The notes beneath the pieces were generated by a model. That model saw only the letters and a program-made list of their open reading frames with translations. It searched no databases and was not told the origin of the DNA. From NCBI RefSeq assembly GCF_002287075.1, contig NZ_NSKE01000011.1:1-64000 (forward strand): a stretch of DNA of 64,000 bases, given 5' to 3'. The DNA is from Fodinibius salipaludis. GTDB taxonomy: Bacteria > Bacteroidota > Rhodothermia > Balneolales > Balneolaceae. How positions within the stretch are numbered: position 1 is the first letter of the stretch; the number at the start of each line of letters is the position of its first letter. Shown here piece after piece: positions 1-64,000 of the stretch. The position numbers and the translations under genes are program-made.

Positions 1-67
1 ACACCCCGATCTTCCCTTACTCTCAGCTATCACTACGTCGAAGACTTTGATATATTGACCGAATTTT

Positions 68-183
68 GAGCAGGCGGGCCAAGCGCCGGGGCTCCACCCG
101 TTCCCATCCCGAACACGGCCGTGACACCCGGCAGCGCCGATGGTACTTCCCACAAGGGAGGAAGCGTAGGTCCCCGCCCGCTC
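68..183 (+). rRNA. rrf: 5S ribosomal RNA
   Basis: The segment carries the conserved 5S core (CCATCCCGAACACGG followed by GCGCCGATGGTACT), and its ends pair: GAGCAGGCGGG near the start against CCCGCCCGCTC at the end, with one mismatch. A T-rich stretch follows directly. It is presumably the last gene of an rRNA operon whose 23S gene lies before the window; no 23S sequence is recognisable in the first 67 bases. The exact ends are uncertain by a few bases. Confidence 0.93.
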
Positions 184-241
184 TTTTTTTTATTTTTGTA
201 TTGTTATTATAAAGGTGATCCACAGATGGGTCACCTTTTTT
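184..241. terminator. Terminator between 5S rRNA and tgt
   Basis: A T-rich run directly follows the 5S gene. It is followed by a hairpin with arms AAAGGTGATCC (211-221) and GGGTCACCTTT (227-237), pairing over 11 bases with one G-T pair, and then more T. It sits between converging genes, so it may stop transcription from both sides. Confidence 0.7.
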
Positions 242-269
242 ATTTTAAAAAGGTGCCGGGTAAAGAAAC

Positions 270-1397
270 TTAAATTTTGGTACCCAAAACTTCTGCTTTT
301 TCTTTATACCAAGTATGGAAGGTATCATTGGTAATACGCTCTTTTACTTTATCCATCAGCCATAAGTAAAATGTTAGATTATGGAGGGAGGCCAATTCCA
401 ATCCAAGTAATTCATTGTTGCGAAATAAGTGATGGATGTAAGACATTTTATATTTCTGACATAAATCGGTGGGGAAGTCGGGATCTAACGGTTTTTGATG
501 ATTTTTCCATTTGGCATTTCGAATATTAATATACCCATTGCGGGTGAATATTTGACCATTGCGGGCATTCCTTGTCGGTAGTACGCAATCAAACATGTCA
601 ATACCGCGGGCAATGGCATGCAGAAGGTTTTCAGGTTTTCCAACTCCCATTAGGTAACGGGGTTTATCCTCAGGAAGATAATCGGTATTAAGGTCCGTCA
701 TTTCATACATTAGTTCGGTGGGCTCTCCAACGCTAAGTCCACCGATTGCAATGCCCTCAAAATCAAGATCAGTTACATACTTTGAGGATTCTATGCGTAA
801 ATCCTCATAGGTGCCGCCTTGAACAATGCCAAACTGAGCTTGTTTATGACTGTATTTAGGTTTTGTGTTGAGAAACGCTTCACGCCCTCGTTTTTCCCAG
901 CGATGCGTAAGCTCCATCGACTCTTTAGCATATTCGTAGCTGCTGGGATAGGGTGGACATTCATCCAGAACCATCATGATATCAGATCCAAGGGTACGCT
1001 GGATATCGACAATATTTTCTGGAGTGAACATATGTTTGGAACCGTCCAAGTGGCTCTTAAATTTAGCCCCCTCTTCGGTTAGTTCTCGATTATCGGACAG
1101 GGAAAAGATTTGATACCCTCCTGAATCTGTTAAAATGGGTCGATCCCAATTGATAAAAGAGTGAAGCCCACCGGCATTTTCTATAATATCACAACCCGGA
1201 CGCAGATAGAGATGATAGGTATTGCCCAGTATTATCTGAGCTTTTACTTTATCGATCAATTCGTCCTGCTTTACAGCTTTCACGGTTCCTAAAGTACCTA
1301 CCGGCATAAAGATGGGGGTGTCTATTTTTCCATGGTCGGTAGAGAGTGTGCCAAGACGAGCCTTTGTTGATGAAGCAGTCTTCTTTAATTTAAACAA
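270..1397 (-). CDS. tgt: tRNA-guanine transglycosylase (queuine tRNA-ribosyltransferase)
   Basis: Exchanges guanine 34 for a queuosine precursor in GUN-anticodon tRNAs. The 375-residue length is normal for the bacterial enzyme. Visible hallmarks are the DSGGYQ motif near residue 90 (general acid/base Asp), the GGLSVGEP loop, and GIDMFDCVLPTRNARNG with the nucleophilic Asp. The zinc site is altered: where the family usually has Cys-x-Cys-x-x-Cys...His, only Cys313 and His339 remain, and the first two positions are Phe308 and Thr310. The start is TTG, chosen because the protein then begins exactly at the family N-terminus; there is no clear Shine-Dalgarno. It converges on the 5S gene. Confidence 0.95.
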   Translation of the reverse strand: MFKLKKTASSTKARLGTLSTDHGKIDTPIFMPVGTLGTVKAVKQDELIDKVKAQIILGNTYHLYLRPGCDIIENAGGLHSFINWDRPILTDSGGYQIFSLSDNRELTEEGAKFKSHLDGSKHMFTPENIVDIQRTLGSDIMMVLDECPPYPSSYEYAKESMELTHRWEKRGREAFLNTKPKYSHKQAQFGIVQGGTYEDLRIESSKYVTDLDFEGIAIGGLSVGEPTELMYEMTDLNTDYLPEDKPRYLMGVGKPENLLHAIARGIDMFDCVLPTRNARNGQIFTRNGYINIRNAKWKNHQKPLDPDFPTDLCQKYKMSYIHHLFRNNELLGLELASLHNLTFYLWLMDKVKERITNDTFHTWYKEKAEVLGTKI

Positions 1398-1558
1398 TGG
1401 TAATTATATTAATAAGTTAGTAATTCTTTTATATTCTTAGTCGCTGAAGATAGGAAAATTATTTATGCAACATTAATAAGCTATTTTGTATCCTTAGTGC
1501 ATCTTAAAAGAAAGAAAAGTATCGATGAATAGTAGAAATAATTATTACAAAAAGGTTT

Positions 1559-2287
1559 ATGCCTAAAGAGACATTAGTAATTATTCCCACGTACAATGAA
1601 GCCAATAATATTTCGGAGCTTATCGGACAGGTGTTCAATCAAGATGAGAATATTGATTTATTGATTGTTGATGATGGTTCGCCCGACGGAACTGCTGATT
1701 TAGTTAAAGAAGCTCAAAATAAATTTGGGGAACGATTGCATCTGATTGAGCGATCCGGCAAGCTGGGATTGGGAACTGCTTATGTAGAAGGGTTTAAGTA
1801 CGGCCTTGAACAGGGATATTCGTATATCTGTGAAATGGATGCTGATTTTTCTCATAATCCGGATGATCTCCCGGAATTAATTGCCAAAGTTAAGTCAGGG
1901 AATGCAGATGTAGCTGTTGGATCGCGGTATGCCAAAGGAATAAGTATTATTAACTGGCCGCTGAGCAGACTTATTTTGTCTTATAGTGCTAATCTCTATG
2001 CCCGATTTATTACGGGACTGCCCATTTTTGATACTACAGCCGGATTTAAGTGTATCCATCGTAAAGTGCTTGAGGGTATTTCGGTAGATAAAATTCGGTC
2101 GAATGGGTACGCTTTTCAGATTGAACTGCATTTTAGGGCTTGGCAAGCAGGATTTACGCTAAAAGAAGTGGCTATTATTTTTCGTGAACGCGAAGAAGGG
2201 GTATCAAAGATGTCAAAATCAATAGTTTGGGAGGCTATTTGGCGGGTATGGACATTAAAAATTCAAAGTATATTTGGGACACTTTAG
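1559..2287 (+). CDS. Polyprenol-phosphate mannosyltransferase-like family 2 glycosyltransferase
   Basis: A 242-residue family 2 glycosyltransferase without membrane spans, resembling dolichol/polyprenol monophosphomannose synthase. It starts with the nucleotide-binding strand VIIPTYNEANNI, followed by VDDGSPDGT (residues 38-46), the DxD-type metal site in CEMDADFSHNP near residue 94, and the acceptor-side segment DTTAGFKCIHR. It probably transfers a sugar from GDP- or UDP-sugar to a polyprenyl phosphate at the inner face of the membrane for glycan or lipoprotein glycosylation; the sugar cannot be told from sequence. The ATG is preceded by AAAGG. It stands alone between tgt (divergent) and accA. 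Confidence 0.88.
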   Translation: MPKETLVIIPTYNEANNISELIGQVFNQDENIDLLIVDDGSPDGTADLVKEAQNKFGERLHLIERSGKLGLGTAYVEGFKYGLEQGYSYICEMDADFSHNPDDLPELIAKVKSGNADVAVGSRYAKGISIINWPLSRLILSYSANLYARFITGLPIFDTTAGFKCIHRKVLEGISVDKIRSNGYAFQIELHFRAWQAGFTLKEVAIIFREREEGVSKMSKSIVWEAIWRVWTLKIQSIFGTL

Positions 2288-2325
2288 TAAGTAAGATATC
2301 TTCTTAATATCTTCGTATATGTTCT

Positions 2326-2333
2326 TATATTTG
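2326..2333 (+). promoter_or_regulatory. Candidate -7 promoter box upstream of accA
   Basis: TATATTTG matches the Bacteroidota -7 consensus TAnnTTTG and lies 29 bases before the accA start codon. A convincing -33 TTTG box is not seen, so this rests on one element. The same octamer occurs before nadB. Confidence 0.35.
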
Positions 2334-2362
2334 AGGTCATTTTTAAGTGATAAAAATCCTTT

Positions 2363-3328
2363 ATGCAGTATTTAGATTTTGAGCAACCTATTGCCGATCT
2401 GGAAAAAAAGATCAAAGAGTTGAGTGAATTATCTGTTGCGGATGATGAAGTACTTTCGCCAGAGATAAAACGGCTCGAAAAGCGTGTTGATGAACTCCGG
2501 GAATCAATATTTACAAACTTAACACGCTGGCAACGTGTACAGTTGGCACGTCATCCCGAACGTCCCTATACGTTAGATTATATTTATAAAATCACCGAAA
2601 ATTTTGTTGAGATACACGGCGATCGATATCACAGTGATGACAAGGCCATTGTAGGTGGTTTTGCGACAATTGATGGTCAGTCTGTGGTTATAATGGGACA
2701 TCAAAAAGGTCGAGATACCGAAAGTCGGCAATATCGTCGATTTGGGATGGCCAATCCCGAAGGATATCGCAAAGCTCATCGCTTGATGAAGCTGGGGGAA
2801 AAGTTTGATATCCCCGTAATAACGTTGCTTGATACGCCTGGCGCCTATCCGGGCTTGGAGGCCGAAGAGCGCGGGCAAGCTGAAGCTATCGCAAAGAATC
2901 TTAAGATGATGGCTACGCTGAAGGTGCCCATTATTACAGTTGTTATCGGAGAAGGGGCCAGTGGCGGTGCTATTGGTATTGGCATGGGCAATGAAGTGTA
3001 TATGATGGAGAACACCTGGTATTCAGTAATTTCTCCGGAATCATGCTCATCTATTCTTTGGAAAACTTGGGATTACAAAGAACAGGCAGCAGCGGTATTA
3101 AAGCTTACGGCTGAGGATCTGGAAGGGATGGATATAATTGATGGTATCATCAAGGAACCACTTGGCGGGGCTCACCGTGGTCCGGATCAAGCAGCTAAAG
3201 CAGTAAAGGAGCAAATACTGGAATCGTTAAAACGGTTGAAGAAAAAATCGTCCGAGAAGTTGGTTGAATCCCGCATCGACAAGTATGCGAATATGGGTGA
3301 GTTCAAAAAAGTATCTAACAACAAGTAG
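2363..3328 (+). CDS. accA: Acetyl-CoA carboxylase carboxyltransferase subunit alpha
   Basis: Alpha half of the carboxyltransferase that moves the carboxyl group from carboxybiotin to acetyl-CoA, making malonyl-CoA for fatty-acid synthesis. The 321-residue length is standard. The N-terminal coiled region ([18 protein letters not shown]) and the crotonase-fold oxyanion segments [19 protein letters not shown] and [12 protein letters not shown] are clear. The partner accD and the biotin subunits are not in this window. It heads a rightward gene run reaching to the dipeptide epimerase; the following thioesterase starts 11 bases after its stop. Confidence 0.97.
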
Positions 3329-3339
3329 ACGAGTGTCCA

Positions 3340-3774
3340 TTGTTTCCCGATAAAGATCCAATTTATAGCTATACCCATCAGTTGCGCAGTCGATATGGCG
3401 AAACCGATCAGATGGGGTATGTCTACTATGGACGATACCTGGAATATTTTGAGGAAGCTCGTACCGAAATGATACGGTCACTTGGTTTACCTTATGCCAA
3501 ATTAGAGCAAAATGGCGTTATGCTTCCGGTCATTCACACCCAAGTGGATTACAAATCACCGGTCTTTTATGATGAGCTAATGGATGTGGAGGTATTGCTG
3601 TTTGATATCCCCACAGTGCGGCTCGAAACATATTATTATGTTAAGACTGAGCGACGGGAAGCTCCCCATATTCAAGGAAAAGTTGAGCTCTGTTTCATGA
3701 AAGAGGACACGCGCAAACCGTGCCGGGCACCCTCTGATTTTGTGAATGGACTAAAGGAAGTAGTCAACAGTTAA
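3340..3774 (+). CDS. Acyl-CoA thioesterase, 4HBT/YbgC hotdog family
   Basis: A 144-residue single-hotdog protein. The active-site region RYGETDQMGYVYYGRYLEYFE is the YbgC/4-hydroxybenzoyl-CoA thioesterase signature, with the catalytic Asp near residue 20 and a Tyr-rich helix where the family has H/Y. It probably hydrolyses acyl-CoA or acyl-ACP thioesters; its place right behind accA fits a role in lipid metabolism, but the substrate is unknown. The start is TTG, because no ATG occurs before the catalytic motif and the preceding in-frame codons give no alternative. Confidence 0.88.
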   Translation: MFPDKDPIYSYTHQLRSRYGETDQMGYVYYGRYLEYFEEARTEMIRSLGLPYAKLEQNGVMLPVIHTQVDYKSPVFYDELMDVEVLLFDIPTVRLETYYYVKTERREAPHIQGKVELCFMKEDTRKPCRAPSDFVNGLKEVVNS

Positions 3775-3781
3775 TGCTATT

Positions 3782-4234
3782 ATGCAAATACGTCAGCCAA
3801 TATTATATGGATTGGTATTTATATTGGTTTTAATTTTAGTACTTGTTGCTATTGGAGGTGGATTGTTTAACCAATCTGCTCGGTGGCCTGTACAATGGCA
3901 GCACCAGGCTTTTAATAGTTTGTGTCACCAAATGGCTAACCGTTCGTTTTGGATTAACGGGCAGCCTATGGCGGTTTGCAGCAGATGTATTGGGGTTTAT
4001 TCCGGCTTTGCTTTGGGATGGATGTTATTGCCAATGTTATCCTTAATAAGGATAACGAGATTGGCACATATAAAGAAAGTTTTGGTAGTTATATTATTAT
4101 TTAATTTTATTGATGCTGCAGGAAATTTATTGGGACTGTGGCAGAATACATTGTTTTCACGAGCGATATTAGGTGGAATGTTGGGAAGTTCAGCAGCACT
4201 CATTTTTGTTGGGGATTTTTTTCATCATAACTAA
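3782..4234 (+). CDS. DUF2085 family membrane protein
   Basis: 150 residues with about four membrane spans. The stretch LCHQMANRSF through AVCSRCIGVYSG (about residues 40-70) carries the conserved His and three Cys of DUF2085, possibly a metal or disulfide site facing the outside. No function is established for the family. It sits 7 bases after the thioesterase and 17 before the next gene, so it is probably cotranscribed. Confidence 0.8.
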   Translation: MQIRQPILYGLVFILVLILVLVAIGGGLFNQSARWPVQWQHQAFNSLCHQMANRSFWINGQPMAVCSRCIGVYSGFALGWMLLPMLSLIRITRLAHIKKVLVVILLFNFIDAAGNLLGLWQNTLFSRAILGGMLGSSAALIFVGDFFHHN

Positions 4235-4251
4235 AACAATAGGGGATCATT

Positions 4252-4824
4252 ATGGATGAAGTAACAGAACAACAAGCAGAGCAGAATAATCAACCATCGT
4301 ATTGGACATCAGTAGGGATAGCAGGAGTAATTTTTGGGATTATTGTTTTCGCCCTCTCGTTAGTAACGAGCTATGCAATGATTAATTCTGAGCCTTCTGG
4401 ATCGCTATTTTCTCCAGTACAACTGTTGGGAATATTCGTTTGTCTGGTGGGTGCCTTTGGGGGAATGTTGGCTACCTGGCACTATGCTAATGAATATAAC
4501 ATCAGTATCAAGTTGGGCAAAGGGGCACTAATCGGATTATTTACCGGTATTTGTATTACAGTAGTTTACATTGTGTTTAATCAGATCTGGCAGTTTATTG
4601 ATCCCGATATGACACAAAAAGCAATTGACAGTGTTATTGCCAATTTTGAGGCATCAGATTTACCCGATGCTCAAAAGCAGCAAATGATTGATTCTACGGT
4701 ACAAAGTATGCGCGGTCAAAATAGTATAGGCACGCAGCTTTTATATAATCTCCCCATGTATGGTATCTTAAATGTTTTTACCGGAATGATAGGAGCTAAG
4801 GTTTTTGGAAAGCAGGAAGGATAA
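4252..4824 (+). CDS. DUF4199 family membrane protein
   Basis: 190 residues: a polar, Glu/Gln-rich N-terminus, then four predicted membrane spans (about 22-45, 60-80, 95-117 and 160-180), with a polar helix around residues 120-155 between spans 3 and 4. This pattern is that of DUF4199, a family largely limited to Bacteroidota-related bacteria. No biochemical role is known. It is placed in the lipid/membrane gene run before a CPBP protease and cdsA. Confidence 0.75.
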   Translation: MDEVTEQQAEQNNQPSYWTSVGIAGVIFGIIVFALSLVTSYAMINSEPSGSLFSPVQLLGIFVCLVGAFGGMLATWHYANEYNISIKLGKGALIGLFTGICITVVYIVFNQIWQFIDPDMTQKAIDSVIANFEASDLPDAQKQQMIDSTVQSMRGQNSIGTQLLYNLPMYGILNVFTGMIGAKVFGKQEG

Positions 4825-4846
4825 TTAAGGCAGAGAAAATAAGTTA

Positions 4847-5779
4847 GTGAATAATAATTTATCTGAATCTGGTATTTCTAATTCCAATTATCAATCATGG
4901 GCCGAGCGCAATGGATTTTCGGACTGGGCGCTGGCCCTGCTTTGGATTATAGCGGCTTTTATCCTTTTTCAAGTGACGGCTTCTATTGTGGCTATTGCAT
5001 TGATGTTAATAGAGGGTGGGATAAATGCTGATGCCAACCAGATGATGTCGCAACTAACAGAAAACCTGGATTTGCTTTTTATCGGCAATTCGGCGGGACA
5101 GATTTTATTTTTGGGATTGGCAACCTGGTTTTTTGCGCGATTGCATAGCTCCAGAGAGGGACGAAAGAAGTTTCTCCGATTTTCTATTCAGCCCGATACT
5201 TTGCGAAAGTCAGCCATAACGGTTGTATTAATTATTGCAATACAACCTACCATCTGGTTTTTATCGTGGCTTAATGCCCTTATTCCCGTGCCCGAGATGT
5301 TTAGCAATATGCAGAATACCCAGATGCAGATGATCGAAAATTATCTGCAGGGCGATCATATGCTGATGCTAACCTTATTTCATGTAGCACTGGTACCGGC
5401 AATTTGTGAGGAAACTCTTTATCGAGGTTATGTAATGAGGGCTTTTCAAAAAAGCTGGGGCATTTGGCCGGCCATCATTGTATCGGGATTGCTTTTTGGA
5501 CTATATCACATTCAGCTTAGTAATTTAATTCCGCTTGCAACACTGGGGATGTTATTCGCATATGTTACTTGGGTATCAGAAAGTATTGTGCCGGCTGTTG
5601 TTGCCCATTTGGTAAACAATGGCGGGAGCGTATTGGTGGGCACCTATTATCCTAAATCTGCTTTTGCAGAAATTACACCAGAATCAATGCCGCCCCTTTG
5701 GGCCGTAATAATTAGTCTGTTAATTACTGCTTATATTGTATATTGGATGTACGGTCAAAATAAGAATTCAATAGCCTAA
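4847..5779 (+). CDS. CPBP family intramembrane metalloprotease (Rce1/Abi-like)
   Basis: 310 residues, with several membrane spans from about residue 27. The CPBP motifs are complete: EETLYRGYVMRAF (motif 1, paired Glu and Arg, about 188-200), GLYHIQ (motif 2 His, about 222) and HLVNNGG near 263 (motif 3). Such proteins cleave peptides within the membrane; in bacteria roles range from bacteriocin immunity to membrane-protein turnover, and none can be assigned here. The start is GTG, 22 bases after DUF4199. Confidence 0.88.
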   Translation: MNNNLSESGISNSNYQSWAERNGFSDWALALLWIIAAFILFQVTASIVAIALMLIEGGINADANQMMSQLTENLDLLFIGNSAGQILFLGLATWFFARLHSSREGRKKFLRFSIQPDTLRKSAITVVLIIAIQPTIWFLSWLNALIPVPEMFSNMQNTQMQMIENYLQGDHMLMLTLFHVALVPAICEETLYRGYVMRAFQKSWGIWPAIIVSGLLFGLYHIQLSNLIPLATLGMLFAYVTWVSESIVPAVVAHLVNNGGSVLVGTYYPKSAFAEITPESMPPLWAVIISLLITAYIVYWMYGQNKNSIA

Positions 5780-5784
5780 GGAGG
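5778..5784 (+). promoter_or_regulatory. Strong Shine-Dalgarno site for the DUF2007 gene
   Basis: AAGGAGG overlaps the stop codon of the CPBP gene and lies 6 bases before the ATG. Such perfect sites are rare in this window, where most genes lack one, so this small gene is probably translated strongly. The first accessory peptide gene has a similar leader (AAGAGGTTTATTATG). Confidence 0.7.
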
Positions 5785-5790
5785 TTTATT

Positions 5791-6060
5791 ATGTTGGAAG
5801 GTTCTGAACCAAACGATATTGAAAACTGGACTTGTGTTAAGGAAGGCGGCACCGAATATGAAGTTGAAAGTGCTAAGAATTACCTTGCCAGCCTCGATAT
5901 CCCCTCTAACATCTTGTCCAAACGAGATTCATCATTTAGTGTAAATTATGGTGAAATGGGAATGGTTTATCTGTATGTGCCAGATGAATACGAAGAAGAG
6001 GCCCGAAAAGCACTGGCCGAATTTGAGCTGCCGGAAGAAGGAACCAACGAAGAAGAATAA
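5791..6060 (+). CDS. DUF2007-type putative signal-transducing protein
   Basis: An 89-residue acidic soluble protein. The central part (CVKEGGTEYEVESAKNYLAS, then SVNYGEMGMVYLYVP and the helix EEEARKALAEF) matches the DUF2007 ferredoxin-like fold, seen in GlnB-like small signalling proteins. No partner is known. It is translated from a strong Shine-Dalgarno and followed after 7 bases by cdsA, so it belongs to the same run. Confidence 0.75.
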   Translation: MLEGSEPNDIENWTCVKEGGTEYEVESAKNYLASLDIPSNILSKRDSSFSVNYGEMGMVYLYVPDEYEEEARKALAEFELPEEGTNEEE

Positions 6061-6067
6061 TTGATCT

Positions 6068-6889
6068 GTGACTGAGCTTGCTAAACGTATTCTATTTGCT
6101 GTCCCGGCTGCGGCTTTCTTTATATTTATTACATGGCTCGGTGATTTTTATTTTGTTGGGTTAATTATTCTTGTGGCCCTTTTTATTCAGCGGGAACTTT
6201 CTATGCTGGCTGCCGGTGCCGGATTTGAACCGGATAATCTTTTCCCGTATACCATTGGCATGTGGATATTATTGAGTCCCTATTTACCTCATGCACTTGC
6301 CATTGGAATGGCTATCTTTTTGCTGTTTATAGCTATTCAGATTTTCAAGTCCGGTGACCATGCTTTAAAGCAGGTAATTGGTACGTTCTTTTGTGGTATT
6401 TATGCACCGCTGGGGTTGTTGGCCATTATTTTGATTAGAAATACAGGTTCTTCGGCTGTTGGTTTTGCTCTAACTATTGGATTACTACTCATGGTATGGG
6501 GGAACGATGTGTTTGCCTACTTCGGGGGTAAATATCTCGGAAAAAAGAAACTGGCGCCTGCAATCAGCCCCAATAAAACCTGGGAAGGATTTTTCTTTGG
6601 AATTCTTGGAGCACTGGTGGGATTGACCATCGCTTATTATGCCGTTCCGGTTGCCCTTTCGGTGTCATTACTTGTGTTAGCTCCGGTTACATTGCTGATC
6701 AGTATATTTGGTCCCATTGGTGACTTGACAGCCAGCAGAATAAAGCGAGTAGCTAATGCCAAAGATGCTTCTGATATTTTGCCGGGGCACGGTGGATTTT
6801 TTGATCGTTTTGATGCTCTCATTTTAGCAAGCCCCGTATTTTACCTTTACTTATACGCACTTCAAATTTTAGGATATGTCTCGTTTTAA
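6068..6889 (+). CDS. cdsA: Phosphatidate cytidylyltransferase
   Basis: Makes CDP-diacylglycerol from phosphatidic acid and CTP, the branch point of phospholipid synthesis. 273 residues with about eight membrane spans. The family signature is intact near the C-terminus: SRIKRVANAKDASDILPGHG followed by GFFDRFDALILASP (about 220-255). The start is GTG. Its end overlaps the next start by 14 bases, indicating translational coupling. Confidence 0.95.
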   Translation: MTELAKRILFAVPAAAFFIFITWLGDFYFVGLIILVALFIQRELSMLAAGAGFEPDNLFPYTIGMWILLSPYLPHALAIGMAIFLLFIAIQIFKSGDHALKQVIGTFFCGIYAPLGLLAIILIRNTGSSAVGFALTIGLLLMVWGNDVFAYFGGKYLGKKKLAPAISPNKTWEGFFFGILGALVGLTIAYYAVPVALSVSLLVLAPVTLLISIFGPIGDLTASRIKRVANAKDASDILPGHGGFFDRFDALILASPVFYLYLYALQILGYVSF

Positions 6890-7907
6890 GCTCGAATATG
6901 AAAAATTAGAACTTGTTCCTTCCCATCCGTTTACAATCGCACGCGGAACTAAAGAAACGGTTCCCAATGTACTGGTGAAGTTAACGGCCGATGGTATTAC
7001 GGGATTGGGAGAAGCTGGTCCCAATAGTCGATATAATGAAGATGCGGATACCGTTATTGCTTTTCTAAAACAACTCCCCGCCTCATTTTTTGATGAGATT
7101 AATTCTGCCGAGGTAGTTTGGGAGAAACTTCAGCAAATAGATCAATCCGTACAGTCGGCAAAGACAGCAGTAGAGATGGCGTGGCTGGATTGGTGGGGCA
7201 AAAGCCAGGGACAACCGCTATGGAAGTTGTGGGATGCTCCCTCACAACAGACGCCTCCGACTTCTTTCACTATTGGCCTTGATGATATTGATGTCATGCA
7301 GCAAAAGGTGGAAGGAGCTAAAGAATATCCCATATTAAAAGTAAAATTAGGAACTGATCGGGATGTAGAAATTATTAAAGGCATTCGCGAAGTATCAGAC
7401 CAGATTATTCGAGTAGATGCCAATGAGGGATGGGCAGATTTAGATACGGCCAAACGGCAGGTTCGTTTTTTAGCAGATCAAAATGTGGAATTTATTGAGC
7501 AGCCTATGCCTGCCTCATGTAAAGAAGAACTGATTCAGTTAAAACAATGGTCACCATTACCCATTATTGCCGATGAAAGTTTTGTAGGCAGAGAGTATAT
7601 GGATGAAATAGCTGATCAGTTTGACGGAATCAATATTAAGCTCCAGAAGGTGGGGAGCTTGGTTGAAGCTTTTAAGCTAATTGATAAGGCCCGTGAGCAA
7701 AATATTGAGGTGATGATTGGATGTATGATCGAAAGTTCTCTGGGGATTGCCGCTGGAGCGTTACTGGGAACATGGGCCGATTATGTAGATCTCGATGGTC
7801 ATTTGTTGATTAGCAACGATCCTTTTTCAGGGTTGACGCTTACTAAGAATAAGGAAGTTCGCCTATCTGATAACCCAGGGTTGGGAATAGAGGAGTCTAA
7901 AAAGTAG
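6876..7907 (+). CDS. Dipeptide epimerase (L-Ala-D/L-Glu epimerase type), enolase superfamily
   Basis: 343 residues of the muconate-lactonizing/AE epimerase group. Catalytic landmarks: KVKLG (KxK, first acid/base Lys), RVDANEGW, EQPMP and ADESF (three metal ligands Asp, Glu, Asp), IKLQKVG (second acid/base Lys), and GCMIESSLGIAAG followed by DLDGHLLI, a combination typical of dipeptide epimerases rather than o-succinylbenzoate synthase. It probably recycles murein L-Ala-D-Glu to L-Ala-L-Glu. It overlaps cdsA by 14 bases and ends the rightward run; the substrate is inferred. Confidence 0.83.
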   Translation: MSRFKLEYEKLELVPSHPFTIARGTKETVPNVLVKLTADGITGLGEAGPNSRYNEDADTVIAFLKQLPASFFDEINSAEVVWEKLQQIDQSVQSAKTAVEMAWLDWWGKSQGQPLWKLWDAPSQQTPPTSFTIGLDDIDVMQQKVEGAKEYPILKVKLGTDRDVEIIKGIREVSDQIIRVDANEGWADLDTAKRQVRFLADQNVEFIEQPMPASCKEELIQLKQWSPLPIIADESFVGREYMDEIADQFDGINIKLQKVGSLVEAFKLIDKAREQNIEVMIGCMIESSLGIAAGALLGTWADYVDLDGHLLISNDPFSGLTLTKNKEVRLSDNPGLGIEESKK

Positions 7908-8018
7908 CGACCTTATCCAGTTAATAAATAAGTCCTACCCAAACTTTTTATTGATCTAATAAAATTAGGGATTTATAATGTAACATACTGCATGCTTTAG
8001 ACTCTTGTAGAGCTGAAA

Positions 8019-8417
8019 GTGAAAATTTCTAAAAATATTAGTCATTACCTTTTAGTATGCAAGAAAAAAAAATATCGCTACAAGCCTATTCCCTTAAAAT
8101 TTTCAGTTAATGTTTTAAAAGAGAATTTAAAAGAAATACCGACTGTACAACGTTGGGCTCGGCAGATGGGGTATTCCCGGTGTTACTTTTCGACTTCTTT
8201 TGCAGAACACTTTGATGAGACTCCGCACGAATGCCTTTCTAGAGTGCGGTATACCCGACTACACAAAGTGATTTTATCTTATCCCCATAAAACCAGTCGG
8301 GCTATTGCTGTAGAAATTGGTTTAAAAGATGACCAAGCCTTGTATAAATTTCTTAACCGACACTTTGATACAAATTTTACGGAAATTCGGAAAAAGTTAT
8401 TGAACGGAGAACAGTAG
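8019..8417 (+). CDS. AraC-type helix-turn-helix regulator, stand-alone DNA-binding domain
   Basis: 132 residues. After a basic N-terminal stretch, residues about 40-127 form a double helix-turn-helix of AraC type: WARQMGYSRCYFSTSFAEHF is the first unit and AIAVEIGLKDDQALYKFLNR the second. No ligand-binding domain is present, so it must respond to something else or act constitutively. The start is GTG. It precedes the peptide/exporter locus and is the obvious candidate to control it, which is inference from position. A second stand-alone AraC protein lies in accessory block 2. Confidence 0.75.
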   Translation: MKISKNISHYLLVCKKKKYRYKPIPLKFSVNVLKENLKEIPTVQRWARQMGYSRCYFSTSFAEHFDETPHECLSRVRYTRLHKVILSYPHKTSRAIAVEIGLKDDQALYKFLNRHFDTNFTEIRKKLLNGEQ

Positions 8418-8584
8418 GAAGTGTGCAGAATTTAGGTTCAGGATAAAAAATAGAATATGCAGCCATTGATTGTTGTAGGTTAGAAGAATTTGCCTAAGTG
8501 CCCTACTTAACCTGTAACATTCAACTTGCAACTTTTAAATAAGGGCTTGTAAATATAGTAACCACAAGAAACTGGACGCTGACG

Positions 8585-8711
8585 ATGAGTACTGACACTC
8601 CAAAACAAAAAGGAGAGACAACTAACAAATTGGATACCGAACTTTCTTGAAGGTACGAATCAAATTTTTGAATATGGAAGTGAACTCATCGAAGGGGTAC
8701 AGAGATGGTGA
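8585..8711 (+). pseudogene. Frameshifted small peptide gene
   Basis: An ATG opens MSTDTPKQKGETTNK and reaches a stop at 8648. One frame over, a sensible continuation reads WIPNFLEGTNQIFEYGSE and ends ...GVQRW with a stop at 8709. Removing one A from the AAA at 8627-8629 joins them into a 41-residue peptide. It could be a recent pseudogene, a programmed slip or a base-call error. No family is recognised. The rest of the 367 bases between the AraC gene and the first leader peptide holds degenerate repeat words near 8510-8540 and no other gene. Confidence 0.4.
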
Positions 8712-8784
8712 TACGCAAATTATTGTGTGGCTTTTTCGGTGAAATATTCTAAAATAAAACTATAATTAAGTTAAGAGGTTTATT

Positions 8785-8985
8785 ATGGAAAAGTTGGCAA
8801 TAGAAAAAATGGAACAAATAGAAGGCGGTAATAAAGACGCGATATTAGGAGGTGCATGTGGATATGCAACCCTTATTGGAATAGGTGTAGCTGGTGCAGC
8901 TACTGGTGGAATAGGTACTGCTGCTGGAATTGCAATCGCAGGGCCAGCATGTGCGGCTGCTGTTGCTGGAGTTGTAGCTACGTAA
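8785..8985 (+). CDS. Double-glycine-leader peptide A (bacteriocin-like)
   Basis: 66 residues. The first 15 (MEKLAIEKMEQIEGG) fit the double-glycine leader pattern: Leu at -12, Met at -7, Ile at -4, GG at -2/-1. Cleavage would release a 51-residue core rich in Gly and Ala with Cys25 and Cys56 (precursor numbering) and GxxxG steps at 22-26, 37-41 and 44-48, a pattern of helices packing in membranes. The core is almost uncharged, unlike typical cationic bacteriocins. An AAGAGG site lies 7 bases before the ATG. The C39 exporter downstream is the expected protease. Function as toxin, signal or partner of peptide B is inference. Confidence 0.8.
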   Translation: MEKLAIEKMEQIEGGNKDAILGGACGYATLIGIGVAGAATGGIGTAAGIAIAGPACAAAVAGVVAT

Positions 8986-9029
8986 ATCCTATCTTCATAT
9001 TTTTAATTCTAATTAAAAATTATTTGATT

Positions 9030-9218
9030 ATGAATACTTTAAGTAAACAACAGATGACACAACTTAGTGGTGGTGATATGTGGGATTTTGTAGATGGCGG
9101 TTGTGCAGTATTTGCGGTTGGTACTGTACTATCTGGCGGTGCTGCTGCTGCTAATCCTGTAGGGGGTACTATCGCAGCTGGTTGTGCTGCTAGACAAGCA
9201 TATAAAGCCTTTAGTTAA
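9030..9218 (+). CDS. Double-glycine-leader peptide B (bacteriocin-like)
   Basis: 62 residues. The leader MNTLSKQQMTQLSGG has the same length and key positions (Leu4, Met9, Leu12, Gly14-Gly15) as peptide A. The 47-residue core starts DMWDFVDGG and has Cys25 and Cys52; Cys25 aligns exactly with Cys25 of peptide A. The middle is Gly/Ala-rich and hydrophobic, the end more polar (RQAYKAFS). A longer reading frame begins upstream at 8856 but its first 58 codons are Trp/Cys-rich antisense-like sequence overlapping peptide A, so the ATG at 9030 is chosen. The pair suggests a two-peptide system. Confidence 0.8.
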   Translation: MNTLSKQQMTQLSGGDMWDFVDGGCAVFAVGTVLSGGAAAANPVGGTIAAGCAARQAYKAFS

Positions 9219-9240
9219 AAATAGGTTAACCATTTATATA

Positions 9241-9275
9241 TCTAATCGGGGGGGATTTGCCTCCGATTAGATTTT
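9241..9275 (+). terminator. Hairpin attenuator between peptide genes and transporter genes
   Basis: Arms TCTAATCGGGGG (9241-9252) and CCTCCGATTAGA (9260-9271) pair over 12 bases with one G-T pair around a 7-base loop, followed by TTTT. It ends only 7 bases before the ATG of the next gene. A partial terminator here would let the two peptides be made in excess of the membrane proteins; it could also restrict ribosome access to that ATG. Confidence 0.75.
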
Positions 9276-9278
9276 ATT

Positions 9279-9920
9279 ATGTATACATTATTTTTTCTTT
9301 TAAAAAAAAGAATTAAATATATATTCGGTAAACAGAGATTACTTTCAACCTTATTTTATTTTTTATTTGTTTGGCTTCCATCTTTAGTTGCTGGCATAAT
9401 TGGAGGGATTAGTTTAGCTAGATTTGAGGTCGGACTTAATGTAGGTTTTTTAGTGTTATCTGCTGTATTCATTAGTTTTATCAATGTCTTTATTAAAACT
9501 AATATTGGATATATAGTAAGGTCTTACCTAGTACTACCAATATCCAAAAAAGTTATTGCTGTTGAACTTATTTTATCTGAGTTATTTAGAGTCCTAAATA
9601 TCGTTTTTTTTGTTTTCACCTCTTCTTATTTTATATCTATATATAATAATTTATTAACAAATTTAATACTCTCCATTCTCTTGTTTGTTTTTATATCTGT
9701 GCTATCAATTTCATTTCGAATATTGGTTAACAGATCTAGTTTGCATTTTGTTACAATTCTATTAATCGTCGGCTTTACATTTTTGTTAAATTATATTACA
9801 AATACATCTTTATTATATATTTCATTTTATAGGGTAATGCTCATAACAATATTAGCTGGGGGAGTTTTTTTCTTATTTAAAAAAGTAATTTTAAAAGGAT
9901 TTTATTTGGAATATTTGTAA
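9279..9920 (+). CDS. ABC-type membrane protein, N-terminal half (DUF5687-like)
   Basis: 213 residues with about six membrane spans and very A+T-rich codons. The segment IVRSYLVLPISKKVIAVELI after the second pair of spans resembles the LPI-(K)-K loop of DUF5687-type permeases of Bacteroidota, which are normally about 490 residues. This protein and the next together would give one such protein (446 residues). The next gene begins one base after its stop in another frame, each with its own ATG. With the ATPase downstream it should form an ABC transporter, perhaps for immunity to or export of the peptides. The family match is from memory and tentative. Confidence 0.65.
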   Translation: MYTLFFLLKKRIKYIFGKQRLLSTLFYFLFVWLPSLVAGIIGGISLARFEVGLNVGFLVLSAVFISFINVFIKTNIGYIVRSYLVLPISKKVIAVELILSELFRVLNIVFFVFTSSYFISIYNNLLTNLILSILLFVFISVLSISFRILVNRSSLHFVTILLIVGFTFLLNYITNTSLLYISFYRVMLITILAGGVFFLFKKVILKGFYLEYL

Positions 9921-9921
9921 G

Positions 9922-10623
9922 ATGAATAAAATGAGCTGGTTATATATTAAAGTGCTATTCAGAAATAAGCGTGCTGTTTTTCAACCTATTAATATTGTTA
10001 TATTTTTTTATATAGGTTTATTTCAATTTGTAGTTGGTGCTGAAAACAATTTATTAATACAGGAAGTGTTAGGGTATTCTCTAGCTATAATTTCAACAGG
10101 TTTATTTTTTACACTACACTCTTATAGATTAGTCAGCATAAATTTTGATGCACTTTCTGTTTGGCCCATCTCATATTCTTCAATAAATCTATCTGTTTGG
10201 TTAATAAGTTTTTATATATCAACTCTTATATTTTTATCCGGTTTTTTGGTATTAGTATTTCTTAACAAATCACTAATATTTGATTTACTTTCATGTTATT
10301 TATTTACCATTGGTGTTTCAAATGTTGCCTATTTAGCTCTCGCTATCCAAGAAGAAAAAAGGTACGATCCTTCTCTAAGTGCTTTTAGTACAAAAGGATC
10401 TAGAGTTAGCCACCCATTTATTAATAATGCAGTCACATTATGTTTAGGGTTATTTGTTTTTTTAGTAAAAATGTTGAGCAATTGGTTCGGAGGTTATCTT
10501 TTTTGGTTTCTTATGAGTTCCGCTGGAGTTGTGGGTTTATTGCTTAATCCAATATTGTTAAAAAAAGTAGATGAGTTTGTTTTGCAACGGAGTTATTTAA
10601 TGAAAGAGGGGTTTAGAAAATAA
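9922..10623 (+). CDS. ABC-type membrane protein, C-terminal half (DUF5687-like)
   Basis: 233 residues with six or so hydrophobic segments. A conserved-looking polar loop (about 135-165, QEEKRYDPSLSAFSTKGSR) separates two membrane groups, and the end LQRSYLMKEGFRK resembles the C-terminus of DUF5687 permeases. Its stop overlaps the ATG of the ATPase gene by one base (TAATG), so the two are translationally coupled. It is read as the second half of a split permease with the gene before it. A+T content is well above the flanking chromosome, which suggests horizontal transfer. Confidence 0.65.
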   Translation: MNKMSWLYIKVLFRNKRAVFQPINIVIFFYIGLFQFVVGAENNLLIQEVLGYSLAIISTGLFFTLHSYRLVSINFDALSVWPISYSSINLSVWLISFYISTLIFLSGFLVLVFLNKSLIFDLLSCYLFTIGVSNVAYLALAIQEEKRYDPSLSAFSTKGSRVSHPFINNAVTLCLGLFVFLVKMLSNWFGGYLFWFLMSSAGVVGLLLNPILLKKVDEFVLQRSYLMKEGFRK

Positions 10624-11321
10624 TGACAATATATTTTAACAACGTAACAAAAACCTATAAGGATTTTTCTTTATCAATTCCAGAATTACATATAAAAACT
10701 GGCGAAGTTGTAAAACTATTTGGAAAAAATGGGGCAGGAAAAACAACTCTGCTTCGTTTGATAGTTGATCTTGTTGAGGTAGAAAACGGTATTGTGACTA
10801 TAGATGGTATGGAGACTTCAAAAACGGCAGCCTGGAAGAAGTCTACAGCATGTTTTTTGGATGATTCATTTTTGATAAAGTATCTTGAAGTGCAGGAATA
10901 TTATAAACTACTTTATAATTTTTATAGTATTCCTTCAAAAAGTGCTTCGGAAGTCAATGAACTAGCAGGTAACTTTTTAGATATGTATTCATTAAAAGAT
11001 AAGAGAATAGAAAATTTGTCAACTGGTAATCAAGTAAAGGTAGGGGTTTTAGGCACTTTATTAGTTGAACCAAAATTACTTATTCTAGATGAACCAATTG
11101 CAAATCTTGATCCAGAATCTAGAATAATACTTATATCGTTGTTAAAAAGATATAAAGCAAATAATGATTGTACAATAATATTATCAAGTCATGACCTTAA
11201 TGTTACAAACAGAATAACTGGCAGATCTATTATATTAGATAATGGGGCGATTAAATATGATCAATATGATCAAAAAAATAATCTGGAAAAAATCCAACAA
11301 CACTTTAATAATAGTTTATAG
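10623..11321 (+). CDS. ABC transporter ATP-binding protein
   Basis: 232 residues, one nucleotide-binding domain: Walker A GKNGAGKTT (34-42), signature LSTGN (132-136, in place of LSGGQ), Walker B KLLILDEP (151-158) and the switch His190. The Q-loop position is occupied by LDDSFL, with no Gln visible. It is coupled to the preceding membrane proteins and should power them. In peptide loci such a separate ABC system usually protects the producer; the C39 exporter downstream is a better candidate for secretion. That division of labour is inference. Confidence 0.9.
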   Translation: MTIYFNNVTKTYKDFSLSIPELHIKTGEVVKLFGKNGAGKTTLLRLIVDLVEVENGIVTIDGMETSKTAAWKKSTACFLDDSFLIKYLEVQEYYKLLYNFYSIPSKSASEVNELAGNFLDMYSLKDKRIENLSTGNQVKVGVLGTLLVEPKLLILDEPIANLDPESRIILISLLKRYKANNDCTIILSSHDLNVTNRITGRSIILDNGAIKYDQYDQKNNLEKIQQHFNNSL

Positions 11322-11352
11322 TATTTGATTTTTATTTTTCAGTTATATTTTT

Positions 11353-12033
11353 ATGGTTGGTATGATAAATCATTTATTTGATAGAATGAAAATTTCTATT
11401 AACCGATGTAACGGTTGGATAATATTCAGTATAGTAGTTTTTATATATTTATTGTTTTCTGTAATAATCGATCAGTATATCTTTGGCAAAGAGGTGTATA
11501 TTCGCAGTTTTTCTGACCAGCTTACGCAGGAAAGCCTTGAAGCGATGTTAGGTTTTCAGGAACGTTACTGGTGGTTTGGCTATGTATTCACCCCCTTGTT
11601 ACTTCTTATAAAACTGTCCTTTGCAACCGTTTGTATCAGTATTGGCACTGTTTTATCAAACGTAGAGTTCCACTTTAAAAATATTTTTAAAGTGGTCCTT
11701 TTGGCTGAAGTAGTTTTTATTGTGGCACAGACTTTGTACTTAGTTAACCTTTCTTTTCACTTAGATACCCTTACTTTGGAAACAGCTTCTAATTACTATC
11801 CTTTAACAATTCTAAGCTATTTTGGTACCGAAAATGTGGTACAGTGGCTGCAATACCCGCTCCAAACCTTAAACCTGTTTGAGGTTGCTTATATAGTTGT
11901 TATCAGTTGGCTGCTTTCGAAGCAGTGGAAGGAAGATTTTGCGGAGAGCATGTTAGTTGTTTTACCGTCTTATGCAACGGGGCTTATTCTGTGGCTGGTG
12001 TTTGTAGCTTTTATAACCCTGCAAGTGAGCTGA
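11353..12033 (+). CDS. Five-span membrane protein of unknown function
   Basis: 226 residues, not recognised as a named family. Predicted spans at about 22-42, 75-100, 112-130, 168-185 and 205-224; the loop between spans 1 and 2 is polar (YIRSFSDQLTQESLEAMLGF) and the one before span 4 is aromatic. Base composition rises in G+C compared with the three genes before it, so the locus is a mosaic. By position it may be an immunity or maturation factor for the peptides, but nothing in the sequence proves this. Confidence 0.7.
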   Translation: MVGMINHLFDRMKISINRCNGWIIFSIVVFIYLLFSVIIDQYIFGKEVYIRSFSDQLTQESLEAMLGFQERYWWFGYVFTPLLLLIKLSFATVCISIGTVLSNVEFHFKNIFKVVLLAEVVFIVAQTLYLVNLSFHLDTLTLETASNYYPLTILSYFGTENVVQWLQYPLQTLNLFEVAYIVVISWLLSKQWKEDFAESMLVVLPSYATGLILWLVFVAFITLQVS

Positions 12034-12174
12034 TTTTAGTGAGCAGTTATACAGTGACAGTGTGACAAGGTACAAGAAGCAGGATGCAAGAATTCAAAAT
12101 TCATCGAGCGCTGATGACTTTTCTAATCAATAACTTAACTACTCTTACTTTCGACTTTAGACTCAAAAATAATC

Positions 12175-12693
12175 ATGAAACGGAAACTGGCTTTTATTTT
12201 TCTACTGTTTATTATAGGTGCTATTGGTTACCTGGGATTCTCAATTTATGATCAACTGCAAGAAAAACAGGTTGTTAAAGAACGCATAGCACAAGTACCT
12301 GAGTTTACAGCTATTGGCTTGGATGGCAGGGTTATTCAAAGTAATAACTTTGTAAGAAAAGCTCCTTTTATTCTTACCTACTTTAATACCGGATGCGAGT
12401 TTTGTCGGGCAGAGATACGCAGCATAAAAAGTCACAGATCATTGCAAGAACGTGCTATGATTTATCTGATCTCCGATGAGCCTGCCAGGGTTTTGAAACA
12501 ATTTAGGAACAAACTTGAGTTGGATTCGCTACAGAAGATAAAAGTACTACAGGATTCCACTGCCGAAGTTAAAGAATTGTTTGGGGTAAAAGGAGTGCCA
12601 AATACATTTGTATATAACCGAGAGGGCAAGCTACTGAAGAACTTTCAGGGTGAAACTAAGGCTGAAATACTGTACAAGTTGGTGAAGAAATAA
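12175..12693 (+). CDS. Membrane-anchored TlpA/thioredoxin-like protein
   Basis: 172 residues. An uncleaved N-terminal anchor (about 5-25) is followed by a thioredoxin fold facing the periplasm: active site CEFC (Cys74, Cys77) after YFNTG, and the cis-Pro loop VPNTF (Pro142). It should make, reduce or shuffle disulfides. Because both peptide cores of this locus have two cysteines and a MauE-like protein is encoded nearby, I infer a role in their disulfide formation. The 141 bases before it contain only degenerate repeat words. Confidence 0.8.
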   Translation: MKRKLAFIFLLFIIGAIGYLGFSIYDQLQEKQVVKERIAQVPEFTAIGLDGRVIQSNNFVRKAPFILTYFNTGCEFCRAEIRSIKSHRSLQERAMIYLISDEPARVLKQFRNKLELDSLQKIKVLQDSTAEVKELFGVKGVPNTFVYNREGKLLKNFQGETKAEILYKLVKK

Positions 12694-12802
12694 GCCATGG
12701 ATCTGTACGGATTAGAAATGGATTTCTCGTGCTTCCGTGCTTGGGTGGTTTGTATGATTTGCCCTAAGAAACAGAAATTTTAAGAGCAATCAAGTTGTCG
12801 AG

Positions 12803-14998
12803 ATGTGGGATAATAACTCAAATTTAAAAAAGAGAGCCAAAGAAGCATTTGTACGTCAGCAAGACCAGTCGGATTGTGGTGTGGCTTGTCTGTTAAGTGT
12901 CATTAATTTTTTAGGCGGAACTTCGAAGCTGGAACGTCTTAGGGAGTTGAGTGGTACCAGTAAACAGGGTACAACCTTACTGGGTTTATATCAATCCGCA
13001 GATAAAGTAGGCTTAAAAGCGGAGGCTTACGAAGCCGATTTGGAAAATCTTAAAAAACAGACCGATCCCTGCATTCTACATATTGTTAAAGATGAACGCC
13101 TGCAGCATTATATTATTTTTTACGGCATTAAAGATGGGCAGTTTATTATTAGCGACCCGGCCGAAGGGGTGAAGCTGGTATCACCAAAGGAGATTGAAAA
13201 GCTCTGGAAAAGCAAGGCATTGTTGTTACTAAAACCTGGAGAAGATTTCACCACTGTTGATGAAAAGAAAAAATACCAGTGGCAATGGATCAAACAACTG
13301 ACAAAAGAAGATCTGAATATCTTGAGCCTGGCCTTGGTACTGGGAATTTTTGTATCAGTGTTGAGTTTAGCTACGGCTATTTTTTCTCAAAAGTTAATTG
13401 ATGAAATACTGCCGGGAGAAGACACCTTAAAATTATTTGTAGGGCTTGGTCTTCTTGCATTCCTACTTTTTGCTAAGAGCGGACTTTCCTATGTGCGACA
13501 GCTTTTTTTAATTCGTCAGAGCCGGGATTTTAATAACCGTATTATTAATACCTTTTACAGTTCACTATTAAAATTGCCGGTTCCCTTTTTCTTTAATAGA
13601 AAAACGGGCGACCTTATTGCCCGAATGAACGATACACGTCGACTGCAACGTACGATCACCTATATTTTTAGTGAAGTAATGATAGATGTGCTACTTATTA
13701 TAGTAGCCTCTGTTTTTATTATGACTTATTCAATTAATCTGGGTTTTTTTGTACTGCTTAGTGTGCCCCTGTTTTTTCTACTGACCTGGCAATATAATGA
13801 GCCTATACTGAAAGGTCAGCAAGATGTAATGAAGGCGCATTCAGCCAATGAAAGTAATTACGTGGATACGATACAAGGCATTGCAACAATTAAAACCGGG
13901 AATCGAGAACCCTTTTTTTCCAAGATTACTAAAAAGATCTATGGTTTTTTTCAGGATCAGATATTTGATCTTGGAAAAGTGGGAATAAAGTTTACCTTTT
14001 GGGCTGATATTATCAGTGCATTTTATATGGTCGGGGTGCTGGGCATTTCTTCTATGTTGGTTCTGCAAGATGAGCTATTAGTTGGGGCATTAGTGGCTAT
14101 TTTTCAGATGAGTAGTCAGCTTATTCCTTCTGCTAACCGGCTTGCTTTAACAAATATCAGACTGCAGGAAGCAAGAGTTGCTTTTGATCGGATGTATGAG
14201 TTCACCTCCTTAGAACCGGAATACAACAAAAAACCGGAAATAAAGAATAAGTTAGAGAATGACAAAGTTGAAAGTATTCACGTATCTGATTTATCATTCC
14301 GATTTCCCGGGCGCAGTCCTTTATTAAAGGATATTTCGTTTGCTGTTGAGAAAGGAGAAATGATTGCTCTGCTGGGGGAAAGTGGCTGCGGAAAGACAAC
14401 AATGTTGCAGATTTTACAACGTTTTTACGAACCGGAAAGTGGAAGCTTAAAAATTAATGAAAATATAGGATGGGGAGAACTGTCAGTTAAAAGCTGGCGG
14501 AATCACCTTGCTTCTGTTCCGCAGGATATTAAAATATTTAGCGGCACTTTGTTGGATAATATCTGTTTGGGAGATGTACAGGAAGAAGACGTTGAACAAG
14601 TTATTGAATTTTGTAAAGAGTATGGTTTTAGTAAATACTTTGAGGAATTTCCTCAGCAGTACGCAACTATATTGGGAGAAGAAGGAACAAACATTTCAGG
14701 AGGACAACAGCAGCTGGTTGCGTTGGCTCGTGCACTATATCAAGAACCGGACTTGTTATTACTCGATGAGGCGACGTCAGCAATGGACCGTGAAACGGAA
14801 CAGGGTATGCTTCAAATGTTAATGGAGTCTAAAAAAGAAATGGGGATAATTTTAGTTACTCATCGTATTAAGAGTGTTAAATTAGCTGATCGAATTTATA
14901 TTCTTAATGAGGGTAAAATTACGGAGCAAGGAAGTCCTCAGGAGTTAGCTACGGGACAAAATTTGTTCTCCCGTTCTCTGGAGGAGTTATCAGTATAG
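12803..14998 (+). CDS. Peptidase-containing ABC transporter (C39 peptidase, PCAT type)
   Basis: 731 residues in three parts. Residues 15-150: C39 peptidase with oxyanion Gln19, catalytic Cys25 (QDQSDCGVACL), His102 and Asp118, all present. About 165-440: six-span ABC exporter membrane domain. About 480-731: ATPase with Walker A GESGCGKTT near 525, signature NISGGQQQL near 630 and Walker B LLLLDEATSAMD near 651. Such proteins cut leaders after GG while exporting the core, matching peptides A and B. No HlyD-like adaptor or outer-membrane channel is encoded here, so any such partner must come from elsewhere. Confidence 0.95.
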   Translation: MWDNNSNLKKRAKEAFVRQQDQSDCGVACLLSVINFLGGTSKLERLRELSGTSKQGTTLLGLYQSADKVGLKAEAYEADLENLKKQTDPCILHIVKDERLQHYIIFYGIKDGQFIISDPAEGVKLVSPKEIEKLWKSKALLLLKPGEDFTTVDEKKKYQWQWIKQLTKEDLNILSLALVLGIFVSVLSLATAIFSQKLIDEILPGEDTLKLFVGLGLLAFLLFAKSGLSYVRQLFLIRQSRDFNNRIINTFYSSLLKLPVPFFFNRKTGDLIARMNDTRRLQRTITYIFSEVMIDVLLIIVASVFIMTYSINLGFFVLLSVPLFFLLTWQYNEPILKGQQDVMKAHSANESNYVDTIQGIATIKTGNREPFFSKITKKIYGFFQDQIFDLGKVGIKFTFWADIISAFYMVGVLGISSMLVLQDELLVGALVAIFQMSSQLIPSANRLALTNIRLQEARVAFDRMYEFTSLEPEYNKKPEIKNKLENDKVESIHVSDLSFRFPGRSPLLKDISFAVEKGEMIALLGESGCGKTTMLQILQRFYEPESGSLKINENIGWGELSVKSWRNHLASVPQDIKIFSGTLLDNICLGDVQEEDVEQVIEFCKEYGFSKYFEEFPQQYATILGEEGTNISGGQQQLVALARALYQEPDLLLLDEATSAMDRETEQGMLQMLMESKKEMGIILVTHRIKSVKLADRIYILNEGKITEQGSPQELATGQNLFSRSLEELSV

Positions 14999-15088
14999 GG
15001 CTAATTTGTTGAAACCTATATAATAATAGAAAGATTATTAGGAAAGATGTCAGAAAATGGGGGCGTTTTATATAAATTGCTGAAACGC

Positions 15089-15550
15089 TTATATAGATGC
15101 TTTATCTGATATTTTTGGTTTCGAAGTAGAAAGCAAGTATGCTATAATAATTAAAGCTATTAGTATTAAATTTCTAAGCAGGGTAAATTCCAGTCCCGAT
15201 GCAAAACCAAAAGCGCCAAAGCAGCCGCAATTTTCTACTGACATCCCCTGAAAATAAAAGTAGGATAGCACAGAAGAGAAGCTGATGAGCATAGCTAACG
15301 TGCCTGACAGAGCCCATTTTAAAAATTTATTCCAGATTAGAAATACAGCCAGCACGAGTTCAATAATGGATGTTGCAATTACAATAGCAGTTGCGTACTC
15401 AATGAGCCAGTAAAATTCGGTAGCCAGCAGTTCTACCAGATATCGGGCATCGGAGCCGCTGATGAGTTTTCCTATTCCTGAAATCAAGAATAGAATACCC
15501 AAGAGTAAACGAATAACTGTTATTGCTTTACTGAGATATGATTTATTCAT
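15089..15550 (-). CDS. MauE/DoxX-like membrane protein
   Basis: 153 residues with four spans (about 8-25, 47-70, 78-100, 122-142). ENCGCFGAFG (Cys108, Cys110) is the CxCFG motif of the MauE-like branch of the DoxX family, thought to pass electrons or disulfides to a periplasmic thioredoxin. It runs convergently to the C39 exporter, 90 bases away, so it has its own promoter. Together with the TlpA-like protein it would make a thiol-oxidation pair for the cysteine-containing peptides; this link is inferred from gene order. Confidence 0.8.
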   Translation of the reverse strand: MNKSYLSKAITVIRLLLGILFLISGIGKLISGSDARYLVELLATEFYWLIEYATAIVIATSIIELVLAVFLIWNKFLKWALSGTLAMLISFSSVLSYFYFQGMSVENCGCFGAFGFASGLEFTLLRNLILIALIIIAYLLSTSKPKISDKASI

Positions 15551-15629
15551 TGCAGAACTTATTCTTAATGGAATGCTACTGAGATTCTAAATGTAATAGC
15601 TTCATACGAATAAAAAAGAAAAAATATTT

Positions 15630-16526
15630 ATGAAGATTTTAATAACGGGCGGTACCGGATTTGTCGGATCTTATTTGCGAACATTGCTGCTTCAAGATGG
15701 ACATTTTTTAACTATTGTGAGTAGGTCTCCTAAAGAATATGAGGATGAAACGGCAAAAAATCAGCAATTTGTTTCTTGGGATGACAATCTTGTGCCGGAA
15801 ATGGAGAAAGCAGATGCGGTCATAAACCTGGCAGGGTCCTCGATATTTGGAACCCGATGGACCGCCGAAGTGAAAGAGAAGATCTATAACAGTCGCATTG
15901 AATGTACAGAACAGTTGGTGGAAGCTGTTAAGGGTGCGGAAAATCCTCCGTCGGTAATGATTTCTGCTTCGGGAGCTGACTATTATGAACCAGCTGGCGA
16001 TACGGTATTGGATGAGTCTGCTCCGGCCGGAGACAGCTTCTTATCTAAAGTATGTGTGGACTGGGAAAAGGCTGCCCAACCGGTGACCGAATACGGGGTT
16101 CGTCTGGCCAATCCGCGTATTGGCGTTGTGCTCGAAAAAGACGGTGGCGCTTTGGAACAGATGTTAATGCCGTTCAAGTTTTTTGTGGGCGGACCACTTG
16201 GCAGCGGTAAGCAATATTTTCCGTGGATTCATATGCTGGATTTGTGCCGTGGGTTAATATTTCCTCTGCAAAATGATAAAATTGAAGGTCCCTATAATTT
16301 AAATGCCCCCAATCCGGTGACGATGAATGAATTTGCAAGTGAGTTGGCTTCACAATTGCATCGACCGTCACTGTTTAGAGTGCCGGAATTTGTGTTGGAT
16401 ATTGTCTTAGGAGAAGCTGCAAATCCCGTAATAACAAGCAAGCGCATGCAGCCGAAAAAGCTACAGCAACACGGATTTGAGTTTAAGTTTGGTTACCTGC
16501 GACAGGCCTTAGGGGATGTCCTGTAA
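15630..16526 (+). CDS. TIGR01777-type NAD(P)-dependent epimerase (SDR39U1/YfcH family)
   Basis: 298 residues. N-terminal Rossmann motif ILITGGTGFVGSYL, the INLAGSSIFGTRWT segment after strand 4, and SASGADYYEP with the YfcH-type active-site region. The C-terminal part (HRPSLFRVPEFVLDIVLGEAA, then KRMQPKKLQQHGF) matches the DUF1731 tail. The substrate of this family is unknown; the old name cell-division inhibitor is not well supported. It restores the normal chromosomal composition after the accessory block. Confidence 0.88.
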   Translation: MKILITGGTGFVGSYLRTLLLQDGHFLTIVSRSPKEYEDETAKNQQFVSWDDNLVPEMEKADAVINLAGSSIFGTRWTAEVKEKIYNSRIECTEQLVEAVKGAENPPSVMISASGADYYEPAGDTVLDESAPAGDSFLSKVCVDWEKAAQPVTEYGVRLANPRIGVVLEKDGGALEQMLMPFKFFVGGPLGSGKQYFPWIHMLDLCRGLIFPLQNDKIEGPYNLNAPNPVTMNEFASELASQLHRPSLFRVPEFVLDIVLGEAANPVITSKRMQPKKLQQHGFEFKFGYLRQALGDVL

Positions 16527-16541
16527 CTGTGGCTATTACTC

Positions 16542-19208
16542 TTAGGACTCCTCGCTATCCCCCTCATTCTCATCATCTGTACCAAAGATCGTCCACGTGC
16601 GAAGTCCTTCCCGCGTTTGGGCGATAAGTTCATTGTATCCGTCACCGTCGATATCTGTTACAATTGGATATTGCATGCCACTCGTAGGGACCGAATATAT
16701 ACGTTCACCATTCCTTATTTCCCAAGCATACAGTCGCCCGAAGTTTGCTAATGCTATAACATCATCTTGTCCATTTTTATCAATATCTGAGACAAAAGGT
16801 GAGAACTTTGGTGCAGCCGGTTGCCCCATACTCTGAGTGAATCGCAATTGTCCTTCCTGGTTAATTAAAAACACCGAGCCATTTGAGCTCATTGTTAAAA
16901 TCATTGACCCACGATGGGTTTGGTCTCCATCCTGCACAGTTAAATCGAGAACAGATGGAGTTCCTACCAATGCACTGTTTGAGGCGTATACAGCTTCGAT
17001 ATCGGAAGATTCGGTACTTGTTTCAAAGACGTTAAGTGAATCAGCAAATAGTTGGTTGGGTCCTATGGAATACAGATAGCCGTCGGCAGCATTTCCTAAA
17101 ATATTGCCCTCATATAGCACGGGAGAACCGTTTAATGATGCGTTAATAAATTTTGGAAAGCCAGTTCTTTCATCACCATTAGGATGCCATCCGTGGAGTG
17201 CATTTTCTGCAAATGCAAAAATAGTGGTTGCCCCCTGATAATCTGTAACTGTTGGGGTGGTTTCAATTTCTGCATTGGTTGTAATAGGCCAGCCGTTTAT
17301 GTTTTCACCACGACCATCCATAAGATGTAGTTTTCTATCTGCTGTTGCGGTCAAGGTATTAGGTAATCCGTCTCGGTCGATATCTTCTACGACTAATGGG
17401 GAAGTAATTTGTTCGTCGAGTTCAAAGGGAAACTTGGGAAGCAGTTCTCCACTGTCATTCCACCCGTATACTTTGTTACCGGCTGCCAGCAGAATTACAT
17501 TTTGATTGGTTCCATACCAGTCGTATACAACGGGAGATCCAACCGGAGTATCAGAGCCGGTATTGGCTTGCATTACTACCGTACCGTCAGCTGCCAGAGC
17601 GTACAAATTGCCGGATTGCGTAGCAAAAATGACCTCATTTTTGTCACTGCCGCCAATATCAGCTAAAATTGGTTTGCCTGTTAAGTCTGCTCCCGTAGGG
17701 AACAACCATTTTTCCTGATAAGGTGCTGAATGGTCTTCTGTTTGATACGCTTTTAAGCTAAAGGAAAAATTATCTTCATTATTTACAGTTGTTGATGCAG
17801 TAAGAAGGTCAAACTTTGAAGTGAGGGCATTAAGATTGTTATTGGGAGACAGAAACGGTTTTACAAAAGAATAGAAATCACTGTTACCAACGAAAAATCC
17901 GCTTATTTCTTCGGGAAGATCCTCTTTTATATTCCGAAATGTCTGCTCGTAGTACATGGTACGGCGACGGCTGCGGTCAGATGAAACCCCTTCGACAAGT
18001 CCTTTACGTTTAGAGATCGCTACAACATCTCCGATAATATCCAGATAAAAATTCTGAAACGTGCAAAATGAACCCCCTATTAGTTGGGCAATGGCGTTGC
18101 TTTGGATTACGTATAGACCATCGCTACGTTGGATCTGATCATCACGAACCAGTGAATTTAGTGCAGTCCGTAGAGCAGACACATCCGAAACTTTTCGAAG
18201 AAAAAGGTGTTCGCCGGTAGAAAGGAAGCCCGACTGCGCGTACATGACCAGCGAAAACTCGGGATCGAGTGTTTTGGCAATGTCCGAATAAGCAATCTGA
18301 TCGTCCATAAGAACCGAATCCAATCGCGTTGTATCGGGTAGAGATGTCGGGGGCACTCTTCGCGGTTCAAGACGAAATAGGCCTGCTGCCGCTGCATTAG
18401 AGGAAATATATTGATCCAAAACAATGGGGGCATTGGTAGATGAGACAGCTGCTACCAAATGGGACGGGACTTTTTCGTTGAGTGGGACAGTGCCTTCAAG
18501 TTCAATCATGCTGCCTTGTCCTTCGCCTTCTTGCCCGACGGATAATAATACCGGCTCTGTACCTTCAAGAGCGTTCTTAATCATCGGGCGATAGGTTACC
18601 ATGGATATCTGCTCTGCCCATTTATCAAGAGAAGGGGTATTCATAATGATATGCCCGGGTTGTGGCGTAATATCCGAAAGATTGGCCCGGGGATGGGAAC
18701 CAAGATATGCTCGGATGGATTCTTCTACTGCCAGACTGGATTCAGAAATAAATAGATCATCATGAAGTTGTGCTGCAAAGAGTCTTCGATCGCTAAGATG
18801 TAAAATATGTATCTTGACGTCGTTAAAAGAGTACTGGTTTTGGGAAAAATCCAGATAAAAATTGTTTTGCATCCGTTCTATAAAACTGCCGGAGGCCTGG
18901 GCCATCCAAACAATGGCAAGCTGGTTATCAGCATCTGGATAGAGTGAAATGGCATTTAATGAAATTGGAGATTGGGCTGTAGAGTCGATTCGAGATAATA
19001 GTTGAACGGCCGAAGATGTGATATCATCTAATAAAGGAGTGTGGGATGCATCAAGGACCGTATTGAGCGAAGCTTCTTCATCGGGGATAATTACAAAAGG
19101 TGCTTCTTCTGGCACGCCATCCGACCAGCTGTGATCGGGAATATCTGAACATGATACTAAGAGTAGAACGGTACATAAAAAGAAACCTGCAGCTTTAAAC
19201 GTATTCAT
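16542..19208 (-). CDS. Large lipoprotein with C-terminal beta-propeller (FG-GAP/PQQ-like repeats)
   Basis: 888 residues. The signal peptide ends with a lipobox, LLLVSC, so the mature protein begins at about Cys20. Residues about 25-460 form a poorly known domain with a DUF3352-like feel. From about 500 on are repeats of the type DIDxDGxxxxL (VEDIDRDGLP, VSDIDKNGQD, VTDIDGDGYN) each followed by xxGxLYAW-like strands, i.e. calcium-binding propeller blades. The tail is acidic (GTDDENEGDSEES). It could be a cell-surface binding or assembly factor. Divergent from BatA with 113 bases between. Confidence 0.75.
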   Translation of the reverse strand: MNTFKAAGFFLCTVLLLVSCSDIPDHSWSDGVPEEAPFVIIPDEEASLNTVLDASHTPLLDDITSSAVQLLSRIDSTAQSPISLNAISLYPDADNQLAIVWMAQASGSFIERMQNNFYLDFSQNQYSFNDVKIHILHLSDRRLFAAQLHDDLFISESSLAVEESIRAYLGSHPRANLSDITPQPGHIIMNTPSLDKWAEQISMVTYRPMIKNALEGTEPVLLSVGQEGEGQGSMIELEGTVPLNEKVPSHLVAAVSSTNAPIVLDQYISSNAAAAGLFRLEPRRVPPTSLPDTTRLDSVLMDDQIAYSDIAKTLDPEFSLVMYAQSGFLSTGEHLFLRKVSDVSALRTALNSLVRDDQIQRSDGLYVIQSNAIAQLIGGSFCTFQNFYLDIIGDVVAISKRKGLVEGVSSDRSRRRTMYYEQTFRNIKEDLPEEISGFFVGNSDFYSFVKPFLSPNNNLNALTSKFDLLTASTTVNNEDNFSFSLKAYQTEDHSAPYQEKWLFPTGADLTGKPILADIGGSDKNEVIFATQSGNLYALAADGTVVMQANTGSDTPVGSPVVYDWYGTNQNVILLAAGNKVYGWNDSGELLPKFPFELDEQITSPLVVEDIDRDGLPNTLTATADRKLHLMDGRGENINGWPITTNAEIETTPTVTDYQGATTIFAFAENALHGWHPNGDERTGFPKFINASLNGSPVLYEGNILGNAADGYLYSIGPNQLFADSLNVFETSTESSDIEAVYASNSALVGTPSVLDLTVQDGDQTHRGSMILTMSSNGSVFLINQEGQLRFTQSMGQPAAPKFSPFVSDIDKNGQDDVIALANFGRLYAWEIRNGERIYSVPTSGMQYPIVTDIDGDGYNELIAQTREGLRTWTIFGTDDENEGDSEES

Positions 19209-19321
19209 GAATGGGGGATAATTTTTTCTCCGTAATAATTATTAAAATATCGCTGTTTATTTAATAGCTTATGTATAGGCAATTTTATTTGAAGGCCTCA
19301 AAAGTAACAATTTTGATATAA

Positions 19322-21451
19322 ATGAACTTTCTTAATCCTTTATTTTTGCTGGGGCTTTTGGCCGTAGCGTTACCTGTTATCATTCATTTAATTAATTTGA
19401 AGCGGCCACAAAAAGTTGCCTTTTCAACCCTGTCATTTTTTAATGAGCTTCGTAAAAGTACAATTCGTCGCATACGAATCAAACAATATTTGTTGCTTGC
19501 GCTGCGAACGTTGGCAGTGTTGTTTTTAGCTCTTGCGCTGGCCCGTCCTTTTTTACCTCCAACCATAACGGGCTCAGCAAGTTCCGATGAGCCCCGATCT
19601 GTTGCCATTTTGATCGATAACAGTGCCAGCATGAGCCGGGTTGGAACTGATGGCCCACTTATCGAGCAGGCCAAAGATGTCGTTGGTCGAATAATAAGAA
19701 ACGGTAACTCCGACGATAAATTTCTTTTAAAAACAACAAATATTACTGATGCAACAAATGCCGGGTTTGTCAGTGGTAACAGGGCAATAGCACAGTTGGA
19801 TAATATAACCTCGGTTAATCGTGGACATTATACTGCAGATCAGTTTAAGGAGGTTTATGAGCAGCTTAAAGATACGCCGGAAGGCCAATCGGTGCTGTAC
19901 GTTATTTCTGATGGACAGGTTAGCCAGCTATCAAGTTTGGAAGATGTAGATCTTGGTGATGAATCGGAAGCAAAGTCTATATCAGTACAGCTCATTCAGC
20001 TTGAAGAGGTCCAACAACAAAATGTGGCTGTTAAATCAGTTTCTCTTGAGAGTCAGCTGTTAAGTCCGGGTTCGCCGATAACATTATCAGTAAAAGTTGA
20101 AAATACTGGTAATACAGCTGTTGCTAATCAGTTTCTTTCGTTAGAGTTAGGAGGGGAAATGACGGGGCAATATGAGACATCGTTAGAGCCGGGAGAAACC
20201 AAAGACTTTTTATTCGAGCTTGTTCCGGAAGAAGTTGGATATCTGTCCGGCCAAATTCTTTTGGAGGGAGACGAAGTGGGTTTTGATAACACAAGACATT
20301 TTGTAGTACACATTCCACAGCAGCGCTCAATTTTATTAGTAAACAATAGCCAGGAATCCTCTTCTTTTACATCGTATATAGCTCCGGCATTAGAAGCAGC
20401 CCGCCAAACCAATGCGCGCATCCTGTTTGAAGAAAAGCAGATGAATAACATTGAACAGGGAGAATGGTCAGAATACGACGGATTGATATTAAATGGACTT
20501 ACCAGCATTCCTTCATATTGGCATCGGGGGCTGCGCGAATATGTGCAAGGCGGAGGAGGTATTTTGTTTTTCCCCTCTGAACAGGGTGAAATAGCAAGCT
20601 ATAATCAATTCTTTTCCCTCTTTAATGCGGGTCAATTTGATAATGTGATTGGAGAGTACGGTTCTTTTGAAACCGTTACAAAAATGGGAGAGCTTGAAGA
20701 AGGGCATCCTGTATTAGATGGAATCTTTAATAAAGAAAAGGATGAAGATATACGGGTTGATTTACCCTCGATTTTCTACTATTACCACTATGAGCCTGCT
20801 TCAAATTCCAACAGTTTAACCCTGCTTGAAGCAGCAAATGATGACGTTTTGTTGGCCGAACACCCTTTTGGAGAAGGGATGTTGCTCACTTCTACGTTGG
20901 GAGCTGATCCTGGGTGGTCAAACTTTCCGGTAAATCCTCTTTTTGCTCCCATGTATTACCGGACTATATTGTATGCATCATCACCTGAAAGAGGCGGTCT
21001 TCAGCAACATCAGCTTGGGAATACTTTTGAATGGGTGGAACCCATATCAGAGACGGATATTACGCTTACAATAAATGGTACGGATTATAAGCCAGAGGTT
21101 GAGCGACAGGTTGATGGCATGAAAATAGTGTATGAGGGTAGAGGATGGGAGCCCGGAATATTAGAAATATCGGCCGAGGATCAGAAAATTAAGGTGTCTG
21201 TAAATCAAGATATAATGGAATCGTACTTTGATACGTTAGATGAAGAGCAGTGGCAAAACATAATGGATGAAAAGGTCTACACTCCTGATATGATTGCTGC
21301 AAATGATCTCTCGAATGATAAATTGGATGAACAACTGCGATCTTCTGTGTTCGGAAAAGAAATTTGGAATTGGTTTATTTGGGTAGCATTGCTTTTTTTA
21401 GTTACAGAAACCTTGGTTACGCGGTTATTTAAAGCTGAATCAACATCATAA
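19322..21451 (+). CDS. BatA-type membrane protein with von Willebrand A domain
   Basis: 709 residues. The N-terminal double membrane span with LNPLFLLGLLAVALPVIIHL and the basic loop KRPQKVAFSTLSFF is the BatA/TIGR02226 signature. A VWA domain follows from about residue 92, with the metal site DNSASM; next comes a CARDB-like region (about 240-330), a glutamine-amidotransferase-like segment, and a final span near 680-700. BatA proteins are linked to aerotolerance and to MoxR-type ATPase complexes, but no MoxR gene is nearby. The next gene starts 4 bases later. Confidence 0.85.
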   Translation: MNFLNPLFLLGLLAVALPVIIHLINLKRPQKVAFSTLSFFNELRKSTIRRIRIKQYLLLALRTLAVLFLALALARPFLPPTITGSASSDEPRSVAILIDNSASMSRVGTDGPLIEQAKDVVGRIIRNGNSDDKFLLKTTNITDATNAGFVSGNRAIAQLDNITSVNRGHYTADQFKEVYEQLKDTPEGQSVLYVISDGQVSQLSSLEDVDLGDESEAKSISVQLIQLEEVQQQNVAVKSVSLESQLLSPGSPITLSVKVENTGNTAVANQFLSLELGGEMTGQYETSLEPGETKDFLFELVPEEVGYLSGQILLEGDEVGFDNTRHFVVHIPQQRSILLVNNSQESSSFTSYIAPALEAARQTNARILFEEKQMNNIEQGEWSEYDGLILNGLTSIPSYWHRGLREYVQGGGGILFFPSEQGEIASYNQFFSLFNAGQFDNVIGEYGSFETVTKMGELEEGHPVLDGIFNKEKDEDIRVDLPSIFYYYHYEPASNSNSLTLLEAANDDVLLAEHPFGEGMLLTSTLGADPGWSNFPVNPLFAPMYYRTILYASSPERGGLQQHQLGNTFEWVEPISETDITLTINGTDYKPEVERQVDGMKIVYEGRGWEPGILEISAEDQKIKVSVNQDIMESYFDTLDEEQWQNIMDEKVYTPDMIAANDLSNDKLDEQLRSSVFGKEIWNWFIWVALLFLVTETLVTRLFKAESTS

Positions 21452-21455
21452 CGAT

Positions 21456-22043
21456 ATGATAAGTGCTAATGCAGATATTATTCTTTGGTTTGTGCTGGGC
21501 GTCTTTACGCTGGGTGCGGCTGTACTGGCTACCATATCTGTAGTAAATGTTATTCGGTTGCGTAATGTGAGATTGAGTTGGAAGACTGGCAAACTGGGAG
21601 GATACCCCTTGTTTTCGACGCTGTTTATGATCACAGTTTTTATAGCAGGCGGCATAGCAATATACCAAGGAGCAACGAGCGAAATAGTAATAGCGGGTTT
21701 GTATAGTTGGCTTGGCTTTTGCTGGTTTACGGCCAGTTACTTGGCAACAAAGCGATTTATTACCGATCACGGGATCGTAAAAAATGTTAACGAACCGTCG
21801 CAAACCGTAGCTTGGCACCAGATCCGTGATTTTGTGGAAACCGAACATGAAACATATACCCATTATATTTTTATCTATAGTGTCGATAAAAGCGATAGCA
21901 CCGATAAATTTATTCGGCTGGAACTGGATGTACCTCATTACCGAAAAGAATCTTTCAAAAAATTAATTTCACATAAACTCGGGCGGCGAATTCGTTGTTA
22001 TGTTAAGGATGATATAAATATCCAGCAGTTTAAACAGCTGTAG
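21456..22043 (+). CDS. Membrane protein with bacterial PH-like domain, unknown function
   Basis: 195 residues: spans at about 8-30, 50-70 and 80-98, then a soluble part (about 100-195) that looks like a PH-type barrel (KRFITDHGIVKNV, WHQIRDFVETE, YIFIYSV, FIRLELDVP). The assignment to PH-like domains is from strand pattern only. It starts 4 bases after the BatA gene and should be cotranscribed with it. Confidence 0.6.
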   Translation: MISANADIILWFVLGVFTLGAAVLATISVVNVIRLRNVRLSWKTGKLGGYPLFSTLFMITVFIAGGIAIYQGATSEIVIAGLYSWLGFCWFTASYLATKRFITDHGIVKNVNEPSQTVAWHQIRDFVETEHETYTHYIFIYSVDKSDSTDKFIRLELDVPHYRKESFKKLISHKLGRRIRCYVKDDINIQQFKQL

Positions 22044-22076
22044 CAATTACAATCACAACTTTTAGATTATACTCAT

Positions 22077-23366
22077 TTGTTTGAAGAGATAAGAAACTCT
22101 GACATTGTTCAAGAACGGGCCATCCTCGTAGGTGTCTATGGACCCGAAACCCCGCGCATTCAGGCTGAAGAATATTTGGATGAGCTTGAACTGCTTACCT
22201 ATACCGCTGGAGGTAAAACGATAGATAAGGTCTTGCAAAACCGAATGCATCCTGATCCCTCTTCGTATGTTGGATCCGGCAAACTTCGTCAACTAAAATC
22301 GATGAAGGGCGAAAAAAATATCGATACCTTTATTTTTGATGATGATCTTTCGCCGACGCAGATCCGGAATATTGAGAAAGAAACCCAGGCTAAGGTACTG
22401 GATCGCAGCGGGTTGATTCTGGATATTTTTGCATCGCGAGCAAAAACAGCTGCTGCTAAAACGCAGGTAGAACTGGCTCAGCTTCAATATTTGTTACCGC
22501 GATTAACGCGATTTTGGACACACTTATCCCGTCAGCAGGGTGGTATTGGCACCCGAGGTCCGGGTGAATCCCAGATCGAGATGGACCGCCGTATGATCGA
22601 CAAACGCATTGCTACGCTCAAAGATAAGCTTGATAAAATTGATCAGCAGCGACAGACCCAGCGTAAAGGCCGGTCCGAAAAAGTGCGGATTTCACTCGTT
22701 GGCTATACCAATGCGGGTAAGTCTACATTAATGAATGGATTAACGGATACTGAGGTGTTGGCTGAAAATCGCCTTTTTGCTACACTCGATTCCACCGTTC
22801 GACAGTATGAAATTGGTAACCACGAAGTGCTTCTGTCAGATACGGTCGGATTTATCCGAAAACTGCCGCACGATCTTATTGCCAGTTTTAAGTCTACGCT
22901 CGATGAAGTGCGTGAATGTGATATTTTATTGCATGTAGTGGATGCTTCATCAAGGGTGGTACAGGATTACATCGATGTGGTAGATGATACTCTTGAAGAT
23001 ATGGGAGTAAATGATAAAAAGAGCCTGCTCGTATTTAATAAGATGGATATCATTGATTCCCATCGCATTAATGAGCTAAAACGGGCGTATCCCGATGCGG
23101 TATTTATCTCTGCCGAGCGGGGTATTGGTCTTGATAAGTTAGAAAATAGAATTAAGGAACTTATTGAGGAAGATTTCGTTACAAAAACAATGACCATTCC
23201 TGCTGCGAAGTATGAAGGGGTCGCCTTTTTACATCGCGAAGCAAATATTTTAGAAAAAAAGTACGAAGGTTCAGATATAAAGCTTACGTTTAGTATAGAT
23301 AAAGCAGATTTGATGCGGCTTAATGCAATACTCGACAATATTGATACGGCCGAATCAGTTATGTAA
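22077..23366 (+). CDS. hflX: GTPase HflX
   Basis: 429 residues. The N-terminal HflX domain is followed by the conserved RGPGESQIEMDRR hinge (about 163-175) and a coiled coil. The G domain has G1 GYTNAGKST (near 215), G3 DTVGF (near 259) and G4 NKMD (near 322). HflX binds the 50S subunit and splits stalled or hibernating ribosomes, often after heat stress. The TTG start gives the usual N-terminus; no ATG fits. It is followed 24 bases on by a CBS protein. Confidence 0.95.
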   Translation: MFEEIRNSDIVQERAILVGVYGPETPRIQAEEYLDELELLTYTAGGKTIDKVLQNRMHPDPSSYVGSGKLRQLKSMKGEKNIDTFIFDDDLSPTQIRNIEKETQAKVLDRSGLILDIFASRAKTAAAKTQVELAQLQYLLPRLTRFWTHLSRQQGGIGTRGPGESQIEMDRRMIDKRIATLKDKLDKIDQQRQTQRKGRSEKVRISLVGYTNAGKSTLMNGLTDTEVLAENRLFATLDSTVRQYEIGNHEVLLSDTVGFIRKLPHDLIASFKSTLDEVRECDILLHVVDASSRVVQDYIDVVDDTLEDMGVNDKKSLLVFNKMDIIDSHRINELKRAYPDAVFISAERGIGLDKLENRIKELIEEDFVTKTMTIPAAKYEGVAFLHREANILEKKYEGSDIKLTFSIDKADLMRLNAILDNIDTAESVM

Positions 23367-23390
23367 TAAATCCTATTATATTATCTACTG

Positions 23391-24059
23391 ATGCTTGCAA
23401 ATAAATCCATAACAGAGTCAGATTTTGAGCCTCTCCACGGTACTGATACCGTTGCAGCGGTTAAAAACCGTATGAAAGAGGTGCAGGTAAATGCCTTGCC
23501 GGTAGTAGATCCCACTACCCAAAAACTTATCGGACAGATTGATCGTGACCAGCTTTCTCGAGCAGAAGACGACCAGCAGATTTCAGATCTACAGATGGAT
23601 AAAACGGTCAAAATTTTTGAAGGGCAGCATATTTTTGAAGGTGTTCGGTTGATGTTACAGTATGAATTGAATTTGCTTCCCCTGGTGAATAAGGAAGCTA
23701 CTTTTTTGGGAGTAATTACCAAGCAGCAAGTTTTGGAAGCGATATCTAAAATGTTGAATCTGGAGCAACAGGGATCTGTGCTGACCATTGAAATTGAGCC
23801 GATAGATTTTTCACTCTCCGAAATTGTACAGATTATTGAAACCGAAGGTGCCAAAATACTTGGTGTGGCTGTAGAAAGTCCCGATAGTAATCATCAGGCC
23901 TTTGAAATATCTGTGAAGCTTAACTTGAAAGATATCTCTCGCGTAACAGCTGCACTAAAACGATATGGATATTCCGTTCTATCTGAGTCAGAAAGTACAG
24001 TGCTCGAAAATGATTTAGAATACCGAGCTGATGAATTGCTAAAGTACATAGATATGTAA
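23391..24059 (+). CDS. CBS-domain pair protein with ACT-like tail
   Basis: 222 residues. Two CBS motifs occupy about 1-125 (first: VNALPVVDPTTQKLIGQID; second: LNLLPLVNKEATFLGVITK), likely an adenosine-nucleotide sensor. Residues about 140-215 resemble an ACT-like fold (VLTIEIEPIDFSLSEIVQII then ILGVAVESP). No catalytic domain is attached. Its place right behind hflX suggests cotranscription but not a shared function. Confidence 0.8.
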   Translation: MLANKSITESDFEPLHGTDTVAAVKNRMKEVQVNALPVVDPTTQKLIGQIDRDQLSRAEDDQQISDLQMDKTVKIFEGQHIFEGVRLMLQYELNLLPLVNKEATFLGVITKQQVLEAISKMLNLEQQGSVLTIEIEPIDFSLSEIVQIIETEGAKILGVAVESPDSNHQAFEISVKLNLKDISRVTAALKRYGYSVLSESESTVLENDLEYRADELLKYIDM

Positions 24060-24156
24060 ATCTATGTATAATATAATTCCTTTCTTGTTTTTGCGGAACA
24101 AAACTCCAATTCTTGGTATATTCAGTAATAACTGAAACCTGAATTTTACTTGATCA

Positions 24157-27147
24157 ATGGTAAACGTGCGTAGAATAATTAGCTTACTACTCATCAGTAT
24201 ACTCACCGGATTTTTGCAACTCCAAGCACAAGAAGTGCAAGAATCTGCTTCCCAAGATTTTGATAATGCAGTTACTCTTTTTAATAACGGACTTTTTGAA
24301 GAGTCTATAACTGAGCTCAAGCATTTTTTACAAACTCAAGAGGATCATCAGCTTGTTACAACAGCCAATTATTATTTGGCACGAGCCAAGGCTAAAACGG
24401 ATAGCACTAACAAGACGGTACATTTTGAGGAGTTTATTAATGATTACCCTTTTTCTAACTATTCTTCAAAGCTGCTTTTTGATCTTGGTCAGCAGGCCGA
24501 TAGCGCTGGTCATTACAAACAGGCAGAAACGTATTATAGTCGTGCCCAAAAATTAGGATTGAATAATAAAGAGTCGGCCAAGGCCTATTACTGGATGGGC
24601 GAATCGGCTGCATCCGACAGTAATTTTGTGCAGGCGCGCCAGTATTTTATGACGTTGGCTGATGAATATCCCAAAAGCAAGTGGGCTCCCAAAGCATTAT
24701 ATACTCGGGGGCGTTTATATCTGAGTGAAACCAAGTATGATTCTGCAACGACTTCGTTTGAGATTCTAAAAGACCGTTATCCTAATAATGAAATGAGCCG
24801 CCGCGTGGGTACGGCACTGGGAGAGTCGTATTATCAGCAGGGTCATTACCAAGAAGCTATAGAGGCTCTTAAAAACGCGATGCCGCATCTTAATGATGAG
24901 CTGCGTTCCAAAGCGGTTTATTTAATTGCCGAGAGCAGTAATTACCTGGGTGATTATGACGAAGCCTCAAGGTATTACAAGCAATACATAAATATGAAAG
25001 AAGGAACTGATGAAGTACGGGTAGCTCACTATGGATTGGGTTGGTTGTATCATAAGCAGGAGATTTATCACTGGGCTGCGGATGAATTTGGCAAAGCGGC
25101 TGAAGGTGATGATGAAACAGCCCGAAAGGCACTTTACTATAAGGCGGTTAATGAAAAGCTTGGTTCTCGATATGCTGATGCATTAAATACCTTCCGCACG
25201 TTTGGGGATCGTTTTCAAGAAGGGCTCTGGGTAGAACAGGCGTATTATGAATGGGCCATCACGGCTTACGAAGTTGGTCGGCATACCGAGGCTATTGATG
25301 CGTTGTTGCCGTTGGTTCGGAGTGATCGTGAGCTGGACTGGAAAGGCAAAGTCTATACTCTGCTGGGCGAAGCCTATTTTGCGAATAAAGAATATACTCG
25401 AGCCTTACAAGCTTTTGATGCGGCCGAAAAAGTTACAGATGTTGATCCCGCAATAAAGCGCCAGGCTAAGTTTCAAAAGGCGTGGGTTCAGTACAGTAAT
25501 CAGGCCTACGAGCAGGCTCAGCCAATTTTTAGATCGGTATATACTGAGGCGCCCGATACCAAGTTGGGACAAGAATCTCTTTTCTGGAGCGCTGATGCCC
25601 TCTACCAGATGCAGCGCTATGGTCAGGCTGTCGAACAGTTTGCTGAATTTATTAATCGCTATCCCGACCATGAGATGGTTGGTCCGGCGAATTATGCACT
25701 GGGCTGGAGTTATTTTAAAAACGGGGATTACGAGCAGGCTATTGACCCATTTAAAACCTTTTATCAGGATTATGATGCGCCTGATGTGGCATTATATCCC
25801 TATGATACTGATACGCAACTGCGAATTGGAGATGCCTATTATGCGATTAACGATTATGAAAATGCTATTTCTTACTATCAGGATGTGATAGGAGCTGAAC
25901 CCGGCGGCGACTATGCCATGTATCAAATGGCGAATAGCTATTATCGGGATGAACAGACTTATGAGGCGGTTACAACATTCCGGCGATTCCTGAGAATTTA
26001 TCCTTATAGTCAGTTTGTGGAGCAGGCCCAGTATAATATTGCCTATATCTATTTAAATACCGGAAATTATACGCAGGCGGTTGAAGAGTTTCAGGAGGTT
26101 ATTAACAAGTATCCGAATACGGAATGGGCGGCGCGCGCCCAGTACAATATCGGCGATGCCTATTACAATGCCGGTGATTATGAAAAAGCTATTACCGCAT
26201 ACAAGGATGTGATGGAGGGGTATCCGCAGAGCGAGTATATTATAGAGGCGGTTAATGGGATTCAGTATTCTCAGATGTCGTTGGGACAGGCTGATTCAAG
26301 CTCAGCTGTGTTGGAGGATTTCATTGCTGATCATCCCCAAACTTCGATGGCTGACAGACTGCGGTTTCGTCAGGCCGATAATCGTATGCAGTCGGGTAAT
26401 TACCAGGCAGCTATTGACGAATTTCAGCAATATATCAGAATTACCAATAACCGGGAGTTATTGCCGGATGCCCATTTTAACCTGGCCAATGCTTATGAGC
26501 AAACCGATCAGATTGCCAAGGCGGTGGATGAATACGAGATGATTGTTAATGAATTCCCTGATTCTGAACGCGTGGGACCTTCACTGGCGTCATTGGGACG
26601 TATTGCCTATTCGCGGGTAAATTATAAACAGTCTTTTGAATACTTTAGTCGTCTTGCAGAACAGCAGCAAAAATATCGAGAGGAGGCATACATCGGTATG
26701 GGGAATGCCCAGTTGGCAATGAATAATTTGTCCGAAGCTGAAAAACACTATCAGGCTGCACTTGATAATAATGCTGATTATGAGGCAGCCAAGGTAGGAT
26801 TGGCGAAAATTGCTATTGAAAAGGAAAATTATCAACGAGCACAAGAGCTATTGTCACCCATTGCCGAATCGAATACGACGGAAGTGGGAGCTGAGGCCCA
26901 ATACTACTTGGGAGAAATTCATCAACAGCAGGGTAATTTTGAACAAGCTGTTAAAGCCTATGCCAACGTGAATATTTTGTATGAGGCGTTTAGTGATTGG
27001 GTTGCCAGAGCGTTGTTGCGACAGGCGGAGAGTTATATTCAGATGGGCCAACGGGGGGAAGCTCGCTCCACACTCAATACTTTGATCGAAGATCATCCCG
27101 AAACACCGCAGGCTAAGGATGCACAGAAATTATTGGATTCACAGTAA
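24157..27147 (+). CDS. Exported giant tetratricopeptide-repeat protein
   Basis: 996 residues. A signal peptide (about 1-24, ending LQLQAQ) is followed by some 24 tandem TPR units of about 35 residues covering almost the whole protein; many show the W/Y-x-x-A-x-Y and Y-P-x-S spacing of YbgF/BamD-like repeats (YPFSNYSSKLLFDLG, YPNTEWAARAQYNIGDAYY). It is probably a periplasmic or outer-membrane-associated scaffold. aroA starts 3 bases after its stop, an unexpected pairing by function but a clear transcriptional unit. Confidence 0.87.
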   Translation: MVNVRRIISLLLISILTGFLQLQAQEVQESASQDFDNAVTLFNNGLFEESITELKHFLQTQEDHQLVTTANYYLARAKAKTDSTNKTVHFEEFINDYPFSNYSSKLLFDLGQQADSAGHYKQAETYYSRAQKLGLNNKESAKAYYWMGESAASDSNFVQARQYFMTLADEYPKSKWAPKALYTRGRLYLSETKYDSATTSFEILKDRYPNNEMSRRVGTALGESYYQQGHYQEAIEALKNAMPHLNDELRSKAVYLIAESSNYLGDYDEASRYYKQYINMKEGTDEVRVAHYGLGWLYHKQEIYHWAADEFGKAAEGDDETARKALYYKAVNEKLGSRYADALNTFRTFGDRFQEGLWVEQAYYEWAITAYEVGRHTEAIDALLPLVRSDRELDWKGKVYTLLGEAYFANKEYTRALQAFDAAEKVTDVDPAIKRQAKFQKAWVQYSNQAYEQAQPIFRSVYTEAPDTKLGQESLFWSADALYQMQRYGQAVEQFAEFINRYPDHEMVGPANYALGWSYFKNGDYEQAIDPFKTFYQDYDAPDVALYPYDTDTQLRIGDAYYAINDYENAISYYQDVIGAEPGGDYAMYQMANSYYRDEQTYEAVTTFRRFLRIYPYSQFVEQAQYNIAYIYLNTGNYTQAVEEFQEVINKYPNTEWAARAQYNIGDAYYNAGDYEKAITAYKDVMEGYPQSEYIIEAVNGIQYSQMSLGQADSSSAVLEDFIADHPQTSMADRLRFRQADNRMQSGNYQAAIDEFQQYIRITNNRELLPDAHFNLANAYEQTDQIAKAVDEYEMIVNEFPDSERVGPSLASLGRIAYSRVNYKQSFEYFSRLAEQQQKYREEAYIGMGNAQLAMNNLSEAEKHYQAALDNNADYEAAKVGLAKIAIEKENYQRAQELLSPIAESNTTEVGAEAQYYLGEIHQQQGNFEQAVKAYANVNILYEAFSDWVARALLRQAESYIQMGQRGEARSTLNTLIEDHPETPQAKDAQKLLDSQ

Positions 27148-27150
27148 ATT

Positions 27151-28437
27151 ATGAATAAAGAAGTACGTCCCGCCCGAGCTCTAAACGGAAAAATAAAGCT
27201 GCCTCCTGATAAATCAATTTCGCACCGGTCGGTAATGTTTGCCGCGTTGCACGAAGGTAGATCTGTTATCCGTAACTTCTCATCTGCTGCAGATCCTCAC
27301 AGTACTATCAATTGTATGCGGGGATTGGGAGTGACCGTGTATGAAGATGGCAATACTGTTGAAGTTGAAGGTGTAGGCAGGGATGGGCTGCAGTCGCCGG
27401 AAGGAGATTTAGACTGTGGTAACTCCGGTACTACCATGCGTCTGTTGAGCGGGATTATTGCAGGAGCGGGAATTCCGGCGCGGCTTGTGGGAGATGAATC
27501 CTTGTCAGCCCGAACGATGAAACGAATTATTGATCCGCTTACCGAGATGGGAGCAGAAATTACTGCTCGGAAGGATGATTTTGCTCCGTTGGAAATTAGC
27601 CGTCCCGGGCCATTAAAACCGCTGTACTTTCCATTGCCTATTCCCAGTGCCCAGCTAAAATCATGTGTGTTGTTGGCGGGGTTGTTTGGGGATGAACAGA
27701 CCGAAGTGATAGAAACACTTCCCAGTCGCGATCACACCGAGCGATTGCTAAACCTGACAATTGAAGAAAAAGGGGAAGAAAAGCATATTTATTCATCGCG
27801 GGAAGATAATATCCCAGAACAGTCATATCGTATTCCCAACGACTTTTCGGCTGCTGCCTTTTGGCTGGTGGCCGGGGCCATCCATCCCAATGCAGAAATT
27901 ACGCTGCCTAATGTAGGAATGAATCCAACCCGTTTTGGGGCCCTCGATATCCTGGAACAAATGGGTGCTGATATTACTGTGAATAATGAACACGATGAGG
28001 GGGCAGAACCGGTTGCTGATCTGCGCGTGGCAAGCTCAGCGTTGCAGCCTGTTGAAATTACTGAAGAGATAGTCCCTAATTGTATTGATGAAATTCCAAT
28101 ACTGATGATAGCCATGCTTTTTTCTGATGGCGTTTCCCGCATATCGGGGGCAGAGGAGTTGAGACATAAAGAAACGGATCGGTTAGCGGCGATGGCTGAG
28201 ATGCTTGGAAAGGCCGGTGTCGACTTTACCGAATACGAGGATGGATTGGAAATTAAAGGAGATCCCGACTTTGTTCCGGAATCTGCATCCTATCAAAGTT
28301 ATCATGATCACCGTATTGCCATGTCAGCCGCAGTATTGAGTATGTTGGGAAATAAGTCGTCGCAAATACAGGGCGCTGAATGTACTGCCATTTCTTACCC
28401 ATCGTTTTGGGGTGATCTGTCACTTCTGACGAATTGA
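27151..28437 (+). CDS. aroA: 3-phosphoshikimate 1-carboxyvinyltransferase (EPSP synthase)
   Basis: Joins phosphoenolpyruvate to shikimate-3-phosphate in the chorismate pathway. 428 residues, normal length. Substrate-binding motifs are present: PPDKSISHRSVMFAALHEG near the N-terminus, LDCGNSGTTMRLLSG near residue 91, ELRHKETDRLA near 337 and YHDHRIAMS near 386. No other aromatic-pathway gene lies nearby. Confidence 0.96.
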   Translation: MNKEVRPARALNGKIKLPPDKSISHRSVMFAALHEGRSVIRNFSSAADPHSTINCMRGLGVTVYEDGNTVEVEGVGRDGLQSPEGDLDCGNSGTTMRLLSGIIAGAGIPARLVGDESLSARTMKRIIDPLTEMGAEITARKDDFAPLEISRPGPLKPLYFPLPIPSAQLKSCVLLAGLFGDEQTEVIETLPSRDHTERLLNLTIEEKGEEKHIYSSREDNIPEQSYRIPNDFSAAAFWLVAGAIHPNAEITLPNVGMNPTRFGALDILEQMGADITVNNEHDEGAEPVADLRVASSALQPVEITEEIVPNCIDEIPILMIAMLFSDGVSRISGAEELRHKETDRLAAMAEMLGKAGVDFTEYEDGLEIKGDPDFVPESASYQSYHDHRIAMSAAVLSMLGNKSSQIQGAECTAISYPSFWGDLSLLTN

Positions 28438-28474
28438 TTGCTCATTCCGCAAATCTGACAATTCACTCTTGTTG

Positions 28475-28500
28475 ATGACGTAATAATGCCAATACGTCAT
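28475..28500. promoter_or_regulatory. Palindromic candidate operator upstream of hsp20
   Basis: ATGACGTA and TACGTCAT form a perfect 8-base inverted repeat with a 10-base spacer. A second, interleaved repeat pairs AATGCCAA (28485-28492) with TTGGCATT (28523-28530). Neither is a CIRCE element. Position just before a heat-shock gene suggests a regulator site. Confidence 0.4.
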
Positions 28501-28563
28501 AAAAGTATCCCACCTTTACAGCTTGGCATTGTGATTGCTCATATAAAAGTGAATTTGAAACAA

Positions 28564-29001
28564 ATGGGTAAATCCATGAATGACTTTACAGTTGATATTG
28601 AACGACAGCTGAATAAGCTGGGAAAGGATATACAAAATTTTGTAGAACGTATTGTACCTCTTGAAGATAGAGGACACGATTTTACCCCGGCTTGTGATAT
28701 TGTGGAAAGTGATGAAACCTATGCGATTAAACTGGATTTGCCTGGGTTGTCTAAGAAGGAAATTAATATTGCTCTCAAAGAGCATGTTTTAACAGTCAAA
28801 GGCGAACGGGCTGAAGAATTAGATGATTCTGAGGTTTATCGTCGCCAGGAGCGTTCAACGGGTGTATTTTCGCGTTCGTTTGCGCTGCCTGAAAATGTGA
28901 ATACTGCTGAAATTGATGCGGTATTTCGAAATGGGGTATTAACGATTACAATGCCCAAATCGGATGTTCTCAGTGATGCAGAATCGATTCCGATCAAGTA
29001 A
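28564..29001 (+). CDS. Small heat-shock protein, Hsp20/alpha-crystallin family
   Basis: An ATP-independent holdase. The alpha-crystallin domain (CDIVESDETYAIKLDLPGLS, then KKEINIALKEHVLTVKGER) and the A-x-x-x-n-GVL motif (FRNGVLTITMP) near the end are clear. An in-frame ATG exists 78 bases upstream, but that stretch carries the inverted repeats and has no family similarity, so the start at MGKSMNDF is chosen (145 residues, normal length); MNDF four codons on is also possible. dnaK follows in the same direction. Confidence 0.85.
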   Translation: MGKSMNDFTVDIERQLNKLGKDIQNFVERIVPLEDRGHDFTPACDIVESDETYAIKLDLPGLSKKEINIALKEHVLTVKGERAEELDDSEVYRRQERSTGVFSRSFALPENVNTAEIDAVFRNGVLTITMPKSDVLSDAESIPIK

Positions 29002-29015
29002 AAAATTGAGTGGCA

Positions 29016-29094
29016 TGCTGTCCCGAGTATTCGGGGTCAGCATCTGCACTGCGAAACAAATTATTGTTCATTGATCCCGAAACGAGTTCGGGAT
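29016..29094. repeat. Two extragenic hairpin elements (CCCGA/TCGGG type)
   Basis: The hsp20-dnaK gap holds two hairpins built on the same words: TGCTGTCCCGA...TCGGGGTCAGCA (29016-29042) and ATCCCGAA-acgag-TTCGGGAT (29074-29094). They resemble dispersed extragenic palindromes common in this phylum. Whether they end hsp20 transcription is unclear, since no T-tract follows. Confidence 0.5.
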
Positions 29095-29158
29095 GATATG
29101 AAACACAAGAAATTGCACAAAGAATTAAACAAACAACAAAAAATCATAAACTACTATT

Positions 29159-31132
29159 ATGGGAAAGATTATAGGAATTGACTTAGGTACAACCAACTCC
29201 TGCGTTGCCGTAATGGAGGGCAATGAGCCTACTGTTATTCAAAACTCAGAAGGCGGCCGAACAACCCCATCGGTTGTGGCTTTCTCCAAAGACGGTGAAC
29301 GTTTAGTTGGTGCACCTGCTAAACGACAAGCTATTACGAACCCCGAAAAAACGATCTCTTCAATCAAACGTTTTATGGGTCGCTTCTACGACGAAGTGAA
29401 AGAAGAGGCCAAGCAAGCTTCTTACGAAATTGTAAAAGGTGACAATGATACGGCCCGCGTTCAGATTGAAGATCGCAAATATGCACCGCAGGAAATCTCT
29501 GCCATGGTGCTTCAAAAGATGAAACAGACCGCAGAAGAATATCTCGGTGAAGATGTAACAGAAGCGGTTATTACCGTTCCGGCTTATTTTAACGACGCGC
29601 AGCGTAAAGCTACGCAGGAAGCGGGTGAGATTGCCGGTCTCGATGTGAAACGAATTATCAATGAGCCTACCGCCGCTTCGCTGGCATATGGTCTTGATAA
29701 GAAGGACGATGATATGACCATTGCGGTGTATGACCTGGGTGGAGGTACATTTGATATCTCCATTCTGGAACTTGGCGATGGCGTGTTTGAGGTGAAATCC
29801 ACAAGTGGTGATACCCACTTAGGTGGAGACGACTTTGACTCTCGTCTGATTGATCACTTGGCCAAGGAGTTTAAGAAAGATGAAGGCATTGATCTTCGTG
29901 AAGATCCGATGGCGATGCAGCGACTTAAAGATGCTGCCGAGAAAGCTAAGGTTGAGCTGTCAAGTTCACAAAAAACGAATGTGAACCTGCCGTTTATTAC
30001 GGCTACAGATTCCGGACCTAAGCATCTGAACATTGACATCACTCGTTCGCAGTTTGAAAAGATGATTGATGATTTGGTCCAGAAGACGTTCGATCCTTGC
30101 CAGAAGGTTCTGGATGATGCGGATCTTTCCAAAAATGATATCGATGAGGTTATTCTGGTTGGTGGATCTACACGAATCCCGAAAATTCAGGAAATTGTGA
30201 AAGATTTCTTTGGCAAAGATCCAAGTAAGGGCGTAAATCCCGATGAAGTTGTAGCTGTAGGGGCTGCAATTCAAGGTGGTGTAATGTCCGGCGATGTCGA
30301 CGATGTTGTATTGCTTGATGTTACCCCGCTGTCGCTCGGTATTGAAACGCTCGGTGGTGTGTCAACACAGCTTATTGAATCAAATACAACCATCCCAACC
30401 AGCAAGACGGAGACATTCTCTACTGCTGCTGACAACCAGACCAGCGTAGAAATTCACGTGTTACAGGGTGAACGTGCCAAGGCACAGGATAACCGAACAC
30501 TTGGACGTTTCCACTTGGATGGAATTCCTCCGGCACCGCGCGGTGTTCCTCAAATTGAGGTTAAGTTCGATATTGACGCCGACGGCGTGCTCAATGTAAG
30601 TGCTAAAGATAAAGGCACCGGCAAAGAGCAGAGCATCCGCATCGAGTCTTCTTCCGGATTGTCTGAAGAAGAGATCGATAAGATGAAAGAAGAAGCCGAA
30701 AAGCACGAAGAAGAGGACGAGCGAATTCGCGAGCGTGCCGAGAAGTTGAACAAGGCCGACAGTCTTGTATTCTCAACACGCAAGCAGCTTGATGAGCATG
30801 AAGATAAAATCTCTGACGAAAACAAAGAGAAAATCGAAGCTGCGCTTGAGAAGGTGAAAGAACTCCACGATCAAGAGAAAGTGGATGAGCTTGATGATGC
30901 CATGGAAGAGTTGAATAACGCATGGTCAGAAGCTTCACAAGAAATTTATCAGGGCGCTGCCCAAGGCCAACCCGGAGCCGGTGCTGCCGGACCGGGAGCC
31001 GCTGCAGGAGCAGCCGCCGGAGCTGGAGCTCCAAACGGAGCCGCTGGCGCCGAAGCTGATGGAGACAGTGAAGATGATGAAGATGCTGTTGACGCTGACT
31101 TTGAAGTCGTCGATGACGATGAAAAAGAATAA
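29159..31132 (+). CDS. dnaK: Chaperone protein DnaK (Hsp70)
   Basis: 657 residues. The nucleotide-binding domain opens with [18 protein letters not shown]; phosphate loops [18 protein letters not shown] and [14 protein letters not shown] are intact. The substrate domain starts after [14 protein letters not shown]. The lid is followed by an unusually long Gly/Ala/Pro-rich linker (about 605-635) and the usual acidic end ([14 protein letters not shown]). grpE and dnaJ are not adjacent. A strong terminator follows. Confidence 0.98.
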
Positions 31133-31160
31133 CAGCTATTAGATAATAATACAGTTGGAA

Positions 31161-31192
31161 AGCCCTTCGCCAGCCGGCGGAGGGCTTTTTTT
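31161..31192 (+). terminator. Rho-independent terminator of dnaK
   Basis: AGCCCTTCGCC (31161-31171) pairs with GGCGGAGGGCT (31176-31186), 11 bases with one G-T pair and a 4-base loop, followed by seven T. It lies 29 bases after the dnaK stop. The rest of the 261-base gap to nadB shows only a promoter box. Confidence 0.9.
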
Positions 31193-31361
31193 ATATTAAT
31201 AATAGAAATTTATTATTTCTGTTGACCACAACCCGCACACAGTTTTTCAATTGTTGAGCGCAAATAATGTGGGAGAATTATAGAACAGAAATAGTACCGG
31301 GTACTTGGTTATCGAATTTCAGTAAAGGGTAAGGATGTTAGGTGAGATGCATAGAATGCCT

Positions 31362-31369
31362 TATATTTG
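31362..31369 (+). promoter_or_regulatory. Candidate -7 promoter box of the nad operon
   Basis: TATATTTG, identical to the box before accA and matching TAnnTTTG, ends 24 bases before the nadB GTG. A clear -33 element is not seen. Confidence 0.4.
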
Positions 31370-31393
31370 ATTGAATTTTAGTTACCCCAAGAA

Positions 31394-32968
31394 GTGAACA
31401 GTAGTAACACCTCAATAACTGATTTCCTCATCATTGGCAGTGGTGCAGCCGGCCTGCATGCGGCTTGGCATGCCAGTAAATATGGTAATGTAACACTCAT
31501 CACTAAATCCAGTCTTGAAGTCAGTAGCAGTTATTGGGCGCAAGGTGGTATTGCCGCTGTTTTGAATGATCAAGACAGCTATGAAAGCCATAAAAACGAT
31601 ACCCTTGAGGCCGGGCGTGGTATCTGTAATCAGCAGGCTGTTGATATACTCGTGCAAGAAGGCGCGCATCGGGTACAAGAGCTTATAGAACTTGGAATGC
31701 CGTTTGATACTAAAAATGGGAGTATTGAACTTGGATTGGAAGGTGGACATTCAAATCGACGTGTACTCCACGCTAATGGGGCAGCTACCGGAAAAGCATT
31801 AATCGAATTTTTTACCGATCTGGTACAGAAACAGTCGAATATTGAGATTATTGAATATGCTTTTGCCTATAAGTTGTGTACTGATGGTGAGCGATGTACG
31901 GGAGCCAGTGCCTATTTGTATCAAAAAAAGCAATTGCTGACGGTTCAAAGTCCGGTTACTATTTTAGCTACCGGAGGGTATTCGGGACTTTATCAAAGAA
32001 GCACTAATCCACATACCTCAACAGGAGATGGTCTGTGGCTGGGATATAATGCTGGGGCTACTTTGTGTGATCTTGAATTTGTACAGTTTCATCCCACGGC
32101 TTTCTATGCGGGAGATGAACCTACGTTTTTAATTAGTGAAGCGGTACGAGGCGAGGGGGCCCGGTTGTATAATGAGATCGGTGAACGTTTTATGGCAGAA
32201 CATCCCCGGCAAGAATTAGCCCCACGCGATGTCGTATCACAGGAGATTTTCAGACAGGTACAGCATCAGGAAACAGGTCACGTGTACCTGGATGTCAGCC
32301 ACCTTAATATTGATAAGCTGCGCAACCATTTTCCAACCTTAATTCGGCGTATAGAAGAGCAGGGGATTGACCTGCAAGATAAAGGAATTCCGGTGGCTCC
32401 TGCGGCTCATTACTGTATTGGGGGCATAGAAACGGATCTTCATGCACGGACATCCATAGAAGGATTATACGCCTGTGGTGAAGTTGCTGCAACAGGTATT
32501 CATGGGGCTAATCGATTGGCCAGTAACTCGTTGTTGGAATGCCTGGTATTTAGTAAGCGAGCCGTTGATGTTGCGAAGGAACAGGATTTATCCGGGGGTC
32601 AACAGTCATTATCAATGGAATTTGAGATCGATGATGAGCAGGAGACCTCATTTATTGAACTACAGCAACAGGTGGCAGAATTGTTGAGTAGATATGTGGG
32701 AATAAAGCGCAGCAGGGAAGGATTAAAGAAAGCATTAAAAAAACTGGAAGTTTTGGAAGCTCAGCTATCGACGGTTGGTAAGGAATATTATTATCTGCGG
32801 TCAAAAGGATTAATTCAGATAGCGAAATTTATTAGTCGTTCCGCTTTAGCAAGAGAAGAAAGCAGAGGTGTTCATACTCGCAGTGATTTCCCTGAGTTGC
32901 AGACCTCATCAGTATCAATTCACTACCAGAAAGAAAATGTAGAAAACCCTGTTAGTAGGAGTATTTGA
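31394..32968 (+). CDS. nadB: L-aspartate oxidase
   Basis: First step of de novo NAD synthesis: oxidises aspartate to iminoaspartate with FAD. 524 residues. FAD-binding DFLIIGSGAAGLHAAWHA at the N-terminus, SSSYWAQGGIAAVLND, the active-site HPTAFYAGD region and the C-terminal FAD contact ACGEVAATGIHGANRLASNS are present; the helical C-terminal domain is complete. The start is GTG. It begins the nadB-nadC-nadA operon; nadC starts 2 bases after its stop. Confidence 0.96.
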   Translation: MNSSNTSITDFLIIGSGAAGLHAAWHASKYGNVTLITKSSLEVSSSYWAQGGIAAVLNDQDSYESHKNDTLEAGRGICNQQAVDILVQEGAHRVQELIELGMPFDTKNGSIELGLEGGHSNRRVLHANGAATGKALIEFFTDLVQKQSNIEIIEYAFAYKLCTDGERCTGASAYLYQKKQLLTVQSPVTILATGGYSGLYQRSTNPHTSTGDGLWLGYNAGATLCDLEFVQFHPTAFYAGDEPTFLISEAVRGEGARLYNEIGERFMAEHPRQELAPRDVVSQEIFRQVQHQETGHVYLDVSHLNIDKLRNHFPTLIRRIEEQGIDLQDKGIPVAPAAHYCIGGIETDLHARTSIEGLYACGEVAATGIHGANRLASNSLLECLVFSKRAVDVAKEQDLSGGQQSLSMEFEIDDEQETSFIELQQQVAELLSRYVGIKRSREGLKKALKKLEVLEAQLSTVGKEYYYLRSKGLIQIAKFISRSALAREESRGVHTRSDFPELQTSSVSIHYQKENVENPVSRSI

Positions 32969-32970
32969 AA

Positions 32971-33834
32971 ATGAAAAACATGGAAACAGTTTTAGCAAAA
33001 AATGAAGTCATTGAAGCACTTATTGAACGTGCTTTTGAGGAAGATGTGGGCAGCGGTGATGTTACTACAGATGCTGTTGTAGATGAATATTGCCAAGCCA
33101 AAGCAGTTTGGATTGCAAAGGAAGAAGGAGTTGTTGCAGGAATTGCTATTGCCCGGCGCGTATTTGAAAAGCTGGATCCTCAAGTTGAATGGTCTTCCCA
33201 TGTAGATGAAGGAGAAAAGGTATCAAAGAAAACACCCCTCGTGACAATAAAGGGAAGTTGCCGGGCTATTTTGACGGCCGAGCGTATTGCATTGAATATT
33301 GCTCAGCGTATGTCGGGTATTGCTACAACAACTCGACAATATGTGGAGGCGATCGGGGAGTTGGATGCTAAAGTATTAGATACGCGAAAAACAGTACCAG
33401 GTTTGCGCCTACTGGATAAACAGGCTGTTGCTGCCGGCGGTGGAACGAATCATCGTATGGGACTTTTTGACTTAGCGATGGTTAAAGATAATCATATAGT
33501 AGCAGCTGGAAGTATTGAGGGTGCTGTGCAGCGTGTTCGCGCGAATAGCCCTTCGGTTCGCGTTGAAGTTGAGACAACCTCGTTGGATGATGTAGGAAAA
33601 GCCGTAGCCGTGGGCGCTGATATTATTATGCTTGATAATATGAGTACTGCTAAGATGAAGGAAGCGGTGGAATTAATAGATGGAAAAGTTGAAACAGAGG
33701 CCTCCGGTAATATTACTTTAGATACTATATACGAAGTGGCCCAGACAGGGGTCGATTTTATTTCTGTGGGAGCGCTCACACATTCAGTGACCGCTTTTGA
33801 TATTAGTCAACAGTTACAAGAGATTTATAAATAG
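32971..33834 (+). CDS. nadC: Nicotinate-nucleotide diphosphorylase (carboxylating)
   Basis: Converts quinolinate and PRPP to nicotinate mononucleotide. About 287 residues. Visible motifs: EEDVGSGDVTTDAV at the N-terminus, TRKTVPGLRLLDKQAVAAGG with the quinolinate-binding Arg/Lys, NHRMGLFDLAMVKDNHI, and the C-terminal EASGNITLDTI and GVDFISVGALTHS. An upstream in-frame TTG overlaps the nadB stop; the ATG at 32971 is preferred, with another ATG three codons later. Confidence 0.95.
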   Translation: MKNMETVLAKNEVIEALIERAFEEDVGSGDVTTDAVVDEYCQAKAVWIAKEEGVVAGIAIARRVFEKLDPQVEWSSHVDEGEKVSKKTPLVTIKGSCRAILTAERIALNIAQRMSGIATTTRQYVEAIGELDAKVLDTRKTVPGLRLLDKQAVAAGGGTNHRMGLFDLAMVKDNHIVAAGSIEGAVQRVRANSPSVRVEVETTSLDDVGKAVAVGADIIMLDNMSTAKMKEAVELIDGKVETEASGNITLDTIYEVAQTGVDFISVGALTHSVTAFDISQQLQEIYK

Positions 33835-33855
33835 AATGAAAACAGAATAATTATT

Positions 33856-34797
33856 ATGGATACTCAAGAGTTAATTGATGGAATTAAGAAACTTAAAGAG
33901 GAAAAGAACGCCGTAATTTTGGGGCACAATTATATGGTTCCTGAAGTGCAGGATATCGCTGATTATATCGGTGATTCCCTGGGACTGTCGCACCAGGCAG
34001 CAGATACCGATGCCGAGATGATTATCTTTTGCGGTGTCCATTTTATGGCTGAAACAGCCTCGATTATTTCTCCCGATAAAAAGGTACTGATCCCGGATTT
34101 AGAAGCTGGTTGCTCACTGGCCGACAGTATTACCGCCGAGCAGCTGCGAGAATGGAAGGCAGAGCATCCCGATGCTGTTACGGTAACCTATATCAATACT
34201 ACTGCTGCGGTAAAAGCAGAGTGCGACTACTGCTGCACTTCCTCAAATGCGGTAGATGTTATTAATACAATACCAGAAGATAAAGAGATTCTGTTTCTGC
34301 CTGATAAGTTTTTGGGCGGATATATTGAGATGGTTACCGGACGCGACCTCAATATTTGGGACGGTGCTTGCCACGTTCACGAGAAGATCGGGGAACTCAA
34401 CCTATCTGAAAAGCAGGAAGAATATCCCGAAGCTGAAATGCTTATTCATCCCGAGTGCGGATGTTCGACCTCATGCATGATGAAGTCAGCAATGTATTTT
34501 GATTGTGAGGATGGGCATATCCATTCAACAAGCGGTATGTTGAACCGAGCACAAGAGTCGGATGCAGAGGAGTTTGTAGTGGCTACGGAGACCGGTATTT
34601 TACACCGGATGCGGAAAGAAAATCCGGGTAAAAAATTCTATCCGGCCAATGAAAATGCGGTTTGTGAGTTTATGAAGATGATTACGCTTGAAAAGTTGTA
34701 TGATTCACTGAAGCATGAACAGCATGAGGTAAAAGTAGAAGGAGAATTGGCCGAGCGTGCGCACTTGCCGATCAAACGGATGTTGAGTATCGCGTAA
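33856..34797 (+). CDS. nadA: Quinolinate synthase
   Basis: Condenses iminoaspartate with dihydroxyacetone phosphate to quinolinate using a [4Fe-4S] cluster. 313 residues. Candidate cluster cysteines lie in CDYCCTSSNA (about 113-116) and HPECGCSTSCM (about 198-200); LGHNYMVPEVQDIADYIGDS marks the N-terminal substrate domain. Third gene of the NAD operon, 21 bases after nadC, giving a complete aspartate-to-NaMN route in one transcript. Confidence 0.96.
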   Translation: MDTQELIDGIKKLKEEKNAVILGHNYMVPEVQDIADYIGDSLGLSHQAADTDAEMIIFCGVHFMAETASIISPDKKVLIPDLEAGCSLADSITAEQLREWKAEHPDAVTVTYINTTAAVKAECDYCCTSSNAVDVINTIPEDKEILFLPDKFLGGYIEMVTGRDLNIWDGACHVHEKIGELNLSEKQEEYPEAEMLIHPECGCSTSCMMKSAMYFDCEDGHIHSTSGMLNRAQESDAEEFVVATETGILHRMRKENPGKKFYPANENAVCEFMKMITLEKLYDSLKHEQHEVKVEGELAERAHLPIKRMLSIA

Positions 34798-34843
34798 AAT
34801 ATCACAATTGTTTTAATTTTTGTTTGCTTTTGAAAACCTCATG

Positions 34844-34868
34844 TCATTCTGAAATAAATTCAGGATGA
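34844..34868. repeat. Extragenic hairpin repeat after nadA
   Basis: TCATTCTGAA (34844-34853) and TTCAGGATGA (34859-34868) pair with one G-T pair around a 5-base loop. The words match the dispersed TCATTCTGA/TCAGGATGA elements seen in many Bacteroidota genomes. No T-tract follows, so terminator function is doubtful. Confidence 0.5.
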
Positions 34869-34896
34869 TACTTAAATAGATGTTATAAAGCGTGTT

Positions 34897-35916
34897 ATGA
34901 ATATTTTAGGTATAGAGTCATCGTGTGATGAGACAGCCGCTGCTGTCTATACGCCTGATGGGCTTCAATCAAATATAATAGCTTCTCAGGCGATTCATGA
35001 GCAGTACGGAGGGGTAGTGCCCGAACTGGCATCGCGGGCGCATCATAAGACCATTTGGCATACTGTGCAGCAGGCACTTAATGAGGGAAGTATTACTCTA
35101 TCTGATATTGATGCCGTGGCGGTAACGCAGGGACCGGGTTTAATGGGATCACTGTTGGTGGGAATTTGCTTTGCCAAAGGGTTGTGCCTGTCTCGTAATA
35201 TCCCACTGGTGGGTGTTAACCACATGGATGCCCATATTTATGCCAACTTTATTGACGATCAACCTGAGTACCCGTTAGTGTCGCTTACCGTTTCCGGCGG
35301 ACATACCCAACTTGTTCATGTGACAGCACCTTTTGAGCATGAATTATTGGGACAAACTCGTGATGATGCCGCAGGGGAAGCTTTTGATAAAATTGGAAAG
35401 ATTTTGGGATTGCCATATCCGGCGGGACCGGTTATTGATGAGCGATCTGAGCATGGTGATCCCTCGTTCCATGATTTTCCCCAGGCGATGCTCGATAATG
35501 ATTTTGAGTTCAGCTTTTCAGGACTCAAAACATCCGTCAAATACTTTCTGGAGGATCAGGATAATCGAGAGGAGTTTTTAAAAAATCATCTGGATGATAT
35601 TTGTGCCAGTGTATCGCATGCGATAACAGAGGTGTTGGTTAAAAAACTGCGCAATGCTATCGAGCATACCGGAGTTAAAACTGTTGCTTTGGCGGGAGGA
35701 GTATCGGCCAACTCCATGTTGCGAAGAAAAGCTGAAAAATTAGCTGAGAATACCGGGTGTAACTTGCATATCCCAAAGTTAGCTTATTGTACCGATAATG
35801 CGGCCATGATTGCCATTACGGGCTCTATGATGACTCAGCAAAAGTTATATGCAGATATGGATATGAAGCCGTTCGCAAATTTGAAAGCTTTGGAAAGAAT
35901 GAATGTTCAAAGGTAG
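34897..35916 (+). CDS. tsaD: tRNA N6-threonylcarbamoyladenosine transferase subunit TsaD
   Basis: Transfers the threonylcarbamoyl group to A37 of ANN-decoding tRNAs together with TsaB and TsaE. 339 residues. It opens with LGIESSCDETAAAVY; the metal-binding HxxxH is HMDAH in VNHMDAHIYANF; SGGHTQLV, DDAAGEAFDKIGK and LAGGVSANSMLR form the nucleotide site; YCTDNAAMIA ends the domain. It converges with rnhA across a palindromic repeat. Confidence 0.97.
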   Translation: MNILGIESSCDETAAAVYTPDGLQSNIIASQAIHEQYGGVVPELASRAHHKTIWHTVQQALNEGSITLSDIDAVAVTQGPGLMGSLLVGICFAKGLCLSRNIPLVGVNHMDAHIYANFIDDQPEYPLVSLTVSGGHTQLVHVTAPFEHELLGQTRDDAAGEAFDKIGKILGLPYPAGPVIDERSEHGDPSFHDFPQAMLDNDFEFSFSGLKTSVKYFLEDQDNREEFLKNHLDDICASVSHAITEVLVKKLRNAIEHTGVKTVALAGGVSANSMLRRKAEKLAENTGCNLHIPKLAYCTDNAAMIAITGSMMTQQKLYADMDMKPFANLKALERMNVQR

Positions 35917-35923
35917 CTGTGAA

Positions 35924-35951
35924 GCAGGGATTTATTGCAATGAATCCCTGC
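35924..35951. repeat. GCAGGGATTTAT palindromic repeat, copy 1 (probable two-way terminator)
   Basis: GCAGGGATTTATTG and CAATGAATCCCTGC form a 28-base near-perfect palindrome with one G-T pair, between the converging tsaD and rnhA stops. The same words recur at 63655-63684 between another converging pair. Confidence 0.65.
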
Positions 35952-35960
35952 AAACTATAA

Positions 35961-36407
35961 TCATTGAAAACGTTTTGAAGCTTCAACCGCCAAGGCATCC
36001 ACACGGTTATTTCGCTCATTATCGGAATGTCCTTTTACTTTAATCCACTCAACCTTGTGGGGCTTCATAACCTCAAGCATCTCTTTCCATAAATCTTGGT
36101 TTTCAACCGGTTTTTTATTCGCTTTTTTCCATCCGCGCTTTTGCCAGCTGTCAATCCATCCCTGCTTAAAAGCATTTACAATAAGCGCACTGTCGCTGTG
36201 AATTTTTACGTGACACGGCTGATTGAGTGCCTTTAGGGCTTCAATGACGGCGCGCATTTCCATGCGGTTGTTGGTCGTATCATTTGTTCCCCCGGTCAGC
36301 TCTTTCTCTTCACCATTCCACTGCAGAAGTACACCCCATCCGCCAGGACCGGGATTTCCGCTGCAGGCACCATCAGTAAATACAATAACCGTTTTCTTCT
36401 TAGACAT
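35961..36407 (-). CDS. rnhA: Ribonuclease HI
   Basis: 148 residues, cuts RNA in RNA-DNA hybrids. Catalytic acids are all in place: Asp in VFTDGACSGNPGPGGWGV, Glu in NNRMEMRAVIEAL, Asp in IHSDSALIVNAF and Asp in NRVDALA, with the substrate handle WKKANKKPVENQDLW and the His of KGHSDNERN. Its start overlaps the end of pyrF by 8 bases, so the two are cotranscribed. Confidence 0.96.
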   Translation of the reverse strand: MSKKKTVIVFTDGACSGNPGPGGWGVLLQWNGEEKELTGGTNDTTNNRMEMRAVIEALKALNQPCHVKIHSDSALIVNAFKQGWIDSWQKRGWKKANKKPVENQDLWKEMLEVMKPHKVEWIKVKGHSDNERNNRVDALAVEASKRFQ

Positions 36408-37239
36408 ATCGTTGTGTTATTGGAGCTAATCTCAGTTGATAATTTTTGGCAGCTTCAGCTACTTGCCGGTGCCAATTGATTTCATTGTTTCCTGCATAAA
36501 TGATACTCCTGCTGGAGTTGATAAGAGGAGTACCTGAGTGTTGTTCTAATGATTTGCTGAGTGCTTTAATCGAGCCGCCCTGTTTGCCAACCCCCGGAAT
36601 AAGCAGCGGTGATGTGGGGAATTTGTTGATGACAGGTTCTAATTTGTTTGCTTTTGTTGCCCCCATAACCATCCCAATGGATGTTTTATTATCCTTCTGC
36701 TTGCGGTTTAGTTCTTTAGCGATAAATCCGGAGATAGTTTGTCCCCCCGCCAATTTTTTTAGCAGGATATCTTTGGCTCCGGGATTTGAGGTAAGCGTAA
36801 GTACATAAATTCCTTTGGAAACATCATCTAAAAAAGGTTCCAGCGTTTCAAAGCCCATTAAAGGATTCAGTGTAACCGCGTCGACCTCAAACTTTTTAAA
36901 AAATGCTTTTGCATAATGCTCGGCCGTAGAACTGATATCGCCCCGCTTTGCATCAGCGATTATAATTTTGTCGTCCGGGATATAATTTAATATAGCTTCA
37001 AACGTGTCCCAGCCACTGGCACCCAAGGCCTCAAAAAAGCCGAGGTTTGGTTTATAGGCAGCACAGTGCTCTTCGGTTACATCAATTACTTTTTTGAGAA
37101 ACTGTTCTACTTTTTGGGAATCGGATTGCTCCGAGGAGGTAATCGGATTTGGCATCAAATCCAGGTTGGGATCGAGTCCCACACAAAGGGTAGAATCGGC
37201 CGTCTGTACGGCCGCCTTGAGTTTTTCGTTGAAAGTCAT
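36400..37239 (-). CDS. pyrF: Orotidine 5'-phosphate decarboxylase, type 2
   Basis: Last step of UMP synthesis. The LCVGLDPNLDLMP opening and IIADAKRGDISSTAEHYAKA (catalytic DxKxxD) identify the longer, group 2 form; LTSNPGAKD and PGVGKQGGS complete the phosphate site. Reading upstream in frame reaches 37302, directly against the terminator of the preceding gene, and those 21 codons have no family match; the ATG at 37239 (MTFNEKLKAAV, 279 residues) is chosen. Confidence 0.93.
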   Translation of the reverse strand: MTFNEKLKAAVQTADSTLCVGLDPNLDLMPNPITSSEQSDSQKVEQFLKKVIDVTEEHCAAYKPNLGFFEALGASGWDTFEAILNYIPDDKIIIADAKRGDISSTAEHYAKAFFKKFEVDAVTLNPLMGFETLEPFLDDVSKGIYVLTLTSNPGAKDILLKKLAGGQTISGFIAKELNRKQKDNKTSIGMVMGATKANKLEPVINKFPTSPLLIPGVGKQGGSIKALSKSLEQHSGTPLINSSRSIIYAGNNEINWHRQVAEAAKNYQLRLAPITQRYV

Positions 37240-37302
37240 ACTGTCAATCAATTTAAGTTCAGCGGAAGATACAAAGGGCAGGGAGGAATCGAAATCCAAC
37301 AA

Positions 37303-37334
37303 ATAAAAAAAAGCGGAGGGAAAACCCTCCGCTT
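37303..37334 (-). terminator. Terminator of the FadL-GDSL operon
   Basis: AAGCGGAGGG (37311-37320) and CCCTCCGCTT (37325-37334) pair perfectly over 10 bases around AAAA; on the minus strand a run of eight T follows. It closes the operon upstream and separates it from pyrF. Confidence 0.9.
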
Positions 37335-37360
37335 TGAATTAGTACGCATATTATTGCCTA

Positions 37361-38896
37361 TTAGTTGGCAACCGGAATGCCTTCCGGAATTTTAGACACG
37401 TTTATTTTATCGATATTGCCGTTCGTGGCACTGTTAAGGGTTTCGATCAGTTCATTTGTTAATGCTGCATGAGCACGATTCGATGGATGGATACCATCCA
37501 GACTAAATAAGCTTCCGATGGTTGGTTGTAAGGTTACATTAGAGTTGGGATCGGTATATTGACCATCTTGAATGACCTGATCGAAAAAACTATTCACATC
37601 AAAGTTTACATCTCCCTGAGAGGCAATAACGCTATTAAAGATGCCAGTTACAGTATTCGTAATACTGATTTCATTTGCTCCCAGTACAAATTGATTTGGA
37701 AATGGATTTTTTGAACTCAGGCCAAATGGTTGGTCAAAATCAAAGCCATCATAATTTGCGGCAAATGTTTGAGCTTCTGCAGCTCCAAATGTTTGCTGGT
37801 ATTGCCCAATGGTCATTTGCCTCAAGGTATCCTCAATATCAGACTGGGAATAGTTGGCAACTTCTTCCTCTGTTGCTACACCAGCATTGACAATATATCC
37901 TCTCCAGTAATTGAGAATAGCAGTAACAGCTGCTTCATCGTATGATGGAGCCTGAGGATTGGCACTTACGCCTACATAAGGCAGATAGTCTCGTGCCGTC
38001 AATAAGACAAGTGCTTGAGAAGGATCATCAAGATTGGCTTTTTCAATCAAACTAGCTGGTTCTCGATTCTCTGACGCCCCAATTTGCTGATTTTCCTGGT
38101 AGAAGGTTTTCTGAACGACCAATCCAGGTACTTGTTGATTGCCTTCAATTTGAGCTTGGAACTGGGGGCCAACGGTTGTAGCGAATGGAATACTTGCTAC
38201 GGATGGTATATTTGCTGTTATTACCGTTGGATCAGATTCCAGATTTTGAATCTGGGTAATGGCAGAAACATACTGTGTTTGGAAATTAGATGGGTTGGTA
38301 AATTCGCGGAGCCCACCACTGGTTACGTAGGTTAGGATATCATTATTTCCCAGCCAGAATGAAACGACGGTCGGCTGTAATTCTTGAACGGCCGCATGAA
38401 TGTTTGGCAAGGGGTTTTGGGGATTTCCTTCATTTACAACCAGCGGATAAAACGGGTTGTCATCAGGCGCATTCAGATATGCATCAACCTTGATGCCTGG
38501 AACACCCAAATTATTATAAGGTTGCCCTATACCTGTATTAATAGGGTCACCTTGATTAGTATTGTATTGCGTAGTGCTACTTTCCAAGTTGGTTAGCTCA
38601 ATACGCCCGGGATCACCAATACCGGGATTACTGATGAGAGGTTGCTCAAAGTTTTCAATTTGAAGTTGACGGGCCAGCAAGTTTGGAAACGAGTACTTTT
38701 GAGCATCTTCATACAGCGCATTGCTTTGAAACCCGGCAGTAAGGCTATTGCCCACCGCTACGTACGAAGAAAAATCAGCATCGCCGGTATCTACCGGTTC
38801 AACATCCAGATCCTGATAATCTTCACAGCCTGTTACAAGAGCCAGCACTAACGCCAGCGAAAGTATTCCTTTAATATATCTTTTAAAATAACTCAT
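37361..38896 (-). CDS. GDSL/SGNH-family lipoprotein hydrolase, paralog 1
   Basis: 511 residues. A signal peptide with lipobox LVTGC makes it a lipoprotein (mature Cys24). Block I, YVAVGNSLTAGF (nucleophile Ser), block III FWLGNNDIL and block V SLDGIHPSNRAHA (Asp and His) are the SGNH catalytic set; between blocks III and V lies a long insertion (about 230-430). It follows a FadL-like outer-membrane protein by 20 bases. Paralog 2 has the same architecture and sits behind a TonB receptor. It is probably an outer-membrane or surface lipase/esterase; the substrate is unknown. Confidence 0.88.
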   Translation of the reverse strand: MSYFKRYIKGILSLALVLALVTGCEDYQDLDVEPVDTGDADFSSYVAVGNSLTAGFQSNALYEDAQKYSFPNLLARQLQIENFEQPLISNPGIGDPGRIELTNLESSTTQYNTNQGDPINTGIGQPYNNLGVPGIKVDAYLNAPDDNPFYPLVVNEGNPQNPLPNIHAAVQELQPTVVSFWLGNNDILTYVTSGGLREFTNPSNFQTQYVSAITQIQNLESDPTVITANIPSVASIPFATTVGPQFQAQIEGNQQVPGLVVQKTFYQENQQIGASENREPASLIEKANLDDPSQALVLLTARDYLPYVGVSANPQAPSYDEAAVTAILNYWRGYIVNAGVATEEEVANYSQSDIEDTLRQMTIGQYQQTFGAAEAQTFAANYDGFDFDQPFGLSSKNPFPNQFVLGANEISITNTVTGIFNSVIASQGDVNFDVNSFFDQVIQDGQYTDPNSNVTLQPTIGSLFSLDGIHPSNRAHAALTNELIETLNSATNGNIDKINVSKIPEGIPVAN

Positions 38897-38916
38897 AGCG
38901 TAATATCCTTAATCAT

Positions 38917-40179
38917 TTATAAATTCAGTGTAAAGCCGAGACCGGGAAGGTTGGCGTAGGTGGTATAGACACCGTCAATGCCGCCCTCATGTGTGTTGGT
39001 CACTTTTCGCTGCTTGGCCCGGATAAAGATATATGAGGCATCAACAGCCAGGTAATCGGTAACTTGATAGCTTAATCCGCCTGAAAACAACCATCGGTCA
39101 GAATCGGGCAGTGTTGGATCTACATAACGATCGCGGATGGGGTTTTCATCATACGCAATACCGCCACGAACGGTTAAGCCCTCAACAGGAAGTTCGGTGT
39201 ATTCAGCCCCAAAACGAAGCTGCCATGCATCCTTATAATTTCGTTCATTTACAATAGTGCTGCCTCCGAGTGCCGGTATCGGTTGATCAAACTCAATAGC
39301 AAGTTCGTCGTAACTTGACCAACCCCACCAGACATAGTCGAGTTCGGTGCGTAGCCCTTTAACAGGCTCCACATTTACTGCCAGTACATAGCTTGACGGT
39401 AACGTAATTTCTGCACCGCCTTGAGCCGAGGAGGGGAAACCAACGCTTAGGTTGTCAAAAGTAGCATCACCTTCAAATTCTGTAGTAACTTTACTCCGAT
39501 AGGTGAACCCAAAGGTAACTTTATCGGTAGGTTCGTATTGAAGACCAGCATTAAATCCAAAGGCAGGTTCTTTGAGATCGCCGTCGAGGGCAAAGGTGCC
39601 TTCGGGAGAGAAATTTGTTACTGCGCGGCTCAGTTTAACCTTGCCGTGTGCTGCAATACGCAGGCCAGCGCCCACTCGGATATTACCGATGCCCGTATCA
39701 GAAAACTCATAACCAACCGAGGGGGTGACAAATATGGTCTCGATACTGGTTTCAATGGAGGAACCTCTGCCAACCCAATCGTCTGGCCACTTTGTACCCA
39801 GACCAAAGGGAGCATTTACCCCTATACCCGCTGTTAGGTTATCGGTTATTTGATATGAACCGTAGAAGTTCGGTACCAGGAATTCCTGCTTCTCCATTAC
39901 GGTTTTCTGACCGGTGGGAGCCAACGGGGATAGGTTTCGGAAAGTAGAGCGGGGAGCAATAACGGTAGCTCCGCCAGTCACATTGATTCCTTCCAATCCA
40001 CCTAAGCCGGCGGGATTGTAAAAAATAGTTGATGCGTCATCAGCATAGGCCGAAAAAGCGCCGAGCACTCCATTGGCTCGTACACTGGCCTCATAGATCG
40101 AAAATCCGCTGGCAAAAGCGGATCCTGAACACAATAAAACAAGACATATAGTAGCAAATAATCTACGCATAGATTCCAA
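38917..40179 (-). CDS. OmpP1/FadL/TodX-type outer-membrane transport protein
   Basis: 420 residues. A signal peptide ending SAFA is followed by the FadL N-terminal hatch SGFSIYEASVRANG and the NPA-type motif ASTIFYNPAGLGG, then a beta-barrel of alternating strands ending LPGLGFTLNL with a terminal aromatic/hydrophobic pattern. FadL proteins let long-chain fatty acids or other hydrophobic molecules through the outer membrane. Its downstream partner is a GDSL lipoprotein hydrolase, so a lipid-degrading uptake unit is plausible. An alternative start is the Met at codon 4. Confidence 0.92.
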   Translation of the reverse strand: MESMRRLFATICLVLLCSGSAFASGFSIYEASVRANGVLGAFSAYADDASTIFYNPAGLGGLEGINVTGGATVIAPRSTFRNLSPLAPTGQKTVMEKQEFLVPNFYGSYQITDNLTAGIGVNAPFGLGTKWPDDWVGRGSSIETSIETIFVTPSVGYEFSDTGIGNIRVGAGLRIAAHGKVKLSRAVTNFSPEGTFALDGDLKEPAFGFNAGLQYEPTDKVTFGFTYRSKVTTEFEGDATFDNLSVGFPSSAQGGAEITLPSSYVLAVNVEPVKGLRTELDYVWWGWSSYDELAIEFDQPIPALGGSTIVNERNYKDAWQLRFGAEYTELPVEGLTVRGGIAYDENPIRDRYVDPTLPDSDRWLFSGGLSYQVTDYLAVDASYIFIRAKQRKVTNTHEGGIDGVYTTYANLPGLGFTLNL

Positions 40180-40398
40180 ATTTTTAATTGAGGTTAAACA
40201 ATAAGTGCAAAGGTGAATTTTAGTTTATAGGATAATGCAATATAGGTGATAAAACCTTAAAAGTATGAAGGATAATGTTAACACTGTTAACTATAAATAA
40301 TCAAAAGATGGGGAAATATAAAAGTATCAGTTTGCAATAAGCATACTTTTTTACTTCATTCGGGCATAAAATAATGTAAACAGCAATAAAATAGCTTT

Positions 40399-41142
40399 AT
40401 GGATTGGTTTGAAGAGTGGTTTGACAGTCCACTTTACGAAAAACTGTACGCCGATCGAGATGAAAAAGAAGCAGAAAGGCTAATTAAATTTTTAGAGCAA
40501 ACGCTTCTATTAGAGGAGTATCATTCTATCCTTGACCTCGGATGTGGCCGGGGGCGGCATTCCCATAATTTAGCAAAACGAGGTTATGAGGTGACAGGTA
40601 TAGATTTGTCACCAGAGGCGATTAAAACGGCTAAAGAAAAGGCTGATGAGCAGGGATTGCAGAACGTACAGTTTGAAGTACGTGATATGCGAGAACCGCT
40701 GCCCCAAAAATTTGATGCTATTGTAAACCTGTTTACCACTTTCGGTTATTTTAAAACTGATAAGGAAAACGCATCGGTATTTGAAAGCGTCGTGAAAATG
40801 CTCAGGGATGAAGGGCTTTTTGTGCTCGATTATTTAAATGCTGAAAAGGTAAAAGAAAACTTTGTGCCTGAAGAGGAGGGAGAGTTTCAAGGAATTCGAT
40901 ATGAAATTAAACGCTATATCAAAAATGGAGCTATCCACAAAGATATTGCTTTTGCGGGCGATAAACTCGATAAACCGCGTGTATATTGGGAACGCGTAAA
41001 GTTGTATGGACTGGATTGGTTTGAAAAGGAGATGGATAAAAGAAACCTGGAGATTATTGATGTAAATGGGGATTACCAGGGAGGAGACTTTGATCCACAG
41101 ACGAGTCCACGATTACTAATTATAAGTAGGTTATCAAAGTAA
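40399..41142 (+). CDS. SAM-dependent methyltransferase, class I
   Basis: 247 residues. Motif I LDLGCGRGRHSHNLAKRGY, then VTGIDLSPEAIKTAKEKA and the motif IV region DAIVNLFTTFGYF. The N-terminus WFEEWFDSPLYEKLY is typical of a group of small-molecule methyltransferases of unknown substrate. It is a single gene between two leftward operons and ends at a strong hairpin. Confidence 0.87.
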   Translation: MDWFEEWFDSPLYEKLYADRDEKEAERLIKFLEQTLLLEEYHSILDLGCGRGRHSHNLAKRGYEVTGIDLSPEAIKTAKEKADEQGLQNVQFEVRDMREPLPQKFDAIVNLFTTFGYFKTDKENASVFESVVKMLRDEGLFVLDYLNAEKVKENFVPEEEGEFQGIRYEIKRYIKNGAIHKDIAFAGDKLDKPRVYWERVKLYGLDWFEKEMDKRNLEIIDVNGDYQGGDFDPQTSPRLLIISRLSK

Positions 41143-41150
41143 TGAAATTT

Positions 41151-41184
41151 AAAGAGGTTATCCCGATAAGGAGATAACCTCTTT
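41151..41184. terminator. Two-way terminator between methyltransferase and GDSL paralog 2
   Basis: AAAGAGGTTATC (41151-41162) and GATAACCTCTTT (41173-41184) pair perfectly over 12 bases with a 10-base loop. It lies 8 bases after the methyltransferase stop and 32 bases from the end of the opposing gene. The T-tracts are short. Confidence 0.75.
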
Positions 41185-41215
41185 GGAAAAGTAGGATTTT
41201 TAGAAGGTATTTGGG

Positions 41216-42838
41216 TTACAATCCAAAGTTAACATTCTTGGCTACCGTTTTTTGCTGCTGTTGACTTACGCAGTTCCCCGCACATACTTGAACGCTGGGT
41301 AGGTTGAGAACATCCACTTCTGGAATATTGGCTCCAAATGCATCCTCAATAACGCGGATGAATTCATTTGCCAGTATGGCATTTCCTCTCGGATTGGGAT
41401 GGATGCCATCCGTGGAAAATACGCCATTGGGACTAAAATCCGGTTGTAGCAGCTGACCGTCAATTCTGATACCCAAGTCCTCTTCATTAAACTGACCGCT
41501 TTCATATCCAAAAAGATCGGTAAAGGCACTGCCGGAAGCTTGCGTATCATAAAGGGCCAGCCGATCGCTACTGTTAACGGCAGTTTGAATAATTTCGTTA
41601 AACTGTGCAATTCTAATCAGGATTTCAGTGATTTCGCTTGGAATCAGTGAATATTGATCGGTCAATGGGATAACTATACCTAATACAGATTGTTGGTTAT
41701 TGGGATCAGCCAATGTGCCAATAACAGATCCGGCGGTAAATGTTAAAAGGTCACTATCAGTAGCCGGTCGAGCAATACAGTATGGATCAATATTCGGATT
41801 GTAGTTGCATAAGTCCGTTAATGTTTCGTCGTTAATTAACACAGGATTGTCACCATCTGCATAGCTAACTTTTCGCTTTTCAGCTTCTGATTCGGTAATT
41901 ACATCCTGACTTGCAAATTGATCCAGTGCCTGATTGTATTGAGAAAAGTTTTCATTCAGACTATTAACAGTTGCCTGATCTTCAGGATCGGAGGTATCAA
42001 AAGAAATTACATTCCAATTTACCGCTTGGAAATAGGGCACGGCCAGCAGATTCGGAATATTGACTACCACACCATTCGCACTGGTATTTATCATCAGCTG
42101 ATTGATAACATTGTTGTATTGGCTATTAAAATCACTGCGGGAGGTCAATAAACCCGGATTTGAAGCGCCCGAAATAGCATAGCCCAAAACATCATTATTT
42201 CCAATCCACAGGGTAAAAAAGGAGGGTTGCGTAGCAATAGCATCACCTAATATCCTGGAAGATCCAGGGGCTGATGCAAATCGCTGATAGAAAGGATTAA
42301 ATGCAGGATCGGACTGTGGTCCGCCGGTAGCAGGTGTTAATAATTGTCCGACCAGAATACCCGGTACGCCAAAGTTATTAAGTTCGGCTGTGTTTCCATT
42401 ATAGGGGGTAATTTCTTCACCGCCCAATGTGGGCGACGGACCGGGAATGCTGGTGTCCAGTTTGTAGCGACCTAAAATGGGTCCACCTTCGGGCTGATTA
42501 ACAGAAGTGTTAAAACCTAACTCAGAATTTATATCCGGCTGATTGAAGTTCTCAGAAGCACCCGCATATTGCATCTGACCGTGAATGAGGGCTGCCAGTG
42601 AGTATTGCTGTCCCATGTTGTAAAGCGCCCCATCCATAAATCCTGCGGTCAGAGAATTGCCAATTGCCACATAATTGCTGAAATCGGCACTTCCGGAGCT
42701 ACCTTCAGGTGTTGACTCCTCGGGCACAGGATTTTCATCTACTTGGTCGGAGACGAGGGAGTCATAACTGTCTTCACACGAAAATAGAAAGATGACTGCA
42801 AATAATAGTACAAATGTTGTTTTTGAGAATAATTTCAT
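41216..42838 (-). CDS. GDSL/SGNH-family lipoprotein hydrolase, paralog 2
   Basis: 540 residues. Lipobox LFSC (mature Cys21), then an acidic/Pro-rich tether and YVAIGNSLTAGFMDGALY (block I), LWIGNNDVLGY (block III) and STDGIHPNPRGNAILANEF (block V). The same long insertion as in paralog 1 separates blocks III and V, and the N-terminal parts align closely (DFSxYVAxGNSLTAGF). It starts 12 bases after the TonB receptor stop. Located at the outer membrane, it may process what the receptor imports. Confidence 0.88.
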   Translation of the reverse strand: MKLFSKTTFVLLFAVIFLFSCEDSYDSLVSDQVDENPVPEESTPEGSSGSADFSNYVAIGNSLTAGFMDGALYNMGQQYSLAALIHGQMQYAGASENFNQPDINSELGFNTSVNQPEGGPILGRYKLDTSIPGPSPTLGGEEITPYNGNTAELNNFGVPGILVGQLLTPATGGPQSDPAFNPFYQRFASAPGSSRILGDAIATQPSFFTLWIGNNDVLGYAISGASNPGLLTSRSDFNSQYNNVINQLMINTSANGVVVNIPNLLAVPYFQAVNWNVISFDTSDPEDQATVNSLNENFSQYNQALDQFASQDVITESEAEKRKVSYADGDNPVLINDETLTDLCNYNPNIDPYCIARPATDSDLLTFTAGSVIGTLADPNNQQSVLGIVIPLTDQYSLIPSEITEILIRIAQFNEIIQTAVNSSDRLALYDTQASGSAFTDLFGYESGQFNEEDLGIRIDGQLLQPDFSPNGVFSTDGIHPNPRGNAILANEFIRVIEDAFGANIPEVDVLNLPSVQVCAGNCVSQQQQKTVAKNVNFGL

Positions 42839-42850
42839 GGTGTTGGTAGT

Positions 42851-45724
42851 TTAATTCATGAATTGGTCGAAGGTGAAGGAAATCATATAAATAGCTCCAA
42901 GCTGGGGATTCCCAAACGAGGTGGTGTGATGACTGTTTAGAATGTTACTTCCACTCAGCTTAATAGAGGTATTGAGGTCGGGCAGTCGGTAACTTACTTG
43001 TGCATCAAGCGACCCGTAAGCATCAATGACGCCTTTCCCGAATGAAGACTCCCACAAGAAAGCATCCTGCCAGCGGTATACAACATTAAAACCAATAGCC
43101 GGAGTTACTTTTCGGTTCTCAAATTTAAGGTTATAGCGCCATTCAGGGGTATTGTATTCAGCACGGAAGCCCTGATCAATGAGATCTTGCTGAGAGATAA
43201 GTTCATTCCATGCTACATTACCTCCGATGGTGTATCCTCTCCCGATCACATATTTTGCATCAAAAGCGAAACCCTGGGCTTCTACTTTACCATCGGCATT
43301 AACGTCTACGCCATATGTCTGGAGCCGACCGCCGGGGACATTATCATTGATGATAGCATCCTTGCCGGACTCAGAGGTTGGATCAAAACCTGACACGGGA
43401 GAATAGCCGTCGCGGGTGTTGGTGTCGGTAAGATCAACCGCCTGAGTAAAGAGAATCTCAGCGATAAAATCTTCATAAGCGCTATAATAGTAATAGGCAT
43501 CCACCGTAAGACGTTCTCCGATGAGTGCCTTGTACCCAATTTCGTAAGAATTAACTTTTTCGGTTTCGAACTCATCAAACTCAACCGGCGTTAAAAGATC
43601 ACGCGCTGCCTGCATATTGCCTTCAGCGGCCTCGGCGCGTGCAGCCTGCAGATTTTCAACTCGGTACACGGGATTTGAGCTGAAGTTATACCGTTCCTTC
43701 AATATAGGGTTGCTGCCAATCAGACGATTGCTGACGACATCCAGATCGATAAATTGTGTTTGAGTATTGGGAATACGGAACCCTTGCTGGTATGAAGCCC
43801 GAATATTGTGATTTTCAGCAACAGTATATACTGCTGAGAAGCGGGGACTAAACTGCCCGTCAAAGTATTCGTTTTTATCGTATCGCAGCGAAGCCTGTAG
43901 ATCTAAGTCTTCATTAAACAGAGATTTTGAGGCCTGAAGATAGGTTCCGAATTCATCAATATTGAATTCTTCTCCGTTGTCTTTCAGAGCAAAGAGGGTT
44001 CCGCCCGATTTTAGGTCATAACGACGGACGTTACCGCCTACGATAAGTTCCACAAGGGATGGATCTATAATTTCAGAGAAGTTATACTTTGTTTCAGCGT
44101 GCCAGAGTCCCGTTTGGTCAGTGAATAGTGCTCCTCCTTCCGAAATTGGAGTACTTCGTAATCTGCTTGCAATGTTCTCGTAAGCCTGCGTACCGGGTTG
44201 GGGTTGCACCGCATTGCCCACCGCTCGTGCCTGAGCATGTGCTTCGTCGATGGTAGCTCCTTGTGTCCGGGCATTACCAAAAGCATTTACATATGCAGGG
44301 ACAAATGTCTCTGCATTAATAAGAGATGCCAGTGTATTAGCTGCATAGGTGTCACCGGCATCTTCTTGCGTAGTGTAGGCACGTAAAAAGAAATTGGGAT
44401 TATTTAACTCAACTTTTGCAGTCCAGATATTAAAATCATCGAGTACAAAGCGGTCATTAGCAGTATAAACAGAACTTCCGCTCCCCCAGTTAAATTGCCC
44501 CAGTAATTCATAATTGTCTGTTATACGGTAGTGCAGGGCAGTTCCCAGTTTTAGGCTTTCGGAGGTGTTATCCACCACTGAAGCTTCCGGATAGCCGGTA
44601 GGGGTAAAGTTTCCGGCCTCACCATCGGGAAATAAACTTCTGATAGCCTCAACTTGTTGATTGCCTCCGGCTATGGCCCGATCGGCAAGTTCGCCGAGAT
44701 TCAGTAACGGTTGTCCATATACGTTGACCCCGTTATATACGCGATTTCCGTTGCGCGACGTGGCCCCTCGTTCTACTACTCCATATGACCTCGGTCCCAT
44801 ATCGCGGGTATCTTGGGCAACGAAATCAGTTGCCCGCAGATAGGAAAAGTTAAACTTATAACCGAATTTGTCATTAATAGTATTTGCATATCGGAGTCCA
44901 TAGTCTTGGTAAAGTGCGGGATCATCTTCAACATTGGAATCGAAATGATTGGCACCAACTTTTGCCTGTACCGAAAGCCCGGGATATTTAAAGGGACTTT
45001 TACTCTGCATTAAAAGAATACCGTTTAGTGCATTGGGGCCATAGAGTGCTGAGGCAACGCCTGGGATTAGTTCAGCGCTTTCCAGGTCCAGTTCCGGAAT
45101 ACCTACAACGTTACCTACGGGGAAGTTCAAGCCCGGAGCCTGATTGTCAATTCCATCAATGAGCTGTACAAAGCGGGTGTTTCCATTTGCGTTAAAACCA
45201 CGTGTGTTAATTGAATGGAACGTGATGCTTTGTGTACTAAAGTCCACACCTTTTAGATTAGCCAGCGACTCATAAAAGCTTGGTGATGCTGCCTGTTGTA
45301 TACTTATGGCATCTATTTTTTCGATAGAGACCGGAGATTCCAAAATATTCTCTTCAACTCGTGAAGCAGAGACAACAACCTCGTCTCCTACAATAGCTGC
45401 TTCCGAGAGCTCTACCGTTAAATCAGTCACTGTATTTTCAGTGATTTCAACTTCTTGGGTTCTAAACCCAACCATAGTAAAAACAAGGGTTAGGGGAGGC
45501 GCTTGTTGCGTATTCAGAGAAAACTCACCATTTGTTCCGGTGGATGTCCCTATAACTTTACCTTTAACGCTTACATTTACCCCTCCGAGTGGTGAGCCGT
45601 CTTCAGCATCTACCACACTGCCCGATATCTGAGTTTGGGAGTAAGCATGGTTACTTATGAACAAGATGAAGGAAAAGACCATCACCAATATCACCGATAA
45701 CTTTTTGAATATTACTCTATTCAT
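42851..45724 (-). CDS. TonB-dependent outer-membrane receptor
   Basis: 957 residues. Signal peptide, then a carboxypeptidase-regulatory-like domain (ISGSVVDAEDGSPLGGVNVS, about 33-115), the plug (VVVSASRVEENILESPVSIE, then RGFNANGNTRFVQLIDGIDN, about 115-240) and a 22-strand barrel ending in MISFTFDQFMN. It imports an unknown ligand using the proton-motive force. It is unusual in that the gene is directly followed by a GDSL lipoprotein rather than a SusD. The 306 bases upstream hold an inverted repeat and no gene. Confidence 0.93.
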   Translation of the reverse strand: MNRVIFKKLSVILVMVFSFILFISNHAYSQTQISGSVVDAEDGSPLGGVNVSVKGKVIGTSTGTNGEFSLNTQQAPPLTLVFTMVGFRTQEVEITENTVTDLTVELSEAAIVGDEVVVSASRVEENILESPVSIEKIDAISIQQAASPSFYESLANLKGVDFSTQSITFHSINTRGFNANGNTRFVQLIDGIDNQAPGLNFPVGNVVGIPELDLESAELIPGVASALYGPNALNGILLMQSKSPFKYPGLSVQAKVGANHFDSNVEDDPALYQDYGLRYANTINDKFGYKFNFSYLRATDFVAQDTRDMGPRSYGVVERGATSRNGNRVYNGVNVYGQPLLNLGELADRAIAGGNQQVEAIRSLFPDGEAGNFTPTGYPEASVVDNTSESLKLGTALHYRITDNYELLGQFNWGSGSSVYTANDRFVLDDFNIWTAKVELNNPNFFLRAYTTQEDAGDTYAANTLASLINAETFVPAYVNAFGNARTQGATIDEAHAQARAVGNAVQPQPGTQAYENIASRLRSTPISEGGALFTDQTGLWHAETKYNFSEIIDPSLVELIVGGNVRRYDLKSGGTLFALKDNGEEFNIDEFGTYLQASKSLFNEDLDLQASLRYDKNEYFDGQFSPRFSAVYTVAENHNIRASYQQGFRIPNTQTQFIDLDVVSNRLIGSNPILKERYNFSSNPVYRVENLQAARAEAAEGNMQAARDLLTPVEFDEFETEKVNSYEIGYKALIGERLTVDAYYYYSAYEDFIAEILFTQAVDLTDTNTRDGYSPVSGFDPTSESGKDAIINDNVPGGRLQTYGVDVNADGKVEAQGFAFDAKYVIGRGYTIGGNVAWNELISQQDLIDQGFRAEYNTPEWRYNLKFENRKVTPAIGFNVVYRWQDAFLWESSFGKGVIDAYGSLDAQVSYRLPDLNTSIKLSGSNILNSHHTTSFGNPQLGAIYMISFTFDQFMN

Positions 45725-45921
45725 ATAGATATAATTTTAATGAAGATTTGAAATAAAAAGGAAAGGATATAGCGATATTAGCCGCATTGCGACTGGATGG
45801 CTATTGATAATTATACTAAATAAATTCCGATCCCTACTACATAGTTGTTCGATTAGTATAGATATTAAAAAAAAGAATACTAATCTCTCTTTATTTTAAA
45901 TATATGTATTGTATCCCTGTA

Positions 45922-45942
45922 ATACTTAAGAATATTAAGTAT
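45922..45942. promoter_or_regulatory. Inverted repeat upstream of the TonB receptor
   Basis: ATACTTAA and TTAAGTAT form a perfect 8-base inverted repeat around GAATA, about 200 bases before the receptor gene and 90 bases after the end of the next leftward gene. It may be an operator or a weak terminator. The remainder of 45725-46030 is A+T-rich without a readable gene. Confidence 0.35.
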
Positions 45943-46030
45943 CAAATAACGAAAAGCGGAGGTATTTTAAAAATTATAGGGAATAGCATAAGTGGATGGG
46001 CAAAAAATTAATATAAAATGGACTTATTTT

Positions 46031-46699
46031 TTAAATCTCAGTTTCAGAGAAAACCTCTTCAGCTCCGTGGGGTGGATTATCCAGCGTCCAGGTCTCGAAA
46101 TAGAAATGTCGTTCAGAACGCATACGCTTATTATTAATGCTGAAAAACCGGAATTCTTTATCCACCAAAGGTTTGAAAGCTTCGAAAAGACGTGGATAAA
46201 TATTTTCCTCAGAAAATAGATGGAGGTCAAAACCGTGGTGAGCAGGTTCTTTATATAAAAGATAAGCTCCTGATTCAATTACTGATCTTATCTCATCTTT
46301 TTTATGTCCCACTTTTGATTCCTCATCAATAGTCAGCGTGGCTAAATCTATTTCTGGCAATCGATCATTATCTGAAATGATCAAAGCTTCCCCAATTTGA
46401 ATATTTGTCAATCCATTTGTTAGGGAATTAAATGAATCATTAGTTGTAGCGGTAAACTGATAATTTTTGAAGACCAAATTGAGGTTCTCAAGAATAGCTT
46501 TACTTTTATCAAGTACGTTGATTCCAAATTTCTCATCCTTAAGAAGAGTACCGGTAATATAAAACTTGGAAAAGGTAGGGTCGGGCTGCATAAAATCATC
46601 GAGTGTAGCCTCAACTTCTTCTTTGGTTTTATTTGCGTTACGCTTGGCAAGCTTGTCCAGCCGGAGGTCGTGATTGAAAAACAGCTTAAAGATATCCAT
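46031..46699 (-). CDS. Hypothetical protein
   Basis: About 222 residues from MDIFKLFFNHD, family not recognised. It is soluble, with mixed alpha/beta character, an acidic start of linker (KTKEEVEATLDDFMQPDPTF) and a C-terminal half containing KEPAHHGFDLHLFSEENIYP. The frame is open a further 26 codons upstream, but that part runs into the hppA terminator and reads as a hydrophobic artefact, so the later ATG is used. It stands alone between hppA and the TonB operon. Confidence 0.65.
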   Translation of the reverse strand: MDIFKLFFNHDLRLDKLAKRNANKTKEEVEATLDDFMQPDPTFSKFYITGTLLKDEKFGINVLDKSKAILENLNLVFKNYQFTATTNDSFNSLTNGLTNIQIGEALIISDNDRLPEIDLATLTIDEESKVGHKKDEIRSVIESGAYLLYKEPAHHGFDLHLFSEENIYPRLFEAFKPLVDKEFRFFSINNKRMRSERHFYFETWTLDNPPHGAEEVFSETEI

Positions 46700-46760
46700 A
46701 GAAGTTATACGGATTTGGTATTTCTGAGAAATTGAATATACGGAATAGGAGAGAGGCATT

Positions 46761-46800
46761 AAATAAAAAAGCCCCATCCCGAGAAGTCGGAACAGGGCTT
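46761..46800 (-). terminator. Terminator of the prs-rplY-pth-hppA operon
   Basis: On the minus strand, AAGCCC/GGGCTT and CCGA/TCGG pair with a small internal loop (46769-46800), followed by a T-rich run (complement of AAATAAAAAA). It lies 21 bases after the hppA stop. Confidence 0.85.
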
Positions 46801-46820
46801 GGAATCTTAACTATCTTAAC

Positions 46821-49013
46821 TTAGATCATTGTTGCAATTACAAGAGCAACAACCGACATAAGCTTAATTAGAATGTTGAGCGAGGGACCTGAGGTATCCT
46901 TGAACGGATCGCCTACCGTATCACCAACAACAGAAGCTTTGTGAGCTTCGGAGCCTTTTTCAAGCATTTCTCCGTTATACTCAAAACCTTCTTCAATCAT
47001 TTTCTTGGCATTATCCCATGCACCGCCGGCATTGGATTGGAAAAGAGCCATCAACACACCAGAAGCGGTAACACCGGCAAGCAGTCCGCCGAGCATTTCG
47101 GCTCCGCCAAGGAATCCGAAAGCAACAGGTACTACTACTGCAAGAACGCCCGGAGCAACCATCTCACGGAGTGAAGCCGTAGTCGAGATTGCAACACATT
47201 TTTCGTACTCGGCTTTTCCAATAGCTGTTTCAAATGTATCCTGATCTTCTTCGGACCAGTTTTCGAGCTTGGTACCTTCATTTCGGCTCATGGCATCGAG
47301 TCCGGCGCGCAACTCAGGGATATCGTTGAACTGACGTCGAACCTCTTCAATCATAGACATTGCAGCACGTCCTACCGCTTTCATGGAAAGTGCGGAAAAC
47401 AGGAAGGGCAACATGGCACCGATAAAGAGAGCGGCCATCACATATGGATTGGTAACGCTTATGGAAACACTTGCGCCTGGATTTACAGCTTCATAAGAAG
47501 TGATAAATGCGGCGAAGAGTGCAAGGGCTGTCAATGCAGCAGATCCAATAGCAAATCCTTTTCCGATGGCTGCCGTGGTGTTACCAACAGCATCCAGCTT
47601 ATCCGTGCGTTCACGTACTTCATCGGGTAGTTCTGACATTTCAGCAATACCGCCTGCATTATCAGAGATGGGGCCGTAAGCATCTACGGCTAACTGAATT
47701 CCAGTATTTGAAAGCATTCCGACAGCGGCAATAGCAATTCCGTAAAGGCCGGCAAGGTGGAAAGCTCCAATAATGGCAGTAGCAATAATTACGATGGGTA
47801 TAGCAGTAGAGATCATTCCCACGCCTACACCGGCAATAATATTGGTAGCAGCTCCGGTTGATGATTGTTCTACAATGCCGGTAACAGGGCCTGTACCAGT
47901 TCCGGTGTAATGCTCAGTAATCAGGCCAATTAACAGTCCGGCAGCCAGACCAAAGATCGTTGCCCAGAATACGCCGCTTGGGGTATATTCAATACCGTTG
48001 AATGTCCAGGTTCCAGGTAGCATCCAGTGAATTAACAGGTAGGAAGCAACCAGCATAACAGTGGCAGAAACAAATTCACCGATGTTAAGGGCTGTCTGTG
48101 GATCTCCACCTTCTTTAACTCGTACAAAAAATGTTCCGAGGATAGAGGTTAAAATCCCGACTCCTGCTAAGACCAAAGGAAGGAGAACTGCATTTAAGCC
48201 GTTAAATTCATTGGCTACAGTAAATCCGTCAAGTCCGATGAAGGCTGCACCCAGTACCATGGCACCAATAATAGATCCTACATATGATTCAAAAAGATCG
48301 GCTCCCATTCCGGCAACATCACCTACGTTGTCTCCAACATTATCGGCAATAGTAGCGGGATTTAGGGGATGATCTTCGGGAATGCCTGCTTCAACTTTTC
48401 CTACAAGGTCAGCACCAACATCGGCTGCCTTGGTATAAATGCCGCCGCCTACACGAGCAAAAAGGGCAATTGAAGATGCTCCAAAAGAGAATCCGGTAAC
48501 GATGGCTAATACTTTCTTAACATTTTCAGCAGTTTCAAGCCCAAAATGATCACCAAAGAGAATAAAGAGAACGCTAAGTCCTAATACCCCCAAACCTACA
48601 ACGCCAAGACCCATTACGGAGCCGCCGGCGAAAGCTATATTTAATCCTTCGCCAAGGCTGCTTCTGGCAGCATGGGTAGTACGAACATTTGCTTTGGTAG
48701 CAACACGCATGCCAATAAAACCAGCTAAGCCAGAGCAAAAGGCTCCCAATATAAAGGAGATAGAAACCATCCAACTGGAAAGTTGAGGGTCTGCGCTCCA
48801 CGCGAGAATAATAGCAACGACAACTACAAAAATTGACAGTACTTTATATTCAGCTTTTAGAAAAGCCATCGCCCCACGTTGTATGTGTGAGCTGATGGTC
48901 GCCATTTTTTTCGTGCCGGTGTCTTGTTTATTAACCCAAGACGATTTAAAGAAGGTATACAGTAGCGCAAGTATACCACTAACCGGTATTAAGTAGGTTA
49001 TTAAGGTATTCAT
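46821..49013 (-). CDS. hppA: Membrane-bound pyrophosphatase, K+-dependent type
   Basis: 730 residues, about 16 membrane spans. Pumps Na+ or H+ outward using pyrophosphate. The substrate site is intact: [20 protein letters not shown] (about 188-207) and [20 protein letters not shown]. The [10 protein letters not shown] segment has Ala where K+-independent enzymes have Lys, so it should need K+; Na+ versus H+ transport cannot be settled by eye. It is last in the operon with prs, rplY and pth, which suits a gene that reuses pyrophosphate from biosynthesis. Confidence 0.96.
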
Positions 49014-49049
49014 GTCAGCTTTAGTTTATTAGGATAAGTTAGTAGTTGA

Positions 49050-49607
49050 TTAGTTAAACTTGTTCATTGTCTGATCGATGCCCTCTCTGACAAAACAGAG
49101 AGCAGCATCTACCGCATTGTCCAAGGTTGATTCAATAGTCGTACGCTCATCATCAGAAAAGGAGGAAAGTACATGCTGTACTTGTTGTCCTCTTGGAAAG
49201 TCATTTCCAATACCGATACGTAATCGGGGAAAAGAGTTCGTCCCTAATTTATTGATAATATCTTTAATGCCGTTATGTCCGCCTGCACTTCCTCCCGGAC
49301 GCAAACGAAGAGTTCCTATATCTAAATCGAGATCATCATAGCAAACCAGGCAGTTGCCAACATCTTCTTTATACCAACTTACCGCCTGTTGTATTGCATC
49401 ACCACTGTTGTTCATATAGGTAGTGGGCTTTATCAGGTAAATCGAATGGCCTGCATGATTTCCTTTTCCCACATGAAAAGGGCCTTTCCCAGGCCCCATT
49501 CGTGCTGACAACGATGTTGCCAGCTTATCGATAAATTCAAAACCAATGTTATGACGGGTACCAGCGTACTTACTTCCGGGATTTCCCAGACCTATAATTA
49601 ACGGCAT
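49050..49607 (-). CDS. pth: Peptidyl-tRNA hydrolase
   Basis: Releases tRNA from prematurely dropped peptidyl-tRNA. 185 residues, standard. The N-terminus LIIGLGNPGSKYAGTRHNIGFE has the catalytic His; the Asn of TYMNNSG, the Asp of CYDDLDLDIG and RPGGSAGGHNGIKDII complete the site. It lies 27 bases after rplY, the usual bacterial neighbour. Confidence 0.97.
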   Translation of the reverse strand: MPLIIGLGNPGSKYAGTRHNIGFEFIDKLATSLSARMGPGKGPFHVGKGNHAGHSIYLIKPTTYMNNSGDAIQQAVSWYKEDVGNCLVCYDDLDLDIGTLRLRPGGSAGGHNGIKDIINKLGTNSFPRLRIGIGNDFPRGQQVQHVLSSFSDDERTTIESTLDNAVDAALCFVREGIDQTMNKFN

Positions 49608-49634
49608 AAAGCAATTACGCTGGTTTTGTCAATG

Positions 49635-50348
49635 CTATTGTTCGGTTTCTTCTTCGTCGCCTTCGGTTTCTTCGCCCTCTTCGGCTTCTTCACCTTCTGC
49701 AAGCTCTTCTCCTTCTTCGAGTGCTTCTTCGCCTTCTTCAAGCTCTTCTTCTGGTTCTTCGGTAATAAGTGAAGAAGTAAGCAGCGCTTCGGATTTTGGA
49801 GGACGGATGGTTACCAGTGTTTGTGCCAGATCGTCGAGCGGAATAATTCCTTCAAGCTCGAGGTCACGGACATGCAAAGAATCACCAATTTCCAAATTAC
49901 TAACATCAACAGTATAAGCCCCGGGAATAAGATCGGGTTTAACGCGGATGCGCAAGATGTGCATTGGCTGGAAAATACGACCACCGCCTTCAGTAACACC
50001 AACAGGAGTGCCTTCCAGCCTGATGGGTACACTCAACGTTACTTTACGGTCTTCGGCCATTACATAAAAGTCGGCATGGACGGGACGGTCTGTCAACGGA
50101 TGGAATTCGACCTCTTTAAGAAGAGTGTTATACTCCTCACCGTCAACAGTGATATTTAGTATCTGACGCTTGCTTTCGCTCAGTACTTTTTCGAATTCCA
50201 GTTCATCAATTGAAAAATGTACATTTTCTTCAACCATGGGACCATACAAAACACACGGCACGCGCATAGCATCCCGGAGGGCATCAGCGGCTTTACGTCC
50301 TGTTTCTCGTTTTTTTCCTTCTAAGTCTACTACTTCTGGAGTAATCAT
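49635..50348 (-). CDS. rplY: 50S ribosomal protein L25 (Ctc form)
   Basis: 237 residues: the L25 beta-barrel that binds 5S rRNA (about 1-95, including GRKAADALRDAMRVPCVLYG) and the TL5/Ctc C-terminal domain (about 96-185). The last 50 or so residues are almost entirely Glu with Gly/Ala (EEPEEELEEGEEALEEGEEL and on), a longer acidic tail than most. Cotranscribed with prs (17 bases upstream). Confidence 0.95.
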   Translation of the reverse strand: MITPEVVDLEGKKRETGRKAADALRDAMRVPCVLYGPMVEENVHFSIDELEFEKVLSESKRQILNITVDGEEYNTLLKEVEFHPLTDRPVHADFYVMAEDRKVTLSVPIRLEGTPVGVTEGGGRIFQPMHILRIRVKPDLIPGAYTVDVSNLEIGDSLHVRDLELEGIIPLDDLAQTLVTIRPPKSEALLTSSLITEEPEEELEEGEEALEEGEELAEGEEAEEGEETEGDEEETEQ

Positions 50349-50365
50349 AATCCTAAAACGTTAAT

Positions 50366-51298
50366 TTAATCGTCAAAAAGTGCACTTATTGTATCGTTGG
50401 TGTGGATACGCTGTATCGCTTCAGCAAAAATACCCGCCACGCTCAAAACTTTAATCTTACTCGAAGGTTTACGCAGCGGTACCGTATCGGTAACCAACAG
50501 CTGATCAATAGGTGAATCTTCAATTCGTTGGTACGCAGGGCCCGATAAAATCGGATGCGTACATGTTGCTATAATGTTAAGTGCTCCGCGATCTTTCAGT
50601 GCGGAAGCGGCATTTGTTAATGTGCCTGCCGTATCAATAAGATCATCAACGATCAGCACATTTTTGTTTTCAACTTCACCGACAATGTTCATTACTTCGG
50701 CTACATTTTGTTTGGGCCTTCTTTTATCAATAAAAGCAAGCCGTGCTCCCAGACGTTTGGCATATGCTCGAGCCATTTTCAGGCTTCCCACATCGGGAGC
50801 AACAACGACCAAATTTTCAATCGGATGGTCGCTAAAATAATCAATAAATAACCGGCTGGCGTATAAATGGTCAACCGGGATATCAAAAAATCCCTGAATT
50901 TGTGCTGCATGCAGATCCATAGTCAAAATACGATCAGCGCCGGCCTCAGTAAGTAAATTCGCCATCAGTTTAGAGGCGATAGAAACACGTGGCTGATCTT
51001 TACGATCTTGACGGGCATACCCAAAATAGGGAATTACAGCTGTTACTCGCTTTGCCGAAGCCCGTTTTGCAGCGTCCAGTAATAATAATAACTCCATGAT
51101 GTTGTTGCCCGGCGGCGGGGTGGATTGTACCACAAAAATATCTTCGCCGCGAATACTCTGCTCGTACTTTACGTAGAGCTCACCATCAGAAAACGGCTTG
51201 ATGGTAACTTCACCTAAATCAGTACCGTACTTTTCAGCAATAGCTCTTGAAAGAGCAAGATTGCTGCGTCCGGCAAATATGGCTAAGGGCGTATCCAA
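50366..51298 (-). CDS. prs: Ribose-phosphate pyrophosphokinase
   Basis: Makes PRPP, the precursor of nucleotides, His, Trp and NAD. 310 residues. FAGRSNLALSRAIAEKYG at the start, the ATP loop YARQDRKDQPR, the cation loop TMDLHAAQIQGFFDIPVDHL and the PRPP loop NVLIVDDLIDTAGTL are all present. The start is TTG, placed where the family begins. The tRNA-Gln terminator lies only about 25 bases upstream, so the promoter is either squeezed in between or transcription reads through. Confidence 0.95.
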   Translation of the reverse strand: MDTPLAIFAGRSNLALSRAIAEKYGTDLGEVTIKPFSDGELYVKYEQSIRGEDIFVVQSTPPPGNNIMELLLLLDAAKRASAKRVTAVIPYFGYARQDRKDQPRVSIASKLMANLLTEAGADRILTMDLHAAQIQGFFDIPVDHLYASRLFIDYFSDHPIENLVVVAPDVGSLKMARAYAKRLGARLAFIDKRRPKQNVAEVMNIVGEVENKNVLIVDDLIDTAGTLTNAASALKDRGALNIIATCTHPILSGPAYQRIEDSPIDQLLVTDTVPLRKPSSKIKVLSVAGIFAEAIQRIHTNDTISALFDD

Positions 51299-51321
51299 CG
51301 AAGCGAGTTTTCAGGAAGTTA

Positions 51322-51358
51322 TAAAAAATAGAAAAGGATGGCTGTGAAGTCATCCTTT
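51322..51358 (-). terminator. Terminator of tRNA-Gln
   Basis: AAAGGATG (51333-51340) and CATCCTTT (51351-51358) pair perfectly over 8 bases; on the minus strand a T-rich run follows (complement of ATAAAAAAT). It begins 8 bases beyond the tRNA 3' end. Confidence 0.8.
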
Positions 51359-51366
51359 AGAATTTG

Positions 51367-51437
51367 TTGCCCGGGGAGGACTCGAACCCCCACTGACGGT
51401 ACCAAAAACCGCTGTCCTGCCATTAGACGACCGGGCA
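51367..51437 (-). tRNA. tRNA-Gln (anticodon TTG)
   Basis: Read on the minus strand: acceptor arm TGCCCGG pairing with CCGGGCA, D-arm with CTAATGGCAGG, anticodon stem GCGGT/ACCGT around loop TTTTGGT (anticodon TTG), T-arm GGGGGTTCGAGTCCTCC and discriminator A. CCA is not encoded. All arms are intact. Confidence 0.96.
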
Positions 51438-51489
51438 ATTTCATGCCTTTTTCAACAGATGCAGATGATATGAATTTACACGTTCTGAA

Positions 51490-52683
51490 TCAAGAAGAAA
51501 TTACACTTTTAAAAACTTTACAATCCTGACAATTACGAGGACGGCAATAGGATCGTAGCTGATAGATAGATCCCAGCTTCTTTTTGTACAGGGAGGAAGG
51601 AATACCGGTATTTTCAAAAAGTTTAAGTAACGAGGAGGGGATTTGAGCCTCGTGCTTTTGCCAAAGTGACCAGCAATGATTCTTGAGCGGTTCTCTGAAA
51701 AACAGATTTCCTAAGAAATACATTGCAGGCAGAAATACCGTTCCGAACAGAATGGATGCTCGCTCTTGGCCGATACCGGGTTTTGTTCGTATATCATTGA
51801 GCAACTTTTTCCACACCTCCCGGGGATTATCGCGCAACCATTGTTCAAAGGGGCGTTGGTGAATGTGCCATAAGAGTTCTGCACTTTGTTGAATACGAAG
51901 TCGCGGGTGGTTGCCCGGCCGGCATCCTTTATGGTTCCAGTTGATGGATTCCCGGGCGGTATCATTGTGATCAGTATTAATGCCCGAAAGTTTTAAAGCG
52001 CGAATGCGAACAGCATTTTTTGAAAGGGTATCAATATCATTTTGATATAGAAGATTGCATAGCTTGCGCATATGATGTCGGTTGTGAGATATACCGAGAC
52101 CGTCAAAGAGGCCGAGGGTAAGCATTTTTACCCATGCCTTTGATGGAGGCAGGGAAGCATCATAAAAAGCCAGCAGGTCATCTACCTTTTGTTCAAAATA
52201 TTCTTTATGGGCTTTTTGTAACTGTTGGGCAAAGGCCTCATCTGATATGAAAGAAAGCTGACCTGCACAGGGTAATTCGGGTTTACTTTGATACTGTTCC
52301 AGGAAAGATTGCAATGGTTGGGAAAGATGCGGAGCTAAACAAAGAGTGGGAATTTCTGTTTCATCACTTCGGTGGCTGTGGTTTTCGGTAGCATTAAAAA
52401 CGACGTGCAGAATGACGTTATCATAATTGGGATCGGCGTGGTGGTCGTGAGCCCGCCAGTCGGATAGCGACCAGTGCAATTCAACATTTCCAAACCAGCG
52501 CAGGTTGTCGATGGTAATTTCTGCAGACAAAAAGTCGGGCCCGTCGGATTTATTTATCCGTCCTGTATCATGGATCCGGACCTTTTGACCATCAATCGTT
52601 TCGAGATTACGAAAATTGAAGCCCCGGTTTTCCCAGATCCAGTGAAGAAGTTTCTCGTGGTATGGAGAGACTGACTCACTCAT
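51490..52683 (-). CDS. DUF2851 family protein
   Basis: 397 residues, soluble. ENRGFNFRNLETIDGQKVRI near the start, GPDFLSAEITIDNLRWFGNV, then NVELHWSLSDWRAHDHHADP and NVILHVV are the family core; the C-terminus has CRPRNCQDCKVF with three cysteines. No activity is known for the family, which is largely Bacteroidota-specific. Its start overlaps the preceding small membrane-protein gene by 8 bases. Confidence 0.85.
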   Translation of the reverse strand: MSESVSPYHEKLLHWIWENRGFNFRNLETIDGQKVRIHDTGRINKSDGPDFLSAEITIDNLRWFGNVELHWSLSDWRAHDHHADPNYDNVILHVVFNATENHSHRSDETEIPTLCLAPHLSQPLQSFLEQYQSKPELPCAGQLSFISDEAFAQQLQKAHKEYFEQKVDDLLAFYDASLPPSKAWVKMLTLGLFDGLGISHNRHHMRKLCNLLYQNDIDTLSKNAVRIRALKLSGINTDHNDTARESINWNHKGCRPGNHPRLRIQQSAELLWHIHQRPFEQWLRDNPREVWKKLLNDIRTKPGIGQERASILFGTVFLPAMYFLGNLFFREPLKNHCWSLWQKHEAQIPSSLLKLFENTGIPSSLYKKKLGSIYQLRSYCRPRNCQDCKVFKSVISS

Positions 52684-52969
52684 TCAAAATAGGGCTATTA
52701 CTTAATGGAATAGTCGCCGTAGCTTCGTAGGGATCGGGTATATTTTGTCGGATACCTTGGTGAATATTTTTTCGAAGCTTATCAATTTCTTGTGAACTTT
52801 TTCGTTTACCTATATAGCGATGTATTTTAGCCCACCTGTTTAATTCTGACACATGTTTCGACACCCAGACCCTGTTTTGTTTTCCCTTTTTAGGAGATAA
52901 TAGGAAGCCGGCAGCCAGCCCTCCTAAAAAAGAGGTGGTCAATAATAGAAGGTTTGTTTTACGGCCCAT
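52676..52969 (-). CDS. Small YtxH-like membrane protein
   Basis: 97 residues: one membrane span with glycines (LLLTTSFLGGLAAGFLLSPK, about 7-26) immediately followed by KKGK, as in YtxH-type proteins, and then a basic helical region. Function unknown. It overlaps the DUF2851 gene. Confidence 0.65.
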   Translation of the reverse strand: MGRKTNLLLLTTSFLGGLAAGFLLSPKKGKQNRVWVSKHVSELNRWAKIHRYIGKRKSSQEIDKLRKNIHQGIRQNIPDPYEATATIPLSNSPILNE

Positions 52970-53086
52970 GATAAAACTCTCTTTCTCTTTTCAAAGTTAT
53001 TTTGTTTTCATTATTAATAATGTACAAAGCTGTTTGTTTATTATAAATTATTTGCACCAGTTTATTTCTAATAAAGAGTAAAATAA

Positions 53087-53599
53087 ATGAGTTCTGGATC
53101 AGAATTAGTATTGATGAACAGGGAAAGAATTTTACGATCCCTGAATCGCATGGCACACGAAATTGCAGAGCACAATGTGAATGACGCTTCCATTGATCTT
53201 TTTGGTATTAATGACCGGGGATATGCAGTCGCTGACGCTCTGGAAAATCTGTTAACTCCCATATGTAATGATGAAGTACAATTATTTCAGCTTCCGTTGA
53301 AAGAAAAAAAACCGCAGGATGCTTTGGAAGATATTAAATTACGGGATAACCACTATCCTGTTATTGTGGATGATGTCATTTTCTCGGGTAAGACGATGTT
53401 TGAAGCGCTGAAAATTATTTCAAGCTATATTAACCCTTTAGAGATACACACTGCAGTATTAATTGATCGTGGACATCGGAAGTTCCCTATTAAAGCTGAA
53501 TTCTATGGGATGGAACTGCCTACCAAATTAGACGAGCATGTTTCAGTAGTTGTAGAAGAGCAACAGTTGGAAAATGTTAAATTGACAAAATATGCATAA
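53087..53599 (+). CDS. PyrR-like phosphoribosyltransferase
   Basis: 170 residues. The PRPP loop PVIVDDVIFSGKTMFEAL (about 92-109) and the downstream IDRGHRKFPIKAEFYG match PyrR, the uracil phosphoribosyltransferase and pyr-operon attenuator. No pyr gene follows and no PyrR-binding anti-terminator is obvious, so regulatory function is uncertain; it may only salvage uracil or another base. It begins about 120 bases from the divergent YtxH-like gene. Confidence 0.78.
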   Translation: MSSGSELVLMNRERILRSLNRMAHEIAEHNVNDASIDLFGINDRGYAVADALENLLTPICNDEVQLFQLPLKEKKPQDALEDIKLRDNHYPVIVDDVIFSGKTMFEALKIISSYINPLEIHTAVLIDRGHRKFPIKAEFYGMELPTKLDEHVSVVVEEQQLENVKLTKYA

Positions 53600-53684
53600 T
53601 ATGGCTTTTATAGGGGTAAAAATGTCACTATATTTAGTGTAGTATAAGTTAAACAACGCCAGTCATATAATTCCCTATAATTTC

Positions 53685-54626
53685 ATGCAAAATTTTTTTG
53701 CTTTCGTTGCTCTCCTAATCAGTATCTTTCTTTTAATAACCCCGCCGGCTTTAAGTCAGGAAGCAACTGAAATAAGTAGATTGCTGGAAAAGGATTCTGA
53801 TATTTCGGTACGAGATATGTCTAATGTTAACAGCAAAGTTGTTGTTTCGGACACCTTGAGAGGATGGCAAATGGATTGGGTTAGTGGTATAAACGGTTCT
53901 CAGGCTTCCTATGATAATTGGAGTCAGGGTGGTGTAAATACGATAAGTGTTACTGCTTCTACAGTCTTTAACGCAAAATATCGTAAAGGACAGTTTGCTT
54001 ATGCATTGGGGACGAATTTTAAATATGGTAAATCACGATTAGAAGGTGAAGGAACCCGCAAAACGGATGACCGTATCGCTGTAAATAATAAGTTTAGTTA
54101 CCTTTTTGAGGATGAGCGTTGGAGTGCTTTTGGGAATATAAATTTCAGTACGCAGTTTGATAAGGGGTATAATTATGCTGAGGAGCCGCCGGTAGTTATT
54201 TCCAGCTTTTTTGCGCCGGCGTATTTTACACAGATAGCAGGTATTTCATTTCAACCGGAAGATTATTTTACTGCTGAGGCCGGTATGGCGATGAAACAAA
54301 CCATTGTTTCAGATACAAGCCTGTCTACACGCTATGGTCTTGATCCGGGGAAAACTTTCAGATTTGAGCCGGGTTATTCATTGGCGATGAATTTTGAAAA
54401 GAAAATTGTGTCTAATGTTCGGTTGGTCAGTTCGGTAGAAACATTTACGAACCTTCAGCGCCATGTAGATCAGACTGATGTTCACTTTTCAAATGAGTTG
54501 ATTGGTAAAATTAATGACTATCTGAATATGTCATTCCAGTTTGTTATGGTGTATGACAGTGACTTTTCTCGAGAACTGCAAATTAAGCAGGTGCTTTCCG
54601 CCGGATTTTCGTACAGTATTCTCTAA
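53685..54626 (+). CDS. DUF3078 outer-membrane protein
   Basis: 313 residues: signal peptide (about 1-25), a short linker, then a small beta-barrel of amphipathic strands with the DUF3078 pattern (NGSQASYDNWSQGGVNTISV, RKTDDRIAVNNKFSYLF) ending AGFSYSIL. Family restricted to Bacteroidota relatives and without known function. A CACTA-tatt-TAGTG inverted repeat lies about 50 bases before the ATG. Confidence 0.82.
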   Translation: MQNFFAFVALLISIFLLITPPALSQEATEISRLLEKDSDISVRDMSNVNSKVVVSDTLRGWQMDWVSGINGSQASYDNWSQGGVNTISVTASTVFNAKYRKGQFAYALGTNFKYGKSRLEGEGTRKTDDRIAVNNKFSYLFEDERWSAFGNINFSTQFDKGYNYAEEPPVVISSFFAPAYFTQIAGISFQPEDYFTAEAGMAMKQTIVSDTSLSTRYGLDPGKTFRFEPGYSLAMNFEKKIVSNVRLVSSVETFTNLQRHVDQTDVHFSNELIGKINDYLNMSFQFVMVYDSDFSRELQIKQVLSAGFSYSIL

Positions 54627-54654
54627 AACTTTTACAGCAAAATATTTTACAATA

Positions 54655-54681
54655 AAAAAGCCCCAAAATCGGGGCTTTTTT
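54655..54681. terminator. Two-way terminator between DUF3078 and aldehyde dehydrogenase genes
   Basis: AAAAAGCCCC and GGGGCTTTTT pair perfectly with a 6-base loop. A-rich and T-rich flanks make it work on both strands, matching the converging genes. Confidence 0.92.
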
Positions 54682-54713
54682 GTTTTAGGATAAGTTAGCT
54701 TCAACAAGGGAAT

Positions 54714-56243
54714 TTATTCTACATCAAACTCAATACCTTGTGCTAAGGGCATTTCATCACTCCAGTTGATGGTGTTTGTTTGTCGGCGCATATAAGCTTT
54801 CCACGCATCAGAGCCGGATTCACGTCCGCCGCCGGTTTCTTTTTCACCTCCAAATGCACCGCCGATTTCAGCACCGCTGGTTCCCACATTGATATTCGCA
54901 ATGCCGCAATCCGATCCTCGGGCGCTCAAGAAGGTTTCAGCTTCTCTCATATTCAGCGTAAACATGGATGAGCTAAGCCCTTGGCGAACACCGTTTTGTT
55001 TGGCAATGGCTTCGTCAAGATCACTGTATTTAATTAGGTACAGGATTGGCGCAAAAGTCTCTTCCTGTACAATATCGTACTCATTTTCAGCAATCACGAT
55101 AGCGGGATTTACATAATTCCCCCCGTTAAGTTTCTTTTTATCCAGTATTTCGCCGCCGTAAATAAGTTCACCGCCGGCTTCCTGAACTTCCTCAAGGGCC
55201 TGCTGCATGCTTTCGGCTGCATGCTCATCAATGAGTGGACCTACCAGGGTATCTTCATCCAGCGGGTTACCGATATTCACATCTTGATAGATTTCAACAA
55301 GGCGATCTTTCAGTTCATCAAAAACGTCCTCATGGACAATAAGGCGTCGGGTAGAAGTACAGCGCTGTCCGCAGGTTCCAACGGATCCAAAGACTGTTGC
55401 CCGGGCCGCCATTTCGAGATCAGCATTTTCGGAAACAATGATTGCGTTGTTACCGCCAAGCTCAAGAATGGTTTTGCCGAGTCGCGCGCCAACCGTTTTA
55501 GCTACTTCTTTACCCATCCGAATAGAGCCGGTTGCCGAAATTAGGGGAATGCGCTCATCTTCTGTCATCCATTCACCCACTTCGCGTCCGCCAGTAATGA
55601 GGTTGAAGATGCCCTCGGGCAGATCATTACGCTTTAATACTTTGGCAATAATATTTTGGACAGCAATGCCACACAGTGGTGTTTTTTCGGATCCTTTCCA
55701 GATCATCACATTACCACAAATGGCGGCAATCATGGCGTTCCAGCTGTAAACCGCGACCGGAAAATTAAAGGCCGAAATAATTCCAGTAATGCCCAACGGA
55801 TGCCACTGTTCGTACATGCGGTGTTTGGGACGCTCCGACTGCATCGTCTTGCCATACAGCATGCGCGATTGACCCACGGCAAAATCACAGATGTCAATCA
55901 TCTCCTGTACTTCGCCGAGTCCCTCTTGGTAGACTTTGCCCATCTCGTAGGTAACCAGGCGTCCGAGATCTTCTTTATGTTTGCGCAGTTCAAGTCCAAT
56001 CTGACGAACAATCTCACCGCGTTTTGGAGCGGGAACCATGCGCCATTCTTTGAATGCTTCCTGTGCTTTGGTCACCACTTTATCGTAATCTTCACGAGAA
56101 GTTACCGTAGTGTCGGCTATTTGGGAACCGTCAATTGGTGTATGACTCGATATTGTCTCTTCACTTCCTGATCCAAAAAACTTTTGTCCGGTACTTGTGC
56201 CTAAGTTCGTGCCTTCGATACCTAATTTCTTGAGAAAATCCAT
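54714..56243 (-). CDS. Aldehyde dehydrogenase, ALDH7 (aminoadipate-semialdehyde) type
   Basis: 509 residues. Catalytic Cys in GTCGQRCTSTRRL (about 290), general-base Glu in ILELGGNNAIIVSEN, NAD site FNFPVAVYSWN and GSEKTPL. The antiquitin-like N-terminus (FLKKLGIEGTNLG, then HTPIDGSQI) and EIGGAFGGEKETGGGRESGS near the end point to ALDH7. It probably oxidises alpha-aminoadipate semialdehyde in lysine breakdown or other aldehydes under osmotic stress; the substrate is inferred. Confidence 0.92.
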   Translation of the reverse strand: MDFLKKLGIEGTNLGTSTGQKFFGSGSEETISSHTPIDGSQIADTTVTSREDYDKVVTKAQEAFKEWRMVPAPKRGEIVRQIGLELRKHKEDLGRLVTYEMGKVYQEGLGEVQEMIDICDFAVGQSRMLYGKTMQSERPKHRMYEQWHPLGITGIISAFNFPVAVYSWNAMIAAICGNVMIWKGSEKTPLCGIAVQNIIAKVLKRNDLPEGIFNLITGGREVGEWMTEDERIPLISATGSIRMGKEVAKTVGARLGKTILELGGNNAIIVSENADLEMAARATVFGSVGTCGQRCTSTRRLIVHEDVFDELKDRLVEIYQDVNIGNPLDEDTLVGPLIDEHAAESMQQALEEVQEAGGELIYGGEILDKKKLNGGNYVNPAIVIAENEYDIVQEETFAPILYLIKYSDLDEAIAKQNGVRQGLSSSMFTLNMREAETFLSARGSDCGIANINVGTSGAEIGGAFGGEKETGGGRESGSDAWKAYMRRQTNTINWSDEMPLAQGIEFDVE

Positions 56244-56394
56244 AGCTTTGGTTTCATGATTTGTTAAATTTTGATAGTAAAATAAGGATCATTTTCGTGA
56301 TATGAAGCTGAGTTCATAAATAATTTCTTCTGATATTTTGTGCCCGCTTTACTTTCAAGCATCCCAATACAAATTAGAATTAAGCAGTTAAACA

Positions 56395-57180
56395 TTGAAT
56401 TTAACAACGGCATCCAATCGTCAACAGACACTTCTTCGTAAATTAAATCGTAAAAAGTATCGCTATAAAGAGCGTCTTTTTCTTTTGGAAGGGGCCCGTG
56501 CGGTACAGCAGGTGATAGCCAATAAAGAAATACAGATACGAGCACTGTTTTTTGATGAAGGTCAGCGGTATTGGGAGCAGCCTGACTGGAAAAATGTAGT
56601 TGACCAATTGGAGGTTGCTGTTCTGCCGCAGGAGTTTTTTATAGAAGTATCGGATACCGAGACCCCACAGGGTGTGCTGGCGCTGTGTGAGATGCCTTCG
56701 GAGGCTACTGCAGAGGAATTGTCCAAAAAGTCGGGATTAATTATTGCCCTGGATGGGTTGCAAGATCCCGGGAACCTGGGTACAATTATTCGTACCGCCG
56801 GATGGTTTGGAATTTCGGGCATTGTCTCGGGCAAGGGAACAGTGGATATGTTTCATCCCAAAGTTGTGCGGGGAACAGCCGGGGCAACGGGTACGATACC
56901 ATTTATGAATGGGGAATTGTCCGAGGTTTTTGATACGCTTGAGCAGCATAACTGGCACGTTTTTCTGTTGGATGCCGGCACCCAGTCAAAGGCATTGCAT
57001 GAAATATCATCCATAAAAAAGGGAGTAATTGTGGTAGGTAATGAAGGGCATGGTATTCGTGATGAGCTGATGACGGCGAACCGGAGTAGCGTGTGCATTC
57101 CGTCGCCGGTGGGGCAGCAAAATGTGGAGAGCCTGAATGCGGCCATTGCTGCGTCGATTGCCCTGTATGCGCTGGGTTGA
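56395..57180 (+). CDS. SpoU/TrmH-family RNA 2'-O-ribose methyltransferase
   Basis: 261 residues. An N-terminal substrate-binding domain (RKLNRKKYRYKERLFLLEGA) is followed by the SPOUT knot with motif 1 LQDPGNLGTIIRTA, motif 2 VVGNEGHGIRDEL and motif 3 CIPSPVGQQNVESLNAAIAA. It probably methylates 23S rRNA (RlmB-like). The start is TTG. The last 18 codons have a diverged second copy at 61981, beyond accessory block 2. Confidence 0.92.
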   Translation: MNLTTASNRQQTLLRKLNRKKYRYKERLFLLEGARAVQQVIANKEIQIRALFFDEGQRYWEQPDWKNVVDQLEVAVLPQEFFIEVSDTETPQGVLALCEMPSEATAEELSKKSGLIIALDGLQDPGNLGTIIRTAGWFGISGIVSGKGTVDMFHPKVVRGTAGATGTIPFMNGELSEVFDTLEQHNWHVFLLDAGTQSKALHEISSIKKGVIVVGNEGHGIRDELMTANRSSVCIPSPVGQQNVESLNAAIAASIALYALG

Positions 57181-57266
57181 GGTTGCATGTTGCAGGATGG
57201 TCGTTTCAGGTTAAGGTTTGAGAGTAAGATTTAGTTTTTTTTATCTGGTATTCGGCATCTAAATGA

Positions 57267-59921
57267 TCACCGAAAACTAATTTTTGCACCGAGTAACACA
57301 AAACGAGGGTTTAATGCATTGCGACGTTGGCTTTGGGTATAGCTTCCCACATTGACTGTTTCAAAAGCGGTTTGATCGAGCAAGTTTCGCCCATCCAGGT
57401 AGAGAGTGAGCCTATCATCGATGGCATCAAATTGAAGAGAAGTATTTAGAAAATGATAGTCGCCGGCATCTTCAATTTGGTAGAGGATGTATTCGGTGGA
57501 AAGCTGCCAACGGTCGCCCAAATCAAGTGTAGTATTGGCAAAGCCTGAAAAATATTGCGAACTGCTGATAAAATTATTGGTCTGGTTATTTGATTCCGAA
57601 AAATTATATTCGGCTCCTATGGAGCTGTTAAAGGCCCCGACAAAGGCCGTTCGCAGATAGGTGCTTAGCTGGTGTGAATTAGATTGAATATCATTGGCGG
57701 TATCGTTAAAAAAGCTGGTAAAGGAAGCCGAGGTATAATTATATTCAAATGCCAGGTTGGACTGCAAAAAGTTCATAAATTGGTCTAAACCCAGCCGTGC
57801 GAGCAGTGTCTCCTGATTGTCGGTAAGGCGGTAGGTGCCAAAATTGTAGTTGGGAGTGATGGTGCTTGCCGTGGTATAACTTTGGCCGGAGGTAACGTAA
57901 CTGAAAAAAGTATTGGCTACGAAATTATCCTGCCAGTTGCCATACTGGTATGAAGCTGAAAAACTATTGGATGGAGACAGGCTAAAATCCGTGGTTCCCT
58001 CCTGTATACTTCGGTAATCCGTTAGCCGCTGGGCGCTGAAAAGTGTGTTAAAATCGGGCTGATCCTGTTTATAGCTGTATTGCAGGCGTAGCTCGTTTTT
58101 TTTATTGGGTTCGTAGGTAACAGAAACCTCGGGGTTCAGATAAAACAATGTCTCATCAATAACTGCCTGCAAATTAGTGCGGTTCCAAACCAGATTGCCG
58201 GAAACTTCGGCGTTGGCCTCCCAGCCTTTGCCAATGGTGTATTGATAGCTTAGCGTTGAAAAAGTGCGGTAACGGTTCCAGTCGCGGCTGTCAGTAAAAG
58301 CAGGCTGCCCGGCCACCCGGTTTGCCAGGCTGTTGCTCTGGTGCTCGCCGCCCAGGCGAACGGAAAAGAGGCTTCGAGCATTGCGCGACCAGTACTTAAA
58401 ATCAGTGCCGATATATGATCCGTCGTTTTTTGTTTGTTGCATGAGCGGGTTAGCGGTAGAGTCGGAGCCGAATGGGCCGCCCGAAAGCACCGGGTTCACT
58501 CGCAAGGTTTGGGCATTTGATGAATTTATGTAGCGGACCCGAATGCGGTACGCTTTCCGATCGGCAATTTTGCGGGTAAACCGAAGATGCTGGCTCCATT
58601 TTTTTTCGTCTGTTTCCAGCTGCGTCTGCAGCGGCTCGTTTCTGAACACGCGGTCGGCAAGCTCGGTCTCGGGGAAGGTGTTGAATTTACCTTCATATTT
58701 TAGATTGAACTTTTGGGACGGGTCATAGGTTGCGGTGAGATTACCCAAGCCGGCGTTAATGTCTTTCTGGGTATTTTGCCGCTGTATCAAATTCGGCACC
58801 TGCAGGGAGGGGTCATAGATGGTGGCAAATTGCTGGTTTATTTGCCGGTTGGCGGGCAGAAAATAGCCGACCGCTTTTATTTTAAGATCTTCAGAAAGAT
58901 TATATATACCTGCACCACCGTGGAAGCTGGTTTTATTATTCAAATACTGCTCTTGGTCAAGGCGGGATACACGGTGCGCCGTTGTGCTCACCAATGAACC
59001 GCTGCCGCCAGTGGGCCCAAGTGAAGTGGATGACTGAAACGGAAGGCTTGAGCCTGACTGCAGCAATCTATAGATATTGCCCACGGGGTTGTCGCCAATA
59101 TTGTTGGCACTTTCAAATAAATAGCCTTTAAAATTTTTGGTAATAGACACCAAGTTGCCGTCGGCCTGGTAGTTCTGGTCCAGATCGTAATAGCCGGTGG
59201 CCGTGCCAAAAAAATCGATCTTGAATTCCTCTTTCAGCGCCAGATTCAGCACGGTTTCATCCGATTCACTAATATTTTTCAGTACCGCATTTTCTTGATA
59301 CTCTTCATATATACTCACCGTTTCAATGGCTTTAGCGGTAAAATTTTTGGTGAGCAGTTGGTAGTTAAACCCAAACAGGTCATCGCCACCAATTAACACC
59401 TTGGTAACCGTTTTTCCGTTGGCTTTTATTTGGCCCTGGGGGGTTATGGTGATGCCGGGCAGCAGCCGGAGGATATCTTCCACACTTTCCTCATTGCCCC
59501 GCATAAAAGATTCAGCGATAAAAATAGTGGTGTCTTCCTTAGCGATAATAGACGGGCGCTTTTCTTCCACTACCAGCTCTTTCAGTGGCTGAGTTTTTTC
59601 TTTGAGAAGAATATTCTTGAACAGCGTGTCGGCTTTTGAATGTGCCGGGATATCAATGATCTGTTTCCCGTAGCCAATGGAACTGATGTGCAGCAGATAG
59701 ATTTTTCGCAGGTTTAATTCTAAGCTAAATTCCCCTTTTCCGTTCGAGTAGTCGAAGGCTTTAATGCTCGTGGAATCGAGACCGGTGGCATAAATATTGA
59801 CGTTGGGGATGGGGTGACCAAGGCTATCGGTAATGGTGCCTTGCACGAATATCTGTGCCTGGCATATTTCTGCGCCGGAAAGAATAAAAGCCCCAAATAA
59901 GATAATAATGTAAATACGCAT
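57267..59921 (-). CDS. TonB-type outer-membrane beta-barrel protein with carboxypeptidase-regulatory domain
   Basis: 884 residues. Signal peptide (about 1-22), regulatory-like domain (VQGTITDSLGHPIPNVNIYA, about 25-105), a short plug with PSIIAKEDTTIFIAESFMRG and LLPGITITPQGQIKANGKTV, and a large barrel to the end (RFVLLGAKISFR). This layout is the outer-membrane beta-barrel family commonly encoded with GLPGLI proteins; the gene for one lies 14 bases upstream. G+C is higher than in its block neighbours. The pair may export or display peptides. Confidence 0.88.
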   Translation of the reverse strand: MRIYIIILFGAFILSGAEICQAQIFVQGTITDSLGHPIPNVNIYATGLDSTSIKAFDYSNGKGEFSLELNLRKIYLLHISSIGYGKQIIDIPAHSKADTLFKNILLKEKTQPLKELVVEEKRPSIIAKEDTTIFIAESFMRGNEESVEDILRLLPGITITPQGQIKANGKTVTKVLIGGDDLFGFNYQLLTKNFTAKAIETVSIYEEYQENAVLKNISESDETVLNLALKEEFKIDFFGTATGYYDLDQNYQADGNLVSITKNFKGYLFESANNIGDNPVGNIYRLLQSGSSLPFQSSTSLGPTGGSGSLVSTTAHRVSRLDQEQYLNNKTSFHGGAGIYNLSEDLKIKAVGYFLPANRQINQQFATIYDPSLQVPNLIQRQNTQKDINAGLGNLTATYDPSQKFNLKYEGKFNTFPETELADRVFRNEPLQTQLETDEKKWSQHLRFTRKIADRKAYRIRVRYINSSNAQTLRVNPVLSGGPFGSDSTANPLMQQTKNDGSYIGTDFKYWSRNARSLFSVRLGGEHQSNSLANRVAGQPAFTDSRDWNRYRTFSTLSYQYTIGKGWEANAEVSGNLVWNRTNLQAVIDETLFYLNPEVSVTYEPNKKNELRLQYSYKQDQPDFNTLFSAQRLTDYRSIQEGTTDFSLSPSNSFSASYQYGNWQDNFVANTFFSYVTSGQSYTTASTITPNYNFGTYRLTDNQETLLARLGLDQFMNFLQSNLAFEYNYTSASFTSFFNDTANDIQSNSHQLSTYLRTAFVGAFNSSIGAEYNFSESNNQTNNFISSSQYFSGFANTTLDLGDRWQLSTEYILYQIEDAGDYHFLNTSLQFDAIDDRLTLYLDGRNLLDQTAFETVNVGSYTQSQRRNALNPRFVLLGAKISFR

Positions 59922-59935
59922 TCATCGTTGTTAGT

Positions 59936-60751
59936 TTATTGATTGGTAGGGTCTTCAAAACTTTCCATCAATTCAATATTAGGTAAGTCAAAAGTCATGT
60001 TAGCTAAATCTTCTTTACTAACGTAAGGTCGTACCGTTTTAAGAACAGCTTGTTTATGAAGTTTGTCAAAGTTATCGATAATATTCTTGTATTCGACTAA
60101 GGTGATAACTTCTTCCTTACCAGTAAGTGGGATGGGGTCAATGGTACTGACATTTTTAAGCGTAACTTCAATTGCGCTAAAATTGATATTACCACTCTCG
60201 TCGTATGCCTGCAGGATCAGCCCCGGCAACCCGTGTAACTTCCAAGGTCCAAATGGTACCGGAATTTCAGGGCTGAACCAAACCGTATAGTTGCGTCCAC
60301 GAAAGTGGGTGGTAGCTTTTTGAGTAGAATAATTGCCGACCATTTTTGAGCTATCTGCAATAACCCAATCAAGTTGGGAGGCTTTTTCCTTTAACAAGAA
60401 CAATTTTTGGATGTTAATCATATTCATACGGGAATACATACTATCTTTAACCGTATCAAATAGCGTTATTTGTCCTCTGCCATCGGTTGCACCAGGTACT
60501 TTTACTACTTTGGCCGTTGGATATTCTTGTTTGGCTTTTTGGAGTCTATCGGTGGAGGAATATAGGTTCCAACTAAAGATAGATCTCTGGCGGTTAAACT
60601 TTAATGTATCATTATTAATAGCTGTAGTGCTCATTTTGATGTTTTGCTGGTATACGACGAAGCCATTAAAGGGATCAGAATTAGTAATATTTTGCTGAGC
60701 TTGGACATTTTGTGAAATTAGTAGTGTGATAAAGAATAAATATTTAATCAT
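59936..60751 (-). CDS. GLPGLI family exported protein
   Basis: 271 residues. Signal peptide (about 1-18, ending VQAQ), then a beta-rich protein with the defining motif GPWKLHGLPGLILQAYDESG (about 171-190). Function unknown, but in Bacteroidota these proteins are regularly encoded beside TonB-type receptors, as here. The two form an operon; the 262 bases upstream hold no other gene. Confidence 0.9.
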   Translation of the reverse strand: MIKYLFFITLLISQNVQAQQNITNSDPFNGFVVYQQNIKMSTTAINNDTLKFNRQRSIFSWNLYSSTDRLQKAKQEYPTAKVVKVPGATDGRGQITLFDTVKDSMYSRMNMINIQKLFLLKEKASQLDWVIADSSKMVGNYSTQKATTHFRGRNYTVWFSPEIPVPFGPWKLHGLPGLILQAYDESGNINFSAIEVTLKNVSTIDPIPLTGKEEVITLVEYKNIIDNFDKLHKQAVLKTVRPYVSKEDLANMTFDLPNIELMESFEDPTNQ

Positions 60752-61013
60752 CGCAAAAAATAGAAAATTGAACTAAAAGGCCATTAATTAAAAAAGCTTC
60801 AATGCGAATCAACCACAAACTTTAATGTTATTCAGTTAAATAGGATAAACTTAAAGAGGAGTTTTGAATATCACCTTCACTTACATCTGTCACTCAACAG
60901 GGAAATAAAAATGAGTGAAAAAAGTGCAGCTTTTGGTGACAATACAAACCCTCTTCAAGTTTAATATTTATCATTTGGTATTATCTAACATTGAATTATT
61001 TATCTAATGTCTA

Positions 61014-61328
61014 TTATTCCTTGCCAGTTTGAATGATAGTGATGTTGCAATCACTTGAAACTACTACAACGGTATTATTGCTTAATTTGACCGTTTTGGG
61101 TTCACACTCATCCAACATTAAATTGATTGAAAGAATAGAACTTGTCTGTGAAGGAACACTAACTGTCGGCATTGATTGCATACTACATTTTAGTGTAGTA
61201 GTATCCATCTTTTCGATATTGGTGACTTTACTTGCTTGTGCATCTTTAGCATAAGCATTCGTTAAACCAATATTGAAAACAGCCATTAATAGAATAAGAA
61301 AAAAAGAAGATTTAATTAGCGATTTCAT
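61014..61328 (-). CDS. Small secreted protein with three cysteines, unknown
   Basis: 104 residues, not recognised. A good signal peptide (hydrophobic 9-22, likely cut after AYA at 27) leaves a mature chain of about 77 residues with Cys48, Cys75 and Cys94 and beta-strand-like ends (TVVVVSSDCNITIIQTG). It stands between the AraC regulator and the GLPGLI gene, all in the same direction. It may be the cargo of the receptor pair, but there is no proof. Confidence 0.6.
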   Translation of the reverse strand: MKSLIKSSFFLILLMAVFNIGLTNAYAKDAQASKVTNIEKMDTTTLKCSMQSMPTVSVPSQTSSILSINLMLDECEPKTVKLSNNTVVVVSSDCNITIIQTGKE

Positions 61329-61418
61329 CGTAGCCTCTTATTTAATTAAGATTGATGCACATTATTATTTTACCAAAGCGTGTGATCTTTCACTTTAATT
61401 TTGTCCTTTAAAACGTTC

Positions 61419-61808
61419 TTAATTTTGTTCCCGCCACTGGGTTGGAGTCAAATCCTCTCTGGTTTTGAAGCTATTGGCAAAAGCTGAATGCGAGTTAAAT
61501 CCCACAGAGATAGCCGCCGTCGTTACGGGCATGTCGGTTTGATGCAAAATTTCTTTGGCTACTTTAATACGATGGCGTAAAATGTAATCTTTGGGATAGC
61601 GATTTACGTGCTTGTAAAAGCGGTAAGAAAAACCTTTACTGTTAATATAGCATTGGGTCTTTACCCATTTTACATTAAGGTGCCGATTAAACAGATGCTC
61701 TTTTATAAAAGCAAATGCTCTTTTTATTTGGCGCGGCCATCCTTGTGTGGGTTCGGGCAAGGCAAGCCGATAGTTCTCTTTGATCTTTTTAGGTTGCAAA
61801 GGTTTCAT
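61419..61808 (-). CDS. AraC-type regulator, stand-alone DNA-binding domain
   Basis: 129 residues. Residues about 30-127 are an AraC double helix-turn-helix: NVKWVKTQCYINSKGFSYRF and VTTAAISVGFNSHSAFANSF followed by the typical end DLTPTQWREQN. It has no sensor domain. It is placed first in the leftward block 2 and may control the secreted protein, GLPGLI and receptor genes. Its counterpart in block 1 is similar in size. Confidence 0.85.
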   Translation of the reverse strand: MKPLQPKKIKENYRLALPEPTQGWPRQIKRAFAFIKEHLFNRHLNVKWVKTQCYINSKGFSYRFYKHVNRYPKDYILRHRIKVAKEILHQTDMPVTTAAISVGFNSHSAFANSFKTREDLTPTQWREQN

Positions 61809-61980
61809 GTGCTCAACTTCATCTTGATATTTAGTTGTTTATTTTACCTCTAGACAGGAATCTCTCTATTATAGAAGAGTCATCGGCAAGTTTTTTGTTA
61901 CAAAATCAGGCTAATATTATAGATTTGTAATAGTTGTAAGCGGATAGGTTTTAAAGTATTTGCCAGTTTGCCATTGCAAG

Positions 61981-62046
61981 GTGGAGAGCCTGAATGCAGC
62001 TATTGCCACTTCGATTGCGCTGTATGATTTGTCTGGGAAAACCTAA
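61981..62046 (+). pseudogene. Remnant of a SpoU methyltransferase 3' end
   Basis: Reads VESLNAAIATSIALYDLSGK and one Thr before a stop, without any start. The first 46 bases match the 3' end of the methyltransferase gene (57124-57169) at 40 positions; most changes are silent third-codon changes. The remaining parts of the 345-base gap 61809-62153 show no gene. Confidence 0.75.
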
Positions 62047-62153
62047 AATTTTAATTTCGAAATGGAGACCTATTGATTCTGACCGGCTTATTCAATAACC
62101 TGTTAGAACTATTTACGATGTGGCTATTTCCTCCAATCTAAATCATTTTTGGT

Positions 62154-63482
62154 ATGACAAAATCCAAGAAAGACAAAATTTACGTTCTGGATACTTCGGT
62201 ATTACTGTATGATTCTGAGGCGGTAAAGAATTTCCAGAAAAATGATATTGCTATTCCCATTACGGTGCTCGAGGAGATCGATACGTTCAAAAAGGGGAAT
62301 GATGTTATAAATCTGCATGCGCGTGAGTTTAGCCGCTACCTTGATAAGATATCCGATAAAAATCTGCTGCAGAAATGGATCCCTTTGAATGGCGAAACAC
62401 ACGGGAAGTTGAGGGTTATCAGTAATGAAAATAGTGAGTTGGATGCTTCAAAAGTGTTTGGAAATGAGAAGAATGATCACCGTATTTTGAACTCGGTGCT
62501 CAAGTTGATGGAGGAGGAGCCGAAGAAGAAGGTAATTCTGGTTTCGAAGGATATCAATCTGCGGATTAAAGCGCGGTCGCTGAATATTGATGCCGAGGAT
62601 TACGAGACGATACAGATCAAGGATATTGATCACCTGTATCAGGGAAAGAAAGAGGTTGCCTGCGACGATGCCATCATTAACAAGATTTATGATGAGGGGA
62701 AGTTGCCGTATACCGATTTACAGGAGGAAAAACCCAATAATAATCAGTTCTTTATTTTAAAAGGGCAATCCGGTTCGGCCTTGGGATACTTTAATGAGGA
62801 AAGTAGTTCGATAGAGCTGGTACAAAAGAAAACGGCCTATGGCGTAACGCCGCGGAATGCTGAACAGACTTTTGCACTGAATGCTATTTTAAATCCCAAT
62901 AATTTATTGGTAACCATTACCGGTGCGGCGGGTACGGGGAAAACGTTGATTGCACTTGCAGGCGCGTTGGAACAGCGACGCAATTTTCACCAGATATTTT
63001 TGGCTCGTCCCATTGTACCGTTAAGTAATAACGATATCGGCTATCTGCCGGGGGATATCAGCTCCAAGATTGATCCCTATATGCAACCGCTCTGGGATAA
63101 TTTGTCGTTCATTAAGAATCAGTTTCCGGAGAGTAGCAATAAGTTTCAAAAGGTGGATGATATGCTGGAGAATGATAAGCTGCGTATTATTCCGCTGGCG
63201 TATATCCGCGGACGTAGTCTGTCGAACGTGATTTTTATCGTGGATGAGGCTCAGAACTTGACGCCCCATGAGGTAAAAACGATCATTACCCGAGCGGGCG
63301 AAAACACGAAGATCATTTTCACAGGTGATATCTTCCAGATCGACACCCCTTATTTGGATACGCAGAGCAACGGGTTGTCATTTTTGGTGGATCGCATGCA
63401 TGATAACGAGCTCTATGCGCACATCAACCTGGAGAAGGGGGAGCGATCGGAACTGGCAAATCTAGCCAGTAAGTTGTTGTAA
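62154..63482 (+). CDS. PIN-domain PhoH-family ATPase (YlaK-like)
   Basis: 442 residues. PIN nuclease domain (about 8-150) with acid residues in VLDTSVLLYD, VLEEIDTFK and KNDHRIL; then a PhoH ATPase domain with Walker A TGAAGTGKT near 262 and Walker B VIFIVDEAQNLTPHEVKTII near 360, followed by FTGDIFQIDTPYLD. These proteins are thought to be RNA-unwinding nucleases. It marks the return to conserved chromosome after block 2. Confidence 0.95.
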   Translation: MTKSKKDKIYVLDTSVLLYDSEAVKNFQKNDIAIPITVLEEIDTFKKGNDVINLHAREFSRYLDKISDKNLLQKWIPLNGETHGKLRVISNENSELDASKVFGNEKNDHRILNSVLKLMEEEPKKKVILVSKDINLRIKARSLNIDAEDYETIQIKDIDHLYQGKKEVACDDAIINKIYDEGKLPYTDLQEEKPNNNQFFILKGQSGSALGYFNEESSSIELVQKKTAYGVTPRNAEQTFALNAILNPNNLLVTITGAAGTGKTLIALAGALEQRRNFHQIFLARPIVPLSNNDIGYLPGDISSKIDPYMQPLWDNLSFIKNQFPESSNKFQKVDDMLENDKLRIIPLAYIRGRSLSNVIFIVDEAQNLTPHEVKTIITRAGENTKIIFTGDIFQIDTPYLDTQSNGLSFLVDRMHDNELYAHINLEKGERSELANLASKLL

Positions 63483-63539
63483 GTTTTTTTAGGCGACAGA
63501 TCTACACGGATTTAAAGTTTAAACAAAGATTTCTAACTA

Positions 63540-63606
63540 CGTTCGAAATGACGGGATGAGTTTTTACAAGCAAAATGTCATCTCGACCAGCGGGAGAGAT
63601 CGTTGT
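63540..63606. repeat. Dispersed extragenic repeat element
   Basis: The words GAAATGACGGGATGAG and GTCATCTCGACCAGCGGGAG are those of an interspersed element frequent in Bacteroidota intergenic DNA. Just before it, at 63493-63515, AGATCTACACGGATTTAAAG resembles 12701-12720 (GGATCTGTACGGATTAGAAA). No gene lies in 63483-63719. Confidence 0.45.
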
Positions 63607-63654
63607 TTTTTAATCCGTTTACTCCATGTCTCTTTTTGGGATGGCACAGAATAT

Positions 63655-63684
63655 AGCAGGGATTTATGGCCATAAATCCCTGCT
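63655..63684. repeat. GCAGGGATTTAT palindromic repeat, copy 2 (probable two-way terminator)
   Basis: AGCAGGGATTTATGG (63655-63669) and CCATAAATCCCTGCT (63670-63684) form a perfect 30-base palindrome between the converging phoH and flavoprotein genes. It shares its words with the element at 35924-35951. Confidence 0.7.
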
Positions 63685-63719
63685 ACGGATAATGGTAAGA
63701 AAATCATTAGAATGGATGA

Positions 63720-64000
63720 TTATATTCTATCAATATGTTGGGCAGCAATCCAACCGGTGGTCCAGGCTGATTGAAAATTGTATCCGCCGGTAATGCCGTC
63801 AATATTCAGTACTTCCCCGGCAAAATAAAGATTGTCTATTTTTTTACTTTCCATGGTTCCCATATTTACCTCATCCAGTGGAATACCACCGCTGGTTACA
63901 AACTCTTCTTTGTACGTTGTTTTTCCTTCAATCTCATAGCTTGTATTCGTAAGCTGTTCGGTAAGGTGGTGAATATTTTCATTGGAGAGTTCTGCCCATC
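63720..64000 (-). CDS. HI0933/BaiN-type NAD(P)/FAD-dependent oxidoreductase, C-terminal part
   Basis: The last 92 residues of a gene that runs off the window. EEFVTSGGIPLDEVNMGTME then LYFAGEVLNIDGITGGYNFQ and SAWTTGWIAA are the highly conserved end of the HI0933 (YhiN) flavoprotein family, including the FAD contact GGYNFQ. Its substrate is unknown. The 5' part lies beyond base 64000. Confidence 0.92.
   Translation of the reverse strand, partial: WAELSNENIHHLTEQLTNTSYEIEGKTTYKEEFVTSGGIPLDEVNMGTMESKKIDNLYFAGEVLNIDGITGGYNFQSAWTTGWIAAQHIDRI

Follow-up and report, generated by a model that had tools for sequence, protein, structure and literature searches.

Does the peptide-export locus in this window (the window being the whole 64,000-nucleotide stretch of DNA analysed, G000:C3:1-64000, from a 3.58-Mb genome) represent an undescribed kind of system, and what would its two short peptides do? 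A reading made from the DNA letters alone (the sequence-only reading) had proposed a bacteriocin or signalling-peptide system for which no matching described family could be named. The genes in question form a 7.1-kb island between an enolase-superfamily-like gene and a MauE gene (Table 1). We consider it likely that this island is a two-peptide bacteriocin locus built around a bacteroidetocin-type (class IIf) maturation module.

The island and its genes

Table 1. Features of the island and its flanks, in window positions (TM, transmembrane segment; aa, amino acids).
Feature	Position	Strand	Basis
Enolase-superfamily-like gene, 5' flank of the island	6876-7907		Name sequence-based only
Stand-alone AraC-type HTH regulator, 132 aa, GTG start	8019-8417	+	PF12833, 41.2 bits
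Precursor peptide 1, 66 aa: 15-aa GG leader (8785-8829) plus 51-aa core	8785-8985	+	Gapless homologue in G091
Precursor peptide 2, 62 aa: 15-aa GG leader (9030-9074) plus 47-aa core	9030-9218	+	Gapless homologue in G091
TMA, 6-TM permease-like protein, putative immunity ABC subunit	9279-9920	+	TM count; G091 counterpart
TMB, 5-TM or 6-TM permease-like protein, putative immunity ABC subunit	9922-10623	+	G091 counterpart
ABC ATPase, putative immunity ABC subunit	10623-11321	+	PF00005
Five-TM protein homologous to that of bacteroidetocin loci	11353-12033	+	Five TM segments predicted; profile matches
Membrane-anchored thioredoxin-like (ResA/TlpA-type) thiol oxidoreductase, CEFC	12175-12693	+	
C39-peptidase ABC exporter (PCAT)	12803-14998	+	
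MauE, outside the system	15089-15550	-	

The AraC-type gene named in the sequence-only reading was confirmed, and its product is probably the regulator of the locus; AraC-type genes are also present in the loci of G010, G028, G036, G066, G102 and G091. What had been called a second ABC system does consist of real ABC genes, but these encode one ATPase and two separate permease-like proteins of 5-6 TM segments, for which protection is more likely than export. The further five-TM protein of the island had gone unnamed.

A MauE-like gene is present as read, but its membership in the locus did not hold. In six genomes of the same genus (G001, G002, G004, G005, G008 and G009) the site is empty, the upstream enzyme gene being followed by MauE and then an epimerase gene. 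Since MauE adjoins the epimerase gene throughout the genus (12 of 12 genomes, of which six lack the island), we regard it as a resident neighbour outside the system, and its candidacy as the oxidation partner was rejected. In G010 an island occupies the same slot as the window's. The slot of G003 holds an AraC gene (73% identical), a different ABC trio and a transposase-like gene, with no exporter module, a content that is likely an island remnant.

Relation of the maturation module to bacteroidetocins

The complete catalytic residues claimed for the C39 exporter were borne out: Q19, C25, H102 and D118 aligned with the protease residues of PCAT1 and were invariant among the exporter's orthologues. 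The alignment with PCAT1 was nearly full-length (E 7e-107), and ComA structures were among the exporter's matches. The thioredoxin likewise proved to be a membrane protein, with one N-terminal TM segment, a CxxC motif at C74 and C77, and a resemblance to ResA/TlpA-type proteins. A structure model of the five-TM protein was unusable (mean pLDDT 46). No match to an HlyD-type adaptor (Biotin_lipoyl_2) was found on the window's contig (C3) or among the locus genes, and no TolC/HlyD partner is encoded at the locus.

Bacteroidetocin loci (class IIf; Coyne et al. 2019) are described as comprising a five-TM protein, a peptide with a 15-aa GG leader, a thiol oxidoreductase and a C39 transporter (PMC6671954). 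That article further reports that the four-gene set was sufficient in E. coli, that cleavage after GG was backed by mass spectrometry, with evidence also for disulfide formation and killing, and that loss of the TM protein or of the oxidoreductase weakened toxin activity, neither protein conferring immunity (PMC6671954). Its account of the bacteroidetocin A and B regions gives four genes, without an immunity gene among them, and one basic four-Cys core each (net charge +6 and +2); for export past the outer membrane its authors allow lysis as a possibility (PMC6671954). The bacteroidetocin target is BamA (PMC8546649).

A scan of genomes with a Bacteroidales five-TM protein led to loci in Hallella colorans and Bacteroides oleiciplenus, the two species spelled out in the legend to the family figure (PMC6671954). 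Profiles built from window-type loci alone were then run on these two loci. The exporter profile matched at E 1.6e-154 (B. oleiciplenus) and 4e-145 (H. colorans), the thioredoxin profile matched the oxidoreductases of the two loci at 3.9e-15 and 1.3e-13, and with the five-TM profile E was 2.9e-10 for the TM protein of B. oleiciplenus and 1.3e-7 and 1.3e-4 for the two pieces of that of H. colorans. Among 36 C39 exporters placed in a tree, one branch (100/99) parted the 23 whose loci have the TM protein from the 13 whose loci lack it; the tree being unrooted and the sample chosen, this shows a common lineage within the sample and not the limits of that lineage. The window's exporter fell inside the TM-protein group, with G010, G028 and G066 as its nearest kin. 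By sequence comparison, the bacteroidetocin module and the window's five-TM/thioredoxin/C39 set are homologous. The absence of a matching described family is therefore unsupported as far as the machinery is concerned, and what stands of the "undescribed" label is the peptide pair and the ABC trio, which are unlike the published description of bacteroidetocins A and B.

Of the 128 genomes in the window's order, 8 had the five-TM protein, as did 27 of 394 across the phylum, the latter figure including paralogues without an exporter. TM-protein relatives without a C39 gene (L082, L086, L091, L092, L095 and L097) lay amid unrelated genes and were treated as paralogues. Most exporter-bearing loci have the genes for the five-TM protein, the thioredoxin and the C39 exporter close to one another, and this clustering was seen within the taxonomic order of the window, within a further family of the same class, in Bacteroidales loci, and in B. 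oleiciplenus and H. colorans. The bacteroidetocin machinery now extends well past gut Bacteroidales within Bacteroidota. In the plasmid collection the module was found on a Flammeovirga plasmid only. A match on a Phocaeicola plasmid was of HlyD/TolC type, not a bacteroidetocin locus, and its exporter fell on the opposite side of the tree branch from the window's. G606, of the same phylum, has a C39 exporter nearly identical to that of the Phocaeicola salanitronis plasmid, which places the window in Bacteroidota; its order is probably Balneolales. An unannotated B. uniformis plasmid record has a near-identical exporter start.

The peptide pair and its putative protection genes

Two adjacent short genes with 15-residue double-glycine leaders had been reported, and both are present. 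The leader of peptide 1 is MEKLAIEKMEQIEGG, followed by a core of 51 residues, and that of peptide 2 is MNTLSKQQMTQLSGG, followed by a core of 47 residues. Each core has two cysteines, one at core position 10 and the other 27-31 residues further (position 41 in peptide 1 and 37 in peptide 2). The description of the cores as nearly uncharged and Gly/Ala-rich agreed with the counts (net charge 0 and -1; Gly+Ala share 55% and 43% in peptides 1 and 2). Both peptides have the leader and cysteine features of class IIf loci (a GG leader of 15-16 aa and at least two cysteines). They are unlike the KFWG-type cores of H. colorans and B. oleiciplenus, are set apart from those of bacteroidetocins A and B by the published description, and have no likeness to each other (z 0.3). 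A low-confidence model of peptide 1 (mean confidence 66) gives a hint of two helices, at 4-40 and 44-65. Family databases returned no match to the peptides above cut-offs, and a PHROGs search gave none.

Only 1 of 20 codon-shuffled 64-kb windows gave a short ORF with the same 15-aa leader pattern, and homologues of both real peptides occur in other genomes, every one with the same machinery; the leader-peptide ORFs are therefore more than chance. The sequence-only reading had named homologues always lacking the C39 exporter as an outcome that would speak against it. Instead, this peptide family was found in 7 of the 128 genomes of the order, and all seven are among the eight with the five-TM protein (hypergeometric P ~8e-11, with kinship among genomes ignored). 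In the eighth (G085), the contig stops just upstream of the ABC gene.

A pattern search of 26 module loci gave 39 candidate GG peptides. A 15-aa leader was seen in 38, a count that is partly built in because the pattern admits leaders of 14-16 residues only; the cysteine count, which is unaffected by this, was 2 or 4 in the cores of 36 of the 39. One group of cores is charged, four-Cys and of KFWG type (H. colorans, B. oleiciplenus, L093, L096 and L098). The second group, which is large and is handled by the same exporter module, consists of hydrophobic, Gly/Ala-rich, mostly two-cysteine peptides, the window's pair among them.

Counterparts of both peptides were found in the same order in G091, which belongs to another genus. 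Each peptide aligned with its counterpart without gaps (core z 9.4 for peptide 1 and 14.6 for peptide 2), whereas cross-matches with non-counterparts stayed at background (z 0.6-0.7). G091 is the one genome besides the window in which the pair was found as a unit, and many sister loci have a single peptide. The five-TM gene of G091 is split over two frames, through either gene decay or faulty assembly. Outside the window, the ABC trio had close counterparts in G091 only, the sole other locus found with this pair: TMA, which has no Pfam match, is 27% identical (z 7.7), TMB is 37% identical (z 30), and the ATPase is 51% identical, those of the remaining loci standing at 29-35%. The exporter's closest kin, that of G010, lies on an island with one peptide, unlike those of the window, and a pump that also differs. 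G036 and G066 have a peptide type in common (66%) along with a small membrane protein (53%), and the G+C content of the ABC trio is 24-29%, against 42% for the window. Taken together, the co-occurrence of trio and pair, the kinship of the G010 exporter, the G036/G066 case and the low G+C content point to joint transfer, in which peptide genes and the protection gene matched to them enter an existing maturation module as one cassette. The ABC trio, which accompanies the pair, probably serves self-immunity; such a role would be without precedent in the bacteroidetocin family, since the described members have no immunity gene, and the peptide/pump cassette is a source of immunity-gene candidates in a family reportedly without such genes in its first members.

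Proposed function and comparison with known systems

In the scheme we propose, the AraC-type protein would turn the locus on. From the homology to PCAT1 and ComA and the example of the bacteroidetocins, the C39 domain of the exporter would remove the leaders of both precursors at the GG site, and the exporter would carry the cores over the inner membrane. The anchored thioredoxin would form one disulfide per core, joining the halves of a helical hairpin, and the five-TM protein would be required for production or release, a role known from a bacteroidetocin. The two cores would jointly attack the envelope of related bacteria, while the TMA/TMB/ATPase pump would clear them from the producer's own membrane. 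The gene content supports the earlier proposal of a bacteriocin-type system in which peptides are cut at GG, have their thiols oxidised and are exported, and by analogy the peptides are probably antibacterial.

The two peptides might instead be independent single-peptide bacteriocins, like bacteroidetocins and each active alone, that are neighbours by chance and have one exporter between them. Sister loci do carry one peptide (G036), several dissimilar ones (three in G066) or four near-copies of one peptide (G599), and the lack of likeness between the window's cores would suit this reading; yet dissimilar partner cores are also what two-peptide bacteriocins have, and with the same two peptides, order and ABC trio recurring in another genus, we consider independence rather unlikely. 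Pheromones too, the ComA substrate among them, are exported with GG leaders by C39 transporters. The ComA matches of the exporter and the regulator gene adjoining the peptide genes would accord with exported peptides that signal by way of the AraC-type regulator or some other sensor and do not kill, but this is very improbable: the regulator consists of the HTH only, without a sensor domain, no histidine kinase is found among the locus genes, 47-51 hydrophobic residues are long for a pheromone, a peptide-specific pump accompanies the peptides as self-protection would predict, and the nearest characterised systems kill.

We also think it most unlikely that the peptides are RiPP precursors with core modifications beyond a disulfide. 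Additional enzymes are encoded at related loci, namely a UDP-glycosyltransferase-like one in G102, DUF6625 in G151 and a LanC-like one on the Flammeovirga pectinis plasmid, and the leader of peptide 2 matched TIGR04149 weakly, below the cut-off; the window's island, however, contains no modification enzyme. Two-peptide bacteriocins made by a bacteroidetocin-type module are the reading we prefer. A bolder version of it, which we put forward tentatively and regard as possible though somewhat doubtful, is that the locus represents a distinct Gram-negative two-peptide class of mutually dependent, disulfide-tied, uncharged Gly/Ala-rich hairpins, made by bacteroidetocin machinery and paired with a dedicated immunity pump, peptide and pump being swapped as a cassette and the maturation module keeping its position. 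Among open-access papers nothing relevant was found on Balneolaceae bacteriocins or on two-peptide Bacteroidota bacteriocins.

The two-peptide bacteriocins of Gram-positive bacteria (class IIb) resemble the window's locus in their adjacent GG precursors, dissimilar hydrophobic Gly-rich cores and common exporter, but the window has a 15-aa leader, a Cys pair, an oxidoreductase and a Bacteroidota host. Class IIb immunity is usually one small protein. An excess of the GxxxG motifs of class IIb was not found in the window's cores against shuffled cores (three in peptide 1, with 2.4 expected, and none in peptide 2). Colicin V and class II microcin export (CvaB with HlyD-type CvaA and TolC) also combines a C39 exporter and a GG leader in a Gram-negative host, but the window's locus is without the HlyD-type adaptor. 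The ABC trio recalls LanFEG pumps, with one ATPase and two separate 5-6-TM proteins (~220 aa) beside peptide genes. Its ATPase scored 100 bits against TIGR03740 (lantibiotic protection), below the cut-off of that model, and trio and pair co-segregate in the window and G091; unlike LanFEG, the permease-like proteins match no family and there are no lanthipeptide genes. With bacteroidetocins the locus has in common the 15-aa GG leader, a core of ~40-50 residues with paired cysteines, the five-TM protein, the thiol oxidoreductase and the C39 ABC exporter. New with respect to them are the two-peptide unit, its dissimilar, uncharged, Gly/Ala-rich two-Cys cores in place of one basic four-Cys core, and the ABC trio and AraC-type regulator that are added to the A/B gene set. 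We conclude that the locus is bacteroidetocin-type by its machinery and differs by its peptides and protection cassette.

The island's slot in a congeneric genome

At the chromosomal slot occupied by the island in the window, G003, a genome of the same genus, carries an ABC trio (one ATPase and two permease-like proteins) resembling that of G102 (ATPase, 63%), and the exporter module (five-TM protein, membrane-anchored thioredoxin and C39-peptidase ABC exporter) is absent there (L177). This locus is likely a remnant in which the pump was retained.

Features of the compared loci
Locus	Position	Feature	Arrangement
L074 (G102)	7512-9005	Glycosyltransferase-like gene (UDPGT/EryCIII-like C-terminal)	Between thioredoxin and C39 genes
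L085 (G151)	8421-9263	DUF6625 gene	Between thioredoxin and C39 genes
L116 (G599, Bacteroidales)	9512-11418	Double-glycine (GG) peptide, four near-copies	Around single module
L123 (Hallella colorans)	4095-6405	Two-piece five-TM gene	Flanks 412-aa minus-strand ORF
L177 (G003)	4931-10888	AraC gene, transposase-like gene, ABC trio	Slot of window's island

Variation among modules

The placement of enzyme genes inside the modules of the sister systems L074 and L085 suggests that their peptide cores are possibly modified. The near-copies at L116 have 15-aa leaders and four or five Cys. On plasmid NZ_CP034564.1 of Flammeovirga pectinis (L115), the module and a GG peptide with a 15-aa leader neighbour GLPGLI, LanC-like and glycosyltransferase genes.

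The five-TM gene outside and within modules

Relatives of the five-TM protein at L082, L086, L091, L092, L095 and L097, where neighbouring genes are unrelated and the C39 exporter is absent, were treated as a paralogous family. With its five-TM gene divided around an opposing ORF, the bacteroidetocin-like locus of Hallella colorans may have been broken up by insertion.
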